Under the pieces are notes generated by a model. That model saw only the letters and a list, made by a program, of their open reading frames with translations, made no database searches and had not been told where the DNA came from. DNA of 48,672 nt from Candidatus Fermentibacterota bacterium (GTDB lineage: Bacteria > Fermentibacterota > Fermentibacteria > Fermentibacterales > JCC-6), in NCBI GenBank assembly GCA_014728175.1, contig WJMA01000038.1:1-48672 (forward strand), read 5' to 3'. A program made the position numbers and the translations under genes. This document shows positions 1-48,672 of the stretch, piece after piece (the first letter of the stretch is position 1; each line of letters starts with the position of its first letter).

Positions 1-1
1 C

Positions 2-151
2 TGGCCTCACGCCCTGGTTCTGACCGTCGGAACCACCACCGGCGGATGGCTGGGCACGGTCTTCAACGTTTCCAAGGGAGACAAATGGGTTAAGGTGGTG
101 CTGGCCGTCGCGGTAATCGCCATGTCCGCCAAGCTGGCGGGGCTATTCTAA
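2..151 (+). CDS. TSUP/TauE-SafE-type membrane transporter, C-terminal end (partial)
   Basis: Only the last 49 codons lie in the window; the start is upstream. They read as a small-residue-rich stretch (VLTVGTTTGGWLGTVFNV), a short charged loop (SKGDKWVK) and a final hydrophobic helix ending KLAGLF before TAA. This GGxxG helix, basic loop and last helix is the usual C-terminus of the TauE/SafE (TSUP) family, inner-membrane exporters or importers of sulfur or other small anions. The stop overlaps by 4 bases the stop of the convergent disulfide protein. Its place beside an ArsR/permease cluster suggests a link to sulfur or metalloid handling. The family call is fairly good; the substrate cannot be read from a fragment. 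Confidence 0.6.
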   Translation, partial: WPHALVLTVGTTTGGWLGTVFNVSKGDKWVKVVLAVAVIAMSAKLAGLF

Positions 152-399
152 CCCGACCGCTTCAGGTGCTCGGAGAGCAACTCGGCTATCTCATCCACCC
201 CCGGGACCCTGCCGGAGACCAGGACCTCGTCGCCCAGAGCCAGCGCGGGCGTGGACATAACCCCGTAGGAAGCTATCTCATTCAGATCGGTTACCTTCAA
301 CAGGTCAGCCTGTAGGCCCAGCCTGGATATCGCCGACTCGGCGTTGTCGTAGAGTGTCTTGCATCTGGGACATCCCATGCCCAGCACTCGCATCTCCAT
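148..399 (-). CDS. Small thioredoxin-fold redox-active disulfide protein
   Basis: An 83-residue cytoplasmic protein with an N-terminal CxxC (Cys10-Pro-Arg-Cys13) after the first beta strand, and the cis-Pro segment STPALALGD expected of thioredoxin folds (residues about 49-57). Length and the GMGCPRC start match the small redox-active disulfide protein 2 type often coded beside YraQ/ArsP permeases and ArsR regulators. It starts 14 bases after the permease stop and has a purine-rich RBS (GGGGAA) 5-6 bases before ATG. It is the last gene of an ArsR-permease-thioredoxin unit. Likely role: thiol-disulfide exchange connected with metalloid export or a metal-sensitive thiol; that role is inferred from context. 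Confidence 0.8.
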   Translation of the reverse strand: MEMRVLGMGCPRCKTLYDNAESAISRLGLQADLLKVTDLNEIASYGVMSTPALALGDEVLVSGRVPGVDEIAELLSEHLKRSG

Positions 400-413
400 T
401 CTTATTCCCCGTT

Positions 414-1694
414 CTAGAAGAGCGTTCCGAACACGAAACCGCTTATCGTAGCCGCAATAATCACCAGCACCACGAAGGTCGCGGTACGAGCCGTTCCCAT
501 CACCGATCTGATCACCAACATGTTGGGCAGGGACAGAGCCGGGCCGGCCAGCAACAGCGAAAGGGCAGGGCCCTTGCCCATACCGGATCCCACCAGACCC
601 TGCACTATCGGAATCTCGGTGAGCGTGGCGAAGTACATGAACGCACCCGCTAATGATGCGAAAAAATTAGCCAATAGTGAGTTTCCACCCACGGCCGAGC
701 TGACCCACTCGGAGGGCACCCAACCTTCGTGCCCGGGTCTTCCCAGAAGCGCCCCCGCTACCAGAACGCCGACCAGCAGCAGGGGGAGTATCAGCTTGAG
801 GAATCCCCAGGTCTCCTCGGCCCAGGCCGCTGCCTGGCCGCCGCTTACCAGGAGCATCAGGGCGAAGAGAAGGGTTCCCGTACCGTAGACCGCGTCCCGG
901 CCCAGGGGTAGGATGAGCCCCGCAACCGCGACCAGCACCACGTAAGCCACCGCCACCGGCCAGCGGACGCCCAGCCAGAGAACCGAAGCCGCCACCACCA
1001 GAACCGCCAGGAGTGCGGGAAGGGCGTCCTTCAACAGGGTGCCGAGAATTCCCTGGGGAGGCTCTGCCCAATTTGCAGCCAGCAGGAACAGCACCAGGAA
1101 GGCAACGATCACGGCCCTCTTCCATGGGTCGGTATCGTCATCGGAGGGAGGGGGAAATCCGCTAGAAGTAGCAGGTTTCCTGCGATCGTGCGTAAGGCTC
1201 ATACCCAGGCCGATAAGAACGCTGAAAGCCACCGCCCCCACCGCTCTGGCGATTCCCAGCTCGGGGCCCAGGACCCGTGCGGTCAGCACCACGGCCAGAA
1301 CGTTGATCGCCGGCCCCGCGTACAGGAATGCCGTGGCCGGGCCCAGGCCGGCTCCCATCCTGTATATGCCCGCGAACAGGGGAAGGACGGTGCACGAGCA
1401 TACGGCGAGGACGCTTCCGGAGACGGAGGCCACGGCGTACGCCACGGGCTTCCTGGCCCGCGGCCCCAGGTACCGCATTACCGATTCCCGCTTCAGCAGG
1501 ACCGCGATGGCTCCCGCTATGAAGAAGGCGGGTAAGAGGCACGTGATAACGTGCCGGCGAGCGTACTCCCGCAGCAGTGCCAGTGCCTCCGTAATACCCG
1601 CCGGGAAACCGGCGGAGGAGATCGGCAGGTGGTAGGCGACCACGAAGACCACCAGTAGAGCCACCCCGATCCGCAACTCACGCTTCCACTGCAT
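414..1694 (-). CDS. YraQ/ArsP-family (UPF0718) permease
   Basis: A polytopic inner-membrane protein of 426 residues with about 8-10 hydrophobic segments in two similar halves. The first half has the family signature around SVLAVCSCTVLPLFAGIY and GPATAFLYAGPAINVLAVV; the second half repeats it as LLLAGPALSLPNMLVIR. The CSC pair is a plausible thiol or metalloid contact. I chose the ATG at 1694 because it follows a GGGAGGG-type RBS, lies 29 bases after the arsR stop and starts directly before the first helix; the frame is open further upstream to 1790 but would overlap arsR. Related ArsP permeases export trivalent organoarsenicals. With ArsR on one side and the disulfide protein on the other, a metalloid-efflux role is likely, though the substrate is unproven. 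Confidence 0.82.
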   Translation of the reverse strand: MQWKRELRIGVALLVVFVVAYHLPISSAGFPAGITEALALLREYARRHVITCLLPAFFIAGAIAVLLKRESVMRYLGPRARKPVAYAVASVSGSVLAVCSCTVLPLFAGIYRMGAGLGPATAFLYAGPAINVLAVVLTARVLGPELGIARAVGAVAFSVLIGLGMSLTHDRRKPATSSGFPPPSDDDTDPWKRAVIVAFLVLFLLAANWAEPPQGILGTLLKDALPALLAVLVVAASVLWLGVRWPVAVAYVVLVAVAGLILPLGRDAVYGTGTLLFALMLLVSGGQAAAWAEETWGFLKLILPLLLVGVLVAGALLGRPGHEGWVPSEWVSSAVGGNSLLANFFASLAGAFMYFATLTEIPIVQGLVGSGMGKGPALSLLLAGPALSLPNMLVIRSVMGTARTATFVVLVIIAATISGFVFGTLF

Positions 1695-1723
1695 GAGGCT
1701 GCACGCCCCCTCCCCGGGCCAGG

Positions 1724-2053
1724 CTACGTAACTGCTCGCCCCTCCAGCCCGCAGGCCGAAGAGGATTCCTCCAGCACTCGGTCCACGCACTCGAAGAACC
1801 GCAGAACGCAGGGAGCCCGGAGACCGTAGTAGACCATCCTGCCCTTTCTCCTGGCGTAGACTATCCCCGCCCCCTGCAGGACCGAAAGGTGCCTGGAGAC
1901 GGTCGAGATGTCCGACCCCACCTCATCGGTCAGCTCGGTAACGTTCCTCTCGCCTTCCCGAAGGCTATGGACTATGCAGAGCCTGGATTCCTGCCCCAGA
2001 GCTCTCATCACCCTGGCCCGTCGCGCCAGCTCCAGCTTCTGCTCCGGCTTCAT
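1724..2053 (-). CDS. ArsR-family winged-helix repressor
   Basis: A 109-residue ArsR/SmtB-type regulator. The winged helix is clear: MRALGQESRLCIVHSL (helix 1), the recognition helix SDISTVSRHLSVLQGAGIV (residues about 47-65), then the wing RRKGRMVYYGL. The classical ELCVC metal box is absent. Cysteines available for sensing are C26, C82, C89 and C101, so the inducer site is probably built from the N- and C-terminal parts. It heads the unit with the permease and disulfide protein and lies under a promoter overlapped by an inverted repeat, the expected arrangement for autoregulation and release on metal or thiol stress. Family call is strong; the inducer is inferred. Confidence 0.88.
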   Translation of the reverse strand: MKPEQKLELARRARVMRALGQESRLCIVHSLREGERNVTELTDEVGSDISTVSRHLSVLQGAGIVYARRKGRMVYYGLRAPCVLRFFECVDRVLEESSSACGLEGRAVT

Positions 2054-2069
2054 AATGCTTTCCTATTGT

Positions 2070-2112
2070 TTGTATTGTTTGCCAAATATACAAATATATT
2101 ATTGATGGTCAA
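2070..2112 (-). promoter_or_regulatory. arsR promoter with overlapping operator dyad
   Basis: On the minus strand a -35 box TTGACC (2112-2107) is followed after 16 bases by TATATT (2090-2085). Over and below the -10 lies a hyphenated dyad at 2093-2070 with arms TTGTAT and ATACAA separated by 12 bases. The block is sharply AT-rich compared with its surroundings. A repressor bound here would cover the -10, as ArsR proteins do. Boxes and dyad are visible in the sequence; binding is inferred. Confidence 0.6.
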
Positions 2113-2137
2113 TCTTCCCGACGGTCCAATGGCCTGC

Positions 2138-3457
2138 CTAACGCAGTGCCGCGCGGACCTTCCGCAGCCAGGTCTCGATGTCCCTCAGCGCCCTTTCCGC
2201 CATCGCCTGCCTGCGTTTTTTCCTGGGCATTCTTCCCTCTATGGCCGGGAACAGGCCGAAGTTGATGTTGCTGGGCTGGTAGGGTTTTGTCCCGCTCTGC
2301 GCGACGTGGGTCAGAAGGCTTCCCAGGGCGGTGGTTCGGGGAGGGGGCGGCACGTCGTTACCCAGAATCCGGGAGGCGGTGAGGATGGCCGCGACCAGAC
2401 CGCAGGCGACCGATTCCACGTATCCCTCCACCCCGGTGAGCTGACCGGCGAAGACCAGGTTGGGCCGGCGGGTCAGCCGCAGCCTTTCGTCCAGCAGGCT
2501 GGGGGCGTCGATGAAGGTGTTCCTGTGAACCGATCCCAGCCGCAGGAAACGGGCGCTCTCCAGGCCGGGGATCATCCTGAGAACCCTCCTCTGCTCGGGA
2601 TAGGTCAGCTTGGTCTGGCATCCCACCAGGTTCCAGGCGGTGCCCTCCTTGTTCTCCCGCCTCAGCTGGACGACGGCGAAGGGACGCTTGCCGGTGCGGG
2701 GATCGGTAAGGCCCACCGGTTTCCAGGGGCCGTGGGCCAGCGACAGCCGGCCCGAGGCGGCGATAGCCTCGATGGGCATGCAACCGGCGAAGTGCAGCTC
2801 TTCCTCGAAGTCCCTGGCCGGAACCTTCTCCGCCTTAAACAGCTCCTCGACCACCCGGTGATAGGTTTCTTCGTCCAGGGGGCAGTTCAGGTAGTCCGCT
2901 CCCTCACCCTTGTCGTATCGGGACTGGGCGAAGGCCACGGAGGTATCTATCGAATCGTTTTCCACTATCGGCGCTATGGCGTCGTAGAAGTAGAGGTGCT
3001 CCGAACCGGTCAAATCCTTTATGGACCCGGCTATGCAGTCGCTGGTAAGCGGTCCGGTGGCGATTATCGCCATTCTCTTCTCCGGCGGGGCGCAGACCTC
3101 CTCCCGGCGGAGGTCGATCAGCGGGTGGTCGCAGAGCTCTCTCTGCACCCCCCCGGAGAACTTCGCCCTGTCCACTGCCAGAGCCGTTCCGGCCGGTACT
3201 CGGTATCGGTCCGCCAACCGCATCAAGAGCGAGTCGGCCCTGCGGAGCTCCTCCTTCAGCAACCCTACCGCGTTGCCGGGGTGGTCCGAGCGCAGCGAGT
3301 TGGAACAAACCAGCTCGGCGGCCAGCGGGGAGCGGTGGGCAGGGGTAGTCCTGCCGGGCCTCATCTCGTAAAGCTTCACCGGTATGCCCGCCTCCGCCAG
3401 TTGCCAGGAGGCTTCGCTTCCGGCCAGCCCCGCTCCCACCACTACGACAGGATCCAT
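2138..3457 (-). CDS. trmFO: Folate-dependent tRNA U54 methyltransferase TrmFO
   Basis: FAD enzyme that uses methylenetetrahydrofolate to make ribothymidine (m5U54) in the T loop of tRNA. The 439-residue length is normal. It starts with the dinucleotide-binding motif VVVVGAGLAGSEA, then the diagnostic YEMRPGRTTPAH and CSNSLRSD (Cys51). Cys226, in HFAGCMPIE, sits exactly where the catalytic cysteine is numbered in the Bacillus subtilis enzyme. The C-terminal FAD segment GQLTGVEGYVESVA is also present. It is transcribed away from the FAH-family gene and is not obviously in an operon. Very secure call. Confidence 0.96.
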   Translation of the reverse strand: MDPVVVVGAGLAGSEASWQLAEAGIPVKLYEMRPGRTTPAHRSPLAAELVCSNSLRSDHPGNAVGLLKEELRRADSLLMRLADRYRVPAGTALAVDRAKFSGGVQRELCDHPLIDLRREEVCAPPEKRMAIIATGPLTSDCIAGSIKDLTGSEHLYFYDAIAPIVENDSIDTSVAFAQSRYDKGEGADYLNCPLDEETYHRVVEELFKAEKVPARDFEEELHFAGCMPIEAIAASGRLSLAHGPWKPVGLTDPRTGKRPFAVVQLRRENKEGTAWNLVGCQTKLTYPEQRRVLRMIPGLESARFLRLGSVHRNTFIDAPSLLDERLRLTRRPNLVFAGQLTGVEGYVESVACGLVAAILTASRILGNDVPPPPRTTALGSLLTHVAQSGTKPYQPSNINFGLFPAIEGRMPRKKRRQAMAERALRDIETWLRKVRAALR

Positions 3458-3573
3458 GGATTACCTTCCATTCTCAGGACTTGCCCCCCGCGGGCCCAGC
3501 ACGTACAATCTCTGCTCACGCTGCGCTGGCAAGCCCTTTTGCGACGGGCCAACCCGAACGGAGATGGATACGG

Positions 3574-4272
3574 ATGATTATCAGCCTTCCCTTCCCGGAC
3601 GAGGAACACTACTACCATCTGAGACCGAGCAAGATAATCGCCCTGGGCCTGAACTACCAGGACCACGTGGAGGAAACGGGGAGAGAGACTCCCCAAGAAC
3701 CGGTGCTGTTCTCCAAGACTCCCAACGTCCTGGTCGGCGACGGAGAGGACATCGTCGTACCATCGTTTCTGTACGAGGCCGGTTACGACGAGGTAACCGT
3801 TCACTACGAGGCCGAGCTGGCCTTCGTCATGGGCAGAACTACGAAGAACGTCTCCGAGGAAGACGCCATGGACTACGTTATGGGATTCACCTGCTTCAAC
3901 GACGTCAGCCAGCGCAACCTCCAGTTCTCCGACATATCCGGCTGGTTCAGGGGAAAGTCGCTGGACACCTTCGGCCCCATAGGACCCAGGCTGGTCCCGC
4001 CTTCACAGCTTCCCGACCCCCACGGCCTGGCCATAACATGCAGGGTCAACGGTAGTACGGTTCAGGAGTCCAACACCGGAAACATGATCTTCACCATCCC
4101 CCGGGTCATAGCCTACATATCCAAGCAGATAACCCTGGAGGAAGGCGACGTGGTCGCCACCGGGACCCCCAGCGGGGTAGGTAGGATGACCGATGGGGAC
4201 GTGGTCGAGGTGGAGATCGAAGGCATAGGAACCCTGCGCAACGGGGTCGTCGAACCTTGCGACTCGGAATGA
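3574..4272 (+). CDS. Fumarylacetoacetate hydrolase (FAH) family protein
   Basis: A 232-residue single-domain FAH-family enzyme. Seen: PSKIIALGLNYQDHVEE near the N-terminus, FSKTPN, the metal-binding acidic residues in HYEAELAFVMG, GKSLDTFGPIGP, and the C-terminal TGTPSGVG loop. The family cleaves or isomerises beta-keto acids such as acylpyruvates or hydroxymuconate-type diacids using Mg or Mn. Without pathway neighbours the substrate cannot be chosen. The ATG at 3574 follows a GGAGA RBS and is preferred over in-frame upstream codons inside the divergent promoter region. Its TGA stop is followed at once by the RBS of the next gene, so the two are probably cotranscribed. Confidence 0.88.
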   Translation: MIISLPFPDEEHYYHLRPSKIIALGLNYQDHVEETGRETPQEPVLFSKTPNVLVGDGEDIVVPSFLYEAGYDEVTVHYEAELAFVMGRTTKNVSEEDAMDYVMGFTCFNDVSQRNLQFSDISGWFRGKSLDTFGPIGPRLVPPSQLPDPHGLAITCRVNGSTVQESNTGNMIFTIPRVIAYISKQITLEEGDVVATGTPSGVGRMTDGDVVEVEIEGIGTLRNGVVEPCDSE

Positions 4273-4275
4273 GAG

Positions 4276-4282
4276 AAGGAGG
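4276..4282 (+). promoter_or_regulatory. Shine-Dalgarno that selects a TTG start
   Basis: AAGGAGG lies 7 bases before the TTG at 4290. The alternative ATG codons at 4269 (overlapping the FAH stop) and 4302 (19 bases away) are poorly spaced from it. The site therefore supports translation from TTG 4290. Confidence 0.6.
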
Positions 4283-4289
4283 ACTGAGA

Positions 4290-5033
4290 TTGATCAGAGT
4301 CATGGTGATCCTGCTGCTGGTCGCCGCGGCATTCGGGACCGCGACCGGGGAAGCGCTGTACGCGATCCAGGACGATGTTCTTTACGAGGTCGACCCGGAC
4401 GCCGGAGACTGGGAGGCCCTCTCCGACACCTGGTCGGGCACCGAGCTGCTCGCTTCCTGCGAAGGTAAGCTGTACGCCATACAGGGCGACGTCCTGTACC
4501 AGATAGACCCGATCGACGGAGCCTGGTACGAGCTCTCGGAGACCTGGGAGGGCACTACCGCCCTTACCTCTGGCAACGGCAAGCTGTACGCCTATCAGGA
4601 TGGTTTTCTCTACGAGATCAGCACGTACAACGGAAGCTGGGTGGAGGTTCCAGGCGACTACGGGGGAACGCAGTTCCTGGCCTGGTCCGAAGGCGCCCTG
4701 ATGGTGATCCAGAACGACGTCCTGTACAGGGTGGATCCGTCCGATGGAACCTACGAGACCATGCCCTCCACCTACGCTGGAACTACTGCGGCCGCCTCCG
4801 ATGACGATTACCTGTATGTGGTCCAGGGCGATGTTCTCTACGTGATCGACCCATACACGGGCGACTATGCGAGCTTGGGAGATACCTACGGAGGTACGAC
4901 GGAGCTGGCGGCGGCCGGCGACTACGTGTACTGCGTGTGGGAAGGAACCCTTTGGAAGACGGATTCTTCCGACGGATCCTTCCAGAACCTGGGAAGCGGT
5001 TGGGAGGGAACGACGGCCCTGACTTCCCTCTGA
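4290..5033 (+). CDS. Secreted six-repeat beta-propeller protein
   Basis: A 247-residue exported protein with a hydrophobic signal peptide (VMVILLLVAAAFGTATG), followed by six nearly regular repeats of about 38-40 residues. Each repeat reads roughly as LYAIQGDVLYxIDPxDGxW, then a short strand ending TYxGTT and a turn. Repeat starts can be placed at about residues 24, 63, 101, 138, 176 and 213. Six such four-strand units make a six-bladed propeller the likely fold; no enzymatic residues stand out. The TTG start was chosen for its well-spaced AAGGAGG. It follows the FAH gene by 17 bases. No named family recognised; a periplasmic or surface scaffold or binding role is a guess. Confidence 0.72.
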   Translation: MIRVMVILLLVAAAFGTATGEALYAIQDDVLYEVDPDAGDWEALSDTWSGTELLASCEGKLYAIQGDVLYQIDPIDGAWYELSETWEGTTALTSGNGKLYAYQDGFLYEISTYNGSWVEVPGDYGGTQFLAWSEGALMVIQNDVLYRVDPSDGTYETMPSTYAGTTAAASDDDYLYVVQGDVLYVIDPYTGDYASLGDTYGGTTELAAAGDYVYCVWEGTLWKTDSSDGSFQNLGSGWEGTTALTSL

Positions 5034-5082
5034 TAACCCTGAGGAATGGGTGGGACTTCTCCCGGAAGGCCCGTCCCTGCTA

Positions 5083-5415
5083 TCAACCGGTGGGCATGGA
5101 GTAGCTCCGGGGCTCTTCGACCGAGATCCTCCATGTGTAATCGCTGAGCACCAGGGCGAGCGATACCTCGTGCTTCCGGTCCTTCCCGTCGATCGCCCTC
5201 AGCCTGTACAGCCCGGGCTCCACCTCGGTCTCGAACCAGCTTCCCGACGTTACGACCAGACCCTCGACCAGGTTCTCCCCCCAGCCTTCCTCCCCCACCG
5301 AAGACAGGTATACCTCTTCGATGCTTGTACCCCTCATGTCGTTGACGACCGCAATCCTGGGGCTCGCAGCTATGAGCATGGGCAGCAGCAGGGCCCAGAT
5401 CAATCCGAAAACCAT
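5083..5415 (-). CDS. Small secreted protein of unknown function
   Basis: A 110-residue protein with an N-terminal signal peptide (MVFGLIWALLLPMLIAAS) and a compact beta-rich remainder. The motif VNDMRGTSIEEVYLSS, then GEEGWGENLVEG and a strand ending GLYRLRAIDGKDRKHEV, resembles a widespread type of small secreted beta-sandwich that carries an N-D/N-x-G-x-x-I-x-x-V/L-Y-x-S motif and a W-G-x-x-L segment. No catalytic residues are evident. It is convergent with the six-repeat propeller gene and stands apart from the nitrilase gene. Function unknown. Confidence 0.6.
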   Translation of the reverse strand: MVFGLIWALLLPMLIAASPRIAVVNDMRGTSIEEVYLSSVGEEGWGENLVEGLVVTSGSWFETEVEPGLYRLRAIDGKDRKHEVSLALVLSDYTWRISVEEPRSYSMPTG

Positions 5416-5523
5416 GGGGCTCCCCCTTCGATGTGTCTTCTTGGAATCTTATTCTACACCAGAATGGTATCATAATCCATAGCGAGTCGAGAATGCCTGC
5501 GCCGGGAGGCTTCCGAGCGGAAG

Positions 5524-6345
5524 TCAGGATTCGCTCAGGATCTCCCCGTACTCCGATACCCGGCGGTCGTCGAAGAGGTGGTTGCGGGGAGTGACGTTCT
5601 TGTCCCTGCACAGCCGGAGGTCGATGGTAGAGACCAGCAGCCGCTCTCCGTCTGCGGATGCTCTCTCGATTATCCCGCCTTCGGGGTCGGCGATCACCGA
5701 GCCGCCGGTGAAGGTGAGATCCCTCTCCGTGCCGGTCCTGTTGGCGGTCAGCGCATAGACGTGGTTAACGAGTGAGTAAACCGGAACCGCCTGCTGGCAC
5801 AGCTTGGGCAGCACGAGATTGGAGGGATGGCAAATGACGTCGGCCCCCTTAAGGGCCAGTATCCTCCAGACCTCCGGGAAGGCCCAGTCGAAGCATATGA
5901 GTATTCCTATCCGCGCCGGCCCTACGTCGAAAACGGGCAGGCCCGAGTCGCCGGGCCGGAAGTAGTCCTTCTCGTCCCAGAACAGGTGGATCTTCCGGTA
6001 GCTTCCCGCCAGGCCGTCCGCTCCCACCAGGACGGCCGTGTTGTACAACTCGCCGTGGTCGATCTCCTTCATCCCCGCGACTATGTACAGCCCGTACCTC
6101 CGGGCCGACTCGGCCAGGAAACCTATGAACGAGCTGTCTCCAAGCGTCTCCGCGCAGGAGAGGTACTCCTCCTCCGATGTAAACCGGTAGCCGGAGTTGG
6201 AGAGCTCGGGTAGAACCAGCAGATCGAGGTCCGCTCCGGGGAGCTTCTCCTCAAAGGAAGCCTTCAGCCTTTCCATGGTTCTTTCCGGGTCCAGGAACTC
6301 CGGAGCGAACTGCAGAAGGCCGACTCTCATCTTATCATTTACCAT
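5524..6345 (-). CDS. Carbon-nitrogen hydrolase (nitrilase superfamily)
   Basis: A 273-residue cytoplasmic amidase of the nitrilase fold. The catalytic triad is visible as Glu47 (LVLPELSNSGY), Lys118 (YRKIHLFWDEKDYF) and Cys151 (GILICFDWAFPE). The FDWAFPE and NLVLPKLCQ segments place it nearer N-carbamoyl or omega-amidase-like members than true nitrilases, but the substrate cannot be fixed. The start at 6345 is kept; a second ATG at 6330 is possible. It follows the glutaminyl cyclase gene by only 7 bases, so it is the last gene of a run that includes the PurF-like gene. Confidence 0.85.
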   Translation of the reverse strand: MVNDKMRVGLLQFAPEFLDPERTMERLKASFEEKLPGADLDLLVLPELSNSGYRFTSEEEYLSCAETLGDSSFIGFLAESARRYGLYIVAGMKEIDHGELYNTAVLVGADGLAGSYRKIHLFWDEKDYFRPGDSGLPVFDVGPARIGILICFDWAFPEVWRILALKGADVICHPSNLVLPKLCQQAVPVYSLVNHVYALTANRTGTERDLTFTGGSVIADPEGGIIERASADGERLLVSTIDLRLCRDKNVTPRNHLFDDRRVSEYGEILSES

Positions 6346-6352
6346 CGAAGCC

Positions 6353-7147
6353 CTATCTAAGATCTATCACGTACATCCTGGCCCACAGCTTGCCCGTAAC
6401 CAGGAAGGCTTCTCTACCTTCGTCCCACGCTATACCGTTCATAACCTCCGCGCCGGGCGATCCGGGATCCAGAACGGCCGAGCAATCCACCAGGCCGTCT
6501 ACCTCTCCGGTGGTGGGATCGATCCTGTATATCCGCGAGGTGCCGTACTGGTTGGCCCACACCCGTCCGCCGGCGTACTCCAGCTCGTTGAGGTTGACCA
6601 CGGGCTTGCTGTTGCGGATCACTGTTACCTCCCGCAGGACCTCGAAGGTCTGGGGATCGCGGAACCTCATCATGCAGGTCCCGTCCGTGGTGGCCACGGT
6701 CCCGCTGTCCGGTACCAGACACATGCCCCACCCTTCGGTCTCGATCGAAGACCAGACCGAGGGTTCCATGGAGGCCGTGTCCCACCGGAGCACCACTCCC
6801 GATAGCCAGGTGAGTTGGAGCAGGTCGGTGCCGTTGAAGGTGATTCCCTCTCCGAAGAGGGTGTCCGGAAGCGGGGTGGAGGATAGTAGGGTGCCGGTTT
6901 GCGGGTCGAGCCTGCGGATGGAGGACTGGCCGTAAAGCCCGGTGCTCTCCCAGAGAACGTTGCCGGACATTTCCAGGCCCTGGGTGTAGGCATCGGTCGA
7001 ATGGGGCAGCGTGTCCAGAACGGTCAGGGTGAGCGTATCCGAGGAGCTTCCGCCGCCGGGGCCCTCCGGGCTGTCTCCGCCGCAGGCGCAACAAATCGCG
7101 GCAACGCAGGAAGCTCCGACCAGGACCTTCCGGGCCGTATGGGTCAC
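6353..7147 (-). CDS. Glutaminyl-peptide cyclotransferase, probable lipoprotein
   Basis: A plant/bacterial-type glutamine cyclotransferase (five-bladed propeller), which turns N-terminal glutamine of exported proteins into pyroglutamate. Diagnostic: LDTLPHSTDAYTQGLEM, LWESTGLYGQSSIRRLD, LFGEGITF, LLQLTW, EGWGMCL and LNELEYAGGRVWANQY. The N-terminus (TARKVLVGASCVAAICCACGG) is a signal peptide with an imperfect lipobox, followed by a Gly/Ser-rich spacer. I start at GTG 7147, which overlaps the TGA of the PurF-like gene (GTGA). The reading frame is open further upstream but runs inside that gene and shows no family similarity there. Location would be periplasm or outer membrane. Confidence 0.87.
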   Translation of the reverse strand: MTHTARKVLVGASCVAAICCACGGDSPEGPGGGSSSDTLTLTVLDTLPHSTDAYTQGLEMSGNVLWESTGLYGQSSIRRLDPQTGTLLSSTPLPDTLFGEGITFNGTDLLQLTWLSGVVLRWDTASMEPSVWSSIETEGWGMCLVPDSGTVATTDGTCMMRFRDPQTFEVLREVTVIRNSKPVVNLNELEYAGGRVWANQYGTSRIYRIDPTTGEVDGLVDCSAVLDPGSPGAEVMNGIAWDEGREAFLVTGKLWARMYVIDLR

Positions 7148-8544
7148 TCCGCCGCGTCCCAGCAATAGGTGCAGAGCTTCTCCTTGGGAAGGCCGATCGC
7201 TGAGACCAGGTCTTCCAGGCGCTGGTACCGCAGGCTGGTCAGGCGCAGCCTGTGCCGGATCCGCTCGATCATCTCGGCGTACTCGGTGGATTCCGGATCC
7301 GAGTACGCCCGGGGAACGGTATCGGCCTCTCCCTCCAGCTCCTTTATGGCCCGTCTTCCCGCCAGGTCGAGAACCGAACGCGACCGTGAGAAGTTGAGGA
7401 ACTTGCATCCATGGATCAGAGGTGGGCATGCGGGCCTCATATGGACCTCGCTGGCGCCGAACTCGTACAGCCTCTGTATGGTCTCCCGCAACTGGGTGCC
7501 CCTGACGATCGAATCCTCGCAGAACAGCAGCCTCTTGTCCTGGATCAGTTTGCGAATGGGAATAAGCTTCATCCTGGCCACCAGGTCCCTTATCGACTGG
7601 TCGTGGGGCATGAAGCTTCTGGGCCAGGTGGGGGTGTATTTTACGAACGGCCTGCGGAACGGAACCTCGGCCACGTTGGCATAGCCTATGGCATGGCCGG
7701 TACCCGAGTCGGGCACCCCGGCGACGAAATCGATCTCCACGTCGTCCCTTTCGGCCAGCAACTCTCCGCATCGGTTCCTGGTGTGCTCCACGTTGACCCT
7801 CTCGTAGCTGGAGGAGGGAAACCCGTAGTAAACCCAGAGGAAGGCGCAGATCTGCATCCTGTCCTCCGGTTCCTTCAGCGTCTCGTAGCCTTTCGGGGTA
7901 ACCCTTACTATTTCTCCGGGGCCCAAATAGTGGTGTATCTCGTAGCCCAGGTTGGGAAAGGCGCTGGTCTCCATGGTTACGGCCCAGGAGCCCTTGCTGC
8001 TTCCCAGAATGACCGGGGTGCGGCCCAGCCGGTCCCGGGAGGCGTAGAGGCCGTGGTCTGTAAGCAGAAGCACCGAGCAGGAACCCTCTATCGATTCCTG
8101 GACTCGCCGCAGCCCGGAGGAGAAGGAATCCTCCTGGTTTATCAGGGTGGCCACCACCTCGGTGGGGTTGATCCCTTCCCCGGTCATCTCGGAGAAATGC
8201 CCCGCCCGGTCATCGAAGACCTGGCCGACCAGGGAGTCTATGTTCCGCACCGCCCCCACGGTCACTATGGCGTAGGCTCCCAGATGCGAGCCGATGATCA
8301 GGGGCTGGTCCTCGTAATCGCTGATCACCCCAATGCCCAGGTTGCCCTCCATTCGGCTCAGGTCCTCCTCGAATTTCGACCTGAACTGGGCGTTGGTTAT
8401 ATCGTGGATGAACCGGGTTATTCCCCCGTAGCCACTGGAGGCCAATCCCCCCCGCATGGTTCCCAGATGCGAATGGTAGTCGGTTCCGAAAAACAGATCG
8501 CCCACGCAGCTCTCGCTGCTAGCTACTCCGAAGAAGCCACCCAT
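7144..8544 (-). CDS. PurF-like amidophosphoribosyltransferase homologue lacking the N-terminal Cys
   Basis: A 466-residue protein with the two-domain layout of glutamine PRPP amidotransferase: an N-terminal Ntn-type glutaminase domain (residues about 1-230) and a phosphoribosyltransferase domain with the PRPP loop LLFCEDSIVRGTQL. True PurF needs a cysteine as its processed first residue; this protein begins MGGFFGVASSESCV, so that nucleophile is missing. Cysteines that match the B. subtilis PurF Fe-S ligands look retained (MQICAF, LIHGCKF and C-terminal LCTYCW). The MGGFFG start with GTDYHSHLGTMRGG is, from memory, a recurrent PurF paralogue type in Bacteroidetes-like genomes. It could use ammonia or have another phosphoribosyl role. 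It overlaps the glutaminyl cyclase start by 4 bases. Confidence 0.78.
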   Translation of the reverse strand: MGGFFGVASSESCVGDLFFGTDYHSHLGTMRGGLASSGYGGITRFIHDITNAQFRSKFEEDLSRMEGNLGIGVISDYEDQPLIIGSHLGAYAIVTVGAVRNIDSLVGQVFDDRAGHFSEMTGEGINPTEVVATLINQEDSFSSGLRRVQESIEGSCSVLLLTDHGLYASRDRLGRTPVILGSSKGSWAVTMETSAFPNLGYEIHHYLGPGEIVRVTPKGYETLKEPEDRMQICAFLWVYYGFPSSSYERVNVEHTRNRCGELLAERDDVEIDFVAGVPDSGTGHAIGYANVAEVPFRRPFVKYTPTWPRSFMPHDQSIRDLVARMKLIPIRKLIQDKRLLFCEDSIVRGTQLRETIQRLYEFGASEVHMRPACPPLIHGCKFLNFSRSRSVLDLAGRRAIKELEGEADTVPRAYSDPESTEYAEMIERIRHRLRLTSLRYQRLEDLVSAIGLPKEKLCTYCWDAAE

Positions 8545-8623
8545 TGCCGCAGACCTTTCATCTCAAAAGAGCAAAACACGAATCTAGAAATCGAGGAGGT
8601 GGGGGTAAACCTCGGGGAGGGAA

Positions 8624-10021
8624 TCAGTCCCTGGCCTCCCTGGCTACACGGAAGCCAATTCCCGGTGAGGAACCGGTTTGCAGGTAACTGCTTCGGGAGG
8701 CCGACCTGCAACCCGCCGACGAGTTCCTGGAGCTTCCACCCCTGACCACCCGGATGGAGTCGCCATTCTCGGCCGTTCGGGGCTCACCGTCCGGGGGTGC
8801 GTCTTGGTAATCCGGCCGGTACGGATCCTCACACCATTCCAGCACGTTGCCCACCATATCGTAAAGACCCCAGGGATTGGCGGTCTTCAGCCCGACCGGA
8901 TGGGTCCGGCCGTCGGAGTTGGCCTGGTACCAGCAGCGGCTTCCCATCTCCACGGCGGCCGAATCATCTCCCCAGTAGTAGGCGGTCTGGGTTCCCGCCC
9001 GGCAGGCGTACTCCCATTCCGCTTCGCTGGGAAGCCCGTAGATGTGGGTGCTATCCATCGCATTCAGGCTATCCATGTACGCCCGGCAATCGACCCAGGA
9101 TACGTTCTCCACCGGGCAGGCTTCCATGACGTGGTAGGAGGGGTTGCTCCCGGCAACCCTCTCCCACATCTCCTGGGTCACCTCGGTGGTCATCAACTCG
9201 AAGGCATCGACCTCCACCCGGTGCCTGGGGCTCTCGTCATCGTCCCTACCGGGCTCGGACTCGGGCGATCCCATGAGAAAGCTGCCCGAAGGTACGTAGC
9301 TGAAGGTCATGCCCTCAACGGGTCCATCGGAAAGATCTCCCGCGACGGGCCCTGTCGGCTCGTCGGGCAGTGGTTGCTCGGATACCTTGGTGGTGTCGTT
9401 CACCGCCGGACCCGTCGGGCCACTTCCACTTTCGCTGAGGGCCAGGGCCAGCACCACGGCCACCGCCGCCACGGGCAGGCCAACGTAGGCCAGTTTCTTC
9501 AGAAAGTTTCCGGCCCTTGCGGACTTGGGCTCCCGGGCCGGTTTCATTCCCCACCCGTAGAGGTTTCCCTCCCCGGAGACATCCCTGCCTTCCGGCTTCT
9601 TGGCAGGACCCTCGGCCAGGCCGAGGTTCGTCTTGATGGTGGGTACCAGCCGCGCCAGGTTCTCCTCCAGGTTCCCGGAGAAGACCTCCTTCCACTGGTG
9701 GCTGCTAAGGTAGTACTCCATGGCCCTGGCCGGCTCGACGTCCTCTATCTTCACCGGGTAGATGGGTACCCTCTTGTCCACAGCCCGCTCCACCTCCCGG
9801 AGCACCTGGGGAGAATCGTTGGCGCTCTCGGAGAAGACCAGGAGCATGGCCGAGGCCTCCTCGATTGCGTCCAGTATGGCCTCCGCCCATTGAACTCCCA
9901 GGGGGATGTCCCTGGGTGCTATCCAGCACTTGATACCTTCCCTCTCGAAGTACTCGAGTATGCGGGAGGCCGGCTCCTCATCCTTGGAGGAATGGGCCAG
10001 AAAGACGTGTGTAAAGGTCAT
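8624..10021 (-). CDS. TIR domain - transmembrane helix - SUMF1 (FGE-type) domain protein
   Basis: A 465-residue three-part protein. Residues 1 to about 130 form a TIR_2-type domain (FLAHSSKDEEPASRILEYF, CWIAPRDIPLG, LLVFSESANDSPQVLREVERA with a candidate catalytic Glu, then YPVKI). A linker with one hydrophobic helix follows (AYVGLPVAAVAVVLALAL, about 175-195). The C-terminal half is a formylglycine-generating-enzyme-like (SUMF1/C-lectin) domain: YVPSGSFLMGSPESE, TTEVTQEMWERV, LPSEAEWEYACRAG, WGLYDMVGNVLEWCED and GCRSASRS ending IGFRVARE. The topology suggests a cytoplasmic TIR and an exported SUMF1 domain. TIR domains often act as NADases in bacterial immunity; these fused SUMF1 domains often look like binding modules. 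It starts 43 bases after the large surface-protein gene and has a GGGGAG RBS. Confidence 0.85.
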   Translation of the reverse strand: MTFTHVFLAHSSKDEEPASRILEYFEREGIKCWIAPRDIPLGVQWAEAILDAIEEASAMLLVFSESANDSPQVLREVERAVDKRVPIYPVKIEDVEPARAMEYYLSSHQWKEVFSGNLEENLARLVPTIKTNLGLAEGPAKKPEGRDVSGEGNLYGWGMKPAREPKSARAGNFLKKLAYVGLPVAAVAVVLALALSESGSGPTGPAVNDTTKVSEQPLPDEPTGPVAGDLSDGPVEGMTFSYVPSGSFLMGSPESEPGRDDDESPRHRVEVDAFELMTTEVTQEMWERVAGSNPSYHVMEACPVENVSWVDCRAYMDSLNAMDSTHIYGLPSEAEWEYACRAGTQTAYYWGDDSAAVEMGSRCWYQANSDGRTHPVGLKTANPWGLYDMVGNVLEWCEDPYRPDYQDAPPDGEPRTAENGDSIRVVRGGSSRNSSAGCRSASRSSYLQTGSSPGIGFRVAREARD

Positions 10022-10064
10022 CTATCTCCCCGAGACCTGAATCTCCGTGTCGGGACCGGCCAGC

Positions 10065-11906
10065 TCAGAAAGCCCCGTGAAGGCCGAAATCCAGCATCCC
10101 TTCGGTGTTCTCCAGGAATACGTAGTCCAACCGGGCGATGTACTCGATGCCCCAGAAGGTGATCAGGGGATGGTCCAGCCCCAGGTACGGCCTGAACCCT
10201 CCCTCTACGGCGGAAGAGTAGTCTTCGTACTCCGGGCGCAGCTGCCTCTCGGTATCGTCCAGCGATACCGATATGAAGGCTCCGACGAAGGCGTCGAAGC
10301 CCCAGTAAACATCTGTGCGGAAACCCGCGTGGGGCCCGATGTAGGTCATCAGGGAACAGGGGTTCTCGAGGTACGCTTCGGGCTTCAGTTTGGTAAGGGT
10401 AAGGTGCAGCCCCACCTCCAGCCAGCTGCGGGGAAGCCAGTCGAAGCTGATCCTGCTGGTGCCTCCCGCCACATCGCCGAAGTCGCCCAGCATGGTTCCC
10501 ACCGACCACGACGCTCTGAAGGACCGGAAGGTCTGTGGTGGTATGGAGTAGGAATACCCGATGGTGTACTCGCCGGTGCCACCCGGAGCCTCGGCGGCCA
10601 CCCGCACCAGGTAGTCGCCTTCCTCCTCCGCGTACCACTGCACCCAGTCTGAAACGGCGGTGACCACCGGGGAACGCAGGGAATCGGACTCCAGCACGGA
10701 GATCTCCAGAGGCAGGCCCGATGCAACGACGATCCTGCTCATCTTTTCTCCGGGTACCGCGACCCGCCAGTAGTCATGGTCTCCGGCCGGATCTATCTGT
10801 CCGGTCGCCTCTCCGGTAAGTCTGGACGCCCCCCGGGCCAGGTTGTCGCTGTAGGCAACGTCCAGCATCTCGCTGTAACCCACCTGCTCCAGGTCGTTAA
10901 CGATCTTCACGTAGTAGCGGTTTCCGATCTCCAGGATGGAATCGCCCGGTGAATCCTCCATGACGAACGAGCCCGTGTTGGGAATCCAATCGGCCAGGAC
11001 GGCGACCGGCTGGTCCCCACCCGCCTTCCACAGCTCTATCTTCACCATGGTCCCGATGCAGCTCCACTCTATCCGGGGAGGACGTCCCCCTATCCGCCAG
11101 ACCGTTCCCTCGTCGGGGTAATCGAGCCTGATACCTTGAATGGAGAAGGGCTGGCTGTAGGTGAAGTTGCCCAGGTCGTCGGTCACCTTCAGCAGGTAGC
11201 AATCCCCGGTTCCCCACTCCGGGGATACTATGGGAATACGGTAGGATCCCTCGTTCGCCACCCAATCGGTCACCCGGGAGACCAGAGTGGAGTCCTGAGA
11301 CCTGCGCAGCTCTATCATCACCCTGTCTCCATCGATGCTGGTCCAGGATACCACGGGGTACTCCTGGTTGTGGGCCCAGGAGGTGGTACTGTCGGGCTCC
11401 ACTATCGTAAAGGGGGCCAGGATCTGGAATTCCTCACTCACCATGGAGTCTCCGTAGTTGTCCATGATCCGCACCCGGTAGCCTCCCCCGCTTCCCCAAG
11501 TGTCTGGAATCGGGGCCGACCGGACGAAAGAGCCCTCGCTCTCGTGCCAGGGTCTCAGGTCGGCTATCTTTTCGCCGTGCGACAAAAGCTCGAGCCTAAC
11601 GTTCCGGCCCTCGAAGCCCATCCACTCGATACGTACCCCGGTCTGCCCGTGCTCCCAGACGGTGGACTGGTCCGGGAGAACGAATCCCTCCGTAGGACCG
11701 ACCTCGGGGGGGCTCTGCCAGTGGTAGTCGGATTCCTCTTCTTCCTCCTCCCCACTCTCTCCCCAGAGGCTGTCTATATCGTTCTCATCGGAAGAATTCA
11801 GGCTCTGGCATCGGGTAGACTTATCGATCCGGGAGTCATGCTTGGCGTAACTAACGCTCCAGCACGAAAGCAGCATGGCGAACAGGGAGCATGCAAAGAT
11901 CCACAT
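10065..11906 (-). CDS. Multidomain surface protein: Kre9-like repeats, PPC-like domain, C-terminal barrel
   Basis: A 613-residue exported protein. After a signal peptide (residues 1-21) and an acidic linker with an E-rich tract come three similar domains of about 90 residues (near 72-165, 168-258 and 262-352). Each goes from a P-x-x-x-S/G-T-V-W start through I-E-W, V-x-I-E-L, a W-x-x-N-x-G-S-F/Y turn and Y-x-V/L-K-I-x-D to S-x-x-F-x-I, like Ser-Thr-rich Kre9/KNH-type cell-surface domains. Then a pre-peptidase C-terminal (PPC)-like domain (QIDPAGDHDYWRVAVPGE to GTGEYTIGYSYS), and finally about 150 residues of alternating strands ending in Phe (LDFGLHGAF), as in outer-membrane barrels. A GGAG RBS supports the start. 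The TIR-SUMF1 gene follows at once. Role unknown; probably surface adhesion or binding. Confidence 0.72.
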   Translation of the reverse strand: MWIFACSLFAMLLSCWSVSYAKHDSRIDKSTRCQSLNSSDENDIDSLWGESGEEEEEESDYHWQSPPEVGPTEGFVLPDQSTVWEHGQTGVRIEWMGFEGRNVRLELLSHGEKIADLRPWHESEGSFVRSAPIPDTWGSGGGYRVRIMDNYGDSMVSEEFQILAPFTIVEPDSTTSWAHNQEYPVVSWTSIDGDRVMIELRRSQDSTLVSRVTDWVANEGSYRIPIVSPEWGTGDCYLLKVTDDLGNFTYSQPFSIQGIRLDYPDEGTVWRIGGRPPRIEWSCIGTMVKIELWKAGGDQPVAVLADWIPNTGSFVMEDSPGDSILEIGNRYYVKIVNDLEQVGYSEMLDVAYSDNLARGASRLTGEATGQIDPAGDHDYWRVAVPGEKMSRIVVASGLPLEISVLESDSLRSPVVTAVSDWVQWYAEEEGDYLVRVAAEAPGGTGEYTIGYSYSIPPQTFRSFRASWSVGTMLGDFGDVAGGTSRISFDWLPRSWLEVGLHLTLTKLKPEAYLENPCSLMTYIGPHAGFRTDVYWGFDAFVGAFISVSLDDTERQLRPEYEDYSSAVEGGFRPYLGLDHPLITFWGIEYIARLDYVFLENTEGMLDFGLHGAF

Positions 11907-12101
11907 GGCTGCTCCAGACTTTCGAGTACGACAACCCGAACTGGTTTACGAATTCGGGAGACTACCGGTCGAGAGCCAATATGAGACCGCGCCCGAAACG
12001 CCGCAACCCGCTCCAACCGGAGGGTTGGGGCTTGGAATGAAAGGCCGGGGCCCGGGGGGGTAGGCAATCCCAGCTTAAACCTAGATCATCCTGCGGCCAA
12101 C

Positions 12102-13334
12102 CTACTCCGTCAGCACGACCTTCACGGTAAGGGCAGCATCTTCTATCCGGCAGCTGATAAGGTACACGCCGGGGTCGAGAGAGCTGAGATCCACTCCCAG
12201 AGTATGTGTTCCGGGACGGAAGCTTCCGGGAGACTCCCTGTGAACGCACCGACCCTCCATGGAGAACACGCCTATCTCCACCTGGCCCCGTCTGGGGAGA
12301 TCCAATGACAGACGTATCGAGCCCGTGGTGGGATTTGACCCGGCCAGGCTCATCCCGAATGCCCCTGTAACCGAAGTGCTTTGGCCGCCGGATACGCCGG
12401 TGGGGTAGGCGAGATATTGGTAAACGTAGCCATCGTAGTCGCTGGCCAGAATATCCGGATAGCCGTCCTCGTCCCAGTCGTCCACCCAGATCCTGGCACC
12501 GTAGTAGAGGTCTATGTCGGAGCCTTCGCTCTGCAGCCGCTCCGATCCGTTGAACTCCGGGTCCGCATTGGTTCCCACGTTCTCGTAGTAGTAGATGTAT
12601 CCGTTGTTCTCCGCGGCCAGCAGATCCTTTTTGCCGTCGCCGTTCATGTCGTGGACCTGTGGGCAGCACCGGTAATGGGAGATGTTGCTTCCGCCGCTGG
12701 TAATGTAACTGTAGTCGGTGAAGGTGGGGTCCCCCGGAGTACCGGAGTTCAGATAGAGTCGAATCGAACCCGGAGATGAACTCTGCTGCCCGACTATCAG
12801 ATCGTGCAGGCCGTCCTCGTCCCAGTCGACCACCACCGGCGACGAGTTGTAGCCTACGTCGATCGTGGTGCCGTTCGCCCGTATGTCGGGCTCCTCGGTG
12901 AGAGTGATGTCGGTGTCAGAGGTTCTACGGAAGTAGTTGATGTAGCCGTTCCTGTCGCCTACTATGATGTCCAGCAGACCGTCTTCGTTCCAATCCACAA
13001 CCTGTGGATTCGTTGCCCCCGTGCATCAACCGGATGGGACGGAGATACGGCCGCCATCGGCCTCTATGTACTCGTAACCATCGAACACGGGCGAATCGTT
13101 GGTGTCATGGTTGGCGTAGAAACGGATGTACCCGCTGCTGAATTGGCCCAGTACCAAATCCTTGTAACCGTCAACATCCCAGTCGACCACGCAGGGGGCC
13201 CCGTAGTAGCCGACATCGATCTCCGACCCGCCGGAGTGGATCGAATATTGGGGCCCGTAGTCGGGCGGGCTTGCCCAGACCACCCCAGAAACGACCAGTA
13301 ACCAGGCGAAAGCAAAGGGAAGAAGCGTCCGCAT
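12102..13334 (-). CDS. Secreted VCBS/FG-GAP-like repeat protein with in-frame UGA: candidate selenoprotein
   Basis: Read through the TGA at 13028-13026, this is one 410-residue protein. It has a GAGG RBS, a signal peptide (MRTLLPFAFAWLLVVSGVVWA), five repeats of about 60 residues with a D-x-N/D-x-D-G-x-x-D-L/I motif (calcium-binding VCBS/FG-GAP type), and a T9SS/FlgD-like C-terminal domain (about 330-410). The UGA is residue 103 in repeat 2: ISVPSG-U-CTGATNPQVVDWNEDG. Repeat 4 has Cys223-Cys224 at the matching place (ISHYRCCPQVHDMNGDG); repeats 1, 3 and 5 have neither. Frame and repeat pattern continue unchanged beyond the UGA, and a SECIS-like hairpin follows. The second part has no RBS or signal peptide of its own. 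Alternatives are a nonsense mutation or a sequencing error. Confidence 0.7.
12992..13010 (-). promoter_or_regulatory. SECIS-like hairpin downstream of UGA
   Basis: On the coding strand, 15 bases after the in-frame TGA, a perfect 7-bp stem AATCCAC/GTGGATT closes a 5-base loop AGGTT. The GGU of the loop starts 23 bases after UGA. In the E. coli fdhF SECIS a similar small hairpin with an AGGUCU loop puts GGU about 18 bases after UGA for SelB to bind. Size, spacing and loop sequence fit a bacterial SECIS; SelB binding is inferred. Confidence 0.6.
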
Positions 13335-13451
13335 ATCACACCTCTATTTCTCTAGATCAAATCCCGTTAATTACGTCTAGACCAAGCTTGGTATTGCATA
13401 TCATTCCCTAGTAAGCTTGTCAATAATTTCCGGTACCCGCAGGAAATATAG

Positions 13452-14837
13452 CTATCTCACGTAGCCCAGATCACGTAGCTCCTGTTCGACCGCGTTCGTC
13501 CAGGGCACCGGATCCGGCTTGCCTTCGGGTGGAGTCGCCCAGTACTCCAGGACCTTGGCGAGCAGGGCGCTGTCCGGCCGAAGAGGTTCCATCTCCATGC
13601 TGTCCGAGGCCTGATCGTACATGTAAGAGCTGTCGGTATCGGCGTCCCAGATCACCTTGGTATCCAGCCTCCTCACGCACGCTCTGAGGCTGCTGCCCAA
13701 ACCACTGGCGGGAAGCGTGCGCACGGAGCGGTCGGAGGGAGATAGCAGGTTTCTTCCGGATAGCTCGTCGGGAACCTCGACCCGCGCCGCGGACAGGACG
13801 GTGGGCATGATGTCGATATTGCTTACCAGCATGGTGTCGACCCTTCCCTGCCGCACGCCGCAACCGGCAAGGATCAGGGGGACCTGTAGCAACTCGGCGT
13901 GGAGAGTGTGGCCGTGCGCGAACTTTCCGTGGTCGGCGAACTCCTCGCCGTGGTCTCCGATAACTATGACCAGGGTAGTATTTGCGAGGCCTTTTGCCCT
14001 AAGGGCCTGCATCAATCTACCCAGCTGGGCGTCCGTGTACGCCAGCTCGCCGTCGTACAGGTTGACCAGGTTTCGCACTCCGGCGGAATCCACGGTAATC
14101 ACCCCGGAGTTGGCGTCATCCATGTCGCTGCGCATCCCCCATTCGCTATCGAACCTGCCGTCGTAAGCCGGGTCCGTCCAGATGGTATCGTACGGAGCCG
14201 GTGGATCGTACGTGGCATGGGGGTCGAAGAAGTGGATGGCCACGAAGAAGGGCTCGTCTTCCTCCCTGCCGTCCAGCCAGGAAAGCAGCGCGTCCACGGT
14301 CTGACCGGCGGTTCTGCTGTTGCAGAGCTCCACCAGTCCCTCGCAGTCGAAGTGGTCGAAACCCCTATGAAAGTTGAAATGCTCGCTCATGTAAATCACG
14401 TTGAAGAAAGCCGCCGTGTTGTATCCGTGCCGGCTCAAGAGTATGGACAGGAAGGGAAGGTCCAGGTCGACGCCGTAAAAGGTCTTCTCCTGCAGCCGGG
14501 CACGATGTGTCCGTTCGGTCATGCCTGTGAAGATCGAGGTCATCGAAGGAAGGGTCCAAGGGCTTCCGCTCATAACCCGGGAGAATCTGGTTCCCGCCTC
14601 GGCCAGGCTGTCCAGATTCGGCGTAGTAGCCCGGTGGTAGCCGTAGCAGCCTACGTGGTCTGCTCTGATGGTGTCGATGAGTACCAGAAGGATGTTGGGC
14701 CTTTCTTCGCGGCCGCAACCGCAAAGGACGAGAAAAAAAACCAGCCCCCAGAAAAGAAAGGTCGTGAAGGGCCGTTTTTCGCCGCGACCGCATCGCCCGC
14801 GAGCCAGAAAACCTCGAACATCCGGAAAGAACCGCAT
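13452..14837 (-). CDS. Sulfatase/alkaline-phosphatase-superfamily lipoprotein
   Basis: A 461-residue exported hydrolase. The N-terminus is a long basic stretch, a hydrophobic helix and a lipobox (FLVLCGC), so it is probably lipid-anchored. Metal-site motifs are plain: NILLVLIDTIRADHVG at the start of the domain and VIVIGDHGEEFADHG with GHTLH later. The nucleophile region is SGSPWTLPSMTSIFTG, with a Thr (WTLPS) instead of the C/S-x-P-x-R of formylglycine sulfatases. It therefore needs no FGE maturation and more likely acts on phosphate or phosphonate-type esters. The family C-terminus (ELRDLGYVR) is intact. It is divergent from nothing obvious and stands alone between two secreted-protein genes. 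Confidence 0.83.
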   Translation of the reverse strand: MRFFPDVRGFLARGRCGRGEKRPFTTFLFWGLVFFLVLCGCGREERPNILLVLIDTIRADHVGCYGYHRATTPNLDSLAEAGTRFSRVMSGSPWTLPSMTSIFTGMTERTHRARLQEKTFYGVDLDLPFLSILLSRHGYNTAAFFNVIYMSEHFNFHRGFDHFDCEGLVELCNSRTAGQTVDALLSWLDGREEDEPFFVAIHFFDPHATYDPPAPYDTIWTDPAYDGRFDSEWGMRSDMDDANSGVITVDSAGVRNLVNLYDGELAYTDAQLGRLMQALRAKGLANTTLVIVIGDHGEEFADHGKFAHGHTLHAELLQVPLILAGCGVRQGRVDTMLVSNIDIMPTVLSAARVEVPDELSGRNLLSPSDRSVRTLPASGLGSSLRACVRRLDTKVIWDADTDSSYMYDQASDSMEMEPLRPDSALLAKVLEYWATPPEGKPDPVPWTNAVEQELRDLGYVR

Positions 14838-14964
14838 AGTGATCCCGGTTGGATAAAGTGGGGAACCAATGGCTTTAGCAAGGAAAGTATATAATGTATC
14901 CGTATCCCCGTCTAACTAGGTATCACGAACATAATCACTTCCCGTCTCCGGGCCGGAACGAGCC

Positions 14965-15432
14965 TTAGTCCGACGCCAGTGGATCGGTATCGGACCGGAT
15001 TACCATATCCTCGACCTCGGCGGTCCCTCCGTCCTCCGCCACCCGCCAGACGTAGTACTGGGTAACCCTCCTTCCTCCGAAGAGCTCTTCGACCGAACCG
15101 AAATCCGGCCGGGCCGGAGGAGAAAGGGTGAACTTGAACGTGTAGCGGTACTTCTCCCCTCCCTCCCCATCCACCAGCTCGATTAGATGAAGCGAGTCGT
15201 TTCCCTGCCACAGCACTCTGTGTATACCCGTGGTACTGGCGAAGGTGCGTACGTCTTCCGGGTCGAAGCAGAAGTCGGGGCAGGTCAAACCGGAATCGAC
15301 TCTTTTCATTACCAGAAAACCCGTAAACTCGAGTATCTCCGAGCTACCGGTGATTACCGGGGAATCCTGCGCCGGTGCGTTCGACAGAACGGCGCAGCAG
15401 ATCGTTACCATGGCGAAATCAGCGCATCCCAT
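14965..15432 (-). CDS. Secreted protein of unknown function
   Basis: A 155-residue protein with a strong GGGAGG RBS six bases before ATG and an N-terminal export signal (FAMVTICCAVLSNAPAQ). The mature part is beta-rich with three cysteines near the middle (GLTCPDFCFDPEDV and neighbours) and the strand pairs YRYTFKFTLSPP and VTQYYVWRVAEDGG. I do not recognise the family. It is transcribed away from the cobalamin riboswitch operon and has no obvious functional partner. Confidence 0.6.
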   Translation of the reverse strand: MGCADFAMVTICCAVLSNAPAQDSPVITGSSEILEFTGFLVMKRVDSGLTCPDFCFDPEDVRTFASTTGIHRVLWQGNDSLHLIELVDGEGGEKYRYTFKFTLSPPARPDFGSVEELFGGRRVTQYYVWRVAEDGGTAEVEDMVIRSDTDPLASD

Positions 15433-15567
15433 TTTTTCCTCCCGGCGGGTTTGATGACTCCTTTTACCAAAGTTACCCCGCCGAAGGGGTGACTATTCCA
15501 TGGGGCCGCCGAGCAAGTGATTACTGGATCCAGGGAACGGGCTACCGAGACAATTCCGGCAAACCTA

Positions 15568-15595
15568 TTGACATCACCGGAGGCAGAAACATAAT
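15568..15595 (+). promoter_or_regulatory. Promoter of the cobalamin-riboswitch operon
   Basis: A consensus -35 TTGACA (15568-15573) is followed after 16 bases by CATAAT (15590-15595), one mismatch from TATAAT. It lies about 20 bases before the aptamer, exactly where a riboswitch leader would start. No experimental support; the boxes are directly visible. Confidence 0.6.
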
Positions 15596-15611
15596 TGATC
15601 CCGCATAATAA

Positions 15612-15745
15612 TCGGTTGCGGGTGCAGGAAGACGGTGAGAATCCGTCACGGTGGCGCCACTGTAACCGGGGACCTAGTCCCAAGAGCCACTGCCCGAGGG
15701 TGGGAAGGCGGGACGAGGGTGGATCCGGGAGTCAGGACATTGCGC
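15612..15745 (+). ncRNA. Cobalamin (B12) riboswitch aptamer
   Basis: The conserved blocks appear in order: GGTGCAGGAAGACGGTGAGA, AATCCGTCACGGTGGCGCCA followed by CTGTAA, then AAGAGCCACTGCCC, GGGTGGGAAGGCG and the closing GAGTCAGGAC. This is the B12-box pattern of cobalamin riboswitches that bind adenosyl- or other cobalamins. It lies between a promoter and an intrinsic terminator in front of a TonB receptor, so B12 binding should stop transcription of the uptake operon. High confidence in class; the preferred cobalamin form is not determined. Confidence 0.93.
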
Positions 15746-15800
15746 CGCGACTGCGATCGGGTAATCCCCCCGCTCAGGGGGATCCGGTCTGAACACCCGC

Positions 15801-15843
15801 CTCCGACCGTTGGTAGAGCGTCTCTACCGGTTGGGGGTTTTTT
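15801..15843 (+). terminator. Riboswitch-controlled intrinsic terminator
   Basis: The arms CCGACCGTTGGTAGAG and CTCTACCGGTTGGGGG form a long hairpin around a CGT loop, followed directly by a run of seven T. It is the expression platform of the cobalamin riboswitch. The T-run merges with the probable TTG start of the TonB receptor, so the terminator and translation start region nearly coincide. Confidence 0.85.
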
Positions 15844-17834
15844 TGCTGGGCCAAATCGTTCTGCTTTCGCTGCTATCGGGCATTGCCTCCTGGTCGCTTT
15901 CCGTCACCGACCCTTCGGGCAATCCGGTCCGGGGCGCTTCCATAATCGACCCGGGTGAGGGTCGGTCCGAACAGGTGCTTCTGGGTACGACCGACTCCCT
16001 GGGCAGGTTCAAATCCCCGGGGGAGCCTCCGGAAACCTGCTTGATCAGACAGCCGGGATTCCGCCCCCTTCTCTTCCTTCCCCGGGAATCCCACAGCACG
16101 GTAAGAATGAGCGTACTGCCGGTTTCATCCGGTGTTCTGATCGAGGTCAGGGCCGAACGCTACGGTTTGCGCGACCTGGCCGGCTTCTCCACGACCACCG
16201 TAGACCGAAAGACCGCCCCTCTTCTCGAGAACCTGGGCCTATCCTCCGTGGAGGCTTACTGCCCGGGTATCAACGTCAGGGAGTACGGGGGGGCGATTCC
16301 CGTGCTATCCGTGGCCGTCAGGGGAGCCGATCCCGGACAGATCAGCTACTCGGTAGATGGACACGACATCTCCAGCGTTCTGGATGGAGCTCCCGGGGAG
16401 GGGATAGATCCTGCGCTTTTCGGCTCGGTGGAGGTGGCCAGGGGGGGGAGTTCCGCATTCCGCTCCGGCGGCATGGCGGGCTCGCTCTGCTTCACGCCGG
16501 AGGCGCCATCCGGCCCGGCATCGGTAAGCATCGGAGCGGATCACAGGGGAGGAGCCAGGATAATCTCCAGCCTGGGCATCGACGATGTTCGTCTATCCTT
16601 TTCCGGCAGGAGGTCGACAGGAGCCGCCGATGCCAGCGAGGCGTACTCCGGAGCGGCCCTGATCACCCTTCTCAGGCCGGATCTAAGGCTGGGAATCCTG
16701 GGAAACGCCGCCTCCGGAGAGACCGAGGCACCCGATTGGAGCCCAGACGCCGACGGAGAGCGGGTGAGGAGCACGATAGACCTCTGGGGGGCTGCGTCGC
16801 CCTCCTCCTGGAATCTGGCCGGTGGGTTGCGGCTGGGCAGGATGAGGTACCACTCCACCAGCCCCGAGCCGGTGGACGACGTGCACAGGGAAGGACGGAC
16901 CGACGTATCCGTCTCCCGGATGGTTCTGGCCCCGGCCCTCTCCCCCGTTACGGTGGACGTGGGCGCCTCGTTGAAGCAGGAATGGGTGAGAAGTACCGCC
17001 CTGGGGAATCGAAGCAGGTCCGTTCTGGATGCGGGATTCACCGCGCAGGCGCTCTCGAACATCCCCCTGACAATCGCGGGCAAGTACCTGATTTGGCCCG
17101 GAGCCGGGCCGGAATGGGCCGTTCGGGCGGAGCTTTCGCGGGATATCGCCGATTCCTCCCTGATCCTGTCGGCCGCGGTCTGTAGGAACTTCCGCCTTCC
17201 CAGCTTCAACGACCTCTACTGGCCGGCAGACGCCTTCGCGGAGGGCAACGAGGATCTGGCCCCCGAGAGTGGTTGGGAGGCGGAGATGGGGCTGTCCTCC
17301 TCACCTACGAAATCGATGCGGCTGTCCGCAAGCGCCTTCTCGGCCCATACGAAGGATCTGATCATGTGGCTTCCGGCCGAAGGTGGGATATGGCGGCCGG
17401 AGAACGTATCCGAGTCACACAAGATGGGTTTGGAGACCTCCGCGTGGATAGGGCTGGATTCCGCTGTCGAGCTCTTGGCAAACCTGACCCTCCTCAGGGC
17501 GACCGACGAGACGGAAGGATCCACCAACGAAGGGAAGATCCTCCCTTACAGGCCTCAGGTCACATGGGGGCTGACGGGGATATGGAGAACGGATGCGCTA
17601 TCGGTCTCGGTACAGCTCCAAGCCATAGGCGAGAGGTTCACCAACCGTTCCCAGACGGCCAGTCTGCCCGGTTACCGGCTGGCCAACTGCAGGATCGAGT
17701 GTTCCCTGCCCTGGACGCCGCTCAGGGGCGAGCTGTGGTGCGAAAACGTGTTGGACGAGTACTACGAGGAAAGCGTCGGCTACCGGGGTCGGCCCCGCAC
17801 GGTGGGACTGGCCCTGACCTGGAAAGGAAACTGA
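15843..17834 (+). CDS. TonB-dependent receptor, BtuB-like cobalamin transporter
   Basis: An outer-membrane receptor of about 660 residues. After the export segment (LGQIVLLSLLSGIASW) comes a small carboxypeptidase-regulatory-like domain (VTDPSGNPVRGASI to GTTDSLGRFKS). The TonB plug follows (APLLENLGLSSVEAYCPGIN, VAVRGADPGQISYSVDGHDI, VEVARGGSSAFRSGGMAGSL), then a beta barrel with NDLYWPADAFAEGNEDLAPE, typical of siderophore/B12 receptors. Riboswitch control makes cobalamin or a corrinoid the likely cargo. The start is uncertain: the frame is open from TTG 15810, inside the terminator hairpin; I prefer TTG 15843, just after the stem. The next gene starts 2 bases after the TGA stop. Confidence 0.85.
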   Translation: MLGQIVLLSLLSGIASWSLSVTDPSGNPVRGASIIDPGEGRSEQVLLGTTDSLGRFKSPGEPPETCLIRQPGFRPLLFLPRESHSTVRMSVLPVSSGVLIEVRAERYGLRDLAGFSTTTVDRKTAPLLENLGLSSVEAYCPGINVREYGGAIPVLSVAVRGADPGQISYSVDGHDISSVLDGAPGEGIDPALFGSVEVARGGSSAFRSGGMAGSLCFTPEAPSGPASVSIGADHRGGARIISSLGIDDVRLSFSGRRSTGAADASEAYSGAALITLLRPDLRLGILGNAASGETEAPDWSPDADGERVRSTIDLWGAASPSSWNLAGGLRLGRMRYHSTSPEPVDDVHREGRTDVSVSRMVLAPALSPVTVDVGASLKQEWVRSTALGNRSRSVLDAGFTAQALSNIPLTIAGKYLIWPGAGPEWAVRAELSRDIADSSLILSAAVCRNFRLPSFNDLYWPADAFAEGNEDLAPESGWEAEMGLSSSPTKSMRLSASAFSAHTKDLIMWLPAEGGIWRPENVSESHKMGLETSAWIGLDSAVELLANLTLLRATDETEGSTNEGKILPYRPQVTWGLTGIWRTDALSVSVQLQAIGERFTNRSQTASLPGYRLANCRIECSLPWTPLRGELWCENVLDEYYEESVGYRGRPRTVGLALTWKGN

Positions 17835-17835
17835 T

Positions 17836-18882
17836 ATGAGAAGAGCCACGGTAGGAACGACATTGGTCCCGGCCATGCTCGCCGTTCTGGCCGTTACCAT
17901 CGGGTGTGAATCCGTCAGCGGTCCGGAGGAGGAGCCCAACCCGTCCGGAAGAGTCGTGGCCTGGTTCAACGGACTGGGAAGTACCGTGGACCTGTACTTC
18001 CCCGATGCCGATTCCCTGGTCATTCAGGCTTACAATACCGGTAATGCTCCCAACGACATAGCGTATCTGGGTGACGACATGATAGGGGTGGTCAACTCCA
18101 GCACCGGCACCCTCTCCGTGTACAATCTCTCCAGCACCGGGGGATCGTACGCCGAGATCGAGTTCTCCCTGGGAAGCAATCCCTACTGTCTGGATTGCCA
18201 TCAGTCTAACATTTACGTCACCTTGCTGATGTCCGGCAAGGTAGCGGTGATCGACCGACACTCATGGGAGATCGAGGATACCTTCGACGTATCTCCCAAC
18301 CCCAGCGGAATAGCCATTGTGGACGATGAGCTCTTCGTAAGCCATGCCAACTGGCCGGACAGCACGTTCCAGGGCGGGATAACTGTGGTGAGTGCATCGG
18401 CCGGCAACACTTTGGATACGATCGCTACGCCGATCAATACCTTGACGGCCGATTACTTCCCTGAGACGGGAAGTATCCACGCTGTGGCGACGACCTATGC
18501 AGGCGACGGAACGATAAGCATAGTCGATCCCGGGACCAGATCGATCACCGCAACCGTACCTACCGGCGGCTCGCCCACGACTCCGACTATGTTGGGCTCC
18601 GGGCGGTTCGCGGCCGGCGACGGCTGGAGCTCCAACTTGGTGTACCTATACGGCGAGGACGGTAACGTATCCTCCACCTGGGACTGCGGCCACAACGTGA
18701 TGGGTGTGGCTTCTTTCGGTTCAGACACCCTCTACATGACCGGCTGGAACGAGGACCTGGTCTACGTGGGTCTGTCCTCCACCCAGACCATCTTAGACTC
18801 TCTGGCCTCCGGCGACGCCCCCCAGGGAATCATCTGCATCGACCGCCCCCCTGGGGACGGGGGAATGTTAAACGCCAAATAA
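17836..18882 (+). CDS. YncE-type beta-propeller lipoprotein, BtuG-like
   Basis: A 348-residue lipoprotein (AVLAVTIGCES lipobox) built of repeated blades: NAPNDIAYLGDDMIGVVNSS, NPYCLDCHQSNIYVTLL, GKVAVIDRHSWEIEDTF, NPSGIAIVDDELFVSH, GTISIVDPGTRSITATV and a last blade around MGVASFGSDTLYM. This is a seven-bladed YncE/surface-antigen propeller. It begins one base after the TonB receptor stop under a B12 riboswitch. In Bacteroides, BtuG is a surface propeller lipoprotein next to BtuB that captures B12 with very high affinity. The same architecture, size and position here make a BtuG-like role likely; sequence-level orthology is not shown. Confidence 0.78.
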   Translation: MRRATVGTTLVPAMLAVLAVTIGCESVSGPEEEPNPSGRVVAWFNGLGSTVDLYFPDADSLVIQAYNTGNAPNDIAYLGDDMIGVVNSSTGTLSVYNLSSTGGSYAEIEFSLGSNPYCLDCHQSNIYVTLLMSGKVAVIDRHSWEIEDTFDVSPNPSGIAIVDDELFVSHANWPDSTFQGGITVVSASAGNTLDTIATPINTLTADYFPETGSIHAVATTYAGDGTISIVDPGTRSITATVPTGGSPTTPTMLGSGRFAAGDGWSSNLVYLYGEDGNVSSTWDCGHNVMGVASFGSDTLYMTGWNEDLVYVGLSSTQTILDSLASGDAPQGIICIDRPPGDGGMLNAK

Positions 18883-18933
18883 ACGGAGGGTACACCAAGC
18901 CTGACAAGTCAGGGGTATTCGAGGGATTCCGGC

Positions 18934-19830
18934 TCACTCCTCCCCGGAGTACGGGGTGCCGATTCCCAGTAGATCGGCGATGTTGGCCTTCGGATCTATC
19001 ACCGGTTCGATGAGTGGTTTGCCGCAGGTCATCAGAGTGGTCACCCCCGGGCCATGACCTGCGGACTTGCAGTCGCTGTGCACCACTATGCCTATGCTAA
19101 CTGCACCCTTTCTGTAGGCTCTGCCGAACCTGTTGTCGTGGTCGATCAGAGCCACCAGGTCGCCGAACCTGATCCTGTCCAGGCCGTACTCGGCCACCGA
19201 ATCGGGGTCGCTGGTCATTATGTCGTAGTCACCTTTTGCCACGTGCGAGGCGCCTACCCCCGATCCCATGCAGGCAGCCGGTACTCTGGTGGTTACCGGA
19301 ACCCGTAATCCGCCCTCGGCCGTTTTCTCTATGCTCATCTTCCCCAAAAGGGCCGGGTCCAGGTTGTAAAGCACCACCTGGGGGAATTCCAGGAGGGTCA
19401 GCCCCTGTCCCCTGGCGTGGACAATGATCTTATCGTCGTAGTTGAGCTTTTCCTTGGCCTCCCGGGGGAAATCCACGATAACGTGCTCGGAACCTCCATG
19501 GTGGCCAACAACGTAGCCTATGGCACCCTTCGCCTCGCCGGAGATGACCTCAGCCCTGTTGCCGGCGCAGGCGTAAAGCTGCAGCGAGACGTTGGGGTGC
19601 TCGAACGGCTTCTCGGTGTTCGCGGTGCAGCTGACGCCGGGCTCGACATGGTCGCCGGCCCAACCGAACGCCGGGTCGCCCACCTGCATGTTCACCGTTA
19701 TTCCACCGATGGAAGGAAGGATGAAGGGCACTCCCTCGTGGTCAACGCGCCAACGGGCCCTGGTTCGGGGTGGACCTGGCTTACACTGAATCCGAAACTC
19801 GACTATCTTGCTCTCGTTGGTTCTCAGCAC
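18934..19830 (-). CDS. DUF4438-family protein
   Basis: A 298-residue cytoplasmic protein recognised as DUF4438 by its conserved path: [29 protein letters not shown], a GDHVEPGVS turn, [12 protein letters not shown]-like segment (seen as [16 protein letters not shown]), [24 protein letters not shown]-like (seen as [11 protein letters not shown]), [21 protein letters not shown] and [16 protein letters not shown] near the end. Homologues occur in Thermotogae and other anaerobes; the biochemical role is unknown as far as I know. It is divergent from the ergothioneine gene pair with about 215 bases between them. Confidence 0.8.
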
Positions 19831-19973
19831 TGTGGTTCCTTTCGGGATTCTGTCGATTCGTCTTTACATCGAGAATGTAGGTGGAGGATGACGATACGGG
19901 AGCACCTCGGCCCGGTCAACGCGATGTCAATAGTTCTTTGAGGAATGGACCCGGGGAAGGGTTTTTAAGTTTC

Positions 19974-20001
19974 TTGAAAAACGTCCCAGATTTCCTATGT
20001 T
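19974..20001 (+). promoter_or_regulatory. Possible promoter of the eanB-eanA operon
   Basis: TTGAAA (19974-19979) and TATGTT (19996-20001) lie 16 bases apart in an AT-richer stretch, 45 bases before the rhodanese gene. The spacing is right and nothing competes nearby, but both boxes are imperfect. The 5' region also separates this operon from the divergent DUF4438 gene. Confidence 0.4.
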
Positions 20002-20046
20002 CTAACCCGGGAATTAGAAAGAGCCCCACCAGGAACGGGGGAAGGG

Positions 20047-21336
20047 ATGGCGGGCGGCTTCGCGAATATCACGACCGAAGATCTTCTAACCTTACTGGAC
20101 CTGAACGACCCAACCGTTATCGACGCCAGAAGTGTGGACGCGTACAACGGCTGGCGGCTGCGGGACGAACCGAGGGGCGGCCACATCAAGGGTGCAAGAA
20201 GCCTTTGGTACCGATGGGTGGGCAAGGCTTACTGGGACGATCTAATCCGCAAGAAGGAAATCGACACCAAAGGCAGGGTGGTCGTATACGGCTACGATCG
20301 CGAGCAGTCGACTCGGGTCGCCAGCGCCCTCCACGAAGCAGGCTGCAAGGACCTTCAAATCTACGATGACTTCGTCGATGGATGGAGCGCAAATCCCGAA
20401 CCGCCCATGGAGAGACTCGCTCGGTTCGACCAACTGGTGCATCCCGGCTGGTTGGATCGGTTGATCAAAGGTGGTAAACCGGAGCAGTACGACGGCCGTC
20501 CGTTCGCTGTGTGCCATGCGCACTACAGGAACCCCCGGGACTACAATATCGGTCATATACCCGGCGCAATACCAATGGATACCCTGGAACTGGAGGAGCC
20601 GCGAATGTGGAACCGCCGCTCCCCCGAAGAGCTGAAGTCCAATCTGGAGAGAAAGGGCATCACCCACGATACCATGGTGATCACCTACGGCAGGTTCTCC
20701 AGCCCGGACAACAGGGATCCCTTTCCCGGAAGCAACGCAGGCCAGATAGCCGCCGCCCGCTGCGCCGCCATCATGATGTATGCGGGAGTCGAGGACGTGA
20801 GGGTTCTCAATGGCGGCCTCATGTCCTGGGAGGCCGCAGGTCTGGAAACGACCGACCGGCCGGCCATACCCTCAGAGGTCGATGATTTCGGCACCGATGT
20901 TCCGGCCCGCCGCGATCTCATGGTCGACCTGACGGAGGCCGGGGAGATTCTGGCCTCTAAGGAGGGTGAGTTGGTCAGCATCCGCAGCTGGCAGGAGTTC
21001 ATAGGTGAGGTCAGCGGGTACAACTATATCGATATCAAGGGACGTATTCCGGGCGCGGTTTTCGGTGACTGCGGAAGTGATGCCTACCACATGGAGAACT
21101 TCAGAAATCCCGACCACACCACCCGCGAGTACGGAGAGATCGCCCGTAACTGGGAGGAATCGGGAATAATTCCCGACAAGCGGATTGCCTTCTATTGCGG
21201 TACCGGCTGGCGCGCCAGCGAGGCCTTCCTCAACGCCTACCTGATGGGATGGGACAACATTTCCGTGTTCGACGGGGGCTGGATGGCGTGGAGCAATGAT
21301 CCGGCCAATCCGATCCAGACCGGAATACCGGACTAG
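20047..21336 (+). CDS. eanB: Multi-rhodanese sulfurtransferase, EanB-like (anaerobic ergothioneine biosynthesis)
   Basis: A 429-residue cytoplasmic protein of tandem rhodanese domains. Domain 1 (about 8-113: TVIDARSVDAYNGW, VVVYGYDREQSTR) and domain 2 (about 130-275: HIPGAIPMDTLELE, MVITYGRFSSPDN) have no cysteine in the active-site loop. The last domain (about 300-420) has Cys384 in IAFYCGTGWRASEAFLNAYL. EanB of Chlorobium, which puts sulfur onto trimethylhistidine through an active-site persulfide, has the same build with one active C-terminal rhodanese loop (C-G-T-G-W-R). The next gene is an EgtD-type histidine methyltransferase only 4 bases away, exactly the EanA-EanB pair. So the likely reaction is hercynine to ergothioneine without oxygen. 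Confidence 0.85.
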   Translation: MAGGFANITTEDLLTLLDLNDPTVIDARSVDAYNGWRLRDEPRGGHIKGARSLWYRWVGKAYWDDLIRKKEIDTKGRVVVYGYDREQSTRVASALHEAGCKDLQIYDDFVDGWSANPEPPMERLARFDQLVHPGWLDRLIKGGKPEQYDGRPFAVCHAHYRNPRDYNIGHIPGAIPMDTLELEEPRMWNRRSPEELKSNLERKGITHDTMVITYGRFSSPDNRDPFPGSNAGQIAAARCAAIMMYAGVEDVRVLNGGLMSWEAAGLETTDRPAIPSEVDDFGTDVPARRDLMVDLTEAGEILASKEGELVSIRSWQEFIGEVSGYNYIDIKGRIPGAVFGDCGSDAYHMENFRNPDHTTREYGEIARNWEESGIIPDKRIAFYCGTGWRASEAFLNAYLMGWDNISVFDGGWMAWSNDPANPIQTGIPD

Positions 21337-21340
21337 ACGG

Positions 21341-22327
21341 ATGAAGAACGAGGTGGTTGATGGAATCGAGATTACAGACCACCTCAGACGGCTGTCCCCT
21401 GAACAGGTTAGAGAAGAGATTCTGTCCGGCCTTTTGGATTCCCCGAGATCGTTGCCCTCGAAGTACTTCTACGACCAGAAAGGCTCGCGTCTTTTCGAGG
21501 ATATCACCAAGCTCGACGAGTACTACCTCACCGACACGGAAAAGGGCATAATGCGGAGGACCATGCCCCTCGTAGTCGGGGAGCTGTCCGATGCCGACGT
21601 GATAGAGTTGGGCAGCGGCGATTGCTCCAAGATATCCATTCTGCTGGAATCGATCCCGGAGGAATCAAGGAGCACCATCCGGTACGTGCCGGTGGACGTC
21701 AGCAGGGCGGCCATAGTCAAATCGGCCGTAAAGCTCAGGGAGCGCTTTCCCCGGGTACGCATCCAAGGCCTGGTAGCAAACTTCCACCATCGAATCGAAG
21801 AGGTTCCCGATGGACACAGAAAGCTCTTCTGCTTCTTCGGCAGCACCATCGGCAATCTGGGCCAAGCCGAATCGGAATCGTTCCTCGCAGGATTGAGCGA
21901 GGTTATGCGACCGGCAGACCGCCTTCTTCTCGGACTGGACATGGTCAAGGAGGTTGGGGTGCTAGAAAGCGCCTACAACGATTCCAAGGGGATCACGGCA
22001 GCTTTCAACCGCAACATTCTCGACGTGGTCAACAGGTTGGTCCAGACCGATTTTAGACCCCGGGAGTTCGATCACTCCGCCTTCTTCAACTCGGAAGTGA
22101 ACCGGATCGAGATGCACCTCGTTCCCAGACGGAATTCGACCGTTCACAGCCCGTACCTGCAAAGTCCTCTGGAGATTTCTTCCGGGGAGACCATTCATAC
22201 CGAGAACTCCTACAAGTACACTCCGGACAGCATCGAATCGTTCTGCAAGAAGTGCCGGCTAAATGTCGAGAACATCTTCATGGACGAGCGGGAATGGTTC
22301 TCGCTCGTGGAGCTGGCCGCCGACTGA
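21341..22327 (+). CDS. eanA: L-histidine N-alpha-methyltransferase, EanA/EgtD type
   Basis: A 328-residue SAM-dependent enzyme that trimethylates histidine to hercynine (trimethylhistidine). EgtD-family signatures are all present: SLPSKYFYDQKGSRLFEDIT, the SAM site IELGSGDCSKI, FFGSTIGNL, and AYNDSKGITAAFNRNIL near residues 215-232, with HTENSYKYT and an FSLVELAAD-type end. I start at ATG 21341 rather than an in-frame ATG at 21296 inside the rhodanese gene, because 328 residues matches the family length. Together with the upstream rhodanese protein it completes the anaerobic ergothioneine pathway; no EgtB/EgtC genes are in the window. Confidence 0.92.
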   Translation: MKNEVVDGIEITDHLRRLSPEQVREEILSGLLDSPRSLPSKYFYDQKGSRLFEDITKLDEYYLTDTEKGIMRRTMPLVVGELSDADVIELGSGDCSKISILLESIPEESRSTIRYVPVDVSRAAIVKSAVKLRERFPRVRIQGLVANFHHRIEEVPDGHRKLFCFFGSTIGNLGQAESESFLAGLSEVMRPADRLLLGLDMVKEVGVLESAYNDSKGITAAFNRNILDVVNRLVQTDFRPREFDHSAFFNSEVNRIEMHLVPRRNSTVHSPYLQSPLEISSGETIHTENSYKYTPDSIESFCKKCRLNVENIFMDEREWFSLVELAAD

Positions 22328-22350
22328 TCCGGGAGCGAACCCCGAATCGT

Positions 22351-23466
22351 TTACTCCAGCAGATAGAGCTTCTGGTAGCCTTCTGGCGGGTCGTCTTCCC
22401 AGGCCAGTATCCCCCGGGGCGTGACCTCGGTCTGCCAGCTCCAGCCGTCATCGGGGAATACCGCATGACGGAGCAGATTGCCCTGCAGATCGTAAATGTC
22501 GAAGAACGGCTCCCTGCGAGTACCGCGCCTAACCCAAAGGTTGCCGTCCGGACCTATATCCAAATCCACGACCATGTACTTGTACGGGTCGGGGCTGAAC
22601 TCGAAGGGAAAGCCTCCGCCACCGCCGGTCATTCTCCGGATGTAGCTGTTCACGTAAAGACTCTCGTCGGCCATCTCCTCGGGCGTCTTCTCCACCGGCG
22701 TCATGTCTCTGGAGATGGAGAGGATCTCAGTTCCGGTAGTGTCCCAACCGGTGATGCTGTAATCGTAAGGATCCTTAAGCGCGAAGTAGATGGCCTCGGC
22801 GTTCCCACAGATGCTCATAGGGTCGATGAGGTCTATAAGAAACACGGAGGGATCCTCCATCAACTCGCTCATCGTAGCTTCCATGGAGTCCCGCCAAAGA
22901 GCGGTCTTCCAGTCCTCCTCTCCCCATTTGTAGATGGCAACCGTCCGACGCATGACGATGGCCTCGTCTCTGAGATCCTGCCCGATCTTGTAACCCACGA
23001 AGCTGCTGTCCGATATCGGGGTGGCGTAGAACGGAGGGTTCTGTTGCCATAGGCTGATCTCTTCCAGGTACCGCAGCGAGTCATCGAAAACGACGAATCC
23101 CTGCTTGCCCGGGGCTATGACGACCACCCTGCCGTCGGGCATCGTGAACACGTCCCAGGGCAACACCAGCTCCCCCGGCCCCTCGCCACGACGGGAGACC
23201 TGTCGAATGTAGTTGCCCTCGGTATCGTACACCTTCAGGCATGCCTCGGCCTGATCAACTACGATTATTCTGCCCTGCTCGTCCACGGTAGCCGCGACTA
23301 TTGCGGCAAAGGTATTCGTGGAATCACCCAGCTCCTCGCCGATCTCCATGACTACCCGAAGGGTGTCGACCGGATTGGTGATTCGATCGTCCGGCGTCGA
23401 ATCGGGCGCCCCTCCGCCACACCCGGCGATTATTGCAACGATCACACCCGCAGCCATATATCTCAT
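22351..23466 (-). CDS. Six-bladed beta-propeller lipoprotein
   Basis: A 371-residue lipoprotein with a clean lipobox (IVAIIAGC) followed by a GGG linker. The rest shows propeller blades: DEQGRIIVVDQAEACLKVYD then GNYIRQVSRRGEGPGEL, MPDGRVVVIAPGKQGFVVFD, and near the end IGPDGNLWVRRG with FFDIYDLQGNLLRHAVFPDD. The G-x-G-P-G-E-F/L motif after the first blade is typical of six-bladed NHL-like lipoproteins common in Bacteroidetes and Gemmatimonadetes. Convergent with eanA, 24 bases away; no functional link is evident. Confidence 0.75.
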   Translation of the reverse strand: MRYMAAGVIVAIIAGCGGGAPDSTPDDRITNPVDTLRVVMEIGEELGDSTNTFAAIVAATVDEQGRIIVVDQAEACLKVYDTEGNYIRQVSRRGEGPGELVLPWDVFTMPDGRVVVIAPGKQGFVVFDDSLRYLEEISLWQQNPPFYATPISDSSFVGYKIGQDLRDEAIVMRRTVAIYKWGEEDWKTALWRDSMEATMSELMEDPSVFLIDLIDPMSICGNAEAIYFALKDPYDYSITGWDTTGTEILSISRDMTPVEKTPEEMADESLYVNSYIRRMTGGGGGFPFEFSPDPYKYMVVDLDIGPDGNLWVRRGTRREPFFDIYDLQGNLLRHAVFPDDGWSWQTEVTPRGILAWEDDPPEGYQKLYLLE

Positions 23467-23774
23467 CTATCTATCCCTCCGGTGAGATTGACTAAAATCG
23501 CTCGAAAAGCATCTCCCGTAGATCTCCAACCAGGGGAGACACTCGGATGAGGAACCAAAAGAGATAGGGTGCATTCCCCTACTCTGGAGAAGCTACCGAG
23601 CATCGATGGGAACATCAGCGGGACGTGTCAAGCACGTCTCCAACGAACCGTCCCATCCAGAATGCTTCGACAATGGGACAACAATGCCCCGCAAACAGAA
23701 AAAAGATTATCTTTGTGCATGTACTAGCATGGAAGACGAGATACCGAAAAACAAAGAATGCATGGAGGAAAATA
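23467..23774. other. Intergenic region, 308 bases
   Basis: No gene is supported here. It should hold the divergent promoters of the propeller lipoprotein and the secreted protein at 23775. Visible structure: a hairpin GACGTG-TCAAG-CACGTC, and a 7-bp inverted repeat described separately. The reading frame of the downstream gene is open back to 23625 but shows no export signal or RBS there. Confidence 0.5.
23650..23679 (+). repeat. Inverted repeat, possible operator
   Basis: GTCCCAT (23650-23656) and ATGGGAC (23673-23679) form a perfect 7-bp inverted repeat with a 16-base spacer, about 95 bases before the secreted-protein start. No T-run follows, so it is not a terminator. It could be a regulator site; chance is not excluded. 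Confidence 0.3.
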
Positions 23775-24476
23775 ATGACCCGGATGCTTCTGATATTGGC
23801 TCTTGTTCCGTTGCCTGCGCTCGCTTCGATAGAGAACCCCGCTCATATCATACCGGCGATAAACGGCGTGGCCGAGGTAGAAGGCGGAGACGCACTAACG
23901 GCCTACACCGATCATTCGACATGGCTCGCCGAAGCGGGGGGCACGGTGACGATCGACTTCGACTCAATAGCCAGCGGAACGGTCATAACCACCCAGCTGG
24001 ATCCCTACGGCATATCCTACGTATCCGGGCAATCGGGCGGTGGGGTCAGCATCGATCAGATAGTGCTGTCATCCTCCGAGCTTCCCTTTCCCATGTTCAC
24101 CGCCGGCGACCTTCCTACCGAGCCCAACTTCATAAGCAACGACATGTCGTCGCCGTACTACGCGACGGGGGAAATCACCTTCGAGCTCAATCATACCTCG
24201 AAGGCGATCGGGGCCTACGTAGCCGACGGCTCACCCCTGGGCGACTTCTGCATAGAGGTCTTTGACGGGGGCACCAGCCTGGGCACGATCACCGTAGAGC
24301 CCCGGACGCTTCCGGGCGACGCTTTCGTGGGAGTGGTGAGCGACGAGGTATTCGACTCCGCGAAATTCTACGCCTCAAGCACAACCGACTCGTGGGGATT
24401 GGACAACCTGGAGCTCAACGACACGACCGACCTCTACTCCCGAACCTGGGGAGCGGTAAAGACGGTTTGCTTCTGA
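23775..24476 (+). CDS. Secreted protein of unknown function
   Basis: A 233-residue exported protein. The ATG at 23775 is chosen because GGAGG lies 6-7 bases upstream and the signal peptide MTRMLLILALVPLPALA starts there. The mature part is an all-beta, lectin-like fold: TVTIDFDSIASGTVITTQLD with GISYVSG, then FELNHTSKAIGAYVADGS, FCIEVFDGGTSLGTITVEP and a WGLDNLELND strand. That order (DFD..G..I..q....G..F, then a GFAY/GAYV strand, then a D-N-L/V strand) recalls PEP-CTERM-type extracellular proteins, but there is no C-terminal anchor. Function unknown. Confidence 0.6.
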   Translation: MTRMLLILALVPLPALASIENPAHIIPAINGVAEVEGGDALTAYTDHSTWLAEAGGTVTIDFDSIASGTVITTQLDPYGISYVSGQSGGGVSIDQIVLSSSELPFPMFTAGDLPTEPNFISNDMSSPYYATGEITFELNHTSKAIGAYVADGSPLGDFCIEVFDGGTSLGTITVEPRTLPGDAFVGVVSDEVFDSAKFYASSTTDSWGLDNLELNDTTDLYSRTWGAVKTVCF

Positions 24477-24577
24477 GCGAAGAGGCCAAATGGCAGGCTC
24501 GTCCCTGATTTCTTGCTTAAGTCATTCTCTTTTAATTTGGGAATGCACCGAATTATCTCGGTCTGGTGAAACCCGAT

Positions 24578-24826
24578 TTACTGCCAGCTGATTATTCCAT
24601 CAACAATGCTGCCATGCGTGGGATGAGTCGGCATTGGACACCTGATGCGATAATGATCCAGGTTCGCTTCCACCAGGTACAGATAGTTGCAGGCAGGGCA
24701 GTAGTACTCACGGCCTAGATATTCAAAAAGAGCGTCGCCTTCGGCATAGCAATCGTATTCGGCGTAGTACATCATCTCGGCGGTGGCAAGAGTTCTCATG
24801 TTGCCACGGCAGACTTTTCCCGGCTC
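24578..24826 (-). pseudogene. Second pilin-like module, in frame after a UGA stop
   Basis: After the TGA at 24829-24827 the same frame stays open for 83 codons and encodes a second copy of the module in the preceding lipoprotein: KVCRGNMRTLATAEMMYYAEYDCYA (given in part), LGREYYCPAC, YRIRCP, then HGSIVDGIISWQ before TAA. Homology to the first module begins upstream of the only available ATG (24799), so the copy has lost its start and export signal. It has no GGU-loop hairpin of the kind found in the two candidate selenoproteins. Either a duplicated, decayed gene or the second half of a protein made by UGA readthrough. Confidence 0.5.
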
Positions 24827-25201
24827 TCAGGGCGGATTAAAGGTCGAGTCCTCGGTAATGCACCCGTGGCTGAGGGTGGCGGTGCAGGTTATACAGTAGC
24901 TGTCGGGCTCAGGGCTGCACACATCGTATTCGGTTTGGGGCCAAGGGCATAAAGGCGTAAATCCGATAAGATCGTAGAGAGCTTCGTTGTCCGAAGTATA
25001 GGAGTCATATGTGGCGTAGTACATCGACTCCCCTGAAGCAAGCGCAAACATGTTTACCCAGCAAGCGTCGTAAGTCAGCTCGAAAAGCGAGGCGGAGGAC
25101 GAGCTTCGCGAATCATACTCCTCCGGAGCTTTGCCGGGTTGGAGAACGCATGCCGACACGACCACCAGAGTCAAAGCGGCAATAACAACTCTTTTCCGCA
25201 T
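24827..25201 (-). CDS. Small lipoprotein with a pilin-head-like module
   Basis: A 124-residue lipoprotein. The ATG at 25201 has an AGGGAG RBS and is followed by a signal peptide with a good lipobox (LVVVSAC). The module after the Ser-rich linker reads CWVNMFALASGESMYYATYD (first residues), then LYDLIGFTPLCP and a cysteine-rich end with HGCITED. The C-x-x-N-x-x-x-L/I-A-x-A/G-E-x-x-Y-Y pattern is like the head after the N-terminal helix of type II/IV pseudopilins. The protein ends (NPP) where the second module ends (SWQ), so UGA looks like a true stop at the module edge. Function unknown. Confidence 0.6.
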   Translation of the reverse strand: MRKRVVIAALTLVVVSACVLQPGKAPEEYDSRSSSSASLFELTYDACWVNMFALASGESMYYATYDSYTSDNEALYDLIGFTPLCPWPQTEYDVCSPEPDSYCITCTATLSHGCITEDSTFNPP

Positions 25202-25496
25202 GCTGCTCCCTTGCAAAGGAATGCAATACATTCCGTGGATACACATACCGTGTGTAAACGTCAAGGATCATAACACGGAAGATCAAGAAGATCAGCTCAT
25301 TATCTATAATCTTCACCGTACTCTTTCCTCGAATCGATGGGTAGGCTGGAAGGATAGAAAATTACCTGTTTGCCAGTTCTACTCCCTCACACGATGGTCC
25401 AGCTCTCGAATCCTACGTAAGGGTCATCCTCGGTAGCTTCCGGATTAGAGCGATTTTATTCTTAAGCTTCATATATGTTCTGGAGGGGGGGACAAT

Positions 25497-26030
25497 ATGA
25501 AATCGCTTCTTCTCGTCGCAGCAGCAATTCTGCTGGCACCCTCAGCTGCAGCAACCCCGGTGAAGTTCGGTCCACATGCAGGCATCTACGTTCCAATGGG
25601 GGATTACGGCGAAATGTACTCGCTGAGCCCCGAGTTCGGAGGGCACGCGCTGATAAGTCTAGGCGCAGTATGGATAGAGGCAAGTGTCAGTTACGTTCCG
25701 CTGTCGAAGAACGACGATTACGTGGGGTACGAGCTCTTCGACGATTATAGGGCCTCCATAATACCGGTTCTTCTGGGGGTTAGGAAATCGTTCGGCGTCG
25801 TCGATTTCGGAGCCGGCGGAGTTTTGAACAGCTTCAGCGAATCCGCGGAGTACGGAACGGGTGGATCGATAGACAACACCGATAGCGGTGGAGGCTTCTA
25901 CGGCGTACTGGCCGCCGGCCTGCCGGCGGGTACGGTCGAGGTAGAAGTTGCCTTGAGGCTGGAAACGGTAAACTTCGCCTTTTTGGGCACGGAACCCGCA
26001 TTGAGCTTCACGGTGGGAGCGAACTTCTGA
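25497..26030 (+). CDS. Outer-membrane beta-barrel-like protein
   Basis: A 177-residue exported protein with a GGAGG-type RBS and the signal peptide MKSLLLVAAAILLAPSAAA. The mature chain alternates short amphipathic strands (FGPHAGIYVPMGDYGEMYS, WIEASVSYVPLS, IIPVLLGVRKSFGVVDFGAG, GFYGVLAAGLPAG) and ends LSFTVGANF, an aromatic C-terminus normal for outer-membrane barrels. Size suggests eight strands (OmpW/OmpX-like porin family). Role unknown; it stands alone. Confidence 0.68.
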   Translation: MKSLLLVAAAILLAPSAAATPVKFGPHAGIYVPMGDYGEMYSLSPEFGGHALISLGAVWIEASVSYVPLSKNDDYVGYELFDDYRASIIPVLLGVRKSFGVVDFGAGGVLNSFSESAEYGTGGSIDNTDSGGGFYGVLAAGLPAGTVEVEVALRLETVNFAFLGTEPALSFTVGANF

Positions 26031-26222
26031 CGGGCTGATCCGTCCGGTTCGATACCTCGAAGCACTGGATGGCTCTCGACGTTCTATGCTAGCGGCTTCT
26101 GTCGTCAGCAGAGAACCTTGCGGGAGTCATCCATCTCTGCGAAAGTGCGGGCCATCACCTACCTGACGAAGACCTTAGTACGCCCCCAGCCATCTTCGGA
26201 GGCTTAGAATCACGTAGCGTAG

Positions 26223-27389
26223 CTAAGCCTTTTCTTCCGGATAGACCGTATACCCATTTATCAAGAAACGCTCCATCTTCGATCTGGTGTCAAAGGGATG
26301 ACCGGACCAGATGGAGATATCCGCGTCTTTGCCCGGCTCGATGGAACCTATCCTATCCCCGAGACCAAGGATCTCTGCGGGATTAATGGTTATCGCTCGG
26401 AGTGCCTTTTCCTCGGTCATACCGGCCCTGTGAGCCAAGCCTGACGCCAAGGGCAGAAACTCGATGGGATTGAAAGGATGATCGGTCATGAGGGCCACCT
26501 TCACCCCGGCCCTATCCAGGATTCCGGCGGTTTCGAAGGTCCTCCTGACAACCTCTCTCTTGCTTCTGTGTCCAAGCGATGGACCCACGATGGCCGGTAC
26601 ATCTTCGTCGGCCAGCCGCTGCGCTATCATATGTCCTTCGGTGCAGTGCTCGATCGAGATACGAAGCCCGAATTCCTTCGCTATTCTAATGGCGGTTACG
26701 ATGTCATCCGCCCTATGGGCATGGGCTCTGAGTGGTATCTCTCCATCCAGTACCTTCACCATAACCTCCATGCCTAGATCCCTCTCTGGCATCTTGTCCG
26801 GGTCTTCTCTACCCTTCACCAGTTTTTCCCTGTAGTTCTGGGCCTTGGTAAGGGTCTCCCTAAATATCCCGGCGGTTCCCATGCGGGTGGAGGGTGTCTT
26901 CTTCTGCTCCCCATACACCCTCTTGGGATTCTCTCCGAAGGCGACCTTCAGCCCCCCGTTATCGGAGAGGATCATATCTTCGATGAAATCCCCCCTGGTC
27001 TTCAGTACCGCACCCAGGCCTCCGATCACGTTGGCACTTCCGGGTAGAACGCATACGCAGGAAATACCGCCGCTTCTGGAATCCCTGAATCCGATGTCCT
27101 GGGGATATATCCCGTCCCAAGCTCGGAGATGGGGGGTTACGGGGTTGGTCATCTCGTTGCCGTCATAACCCACTTGACCTTCCCCCTCGTCGAAGTTCCC
27201 CACGTGGCAATGCGCATCGATGAACCCGGGAAAGACCATTCTGTCCCCGGCGTCAATCACCTCGGCATCCGAGGGTATATCGATAGCTGTGCCAACTCCG
27301 GCTATCTTTCCCCCTTCAAACAGGATAACACCGTCCTCGATAACGCCGGAGGTGACGGTATGGATTCTTCCGCCCTTGATGGCTATCAT
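26223..27389 (-). CDS. Amidohydrolase-superfamily metal-dependent hydrolase
   Basis: A 388-residue amidohydrolase. The N-terminal small beta domain (MIAIKGGRIHTVTSGVIEDG) is followed by the metal motif GFIDAHCHVGNFDEGEG, a later His-rich region (AHAHRADD, RISIEHCTEGH), the metal Asp in MTDHP and the C-terminal PGKDADISIWSGHPFD. It resembles imidazolonepropionase-like/prolidase-type amidohydrolases of unknown substrate that are common in anaerobes. No signal peptide, so cytoplasmic. No operon partners. Confidence 0.85.
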   Translation of the reverse strand: MIAIKGGRIHTVTSGVIEDGVILFEGGKIAGVGTAIDIPSDAEVIDAGDRMVFPGFIDAHCHVGNFDEGEGQVGYDGNEMTNPVTPHLRAWDGIYPQDIGFRDSRSGGISCVCVLPGSANVIGGLGAVLKTRGDFIEDMILSDNGGLKVAFGENPKRVYGEQKKTPSTRMGTAGIFRETLTKAQNYREKLVKGREDPDKMPERDLGMEVMVKVLDGEIPLRAHAHRADDIVTAIRIAKEFGLRISIEHCTEGHMIAQRLADEDVPAIVGPSLGHRSKREVVRRTFETAGILDRAGVKVALMTDHPFNPIEFLPLASGLAHRAGMTEEKALRAITINPAEILGLGDRIGSIEPGKDADISIWSGHPFDTRSKMERFLINGYTVYPEEKA

Positions 27390-27631
27390 TCTCGCCTCCT
27401 TCAGGAATTGGCAGAACTATAAAGCAAAACCAGGTCGACCGGGAACATGAATAACCGCAAGGTCTCGGAATTTTTCGTTACCCGAAACGCAAATCGACCG
27501 GAAGCAAGGAGAGATTATTCTTGCGCTGTGAAGAGCGTCCGGGGTGTTTAGGGCAGTGGATGTGCCCGGTGTTTTCAGCGCACGAATGCCACTTAACCTA
27601 CCTTAGCCCAAATACCTCGGGCGGAAAGCCG

Positions 27632-28645
27632 CTAGATCCTGGTGACCAGCCTGCTCATCACCCTTCCGGAGGAAGTGGTGGCACGGATCAGATAGATGCC
27701 GCTGGGTACCGTATTCCCTTCCCAGATGTAGGAGTTCCCACCATCGAGCCTATCGCGTGCCACGGCCCTTCCGGCCATGTCAAACACGGCCAGGTCCACG
27801 GGTTCAGTCGCCCCTTCGACCGAAATAACGACCGAGCCGTAAACCGGATTGCTGGATACCCGCAACTCTACCTGATCGACCGGGTAGGTTTCCTCACCCG
27901 AAACTCCCGTGGTCAGGTCTATCTTGTATATCTTCTCTGCGTTGTAGTCGCTGGCCCAGAGGTAGCCGTCCGAATCGAAGGACAAGCCCTTGATCTCCGC
28001 ACCGGCCGGTAGGTGTGATCCGGGAACGTAGTCCACCAACTCGTCGTTCGTGTCGTATGCCTTTATGGGGCTGTCCTCCCCGTCGTTGGCGACCCATATG
28101 TCCCCGTCGCCGTTACCTCCCTCGTAGGCTATATCGTAGTGGATATTCAGCGCCTTCAGGTCCTCCATGTAGGGATAAGTGCCCTCGTTGCCACTGCTGT
28201 CGAAGTATTCGATCAGGACCTCGTCGTAATAATTTTCGCCGAGAACGTAAGTGTAGGAGCTTCCGTCGCAAGCGATACCAGTCACCGACTGGTATAGCGC
28301 GCTGCCTCAACAAGTTGAGTCGTAGTAACCCTGGTAAGAGCCGGAGGTGGAATACTTGTATACGTAACCGTGATAGGTACCCGACTCCGCGTTCAGGATA
28401 TGCAGCGTGTTACCCCAGATTGCCAGCCCGCTCGGCGTGCCCTGAGTAAATCTGAACGAGCTGAGCACCGTTCCACCCTCCGGATCCAGCTCGTAGATCC
28501 AAGAAGTATTCCCATCTGCGGCCCAAAGGCTTCCCGACCCGTAGGCCAGCCCCGAGATAGCGGTGTCGGGGGCATCGATAGTCTTCACCACGGTTGCTCC
28601 CAACGCAACCGCAGGAGCCAGTACAATCAGAGCAATCAATCTCAT
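27632..28645 (-). CDS. Secreted propeller protein with in-frame UGA: second candidate selenoprotein
   Basis: Read through the TGA at 28309-28307, this is one 337-residue protein with a strong GGGGGAGG RBS and a signal peptide (MRLIALIVLAPAVALGA). It has NHL/SMP-30-like blades (ISGLAYGSGSLWAADGNTSW, PSGLAIWGNTLHILN, VTGIACDGSSYTYVLGE, IKGLSFDSDGYLWASDYN) and a T9SS-type C-terminal domain (VSSNPVYGSVVISV onwards). UGA is residue 113, directly after Cys112: YDSTC-U-GSALYQSVTGIACDG. The second part continues the blade that the first part begins and has no start of its own. A 9-bp hairpin with a GGU loop follows the UGA. Cys-Sec-Gly recalls the end of mammalian thioredoxin reductase. Alternatives: nonsense mutation or read error. 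Confidence 0.7.
28275..28295 (-). promoter_or_regulatory. SECIS-like hairpin downstream of UGA
   Basis: On the coding strand, 11 bases after the in-frame TGA, ATACCAGTC pairs perfectly with GACTGGTAT around GGT (or an 8-bp stem with a CGGTG loop). GGU begins 21 bases after UGA. Flanking GCAGCG and CGCTTGC could extend the stem with bulges. Stem length, distance and GGU at the tip fit bacterial SECIS elements; SelB binding is inferred. Confidence 0.6.
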
Positions 28646-28697
28646 GTTTCCTCCCCCGATAATTACACATCAACACAGTAAGAATTGTATCCAACTG

Positions 28698-29177
28698 TTA
28701 CTTGGTCAAGTAGGGAATGCGGACGCGGAATGGGGACGGGGGAGCTATAAAGCTCAAATAAACCAGCATTACATGAGAAAGATGGTGGTTCATATAGGAG
28801 TTCATCCAGGAGTAGCAGTCTCTGATGGTCAAAATATATTTCGACTTCGGGAACTCCCTAAGAAGAATATCCATGGAATGGTATAGAAGATGAGAGGATT
28901 CCATTTCAAGCCATAGCCGTCTGTGCCTTCTCTTCAGATACTCTGTTTTACTCGCCCGTGACGCATTCCCGGAAAGGAACGGAACAGTAGCATAGGCCAG
29001 TTCTCTGATCTCCGCTTCGTGCTCAGCCCGGTAATTTCCTTTGAAGATAGCTGCGATGGAATGCGTTCCTGACTTGAGCATCCCCACGCAATAGGCATGG
29101 AAGCGCCGTGGTTGTATTAAGGGCCGCAATGGGTAGAGGAGCAACCTCTTGAGAGTATCAACTGCGGGATCATTCAT
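28698..29177 (-). CDS. Sulfotransferase-family protein, probably truncated
   Basis: A 159-residue fragment with the 5'-phosphosulfate-binding start of sulfotransferases (YCVGMLKSGTHSIAAIF, residues about 30-46). It also has the second signature KYILTIRDCYSWMNSYMNH (about 112-130), where PAPS 3'-phosphate contacts lie. Family members are about 250-300 residues; this one ends soon after with an unrelated-looking tail (SPFRVRIPYLTK). The 3' half is therefore missing, by deletion or frameshift, and the protein is probably not active. It sits between the candidate selenoprotein and IS debris, consistent with local rearrangement. Base composition is less GC-rich than its neighbours. Confidence 0.65.
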   Translation of the reverse strand: MNDPAVDTLKRLLLYPLRPLIQPRRFHAYCVGMLKSGTHSIAAIFKGNYRAEHEAEIRELAYATVPFLSGNASRASKTEYLKRRHRRLWLEMESSHLLYHSMDILLREFPKSKYILTIRDCYSWMNSYMNHHLSHVMLVYLSFIAPPSPFRVRIPYLTK

Positions 29178-29306
29178 AAACGCCTTACTTGGGATGACTG
29201 TATCCTTCAGTTACCACCGAACAGTTCTTCTAAATCTTCTTTGCCCTTCTCTTTGCCCTGTCTTTTCGAAAGGTACCCTTCAAAAGCAGGCATGGTCAAG
29301 TTCGAA

Positions 29307-30210
29307 TCAGTATGCAAAAACGGCGGCCTTCTCGGCCGGTTGCTCGGCATGAGATGGCTCATCGGTTGACTTGAGCTTCTCCATCGATTCCTGATACTCG
29401 GTCATGTCCAGGTACTTCCTGCCCTCGGTCCACACCTAGTCCTGCTCCACCAGCAGCGCGCCGATCAGGCGCATGGCTGAGGCCCTGTTTGGAAAGATCT
29501 GTATCGTTCTCTCCCGCCGGCGTACCTCCTGATTCAGCCTCTCGATCATGTTCGATGTACGCAGCCACTCCAGGAAGTCCTCCCAGGATATCTCCGTCTC
29601 CGCATGGCTGAGCTGCAGGCCCAGTATCTCACACTTCCCGTCCTCGCGGACACCAACACCCAGAAGCACTGCATAGAGCGTACCCGGCCGTTCTCGCGTA
29701 TCCTGATGTACAGAGCGTCGAGCACCAGGAACGGGTACAGGTACTCATCCAGCTCCCGGTCGTTCCAGGCGGTCACTATGCCGTCCAGCCTGTGACACAG
29801 ATCCGATACGGTGGAACGGGGGAACTCAATGCCGCACATCACCTCTACAACCCTGCTCAACTTGCGGGTGCTCACCCCGCCCGCCACCATCTCCATCAGA
29901 GCAAGCAGCAACGCCTGCTCGCTCCGCTGAAGCCGGCCGAACATCTCCGTGTCGAAACGACCGTTGCGCAGAGCCTCGGGACTCGAAGATCGATCCGTCC
30001 GCAACGTGCGTTGACCAACCTGTTGCGGTATCCCGCCCGGTAAGCCTTGCGGCTGTCTGTACGCTCGTACCATTCAGCACCGGCCTGCTCAGCCGCCTGG
30101 TCCTGGAGTATCTGATTGGCAACCTTCTCGACGAGATTCTTGACTCCCTCGTCATTCGTGAAGAGGCCTTGCACGTCCTCCGAGTCGAGGGCAATGTTGT
30201 AATGGGCCAT
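29307..30210 (-). pseudogene. IS256-family (Mutator-type) transposase, broken
   Basis: The gene can be followed from MAHYNIALDSEDVQGLF (30210) through three frames. First frame to about 29900 (NQILQDQAAEQAGAEWYERT, YRAGYRNRLVNARCGRIDLRVP). Second frame with the DDE-region pieces GVSTRKLSRVVEVMCG, VSDLCHRLDG and YPFLVLDALYIRIRENGRVR. Third frame with LLGVGVREDGKCEILGL, EDFLEWL and PNRASAMRLIGALLVEQD. A TAG follows at 29438-29436, after which the normal C-terminal tail (VWTEGRKYLDMTEYQESMEK) continues to TGA at 29307. Two frameshifts plus a nonsense codon make it inactive. Ends of the element were not identified with confidence. Confidence 0.85.
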
Positions 30211-30294
30211 CCGAAATTCCTTCCCAGTTGTTGGTGCAATTGGATTATCAGGAACTAGGATGGCCCACCTCTCTACTCAAGACAAGCCTCGAAA

Positions 30295-30495
30295 GTGCAC
30301 ACAATATCGGACGTGACTGAGCTGATCATCACCAGCAACAAGAGCATCAGGGAATGGCCGGACATGCTGGCCGGTGACGAGCTGCTGGCCACCGCACTTC
30401 TCGACCGGCTGCTCCATCATTGCCCCGTAGTGAACATCGACGGAAAATCATTCCGTCTCAGACACATCGAACAGAGCATTCCGGAAAGGGATTAA
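30295..30495 (+). pseudogene. istB: IS21-family helper ATPase istB, 3' fragment
   Basis: 66 codons match the C-terminus of IstB: TELIITSNKSIREWPDMLAG, DELLATALLDRLLHHCPVVN and GKSFRLRHIEQSI before TAA. The Walker motifs and everything upstream are missing, and istA is absent. It abuts the IS256 remnant on one side and the IS21 terminal repeat on the other. It is a deletion relic. Confidence 0.8.
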
Positions 30496-30565
30496 ACCAA
30501 AAAGTATATGTCTCAGAGCAAAGGGAACCCTCTGTCACGTGCGGGAAAGTGGGCGTCCGTTGACA
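30496..30565 (+). repeat. IS21-type right end, copy 1
   Basis: The stretch after the istB stop (CCAAAAAGT, TCTCAGAGCAAAG, ACCCTCTGTCACGTGCGGGA, AAGTGGG and a final TTGACA) reappears at 42202-42295 with few differences. Copy 2 has about 24 extra bases before TTGACA. Position after istB and the TTGACA terminus identify it as the right end of an IS21 element. It lies only 30 bases before the TonB receptor start. Confidence 0.7.
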
Positions 30566-30595
30566 ACAGGTACAACTGTCAATATCACCGGTACG

Positions 30596-33226
30596 ATGAA
30601 GAGCATATTCAATACGCTCCTTTCCTCTCTCTTGATCTCCGCAGTCGGCCATGCCTCCACCACCGGTACCGTCACAGGCTGGGTCACCGACGACTCCGGT
30701 GATCCGATCCCCGGTGCCACTGTTCTGGTGGAGGGAACGAGCTTCGGGGCCATGGCCGACCGGAACGGGGAGTACGTGATCTCCCGGCTGGCCCCCGGAG
30801 ACTACACCCTCAGCGCCCGGATGGTGGGGATGGAGACCGTCTCCGTAGAGGGCGTCACCGTAGTTACCGATCAGACTACCCGCATGGACTTCCGACTGTC
30901 CGAAGCCGCCACCGGCGTGACGGTCATAGAGGTCCGGGGACAGCGCAACCGGATACTGGAGGACGTCCCCTCCACCATACACGTGATCGACCGCAGAGAG
31001 ATAGAGGCCATGCCGGTGGCCAGCGTCCTGGACGTAGTGGGGAGGCAGGCGGGGGTCACCACCCGGGGCGGCGAGATACACGTCCGCGGGGGCAGGGGGG
31101 GAGAGGTGGACTACCTGCTGGACGGCGTCTCCGTCCGCTCGCCCATGACCAACGCCATGGTCGCCACGGTGCCCCTCTCGGCCCTGGCGGAGACCTCTGT
31201 GGCCACCGGGGGCTTCGGGGCCGAGTACGGCAACGCCATGTCGGGCATAGTCAGGATGGTGGTCCGGAAGGGTGGCTCTGACTACAAGGGAAGCTTTGAC
31301 CTGGGCGCCGGGGACATAACCGCCTTCGGGGGGGAGAGCGAGACCCGCAACTACTCCGAGCCCTCGGAGAACTCCAACTTCCGTAGCGACTGCCTGGACG
31401 GCCAGGCCTCCTTGGGAGGGCCCGAGCCTCTCACAGGGCTTCTGCTTCCGGCCCTGGGAGTGGAGATTCCCGGAGAGGCCCACTTCTTCGGGGCCTGCCA
31501 GTGGAGCCGCAGCGGCTTCGACCTCCAGGACAGCCGCGGCAACTGGGACAACAACTGGCAGAATCTCCTAAGCGGCTGCCTGAACCTCACCTACCGGCCG
31601 GTTCCCTCCACCCATATTAGCCTCCTGGGCAGGTACTCCTACCGCCAGAGCGGCTGGGACGAGTGGGCCTGGTCCCGCTACGACGAACCGGCCTACATAG
31701 AGGGCGAGCCCTACATCGGCGGCCACATCGACTACGCCCTCCCGGTGCGCTTCGAAGAGAACTGGGGGCTTACTGCGAGGTTCTCGCGGCTCTTCGGAAG
31801 CGGCACGGTTGTGGAGCTGCTTGCCGACCAGGGCGAGTTCCGCCACTGGAGGAGGCTCCGCGAGCCGGGCGGGAGCTACCTGGGCGACGACCTCACCCCC
31901 GCCGCCTGGTACGCCGAGTTCTACCCTGAGGAGAGGGTGGCCGACTCCCTGGGCTTCTACCACGGCGGCATACATCCGGAGGTCTGGCTGGAGTCCAGCA
32001 GCAGCGTCACCACCGGCCGGGCTTCGGTCACCAGCAGGATGGGGCCCATGCTGGAGGTAAAGGCCGGCGTGGAGGGGAAGTACTACGACATCTACGACTT
32101 CAGCGTCTACTCCGGCGCCCCGGGACAGACCTTCGTCAGCAACTGGAGAGCGAGTCCCTACTCCGGGGCCGCCTACCTGCAGACCTCCTTCGACTTCTCC
32201 GGGGCCATGGTGCTGAGCACCGGCCTGAGGCTGGACGCCTTCGACCCCAACACAGATCTGGTGGAGCCCGGCGGGGAGGGGACGGAAGAGGTTCCAGTCA
32301 AGTACCAGATCAGCCCCAGGCTTGGCATGACCCACCCCGTCTCGGAGAACGACGTATTCTTCGCCACCTACGGCCACTACTTCCAGATGCCCAGCCTCAA
32401 CCAGATGTTCTTCGGGACCAACTACAACCTAACCGGCTCCTACTCCATCGTGGGCAACCCCGACCTGGACGCCGTGAGGACCAGCTCCTACGAAGCCGGC
32501 GTCAGGCACAGGTTCGGCCCGCTCTCCAGCCTCTCCTTTGCCGCCTTCAGCAAGAGGATCACCGGCCTGGTCAGAACCGCTCCCAGCTCGGCTGAGGGTG
32601 GCGACTACTTCTTCCGCTACGAGAACGACGACAGCTACGCCACCGTCCAGGGAGTGGAGCTCACGCTGTCCAGGCTCACCGGGAACAGCTGGTCGGGGAG
32701 CCTGGGCTACACCTACTCCCTGGCCGAGGGCCGCTACTCCTCCTCCACCGAGCAGTACCGGTACTCCTCGGAGGGCTACGGTACCGTGCCCGCCGACGAG
32801 CACTACCTGGACTGGGACCAGCGACACAGGGCCAACGCCCACCTGCTTCTGGCCCTGGAGCGGGGAGAGGGACCGGTTCTCGGCGGATTCCGGCCCCTGG
32901 AGGGCACCGGGCTCAGCGTGGACTGGTCCTGGGGGAGCGGCTTTCCCTTCAGCCCGCCCCTGACGGATTCGATCCCTCAGGTGAACACCCGGCGCTACCC
33001 CTTGACCATGCAGACCGACCTGCAGGCTTCGCGGAGGATATGGGCGGGGCCGCTGATCCTCGAGGCCCGGGCGACGGTCTACAACCTCTTCGACAGGAGA
33101 AATGTGGTGGACATCTACGACCCGGCCCTCTACCTGGAGACCGGGGACCCCGGAGGCGCCACCTCCAACCCGGCGGCCTGGTCGCCGGCCCGGCACGTAA
33201 TGTTCGGGGTGAGCGCGCAGTGGTAG
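30596..33226 (+). CDS. TonB-dependent receptor with carboxypeptidase-regulatory-like domain
   Basis: An outer-membrane receptor of 876 residues. From ATG 30596: signal peptide MKSIFNTLLSSLLISAVGHA, a regulatory-like domain (VTGWVTDDSGDPIPGATVLV, GEYVISRLAPGDYTLSARMV), then the plug (STIHVIDRREIEAMPVASVL, IHVRGGRGGEVDYLLDGVSV, GFGAEYGNAMSGIVRMV). A large barrel follows with the family segment PSLNQMFFGTNYNL and ends HVMFGVSAQW. An earlier in-frame GTG at 30539 lies within IS21-derived sequence and is unlikely. No riboswitch or clear RBS is seen, and the IS21 end sits where the natural promoter should be. The next gene overlaps its stop. Cargo unknown. Confidence 0.88.
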   Translation: MKSIFNTLLSSLLISAVGHASTTGTVTGWVTDDSGDPIPGATVLVEGTSFGAMADRNGEYVISRLAPGDYTLSARMVGMETVSVEGVTVVTDQTTRMDFRLSEAATGVTVIEVRGQRNRILEDVPSTIHVIDRREIEAMPVASVLDVVGRQAGVTTRGGEIHVRGGRGGEVDYLLDGVSVRSPMTNAMVATVPLSALAETSVATGGFGAEYGNAMSGIVRMVVRKGGSDYKGSFDLGAGDITAFGGESETRNYSEPSENSNFRSDCLDGQASLGGPEPLTGLLLPALGVEIPGEAHFFGACQWSRSGFDLQDSRGNWDNNWQNLLSGCLNLTYRPVPSTHISLLGRYSYRQSGWDEWAWSRYDEPAYIEGEPYIGGHIDYALPVRFEENWGLTARFSRLFGSGTVVELLADQGEFRHWRRLREPGGSYLGDDLTPAAWYAEFYPEERVADSLGFYHGGIHPEVWLESSSSVTTGRASVTSRMGPMLEVKAGVEGKYYDIYDFSVYSGAPGQTFVSNWRASPYSGAAYLQTSFDFSGAMVLSTGLRLDAFDPNTDLVEPGGEGTEEVPVKYQISPRLGMTHPVSENDVFFATYGHYFQMPSLNQMFFGTNYNLTGSYSIVGNPDLDAVRTSSYEAGVRHRFGPLSSLSFAAFSKRITGLVRTAPSSAEGGDYFFRYENDDSYATVQGVELTLSRLTGNSWSGSLGYTYSLAEGRYSSSTEQYRYSSEGYGTVPADEHYLDWDQRHRANAHLLLALERGEGPVLGGFRPLEGTGLSVDWSWGSGFPFSPPLTDSIPQVNTRRYPLTMQTDLQASRRIWAGPLILEARATVYNLFDRRNVVDIYDPALYLETGDPGGATSNPAAWSPARHVMFGVSAQW

Positions 33227-34218
33227 CCGTCCGCAGGCTGGCGACACTGGTACTTCTGGCGGCGGCCTGCCACCAGCCGGTGGAGTACTCTACCACCGCT
33301 GCCAGCGGCGTCATCAAGCTCCGGGTCGTGGACAACACCGTGGCGGGGGAGGTCTCGGGAATCGACGACAGCCGGGCCCTGGCCTCGCTGGGCAGCGAGT
33401 CCTTCCTGGTCTGTACCGGGTCCGGACAGCTCCACCGCTTCAGCTCGCCGGACATGTCGCTGGATACCTCCTTCGCCATCGGACCCAGCAGCGGCTCCGG
33501 CTACGCCGACATCATCCTTCCCAAGCCGGGGGTGGCCTATGTGATCGGAGCTGCGGGGAGGATCCTCGAGGTGAACGTGGGAATGGGGGCGGTGGTAGAC
33601 GAGATCACCGTAGGCCCCCTGCCGGTGGGCCTTTGCGCCTCCCCCGTCAGCCAGCTCTTCTACGTGGTGGACGGCAGCGACGGCCGCATCCGGGAGGTTG
33701 ACTCCGCGGACAACACGGTTCTCAGGAGCACCGAACCCCTGGACGAACCGGCGGTGGAGGCCACGGTGGAATCCCACCAGGACCGCTACCTACTGGTGGC
33801 CTGCGCGGATGACGCCGGAAGCGTCTACGCCGTAGACCTGGCCACCTTCTACGTCTCGGACGCTGCGGAGCTAGGCAGCGTCTGCTCCGGCGCCCAGGCG
33901 TTCCCAGCGGAGTCCATATGGGCCGCCACCCACCCGAACTGGTACGGCAGTACCGGAAGCGTCTCCGTGTGTGCCAACTTCACCCAGCCCGATGTCATGG
34001 TCCTGCCCATCGCCGGCCATCCGGTGGACGTCTGCAGCGTGCCGGGGACCACCCTGTTCTACGTACTGAGCTACATGGGCGACGGAATCAGTGCGGTGAC
34101 CGCGGTGGACTTCATCACCGGCGGTAAGACCGACCCCATTCCGCTGGACGGTTTCCCCTGGGACATCACGTCCCATGCAAACGGGGAGTACGTTCTGGTA
34201 CTGACCTCGGAAATCTGA
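33220..34218 (+). CDS. YncE-type propeller lipoprotein paired with a TonB receptor
   Basis: A 332-residue lipoprotein starting at GTG 33220, which overlaps the TAG of the receptor by 7 bases and follows a GGGGTGAG RBS. The signal (RRLATLVLLAAAC) has a near-lipobox. Blades: SRALASLGSESFLVCTG, GYADIILPKPGVAYVIGAAG, PVGLCASPVSQLFYVVDGSD, HQDRYLLVACADDAGSVYAV, HPVDVCSVPGTTLFYVLSYM and a last WDITSHANGEYVLVLTSEI. It has the same order and architecture as the receptor/propeller pair under the B12 riboswitch. It is probably the surface partner that holds substrate for the receptor. The ligand is unknown. Confidence 0.75.
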   Translation: MVAVRRLATLVLLAAACHQPVEYSTTAASGVIKLRVVDNTVAGEVSGIDDSRALASLGSESFLVCTGSGQLHRFSSPDMSLDTSFAIGPSSGSGYADIILPKPGVAYVIGAAGRILEVNVGMGAVVDEITVGPLPVGLCASPVSQLFYVVDGSDGRIREVDSADNTVLRSTEPLDEPAVEATVESHQDRYLLVACADDAGSVYAVDLATFYVSDAAELGSVCSGAQAFPAESIWAATHPNWYGSTGSVSVCANFTQPDVMVLPIAGHPVDVCSVPGTTLFYVLSYMGDGISAVTAVDFITGGKTDPIPLDGFPWDITSHANGEYVLVLTSEI

Positions 34219-34224
34219 GAAGAT

Positions 34225-35268
34225 CTAGCGGGGGCGGTCGGGGGGGCGGGCGTCGAGGAGCTCGAAGGCTTCCTCGAGTACCGGGTCGATCCCCTGCGAG
34301 AAGTCGTCCTCGGTGGCCTCCACGTACAGGTCGGGAGGAACGCCCGCGCCCTGGATGGCCTCGGAGTCCGGCCTGAGTACCACCCGCACGGGGCAGAGCG
34401 CCTGCCTGTCTCCGGTCAGTTCGAAGGTGTCGGCGGGCCAGTTGCCCGCCCCCAGCGTGGTGTCTCCGATGACGGTCACCTGCGGAAGCTGGCCCATCAT
34501 GCAGGGGAAGGCCTCCGCCTGCCCGCGGTTGGCCCCTCCGGACAGGACCACCACCTCCCCTTGGTAGCGCCATGGCCTGGGGACCATCCAGAACGGCTCG
34601 GGATCGGTGAGGTCTTGGGTGCCGGCCCCCTGCCTCTCCCGCCAGAGGTAGCCCGCCCGCTGGACGTCGACGAACCGCCGGACGACCTTGTACACGGAGC
34701 TCTCCACCCCACCACCGCAGAGCCGGGCGTCGATTATCAGGCCGGGCTCGACGGGAACAGTCTGCAGGAGGTTGTCGAACAGGCTGACGTTCAGACCGGC
34801 GTCCCAGCTCTCGAAGACCACGTATCCGGCGGAGTCCTCCCCGGCCAGGCAGAAGCCCCAGATGCCCTCCTGCCTCCACTGGAAGTCCCACGGCTCCAGG
34901 TAGCCCAGCAGCAGATCAAGGTCGCAGTTCTGCTCCGCGGAAGGGTCGAAGGGCCTCAGCGTATCGCCCTGCGGGGAGATTAGGACGACGCTGGGGTCGG
35001 AAAGCTCCCCCAGGAGGTCGGACATGAGATACGTCATCCCCTCTTCGGAGGATACCGTGTCCGCCAGGGGCAGGTAGGACTGCAGCACGCCCTGCCAGTC
35101 CACGCCGCTTGTCCGGAAGCCAGCGTACTCCCCGTCGAACAGCTCCCACAGCAGCTCCAGCTCGGATGCGTAGGGGTTGGGGGGCTCCGTGGTGGCCGGG
35201 CTGTCAATGCAGCCGCACAGTATGAGGACGACTGGCAGAGCAAGTCTTATGCATACTGAGTATCTCAT
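34225..35268 (-). CDS. S41 (C-terminal processing protease-like) lipoprotein, catalytic Ser apparently lost
   Basis: A 347-residue lipoprotein (VVLILCGC lipobox). The N-terminal helical part (ELELLWELFDGEYAGF, MTYLMSDLLGELSDPSVVLI) and the C-terminal fold (PGLIIDARLCGGG, VVVLSGGANRGQAEAF, VTVIGDTTLGAGN and IDPVLEEAFELL) are those of S41/tricorn-core peptidases. In active members the segment after the strand reads S-A-x-E with serine as nucleophile; here it is RGQAEAF, with no serine. It may be a binding protein. I start at ATG 35268, in front of a good signal peptide. It is convergent with the propeller lipoprotein gene. Confidence 0.72.
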   Translation of the reverse strand: MRYSVCIRLALPVVLILCGCIDSPATTEPPNPYASELELLWELFDGEYAGFRTSGVDWQGVLQSYLPLADTVSSEEGMTYLMSDLLGELSDPSVVLISPQGDTLRPFDPSAEQNCDLDLLLGYLEPWDFQWRQEGIWGFCLAGEDSAGYVVFESWDAGLNVSLFDNLLQTVPVEPGLIIDARLCGGGVESSVYKVVRRFVDVQRAGYLWRERQGAGTQDLTDPEPFWMVPRPWRYQGEVVVLSGGANRGQAEAFPCMMGQLPQVTVIGDTTLGAGNWPADTFELTGDRQALCPVRVVLRPDSEAIQGAGVPPDLYVEATEDDFSQGIDPVLEEAFELLDARPPDRPR

Positions 35269-35494
35269 TGCATGGCCCACTTCATATCTTATCAGGCTTA
35301 TAGTCCACTACTTGTCGGCGGCTCAGAATCGCATCCAAGCTAGTCTCTGTCATTCCCTTAACCAAATCGGATACTAACCCGCTACTGAGTACAGGTCAAA
35401 TCTCCCCATTCGTCTCGTTTGCGTGCCCTTTCATTGATATGTCCAGAGCAGCAGAAATAGTTATAGTGCCAATATTCATTGGAAGGAAGCTCTC

Positions 35495-37957
35495 ATGGAA
35501 TCCCCACCAATAGCGATGCGGTTTCGCATGTTACTGTTGATGATGACTGCCCTTTATCCGGCTTCCGTTCCGGCAGGGTCCATGGAGGTGGGGGATACCG
35601 TGGACCTCCTGGTCCCCGACATCTCCTATGTTACCGAGGACCTTCAGACCCGTCAGTTCACCTGCCGGGCGGTGACCGAGCACGCCCTGTGGCTGGTCCA
35701 GGACACCAGCTTCATCGACCTGCCCGACACCACCATGGACCACCAGGTACTCTGGGGCAACCTGATCGACCAAGGGGAGTTGGACAGCATCACGGCCCAG
35801 TTCGAGGGGGCGGGAGTGGACGTATGGGGCACGGTTACCTCCGCACTGGGGCCCATGCCGGACACCCCCAACGACGACGACAGCATCTGGATCGCATTCG
35901 CCGATATAAGGGATTACTGGCCGCAGCCGGCGGGCCCCTCCACCAGGCTCCAGAGCTGGAGCTACGTCTGGCCCGAAGACTTCGATGGCAGCGGCGTCTC
36001 CGGCAATGATCATGACATCCTCTACGTAAACCTAGGGGTCTACAAGAACAGGGCCGGCGACGAATGGATGCAGATACGGGGCTCCATCCATACCTGGTCG
36101 GTCCCCATGGGGCTGGGGCAGCTCCTGAGGGTGGCCTGCAATCTCGAAGAGGAGCGATGGCTCTCCCGGGGGCTCGGCGTCTACGCACAGCACCTCTGCT
36201 ACGGGCTCACCTCAGCCTTCGGCGACCTGATAGGGATAGTCAACTACCTAAATCGCTTTACGACGGCCGGATCCATCGAGCTGACCCATTGGAGCTCCGG
36301 CCAAAGAGGAAGCGACTTCTGCGAGAACCTGGGGGCGGCTTTTCTGTGGCTGAAGTACGTCGAGCACCGTGAGGGAGCGGACGTCATATCGTCAATTGTG
36401 CAGTCACAAGATACGGGGATGGCGGGGATCGCTCAAGCCATCGATCCGACGATGCCGGACAGCGGTCTGCTTCCAGAGATAATCTACCCGCTCTACGAGG
36501 ACTGGCTGGTGGCCAACCTAATATCCCCTATCGCCGGAGACTACGAAGGCGGCATCTACCGCTACCCCTTCCTGGAAGGCACAGGTTACGAGTTGTCCTA
36601 CATCGGAAATCCCGCCAGCTTCGTCATGGAGTTCGACGACTATCCCATGGACACCTGGATCGCAGCCCCGCAGTACGGAATGGACGCGCCAGTGTTTGCC
36701 GCCCAGTACGTGGAGTTCACCGGGGGGTACAGCGGCAACGAGCAAGTATGGCTGAATTGCATGTACAATCAGAACAACGGCTCGGGCTTCAACCTGGATG
36801 CCCACTGGGCCGGATTCAGGGTTGTGCTGGCCGACTCCTCCACCGTGCGCTCGGTTGAGAAGACGGATCTGAACGAGCTCTACGCCGGCACCTTCGACCT
36901 CGCCGGCCAGGCCACCTACCTGGTCTTGTCCAACAACAATCCCGGCGGCACCCCGCTGCTGCGGTACACCGTAAGCCAGGACACCGCGTCCAGGGACCTC
37001 CTGTTGAGTGCGCTGCAGAACTCCCTGAACGCCGAGTACCTGCAGGTCTTCTCGTCGCTGTACAGGACCGACAGCAAGGCCCTCTACGGCTTCGACTGGG
37101 TCGGCCCGAAGCTGGAAGTCTCGCTGCTGGGCCCCGACGGAGAGCCCGACAGCACCAGGATCGTGGAGATGGACGGGTTCTGGGGCCCAATATGGAGCGG
37201 ACGGGTTCACGCCTGGAGTCCGGGAAGTTACCGAATGACCTGCTCGGGGTACGACAGCCTGGGCCTGCCCCACCAGTCCGAGAAGGAGTTCGCCGTGGCC
37301 TATGGAGGCTCTGGGGACCTGTCGCTCTCCGCCGCCGGGGCGCTGCTTCGGGTCCCGGGGGAGGAAGCGCCGCCGGGCGCCATGGTAACCCTGGTCCAGG
37401 TGGACGCCATGGGATCGCAGCCGACCGAGGGCGTCCCTCTGGGAAGCGAGGGCGGCTTCATGACGGAGATCGTGAGGGGGCCGGTGAGCGTCCCCCCGGT
37501 TGGCGGCACTCTCTCCTTTGAGTCTCCCTCCGGGGAGGCCGGCGTCTTCCGGCTGGGCGAGAGCGGCTGGGAGCGGTTGGACAGCTGGTGGCAGTCCGGC
37601 CGTATCTCCTGCATCGTCACAAACGGCGGGGTGTACGCCTGCGGCCGGGGGGCCGGGGTGAGCTCTCCGGAAGTTCCGGACAGGCTGGTGCTGGAGGCTC
37701 CCGCCCCCAATCCCTTCCGAACGGCCATGATCATTTCCTTCAGCCAGCCGAAGGAGAGTGCGGCAACGCTCCGTATCTACGACATGAGCGGAAGGATCAT
37801 CGTCACTCTGGAAGAGGGGGAAGCCGGACCGGGCCGGCGCAGCATACACTGGAACGGCCGCGACTGCTGGGGCAGCTCCGTACCCTGCGGCGTATACCTG
37901 TTCAGTTTGGAATCCGCGGGCCAGTCTCGGACGGGCAGGGTGGTTCGGATTGAGTAG
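35495..37957 (+). CDS. Secreted peptidase-like protein with T9SS-type C-terminal domain, likely inactive
   Basis: An 820-residue exported protein with a GGAAGGA RBS and signal peptide (about 9-28). The middle (residues about 125-260: IWIAFADIRDYW, GNDHDILYVNLGVYKN, then SIHTWSVPMGLGQLL and EEERWLSRGLGVYAQHL) follows the layout of M30/gluzincin-type secreted peptidases. In those the second block is HExxH and the third is E-x-W-x-N-E-G. Here HE and the glutamate are replaced, so it is probably not catalytic. A large beta region follows. The C-terminus (APAPNPFRTAMIISFSQ, LRIYDMSGRIIVTLEEG, GVYLFSLES) is a FlgD/T9SS-like domain for secretion and attachment. First gene of a three-gene operon. Confidence 0.62.
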   Translation: MESPPIAMRFRMLLLMMTALYPASVPAGSMEVGDTVDLLVPDISYVTEDLQTRQFTCRAVTEHALWLVQDTSFIDLPDTTMDHQVLWGNLIDQGELDSITAQFEGAGVDVWGTVTSALGPMPDTPNDDDSIWIAFADIRDYWPQPAGPSTRLQSWSYVWPEDFDGSGVSGNDHDILYVNLGVYKNRAGDEWMQIRGSIHTWSVPMGLGQLLRVACNLEEERWLSRGLGVYAQHLCYGLTSAFGDLIGIVNYLNRFTTAGSIELTHWSSGQRGSDFCENLGAAFLWLKYVEHREGADVISSIVQSQDTGMAGIAQAIDPTMPDSGLLPEIIYPLYEDWLVANLISPIAGDYEGGIYRYPFLEGTGYELSYIGNPASFVMEFDDYPMDTWIAAPQYGMDAPVFAAQYVEFTGGYSGNEQVWLNCMYNQNNGSGFNLDAHWAGFRVVLADSSTVRSVEKTDLNELYAGTFDLAGQATYLVLSNNNPGGTPLLRYTVSQDTASRDLLLSALQNSLNAEYLQVFSSLYRTDSKALYGFDWVGPKLEVSLLGPDGEPDSTRIVEMDGFWGPIWSGRVHAWSPGSYRMTCSGYDSLGLPHQSEKEFAVAYGGSGDLSLSAAGALLRVPGEEAPPGAMVTLVQVDAMGSQPTEGVPLGSEGGFMTEIVRGPVSVPPVGGTLSFESPSGEAGVFRLGESGWERLDSWWQSGRISCIVTNGGVYACGRGAGVSSPEVPDRLVLEAPAPNPFRTAMIISFSQPKESAATLRIYDMSGRIIVTLEEGEAGPGRRSIHWNGRDCWGSSVPCGVYLFSLESAGQSRTGRVVRIE

Positions 37958-38996
37958 CGGCCGAATGTCCCTCAAGGTCCTGATTTGCGCAGGGTTTGCG
38001 CTTGCAGTGAGCTGCGGGGGCAATCCGGTGGGAATGCCGGAGCCGGAGGGCTATGAGGGCTACATAGCCCTGGGCTGGCAGGCGCTGGCGGAGGGCAACG
38101 CCCAGGAGGCCTTCGACCTCTTCACAGCCGCCATCGAAACCGACGTTACCCGGGCCGAGGCCTACCTGGGGGCCGGAACCGCCTGCGGCTGGCTGGAGGA
38201 GAGGTGGGAGGAGGCCGACGGCTACCTCCTGATGGCCTTGCAGCGGGATCTGGGCCATTCCGCCGTCCACCTCCACCGGTCCGAGTACCAGGTCCAGGAT
38301 ACGATGTGGACGGTGTTCCGGTGCACAGACCCCGACCTGCCCCCCGACTCCCTGGAGGCCTGGCTGGCGATGACGGCCGACTCCGGCTACAAGTGGGTCA
38401 ACAGCCGCATATACGGCTACCTGGCTTCCGGCGGCTTCGATACGGACCTCAGCTTCCGATTCTCCCCGGCTGCCGAAGACCCGATCGCCTGTCTGGAGGT
38501 CTTCAACACCCAGGCCTGGGCCCCCTTCCCCTGCGACAGCGCGAGGGGAGACAGCATCTACTTCACCGCCCAGTACATGGGCTCAATCGGCTGGGTGTCT
38601 GTGGGGCAGTACGTCCGCTACAACTACGCCTCATTCGATGCCGGAGGGGATGCAGGGCAGATCACGCTGGACGCGCTGGCCGTCCGCACCGTCTTCGAGG
38701 ACCTTCGGGTTGAAGGGAACGACCCCCTGCTGGCCGCCGCCTGCGCCCAGGGCCTGCTGGGGCTGGCCCCGGCGTACATCTTCGGCGAGGGAGACCCCCA
38801 CCGGTCCGCCGCGATGTCCCTGAGCGCCGCCCAGGTGGCCGCGGGAGCGGCCTCCTGCGCCTTCGGGCAAAAGAGCTTCATCTACTCCTGGTTCCTCTGC
38901 CGGGAGGCGGGCTACGGGCACGGCCTAGACCCCGAGTCGGAGGGCTTCCTGTTCGCGCTGATGGAGCTGATCAGCATGATGCAGGGGCAGGAATGA
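37950..38996 (+). CDS. TPR-like lipoprotein
   Basis: A 348-residue lipoprotein. The start is TTG 37950 (AGGGTGG upstream, overlapping the previous stop) or ATG 37965. The signal and lipobox (ICAGFALAVSC) follow either one. Residues about 35-100 look like two to three TPR helices: GYIALGWQALAEGNAQEAFD, FTAAIETDVTRAEAYLGAGT and EADGYLLMALQRD. The remainder is not recognised and is partly helical (LLAAACAQGLLGLAP). It overlaps the next gene by ATGA. TPRs suggest a protein-interaction role for the operon of secreted proteins. Confidence 0.68.
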   Translation: MSSGRMSLKVLICAGFALAVSCGGNPVGMPEPEGYEGYIALGWQALAEGNAQEAFDLFTAAIETDVTRAEAYLGAGTACGWLEERWEEADGYLLMALQRDLGHSAVHLHRSEYQVQDTMWTVFRCTDPDLPPDSLEAWLAMTADSGYKWVNSRIYGYLASGGFDTDLSFRFSPAAEDPIACLEVFNTQAWAPFPCDSARGDSIYFTAQYMGSIGWVSVGQYVRYNYASFDAGGDAGQITLDALAVRTVFEDLRVEGNDPLLAAACAQGLLGLAPAYIFGEGDPHRSAAMSLSAAQVAAGAASCAFGQKSFIYSWFLCREAGYGHGLDPESEGFLFALMELISMMQGQE

Positions 38997-41203
38997 CTGT
39001 CCCGCTGCTGGTTCTGACGGCAGCACTGTCACTTCCACCTCGGTCCGATGGCTGTCACTTGCTCCCCGAGCTTCTCCCGCGGGGATCCGACTCCCGGCCC
39101 CCTCTGGCCGGAGCCTATCACTCGCAAGGGGACTTCTACTCCTACGTCATGAACTGCGTCTACGGCTACGCCGGCTCGGCAATGTACTGGCCCAAGGAGA
39201 ACGGCGCCGGCTACATCTGGTTCGGGTCGCCCTGGGCGTCGGCCTACGGAGAGGTCACTCCGGACGCGGAGGAGGCTCCCTACGTGAGCTGCGCCCACCA
39301 CTCCTGGGTCGGAGCCAACTCGTTCGAGTTCTGGCCCAGCGAGGGCTGGCCCCTGCTGAAGATGAGCCCCGGCGAGACGGCTCTGGAGGAGACCTACTGG
39401 TGCGCCGACGACTGGTACGAGGAGGTCAACGACGACCCCATGGGTGTTCAGGTCTACTCCCGCAACTACAGCTGGGGCACTTCCGGGTTCTCCCTCTTCC
39501 TGGCAACTGATCTCAGCGTCACCCACCACAACGACCACGGCAATCCGGGGGTGCCGCTGGATGCCTTCTGCTTTTCGGTGTTCGGCGACTGCAACGTGGC
39601 CTCCTCGGACCCTTCCGAGGAGTACAACATGGACGACCTGGTCTTCTACGACGGCCACGCTATCTGGTGCAACGATCCCGAGGCCACCTTCGAGTACCGC
39701 TTCGACGACGGGACAAAGGCCAGCGAGACCGACGGGTTCGTATACCAGCAGAACCCCCAGGCCGAGTGCACCGATCCGGAGGACAACATCTACTACCACT
39801 ACAACTACCCCGGCTCCGACGGGATCGTGGACGCAGACGTGAACTCCGACGGCGTCTCGGACCACTACACGGTTCTCTTCAAGGCCTCCGGTGGGGACAC
39901 CCTCTACCCCATGCACGAGGAGACCGGCCTGGAGCTGTTCAGCGAAGGAATGCCCGGCGAGTACTGGGTGCACACCGTGGGTGACACGTCCTACGCTGTG
40001 GTCCCCCGAAGCATGAGCTACATGTGGGACGGGGACCGCCCCACCTCCTCCCCCGACGACTCCGGGGAGCCGGTCTACAACCCGCCCTGCAACGGCTTCG
40101 TGGGCTGGCGTCTGATGGACTGCTGGGTCAAGAGAGCCGACGGCACCATCGAGAGGCCCATCGACGTGTTCGGCTGCCCCATACCGCTGTCGCACACCTG
40201 GTGGGACTACGGTCTCTACCCGGCGGAGGGCGACGACACAAAGTACCAGTACATCTGGGGCGACAACCACAGCGGAAGTGGACGTCACAGCGGGCCCGCA
40301 TACCTGGCCTCCTGGGTGGGTGATCCGGCGGCCCCCAACGCGTTCGTCCCCCAGAACCCGGGGCCCTTCCCCATCGTGCAGGACAACCCCCTGGCCCTGG
40401 GCGGACAGCCCTTCGACTTCACCTTTCTGTTGTCCATGGGTCCAGTGGACCTGGAGGACGGGGACACCCTGCGGGTGATCGGGGGCTGGGTCGTAGGCAG
40501 GGGGCTTGCGGACCTGAGGGTGCAGGCCGACAACATGCTGGACGCCTACCATCGCGGCGGCGGATGGGGGGTGCCCGAGGTACCTCCCGTGCCCACCTTC
40601 TTCTACGAGGCCTCCGACGGCTGCGTGGAGATGGTCTGGAGCGACGACGCCGAGGGCTATGAGCCCTTCGGCGGCTACCGGATCTACAGGTCTGTATTCG
40701 GCATCGGCGACTGGGAGCCCATAGCCGACCTCGACGCAGGGGCCAGCGGCTACAAGGACAGCACGGTGACCAGGGGGTACCCCTACTACTACGCGCTCTG
40801 CTCCGTGGACGCCGAGACCGGCATAGAGAGCGAGAGGACCAACTACAAGCAGACCCTCCAGGGGGAGCCGATACCGGTGACTCCCGGGTGGGCGGCCGAA
40901 TCCGACTGGCGGGACAACGTATCGGTGGTGCCCAACCCCTACCGGGGGTCGGCGGCGTGGGAGAGGGGCGGCCAGGACCGACTGGCCTTCACCGGCCTTC
41001 CCGCCATGTGCAACGTGCACATCTACACCCTCAGCGGCGATAGACTGATCACACTCGAACACCGCAGCGGCGGGGGCAACAGCGGAACCGAGTACTGGAA
41101 CCTCCGCAACAGCGAAGGCCGCGCCGTGGTCTCCGGCCTCTACGTGTACTGCGTGGAGTCCGAAGGCGACCAGGTGCTGGCCAAGTTCGCCGTCATCCGC
41201 TGA
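38993..41203 (+). CDS. Large secreted protein with C-terminal sorting domain
   Basis: A 736-residue exported protein (signal VPLLVLTAALSLPP). The long N-terminal part is rich in Trp, Tyr and Asp (YVMNCVYGYAGSAMYWPKEN, DGVSDHYTVLF, PCNGFVGWRLMDCWV) and resembles no family I can name. Near 545-640 is a fibronectin-III-like domain (VPPVPTFFYEASDGCVEMVW, GYRIYRSVFGIGDWEPIADL, YPYYYALCSVDAETG). The end (VVPNPYRGSAAWERG, FTGLPAMCNVHIYTLSGDRL, GLYVYCVESEG) is a T9SS/FlgD-like domain. ATGA overlap with the TPR lipoprotein shows translational coupling. A surface structural or binding role is likely. Confidence 0.7.
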   Translation: MTVPLLVLTAALSLPPRSDGCHLLPELLPRGSDSRPPLAGAYHSQGDFYSYVMNCVYGYAGSAMYWPKENGAGYIWFGSPWASAYGEVTPDAEEAPYVSCAHHSWVGANSFEFWPSEGWPLLKMSPGETALEETYWCADDWYEEVNDDPMGVQVYSRNYSWGTSGFSLFLATDLSVTHHNDHGNPGVPLDAFCFSVFGDCNVASSDPSEEYNMDDLVFYDGHAIWCNDPEATFEYRFDDGTKASETDGFVYQQNPQAECTDPEDNIYYHYNYPGSDGIVDADVNSDGVSDHYTVLFKASGGDTLYPMHEETGLELFSEGMPGEYWVHTVGDTSYAVVPRSMSYMWDGDRPTSSPDDSGEPVYNPPCNGFVGWRLMDCWVKRADGTIERPIDVFGCPIPLSHTWWDYGLYPAEGDDTKYQYIWGDNHSGSGRHSGPAYLASWVGDPAAPNAFVPQNPGPFPIVQDNPLALGGQPFDFTFLLSMGPVDLEDGDTLRVIGGWVVGRGLADLRVQADNMLDAYHRGGGWGVPEVPPVPTFFYEASDGCVEMVWSDDAEGYEPFGGYRIYRSVFGIGDWEPIADLDAGASGYKDSTVTRGYPYYYALCSVDAETGIESERTNYKQTLQGEPIPVTPGWAAESDWRDNVSVVPNPYRGSAAWERGGQDRLAFTGLPAMCNVHIYTLSGDRLITLEHRSGGGNSGTEYWNLRNSEGRAVVSGLYVYCVESEGDQVLAKFAVIR

Positions 41204-41249
41204 CCTGCCGGACCACGACCTCGTCATCTGCTCAGGTGAAAGGTCACCT

Positions 41250-41783
41250 CTACCCGGAATCCCAGGCTGGGATGACCTGCATGTAGAGGTGGGGCCTGCG
41301 GCGTGCCTCAGACTTCGATATCCCCTTCTGCCAGATCCGGAACCAGTCCGTCATCACCTCCAGGACCTCATCCCGCGGCAGGAGCTTTCCATCCTCGTCG
41401 CTGCACCAGCGGCAGTACTGCTCAACCGGGCCGCGGTTCTCCGGCTCCGAGAGCGATGAAATGCACGAGAGGCAGAACCACTCCCCCTGCAGGTCTGCAT
41501 GGCCGGGGCGCCGGGGCGCGTAACCCCCGGACTCCCTCGGGAAGCCCTACAGGGACCTGGCAAGTCCCCGGGAGGCCGGATCGTCCCCGCATAGCACGCC
41601 GAGGAGCAGCGAGGCCAGCCTGGGCACCTGCGGACCGCCAGCTCCGGCAGTACGGGATTCGACCAGCTCCAGTTTGGTGATCTCGGCGCTGACGGCCCTC
41701 TCCAGCTCGTCGGTTCTCGCTACGCCGATCTCCCGAAGCACAGCCCACGGCTCCTCATCGGTGCTCAGGGTAGAGATACGCAA
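41250..41783 (-). pseudogene. Broken gene with C-terminal zinc-ribbon-like domain
   Basis: From an ATG at 41783 a 78-codon frame (LSTDEEPWAVLREIGVARTD at its start) ends at TAG 41549-41547. The same frame is then open for 99 codons to 41250 and encodes a domain with two CxxC pairs: GEWFCLSCISSL and VEQYCRWCSDEDGKLL, followed by DEVLEVMTDWFRIWQKG. This resembles the small putative zinc-ribbon proteins whose second knuckle is followed by a D-G-x-F/L strand and helix. No start codon with RBS precedes the zinc ribbon. Read as a nonsense-interrupted gene, or two remnants; no function assigned. Confidence 0.4.
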
Positions 41784-42130
41784 GCCCGGTGGCAGGGGGG
41801 GTGCGGCAATTGGGCATCCCCACCGTGCTTGGCAGACTCATCCAGCAGGCATTGAATCAGGTGCTCCAGCCTGTGTTCGACCCCGGCTTCTCTGACAGCA
41901 GTTACGGCTTCCGGCCCGGCCGGAGTGCGCATGACGCAGTGCTCAAGGCACGGTCTTATGTGGCGTCCGGTCGTCGCTGGGTAGTCGATCTGGGCCTTGA
42001 GAAGTTCTTCGACCGTGTAAACCATGACATACTGATGTCACAGGTTGCGCGGAAGGTGCAGGACAAGCGAGTTCTGAAGCTCATCCGACTGTACCTTCAG
42101 GCGGGGACGATGTGCGGCGGGATAGTCTCC
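41766..42130 (+). pseudogene. Group II intron reverse transcriptase remnant
   Basis: The fragment keeps only the N-terminal third of the RT domain: GVRQLGIPTVLGRLIQQALN, SSYGFRPGRSAHDAVLKARS, RRWVVDLGLEKFFDRVNHDI, RKVQDKRVLKLIRLYL. The first catalytic aspartate of the D-L-E-K-F-F-D motif is changed to Gly (VVDLGLEKFFD), the YADD block and maturase are gone, and a poly-G slip breaks the frame upstream (KPGG reads in another frame). It ends abruptly against IS91-like sequence. No active intron. Confidence 0.82.
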
Positions 42131-42190
42131 CTTGGCCGGAACTTCGACATCACTGATCCGATGGAGTGGATAGCCCGGATCACCACCCAC
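42131..42190 (+). mobile_element. IS91-like transposase fragment (plus strand)
   Basis: Sixty bases encode LGRNFDITDPMEWIARITTH, matching GLGRNLEVTDPLEWIARITS in the remnant near 48.35 kb. This is the late conserved block of the Y2/IS91 (IS801-type) transposase. It is fused at both edges to other elements: group II intron RT before, IS21 end after. Confidence 0.7.
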
Positions 42191-42295
42191 AAAGGAGTAA
42201 GCCAAAAAGTGCACGTCTCAGAGCAAAGACGACCCTCTGTCACGTGCGGGAAAGTGGGTGGCCCCCAACTGCGGGAAAACGGATGTCAGTTGACA
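42191..42295 (+). repeat. IS21-type right end, copy 2
   Basis: Near-copy of 30496-30565, with CCAAAAAGT, TCTCAGAGCAAAG, ACCCTCTGTCACGTGCGGGA, AAGTGGG, a second GCGGGAAAA unit and the terminal TTGACA (42290-42295). The few bases before it resemble the end of istB, but the gene itself is gone. It inserts into, or was joined with, an IS91-like element. Confidence 0.68.
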
Positions 42296-42440
42296 ATTGT
42301 AGAGCACCGTGCCCGAGTCTTCTCCGAAGGTCATCCTCTCCAGCGAGAAGGGAGCCCGGGAATTGTACTCCGAAGGGATCCTTCGGGCATCGGGGTCTTC
42401 TGAGTGGATCACCGTGTCGCAGTGAACACTGAAGCCACTG
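42296..42440 (-). mobile_element. IS91-like transposase fragment (minus strand)
   Basis: On the minus strand this encodes GFSVHCDTVIHSEDPDARRI then YNSRAPFSLERMTFGEDSG and TVLY. That is the IS91-family middle block (F-x-V-H, then Y-x-x-R-A-P-x-S-L-E-x-M). The homologous FCEDSCTLLYRG follows the same order in the copy near 48.4 kb. It stops exactly at the IS21 terminus. No full element can be rebuilt from it. Bases 42441-42671 that follow show no recognisable gene. Confidence 0.65.
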
Positions 42441-42671
42441 TGATTCCAGGTGCGCATCTTCTGACAAGCTTACTCCCAAAACCGCCGCGGCTCGAAAGTC
42501 CTAATATACCTTCAAAACGGTGCTCATACAGCCATGGGCCTTCAGCCCCCAGCCTGACCGGCTGTCTCCAGGTGCGCCAGGGAGCCGGCTCTGGTTTGGA
42601 AGGGCATGCGCTGGGAGTATATTCGACCTCCGGACCAGGTTGCGCCGATACGCCCGGAAGATGGTTGACAG

Positions 42672-43223
42672 ATGGACGGTCCGCTCGTCTGCATGGTGGT
42701 CAAGAATCAGCTCTGGAACGATGCCAGGGTGAAGAAGGAGAGCCGCACCCTCCGCGACGCCGGCTACAGCATGACCATAATAGCCAAGCCGGAGCCCGAA
42801 GCCCCTTACAGGGAGACCGTCGACGGGATCACGGTGATCCGCCCGGAAAAGGACTCGGCATTCCGGCGAAGGTTAAGGAGCAGCGTGATATCGGCTTCCG
42901 AGAGGGACGAAACCGGACCTATGACACGATTGATCCAGGCCCTCAGGCGCAGCCCGCTCAGAAGGGCCCTCACCGACATCAAGCGGGATATCCCTTTCGA
43001 GTATAGCCTGTACAGGACCGCGGCCGCGGTGGAAGCGGACATATATCACTCCCACGACCTCGACGCCCTCCTGATTTGCGTCGGGGCCATCTTCGAGCTG
43101 GATTCCAACCCCGACGAGCGACGCCGCATGGGAGCCCGGGAAAGGGCTGCAGCCCTGGACAGATACAACTGGCATGTTGAGGAAAAGAAGCTGGCCCGCC
43201 TGTACCGAGACATCGCGCCATGA
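42672..43223 (+). pseudogene. Glycosyltransferase (GT4-like) with large internal deletion
   Basis: A 183-residue chimera of one gene. Residues 1 to about 138 are an N-terminal GT-B half (VCMVVKNQLWNDARVKKESR, LRDAGYSMTIIAKPEPEAPY, EADIYHSHDLDALL). Residues about 140-183 are the extreme C-terminus (NPDERRRMGARERAAALDRY, NWHVEEKKLARLYRDI). The nucleotide-sugar-binding part between, normally about 200 residues, is missing, though the frame is kept. So the protein should not be an active transferase. It overlaps the next glycosyltransferase by ATGA, a trace of an original glycan-synthesis operon. Confidence 0.72.
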
Positions 43224-44518
43224 GCCAGAGCATGGTGCTCCTCGCCTACTCTTTCCCCCCCCTTACCAGCGGCGGCACCCCGGTGGTGGTGAACATGGTC
43301 CGCTACCTTCCCCGGTCGGGCTGGGTTCCAGCGGTCCTCACAGCCGAGGTTCCCACAGGCATGCCGCTGGACCACAGCCTGAAGGCCTCCGTTCCAGAGG
43401 AGATCATAGTCAGAAGGGTCCCCCAGGGCCGGCTTCTCAATGCCATCAGGAAAGGGCGAGCCGGCTCGACCCCTCCCACCACGACTTCCCGTGGCCGTGG
43501 CCACCGATCCGTCCTATCTCTCCTCGCGCACAGCTTCGTTCTGGTCCCCGATCGGCTAATTACCTGGATGCCCAGAGTCGTTCCAGCGGGGATAGCGCTC
43601 GCCCGCCGGACCAACGCCGCAGCCATCGTATCCTTTGGGCCACACCATTCGCTCCACCTCCATGCAATGATCATCGCCCGCCGGACAGGGGCCCCGTTCG
43701 TACCCTACTTCGGCGACCTCTGGCTCGAGGACTCCTGCGTGGAGTGGCCGTGCGCCCTCAACAGGAGAATCGAGGCATTCCTGGAGAAGCTCGTCGTCGG
43801 CAGGGCCACGGGGATAGTGGTTACCACCGAGGGAGCTGCAGAGTACTTCCGCAATACCTATCCGGCAAGGTGCCCCCCGATGGCGGTGGTCCAGAACAGC
43901 TACGACCCGGCACGGGTGCGGAGGATCACCTCTCCCCCGCCGCCGCGGGACCACATGTTGGTTACGTTCACCGGCAACTTCTTCGGTATGCAGAGCCCGG
44001 AGATCATTCTGAGGGGATTTCGCAGATTCCTCGACCAGAGGCCCGAGGCAAGGGCCAGGCTCAGACTGGTGGGAAACCTAGAGCAGCAGTACAGACACCT
44101 TCCCCGTGATCTGGGCATGGGCGGCTCCGTGGAGGTCATTAAGACGGTGCCCTACGCCGAGGTGCCGCGAATCCAGGCGGAGTCGGACATCCTGCTCACC
44201 TTCCTGGTCCCCAGGCCCGGCTCCGAGAGGAAGAACTCCTCAAAGCTGGCGGAGTACCTTCGAATAGGCAGGCCCATTCTTGCGATAGCGCCCGAGGGAG
44301 ATATGGTTCGAAACGTGAGGGAGCTTCGAGCCGGATACGTGTCGGCCCCGAATCCGGTCGATGTAGCCAAGGCCCTGAGCAAGGTATACGAAGACTGGAA
44401 GAACAGCCAGCTCCGAGGCCCCGCCGACCCGGCAGAGACAGCGCGCAGATTCGACGCCGAGAATGTGATGAGGGGATTCGCAGCTTTCCTGAGCCGGATC
44501 ACGGGAAGGAAGCCATGA
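43220..44518 (+). CDS. Glycosyltransferase family 4 protein
   Basis: A 432-residue GT-B glycosyltransferase that looks complete. N-terminal half: VLLAYSFPPLTSGGTPVVVN (glycine-rich acceptor loop), TNAAAIVSFGPHHSLHLHAM, APFVPYFGDLWLED. C-terminal half: HMLVTFTGNFFGMQSPEIIL, ARLRLVGNLEQQYRHL, PYAEVPRIQAESDILLTFLV and the sugar-nucleotide loop ERKNSSKLAEYLRIGRPILA. Such enzymes build surface polysaccharide or O-antigen from NDP-sugars at the inner membrane. Coupled by overlaps to the genes on both sides, both of which are broken. Confidence 0.87.
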   Translation: MSQSMVLLAYSFPPLTSGGTPVVVNMVRYLPRSGWVPAVLTAEVPTGMPLDHSLKASVPEEIIVRRVPQGRLLNAIRKGRAGSTPPTTTSRGRGHRSVLSLLAHSFVLVPDRLITWMPRVVPAGIALARRTNAAAIVSFGPHHSLHLHAMIIARRTGAPFVPYFGDLWLEDSCVEWPCALNRRIEAFLEKLVVGRATGIVVTTEGAAEYFRNTYPARCPPMAVVQNSYDPARVRRITSPPPPRDHMLVTFTGNFFGMQSPEIILRGFRRFLDQRPEARARLRLVGNLEQQYRHLPRDLGMGGSVEVIKTVPYAEVPRIQAESDILLTFLVPRPGSERKNSSKLAEYLRIGRPILAIAPEGDMVRNVRELRAGYVSAPNPVDVAKALSKVYEDWKNSQLRGPADPAETARRFDAENVMRGFAAFLSRITGRKP

Positions 44519-44748
44519 GAGTTCTGTACGTGCTGGATTTCCTTCCAACCTACGTCGAGAGGGAGATAAGGGCTGTGGCGAACGGGCCGGTCCGTCCGGA
44601 GGTGATGATAACCTCGGTACAGGGAATAAGCCGCGTTTGGGACCGCATTCTGGCCGAAGAAGAGCCCAAGCCGACAGGGCTGAGAAAGCACAAGATCACC
44701 AACAAGTGGATATCCCTGCCAATAGGAAACTGGATTTGCGGCCCTTAA
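44515..44748 (+). pseudogene. Glycosyltransferase truncated by IS91-like insertion
   Basis: The frame starts at ATG 44515 (ATGA overlap with the GT4 gene) and encodes RVLYVLDFLPTYVEREIRAV and about 68 host residues up to LRKHKITNKWISLP. It then runs into the IS end at 44718 and ends IGNWICGP-stop. The beginning (VLYVLDFLP-x-x-x-x-x-x-x-E-I) is typical for the N-terminus of a GT4 enzyme. The last eight residues are IS-encoded and identical to those ending another frame at 48.05 kb. Not functional. Confidence 0.75.
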
Positions 44749-44752
44749 TCGA
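44718..44752 (+). repeat. IS91-like terminus, copy A (35 identical bases)
   Basis: Begins GCCAATAGGAAACTGGATTT and ends CCCTTAATCGA; identical to 48021-48055. Flanks differ completely on the outer side (glycosyltransferase versus methyltransferase), so this is the true element boundary on the transposase 3' side. Similarity continues inward for about 250 bases with point differences. Confidence 0.8.
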
Positions 44753-45590
44753 GCCAGCCCCTTTGGTCCTTTTTCCGTCTTCAGAATGGTATTCTCAACC
44801 CAGATCAGGATACCCAGGCGGCCTTAGCCGGTCAACAAGCCCGACAGTCCCACTTCAGGCGAACCGTCTCCCACAGAAACACACAGCCCGACCATGGTAT
44901 TCATCATCCGATCTCTATCTCCGGGACGTTATCCTGCCAGGGAACGTAGTCCGCGTCGGGCTCGCAGACCAGCTCGGGTGGCTCTGGCGGAAGCCTGGGT
45001 TCCTCCCACAGGTCGAGGTGCTCGAGGATGCGCCTGACAACCGAAGGCTGCTCTATGAAGGAGATGACCTTCATGCGGCTTCCGCATTCCGAACACCATG
45101 GCCGAGAAGAGCTGTTCCAAAAGGCGCAGCTCTGCGGGACCGATGTTCGGCATAGGATACGCATTGCCTTCCCGGTCCCAGCAGACTTCCGTGAGAAGAC
45201 CATGAACGTGGGGATTCCAGTTGACCATTCCACCGAAGGTCTGGGGAACGAGGATCCCTCCGGGAAAGCCGTCATCACTGCCCAGCGCTTCGTGAACCAG
45301 CGTCGTAACTGAAAACCACGCGTACCTGCACAGCTTTGGAAGAAGCTCCCGGGGATAGGGGAATCTCGACCTGAGAACGCTGGTGATGCTCCATACCCAG
45401 TGACGGTGGCCCACCGGCCCGAAAAGCTCTTCCTCCAGAAAGACTGAAAGATCCAGCGACTTCCGCTTCTAGCATGATGGGCAGAAGCCCCTGCGATTGC
45501 ATGAGAACGGCCTCAGATACTCTGCACCGCACTCGGGGCATCTCACCCGGGCAGTCACCCGTGAGAACGATACTCACGCCCCAGAGGAGG
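44718..45590 (-). mobile_element. IS91-like element remnant, copy A
   Basis: Minus strand. Transposase pieces in order: RVRCPECGAEYLRPFSCNRR with GFCPSC then TAG; LSVFLEEELFGPVGHRHWVW; then YPRELLPKLCRYAWFSVTTL and MVNWNPHVHGLL (His-rich block of the Y2 transposases). A jump of well over 100 codons follows, then CSECGSRMKVISFIEQPSVV and YVPWQDNVPEIEIG. Nonsense codon, frameshift and deletion inactivate it. The terminal 35 bases (44718-44752) are identical to 48021-48055 and define one element end. Confidence 0.8.
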
Positions 45591-46578
45591 TTGCGGCAAA
45601 TCCGGACGGACTGCTCCGCAGTCTCTGCAGAACCAGAAGGCCCAGCCATACCGGAACCCACAGTCTCAGCTCCCAGGTCACCGCGATGAAAAGCATCGCC
45701 AGCCAGTAGGGCGAGCTGGCTAGCATAAACACTAGACACTTCCTTCTGCTGGCCGAGATCACCGCCAGCGGATAGGCGACTATGCCCAGCGCCAGGAATC
45801 CCAGGAGACATCTGAGCGACAAGAGGTTGTCGAGAAGGCGTACGTTCTGCCAGAAGGCCGCGTTGAACCCGAGAACGACCCGCAGCAGGAGGTAGGTGGC
45901 CAGGAACGTTCCCGTCAGAAGGCCCAGCTGCCGCAGCCGCCGGGTCTCGCCCCTGGAGATGCCGTTCCAGTGGTCGGCGACGAAGAAGGGGATGGCCAGC
46001 GCCGCCGTCTCGCGGACGAGCGTGCTGACTGCCAGCGCCAGCAGAAGAATGGGCATCCTGTATCTGAACTGCCTCTGTATCAGCAGGAAGGTGAGCAGTA
46101 TGAACACGTACGACAGGGTATCGTAAGGACATACAACGTACTGTGTCAGGCCGATCAGAAGCGGTAGGAGAGTCAGTTTAAGCGTACGCTCGGACTGCGG
46201 AGCCCGGGCCAGGATCGCGTACATGATGATGCTGCACAACACCAGAAACAGGGTGTTCTGGATGAAGTAGGCCGTGTAGAAGTCGGAGTCCGCTCGGTCG
46301 TCCAGGGTTTGCACGCCGGCCGGAGGGTCCGGACACTGGCTCCGCAGCAGCCGGGAGACGATGAAGTCGGACTCGATGAAGGCATGTGTCCCGAGAAGCG
46401 TATAACGCCCAAGAATACGATAGCGGTAAACGCCGGACTCGTACTGCTCCCGGAAGCCCTCCTCGTGGAAGACGTCGGCGGTGTAGTTGGTGCCGAAGCC
46501 GTAGTAGACCACGTAGCTCACCAGGAAAGGAAGCCCTACCACAAGCGCCACCAAGTAGAGGGCCCTGCTGGACATCAA
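45574..46578 (-). CDS. Polytopic membrane protein, possibly 3'-truncated
   Basis: A 334-residue inner-membrane protein with about nine hydrophobic helices (first LYLVALVVGLPFLVSYVVYY; others LTLLPLLIGLTQYVV, SYVFILLTFLL, FLALGIVAYPLAVISA). A long extracytoplasmic loop follows helix 1. Segment YRYRILGRYTLLG and the STLVRETAALAIP turn occur in uncharacterised polysaccharide-locus membrane proteins. The last residues (SSPSGFAATSSGA) look atypical and lie at the edge of the IS91-like remnant, so the C-terminus may be lost. Likely part of the glycan locus; no reaction assigned. Confidence 0.62.
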   Translation of the reverse strand: MMSSRALYLVALVVGLPFLVSYVVYYGFGTNYTADVFHEEGFREQYESGVYRYRILGRYTLLGTHAFIESDFIVSRLLRSQCPDPPAGVQTLDDRADSDFYTAYFIQNTLFLVLCSIIMYAILARAPQSERTLKLTLLPLLIGLTQYVVCPYDTLSYVFILLTFLLIQRQFRYRMPILLLALAVSTLVRETAALAIPFFVADHWNGISRGETRRLRQLGLLTGTFLATYLLLRVVLGFNAAFWQNVRLLDNLLSLRCLLGFLALGIVAYPLAVISASRRKCLVFMLASSPYWLAMLFIAVTWELRLWVPVWLGLLVLQRLRSSPSGFAATSSGA

Positions 46579-46854
46579 TCACCTTCCGACCGGCGGGGAA
46601 TGTGCGCGGCTCCGCTCCGTCGCGGTGCTGATACGCCCTGGTGGTAGATGACAATGATATCCCTCGCCGCAGGCCAGTGTGAAAACTGCTGCGAGGGCGA
46701 ATGATGCCGCATACTTTATCCTCGGCCCTTCATCCACGGTGTCTCAGGCGCAGTCGGAAGCATCCAGCCGCTATGTCGACTCTGAAATCCCACCTTGTAA
46801 CCATTTCGCCTCGACCCCAAACTCCGTCAAGTCACAGAATCCGAGCGGAATTCC
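46579..46854. other. Intergenic region, 276 bases
   Basis: Between two minus-strand genes; it should contain the promoter for the membrane-protein gene. I see no RNA gene, no terminator with a T-run and no clear repeat. Confidence 0.4.
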
Positions 46855-47565
46855 TCAGCCCAGAACCCGCTTGCCCACCATTCCCACCACGAAGCCCAGG
46901 ACGGCTCCCAGCGGCGGAACCCAGTGCCTCGGGAACCTGGACTGCGGAGCGATGTCCTGGAAGATGAGGTAGAGTATCCCGCCGCCGGCAAATGACATTA
47001 TGAAGGCCGTAAGCATCGGGAGGTCCTGCAGGAACAGAAAACCAGTGCACCCGGCCGCAGGCCCCAGAAGGCTCACCGACAGCAGGGTGACAAGGACGGC
47101 TCGCGACCCGATGCGGTTCGCCACGCTCTCGCGGTAGGCGTTGAATCCCTCGGGAAGGTTCTGGGCGCCTATGAACAGTGCCAGCAGTATGCCGGCCCTG
47201 TGGTCGTGGCCGAAGAGGGCACCCAGGGCTATCGCTTCGGGGACGAAGTCCATCAGCATGGCCATGAACTGCGCCCTGCTGCCCCCCCGCCTGGCGATAA
47301 TGGCGTCCAAGACACAGAAGGCGATTCCTCCCAAGCAGAAAGCTGCGGCAAGACCCGCAGGAGGCAGGTTGTCCATTCCCACGGGAGCCAGGGCAAAGGC
47401 CACTGCGGCCACGAGCACCCCGCCCCCGAAGGCGACCACGCCGTGGACCAGACGCTGCTTGGCCTCGGTCTCGGCGGTGCCTTCAAGCTTCGCAAGCACG
47501 CCGCCGGCAAACGAGGCTACCCCTGCGATCCACGAGAAAACCACTACTTCCGCGAGCTGCGTCAT
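46855..47565 (-). CDS. ZIP-family metal transporter
   Basis: A 236-residue inner-membrane protein with about seven to eight helices. The metal-binding transmembrane motifs of ZIP proteins are clear: MDFVPEAIALGALFGHD in the fourth helix and FIGAQNLPEGFNAYRES in the fifth. The loop between is short and His-poor, as in bacterial ZIPs. It probably moves Zn2+ or another divalent metal into the cytoplasm. It stands alone in the rearranged region but looks intact. The 236 bases between its start and 47801 contain no gene I can support. Confidence 0.87.
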   Translation of the reverse strand: MTQLAEVVVFSWIAGVASFAGGVLAKLEGTAETEAKQRLVHGVVAFGGGVLVAAVAFALAPVGMDNLPPAGLAAAFCLGGIAFCVLDAIIARRGGSRAQFMAMLMDFVPEAIALGALFGHDHRAGILLALFIGAQNLPEGFNAYRESVANRIGSRAVLVTLLSVSLLGPAAGCTGFLFLQDLPMLTAFIMSFAGGGILYLIFQDIAPQSRFPRHWVPPLGAVLGFVVGMVGKRVLG

Positions 47566-47801
47566 CGGATCATGCCGCTCCCCTCCAAAGCTGCAACAGA
47601 TGCACTAATAACCGAACCGGCCCATCATCGCTACCCCGTGACGGTTGCGGGAAAAGGCGGCTCCGGCACAGGGGCCTTCCGGAAGCCCCGGGTTCCGATC
47701 CTCAGCGAGATTATTCCTCATCGGGATTTTCTTGCGCTCACCATCATCTCCGTGTCGTCCGGCCGAAACCGGCGGTTGCAGAAGTCTCCCCGAGTGCTCC
47801 A

Positions 47802-48020
47802 TCATCCAGACGCCTCTTCGCCTCTTCTCTGCGCCACCACCATGATCTCGATCTCGTCCGGGTCCAGCGGTCTCCTCTCCCACCCCCCTGCGGTTCCGCC
47901 CCAGATGCTGAGCACCGACATGCCCGTCACACGACATATGAGCGCAAGCTCGGTGGGGATGAAACCACGCTCCCGGACGGCGATGGCGGGTAGACCCTCC
48001 CGGGGCGGGGCTTTCGAAGA
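47802..48020 (-). pseudogene. SAM-dependent methyltransferase, C-terminal fragment
   Basis: A frame without any start, open from the IS91-like boundary to TGA at 47804-47802, encodes REGLPAIAVRERGFIPTELA, LICRVTGMSVLSIWGGTAGG and PLDPDEIEIMVVAQRR. This is the normal end of class I (methyltransferase type 11-like) enzymes: the helix before the last strands, the W-G-G turn and the E-I/F-M-V-V-A-x-R/K final strand. The rest of the gene was replaced by the IS insertion at 48021. Not functional. Confidence 0.68.
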
Positions 48021-48055
48021 GCCAATAGGAAACTGGATTTGCGGCCCTTAATCGA
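48021..48055 (+). repeat. IS91-like terminus, copy B (35 identical bases)
   Basis: Identical to 44718-44752. Outer flank is the methyltransferase fragment. In both places a plus-strand frame crossing the junction ends with the same residues, IGNWICGP. Confidence 0.8.
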
Positions 48056-48455
48056 ACCAGCCCCTTCGACTCTTTTTCCATCTTCGGAATGGCATTCTAA
48101 ATCAGAATGACGATAGGTGTGCGGTTTCGCTCGATCAACAAGCCCGGCGGTCTGCCTGCAGGTACGGTGCGCCCCACAGAAACACACAGCCCGACCATAA
48201 GGATTCATCATCCGATCTCCATCTCCGGGCCGTCATCCTGCCAGGGAACGTAGTCCGCGTCGGGCTCGCAGACCAGCTCGGGTGGCTGGGGGGGAGCCCT
48301 GACTGTACGCTCCGTAGTAGATGACCTGCTTCGCTCCCTTGCGCGGGATGTGCGAGGTGATCCGGGCTATCCATTCCAGGGGGTCTGTGACCTCGAGGTT
48401 CCGGCCAAGCCCGGGATGAAAATGCTCTCCCCTGTAGAGCAGCGTGCATGAGTCT
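48021..48455 (-). mobile_element. IS91-like element remnant, copy B
   Basis: Minus strand. It carries FCEDSCTLLYRGEHFHPGLG, VTDPLEWIARITSHIPRKGA and VIYYGAYSQG (late transposase blocks). A deletion jumps to PPELVCEPDADYVPWQDDGP and the same 3' end as copy A. The two copies keep different internal segments, so each decayed on its own. No active transposase can be made. Confidence 0.77.
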
Positions 48456-48480
48456 TCGCAAAAGGTGCCCGGTCGACCGG

Positions 48481-48672
48481 CTAGCGTGGTAGTACCGTTA
48501 CCCGCCCTGTAAGATTCCGCCCGTCACTGGTTACGCCCAGCATATAGATCCCCGCGCCAAGCCCCGGAGCTTCGAGCTCCACCCGAGGTCCGATTGCAGT
48601 TTCCCGCAGGACGACCCGGCCGGTAAGGTCGTAGAGCGAGACGCGACATCGTGCCTCGAACGGCACGGTTAA
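48481..48672 (-). CDS. Secreted protein, T9SS/FlgD-like C-terminal domain (partial)
   Basis: Only the last 63 codons are in the window; the gene continues past the right edge. The sequence VPFEARCRVSLYDLTGRVVL, a glycine-proline turn, then GLGAGIYMLGVTSDGRNLTG and VTVLPR is the usual end of this sorting domain: the Y-D-x-x-G-R strand, then G-x-Y-x-L/V-x-V. Same domain type as in four other proteins of the window, so the parent is a secreted surface protein. Nothing can be said of its main part. Confidence 0.75.
   Translation of the reverse strand, partial: LTVPFEARCRVSLYDLTGRVVLRETAIGPRVELEAPGLGAGIYMLGVTSDGRNLTGRVTVLPR

Follow-up and report, generated by a model that had tools for sequence, protein, structure and literature searches.

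The window, meaning the whole stretch of 48,672 nucleotides that was analyzed, carries on its minus strand a frame (13334-12102) whose sole interruption is a TGA at 13028-13026. A first-pass annotation of the sequence had proposed that this codon is read as selenocysteine (Sec), and its account of the gene agrees with the reading frame: a signal peptide and the first of five repeats precede the single in-frame TGA, with repeats 2-5 and a sorting tail following. The codon following TGA is TGC (Cys104), as had been stated, and the perfect 7-bp stem with an AGGTT loop described 15 nt past the TGA was located at 13010-12992. The features of the locus, with Sec assigned by inference, are as follows.

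12102..13334, minus strand: candidate selenoprotein gene, 410 codons plus stop, with UGA read as Sec (U103)
13269..13334, minus strand: signal peptide, about residues 1-22, from the sequence and a low-confidence N-terminal helix in the structural model
12396..13265, minus strand: propeller domain built of five repeats that each carry a DW-[DN]-x-DG-type motif; spans about residues 24-313
13026..13028, minus strand: putative Sec codon UGA (U103), the in-frame TGA at 13028-13026
13011..13025, minus strand: 15-nt spacer between UGA and hairpin, coding for Cys104-Thr-Gly-Ala-Thr
12992..13010, minus strand: putative SECIS hairpin AATCCAC-AGGTT-GTGGATT, in codons for Asn-Pro-Gln-Val-Val-Asp-Trp
12114..12335, minus strand: C-terminal secretion (T9SS type A) sorting domain, residues 334-407

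The protein matches FG-GAP_3 (PF13517) with 64 bits against a gathering threshold of 26.9 (2e-17). Its tail scores just below the cut-off for Por_Secre_tail (PF18962; 26.8 bits versus 27, 6e-6) and above that for TIGR04183 (25.8 bits versus 23), while the signal peptide was judged by eye. An AlphaFold2 model built with 50 family members as input (pLDDT 91.5) shows a helix at the signal peptide, strands that recur in a blade-like pattern and a tail resembling an Ig domain, and the predicted fold is thus a beta-propeller followed by an Ig-like domain. The best Foldseek matches in the PDB are mostly propeller-containing proteins (BBS subunits, a KICSTOR subunit, CRTAC1 and GH43-type enzymes) with low TM-scores, and a phmmer search of PDB sequences gave no match. 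The count of five repeats comes from five conserved D-x-x-x-D-G blocks. Sec103 falls in the loop directly before strand 108-113, which is the loop into the first strand of repeat 2; both the number of blades and the exact Sec site are inferred from sequence and secondary structure.

The signal peptide, the C-terminal sorting domain and the presence in the genome of SprA, the T9SS translocon (417 bits), together meet the criteria for T9SS cargo. Export was inferred from these features, and because SprA is encoded we regard a location of the product at the cell surface as likely.

A homologue search with U replaced by C in the query returned matches in 39 of 42 genomes of the home phylum (Ca. 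Aegiribacteria group); 36 of the 42 hold one or more members that carry an in-frame TGA. After removal of duplicates there are 93 UGA-bearing genes in this phylum, seven of them in the home genome, and all carry UGA in the same motif, which in most members reads [YS]G-U-C-[TC]-G-[AS]-T-NPQ-[VA]-VD. A second (Zixibacteriota-type) phylum, reached through a Zixibacteriota MAG in which selB is present, contributes 24 genes from 11 of 39 genomes with the same UGA followed by Cys. When a one-residue shift is counted, the UGA column is shared by 92 of 94 aligned rows, and by all 24 TGA-bearing members from the second phylum, so that on checking the homologue alignment the column proved near-invariant. 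The two rows without U are a tandem copy in genome G016, with Glu-Thr in place of Sec-Cys, and L093, with Cys. The 37,611 homologous codons, with one odd gene set aside, include 96 in-frame TGAs, a single one in each gene and always at this site.

The tandem copy (L027, G016:C35:13819-15000) adjoins an intact Sec copy and is a natural loss event in which both Sec and Cys have disappeared (PYGETTGATNPQ). In another locus, L083 (G007:C24), three additional TGAs follow the Sec column in the extracted frame, which probably runs past the true gene end or through a frame change.

In close pairs of homologues, substitutions at codon position 3 amount to 0.332 before UGA and 0.336 after it, and those at codon position 2 to 0.129 and 0.090, respectively. 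Since divergence is found mainly at third positions on both sides, the stretch after UGA is evidently translated and under selection. A lone in-frame stop in an otherwise intact frame has the classical look of a pseudogene or an assembly error, in which TGA would be a nonsense mutation or a sequencing mistake, but the same-place TGA in more than 110 genes of two phyla and the third-position divergence downstream leave this explanation practically no room, and as far as sequences can decide the conserved UGA column has already refuted it. In a tree of the family the home-phylum members form one moderately supported group (83/95; 84% of bootstrap trees). At this level of support, wholesale recent exchange is not indicated, but the deep split is not firm.

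The genome was also checked for the machinery that decodes Sec, and selA (507 bits), selB (348 bits), selD (325 bits; L016 1501-2421) and a UGA-decoding selC tRNA with anticodon UCA (74 bits, with ARAGORN concurring) are all present. Across the home phylum selA occurs in 38 of 42 genomes, including all 24 near-complete ones. The selD gene of the home genome is a selenoprotein gene too, having one in-frame TGA (CAGUAGK) followed by CCGGCC-AGGTT-GGCCGG; the tRNA-Sec gene lies ~700 nt upstream of selD on the same contig (L016). Set among the bacterial SelB/SECIS selenoproteins (SelD, FdhA and the 119 families of PMC13188914), the candidate has a loop (AGGUU) and a hairpin position nearly those of its own selD. 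The folds of the two hairpins are near-identical, each with a small 3-bp hairpin and then a 7-8 bp stem capped by a GGU triloop, in a shared register.

Published criteria for bacterial SECIS elements are a stem of 4-16 bp, a loop of 3-9 nt with G in the first two loop positions, a distance of 16-37 nt between UGA and loop, and an MFE of -7.5 or lower (PMC13188914). The candidate hairpin meets these criteria, with a 7-bp stem, the 5-nt loop AGGUU at 22 nt from UGA and an MFE of -12.5, as do 111 of 121 rows in simple MFE folding (a few duplicates included). Its folding energy is nevertheless unremarkable, as z varies from -0.6 to -2.0 with the segment chosen for folding, and all seven pairs would arise in 2.7% of synonymous recodings of the candidate sequence alone. 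Folding-energy z-scores alone are no proof of a hairpin.

It is instead conservation across homologues that places the hairpin far beyond chance. The four inner pairs are formed in all 97 genes compared (the 93 of the home phylum and four of the Zixibacteriota MAG), whereas synonymous codon resampling gave 12.5 on average and reached at most 26 in 1000 draws; all seven pairs are formed in 19 of the 30 distinct hairpin versions. Within the hairpin the codon choice is restricted without exception, to CCA or CCG for Pro and to GTG or GCG for the second Val/Ala, whereas elsewhere in these proteins the repeats that share the motif draw on the full set of codons and for the most part do not form the pairs. 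The third base of the Pro codon and the second base of the Val/Ala codon covary (A-U in 23 distinct versions, G-C in 4 and G-U in 3), an outer pair covaries too, and the covariation score is higher than in all 500 shuffles, which were made without correction for relatedness, and in all slid controls. Equivalent covariation is seen in the second phylum (A-U 11, G-C 5, G-U 1). The spacer between UGA and hairpin measures 15 nt in 84 genes, 18 in seven and 12 in six. A point against the selenoprotein reading is the apical loop in the second phylum, which is AGAUG or GGAUC rather than AGGUU. On the whole, a check of the homologues found the hairpin to be both conserved and covarying.

These patterns also bear on the possibility that UGA is read here as an ordinary amino acid, through a change of code, or by leaky readthrough. 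The frame would be open under any reassignment of UGA, but the use of one UGA per gene at one place with no scattered use, the full Sec machinery, and a conserved SECIS that shapes synonymous codon choice make such readings very improbable. The proposal that UGA codes for Sec is thus supported by the machinery, the near-invariant UGA column and the conserved, covarying hairpin. In the absence of proteomics or 75Se data, we consider Sec decoding nearly certain and consider it very likely that the gene at 13334-12102 encodes a secreted selenoprotein.

We propose that SelB carrying Sec-tRNA(Sec) would bind the hairpin just 3′ of UGA, and that insertion of selenocysteine at position 103 would let translation continue through repeats 2-5 as far as the sorting tail. 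The product would then be exported, and its type IX sorting tail would deliver it to the cell surface. In propellers, the face that binds ligands near the central channel is usually formed by the loops that enter the first strand of each blade, and because Sec is placed in such a loop at repeat 2, it is inferred to be probably exposed near the channel.

The residues around Sec vary more than Sec itself. An adjacent Cys is usual, mostly after Sec and, in a small subgroup (CUPKTGA), before it, but about five of the 97 genes have no adjacent Cys (UA, UN or UG), so a Sec-Cys pair is not universally required. Because Sec is almost never replaced while the adjacent Cys is variable, the constant feature is Sec and not Cys. 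A selenenylsulfide between Sec103 and Cys104, suggested in the first-pass annotation, has not been shown. That annotation had also placed Cys223-Cys224 of repeat 4 at the matching position just before PQV. This pair does abut PQV directly, but U-C sits several residues before PQV, so the correspondence holds only in part. A selenosulfide with the repeat-4 pair was considered and rejected, as the Cys-Cys is not conserved (25-29 of 94 homologues), and other Cys columns in the alignment reach at most 42 of 94 rows.

One alternative is that the regulated output is truncation itself and that the Sec residue matters less. At low selenium UGA would act as a stop and release a 102-residue secreted fragment, and at high selenium the full propeller would be made. 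In every member UGA does fall between repeat 1 and the other four repeats, but Sec and its GUC-[TC]-G surroundings are conserved and a one-blade fragment is unlikely to fold, leaving this switch improbable. It is compatible with the secreted selenoprotein that we infer, and the two can coexist.

Sec is favored over Cys for fast nucleophilic and redox chemistry. For this reason we propose that Sec, usually beside Cys, may serve as an extracellular thiol/selenol redox center that could act on small oxidants, polysulfides or disulfides in an anoxic, sulfide-rich setting. A named relative of these lineages comes from an anoxic lake rich in sulfide and polysulfide (PMC4846661). The biochemical function is unproven and the redox activity is inferred by analogy, and we hold this assignment only tentatively, at somewhat short of an even chance. 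Its main rival is that Sec, together with Cys, is a surface ligand for soft metals or metalloids (Cu, Hg, As, Te) and not a redox catalyst. Vicinal Sec and Cys, surface exposure and many paralogues per genome (seven here) would fit scavenging, and metal-binding selenoproteins exist in the catalogue (PMC13188914). However, metal-handling neighbors were not found, and no further conserved Cys ligand accompanies Sec, the other Cys columns being those noted above. We regard the metal-ligand role as possible but rather unlikely.

The absence of a selenoprotein known in the FG-GAP/VCBS repeat family, noted by the first-pass annotation, agrees with the literature and model libraries that we searched. 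An inventory from 2026 lists 119 prokaryotic selenoprotein families or subfamilies, and among these we found no FG-GAP/VCBS protein and no named beta-propeller, unlike the candidate (PMC13188914). NCBIfam of June 2026 has no matching selenoprotein model. We found no literature linking FG-GAP/VCBS propellers to bacterial selenoproteins, and an earlier mention is not excluded. Apparently, a large set of surface selenium proteins has gone undescribed.

The family resembles ordinary FG-GAP/VCBS propeller proteins (PF13517) with a T9SS tail (PF18962/TIGR04183) in its repeats, propeller fold, signal peptide and sorting domain, but its members have a Sec in the loop that enters repeat 2, and their coding sequence contains a SECIS. 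Vicinal Cys-Cys residues occur in the propeller fold of PQQ methanol dehydrogenase, where the adjacent chalcogen residues recall those of the candidate, but the candidate has Sec-Cys instead and no match to a PQQ domain, and no sequence relation has been shown. The FCYXU-type TonB-dependent receptor and the GSU2204/MtrB-type selenoproteins likewise reside at or in the outer membrane, but are beta-barrels of unrelated domain with a different Sec motif (PMC13188914).

The family also differs from known selenoproteins in being multi-copy, secreted with a T9SS-type tail, and nearly devoid of Cys forms. Among homologues in the 42 home-phylum genomes there is one clear Cys case (L093), and the second phylum showed none at the Sec column. 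The presence of numerous Cys homologues, which is usual for selenoproteins and not required of them, was therefore not observed in the two phyla searched. Catalogued bacterial selenoproteins are mostly of the Trx fold or have a metal center and usually have Cys twins, on which many prediction pipelines depend. Because this family, with more than 100 members, is built on a secreted propeller scaffold with almost no Cys twins, such pipelines would overlook it, and annotators would record it as two broken genes. Cys homologues exist for almost all selenoproteins (PMC9312934). The family adds selenoprotein genes to these genomes and raises the question of which extracellular chemistry needs selenium in these lineages.

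An open screen of all DNA fetched looked for TGA codons that are flanked by open frame and aligned with a TGA in a homologue. Its largest cluster was the FG-GAP/VCBS family (118 members, 117 with a SECIS-like hairpin). It also recovered selD, along with three other clusters that seem genuine; most small clusters without a hairpin look like antisense noise. One of the three goes with a second, unrelated secreted selenoprotein gene in the same window.

27632..28645, minus strand: second selenoprotein gene, 337 aa, with sorting tail
28309-28307, minus strand: Sec UGA of the second gene, motif STCUGSALYQSVTG
28295-28275, minus strand: 9-bp hairpin of the second gene, ATACCAGTC-GGT-GACTGGTAT

Homologues of this gene (28645-27632) occur in all 42 home-phylum genomes, most with one TGA, and the home genome has six listed copies with TGA. 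Each of the 38 rows that were read out has a single U, in nearly every case within a CUG or GGUG motif. The protein consists of all-beta repeats (DUF6923) and a sorting tail, with Sec in a loop before a strand. With seven genes of the FG-GAP/VCBS family, six of the second family and selD, the home genome has at least 14 selenoprotein genes.

A third secreted selenoprotein type is a kelch-repeat propeller with one in-frame TGA and a sorting tail, found in L173 (minus strand, 8506-7274, plus a second frame) and in L050. It has the motif GGRDGCUGLRYCQVW and the hairpin CTGCC-AGGTCT-GGCAG (GCCAGGTCTGGC), and it adjoins members of the FG-GAP/VCBS family. The fourth type, in L176 and L050, is a beta-helix-like secreted protein in several copies, with USSCGGGGVHC and a GGT-loop hairpin after TGA; its fold was judged by eye. 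The kelch and beta-helix types each occur in a few loci only.

On balance we favor the view that these lineages have a large extracellular selenoproteome, in which Sec, usually beside Cys, has arisen independently in unrelated secreted repeat scaffolds (FG-GAP/VCBS propeller, DUF6923-like repeat protein, kelch propeller and beta-helix), in many copies per genome and with hardly any Cys counterparts, and in which extracellular Sec chemistry would be essential to a way of life for which Cys is insufficient.

Gene neighborhoods did not help in assigning a function, because no conserved operon was found (neighbors are on the same strand about 50:50 across the family neighborhoods) and sulfatase neighbors are confined to the home genome. 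There, PF00884 sulfatases adjoin three of the seven paralogues, and the genome encodes 11 full sulfatases.

13452-14837 of the window, minus strand: PF00884 sulfatase
L056, 5708-7084: PF00884 sulfatase
L057, 8704-10068: PF00884 sulfatase

A sulfatase partnership was rejected, as none of 60 neighborhoods in related genomes has this link; C25 peptidase neighbors occur in some lineages only. Elsewhere in the window, a TIR domain is fused to an FGE-sulfatase-type (formylglycine-generating-like) domain at 8627-10021 on the minus strand, and a cobalamin riboswitch (72 bits) at 15587-15757 on the plus strand immediately precedes the gene for a TonB-dependent receptor (15810-17834).
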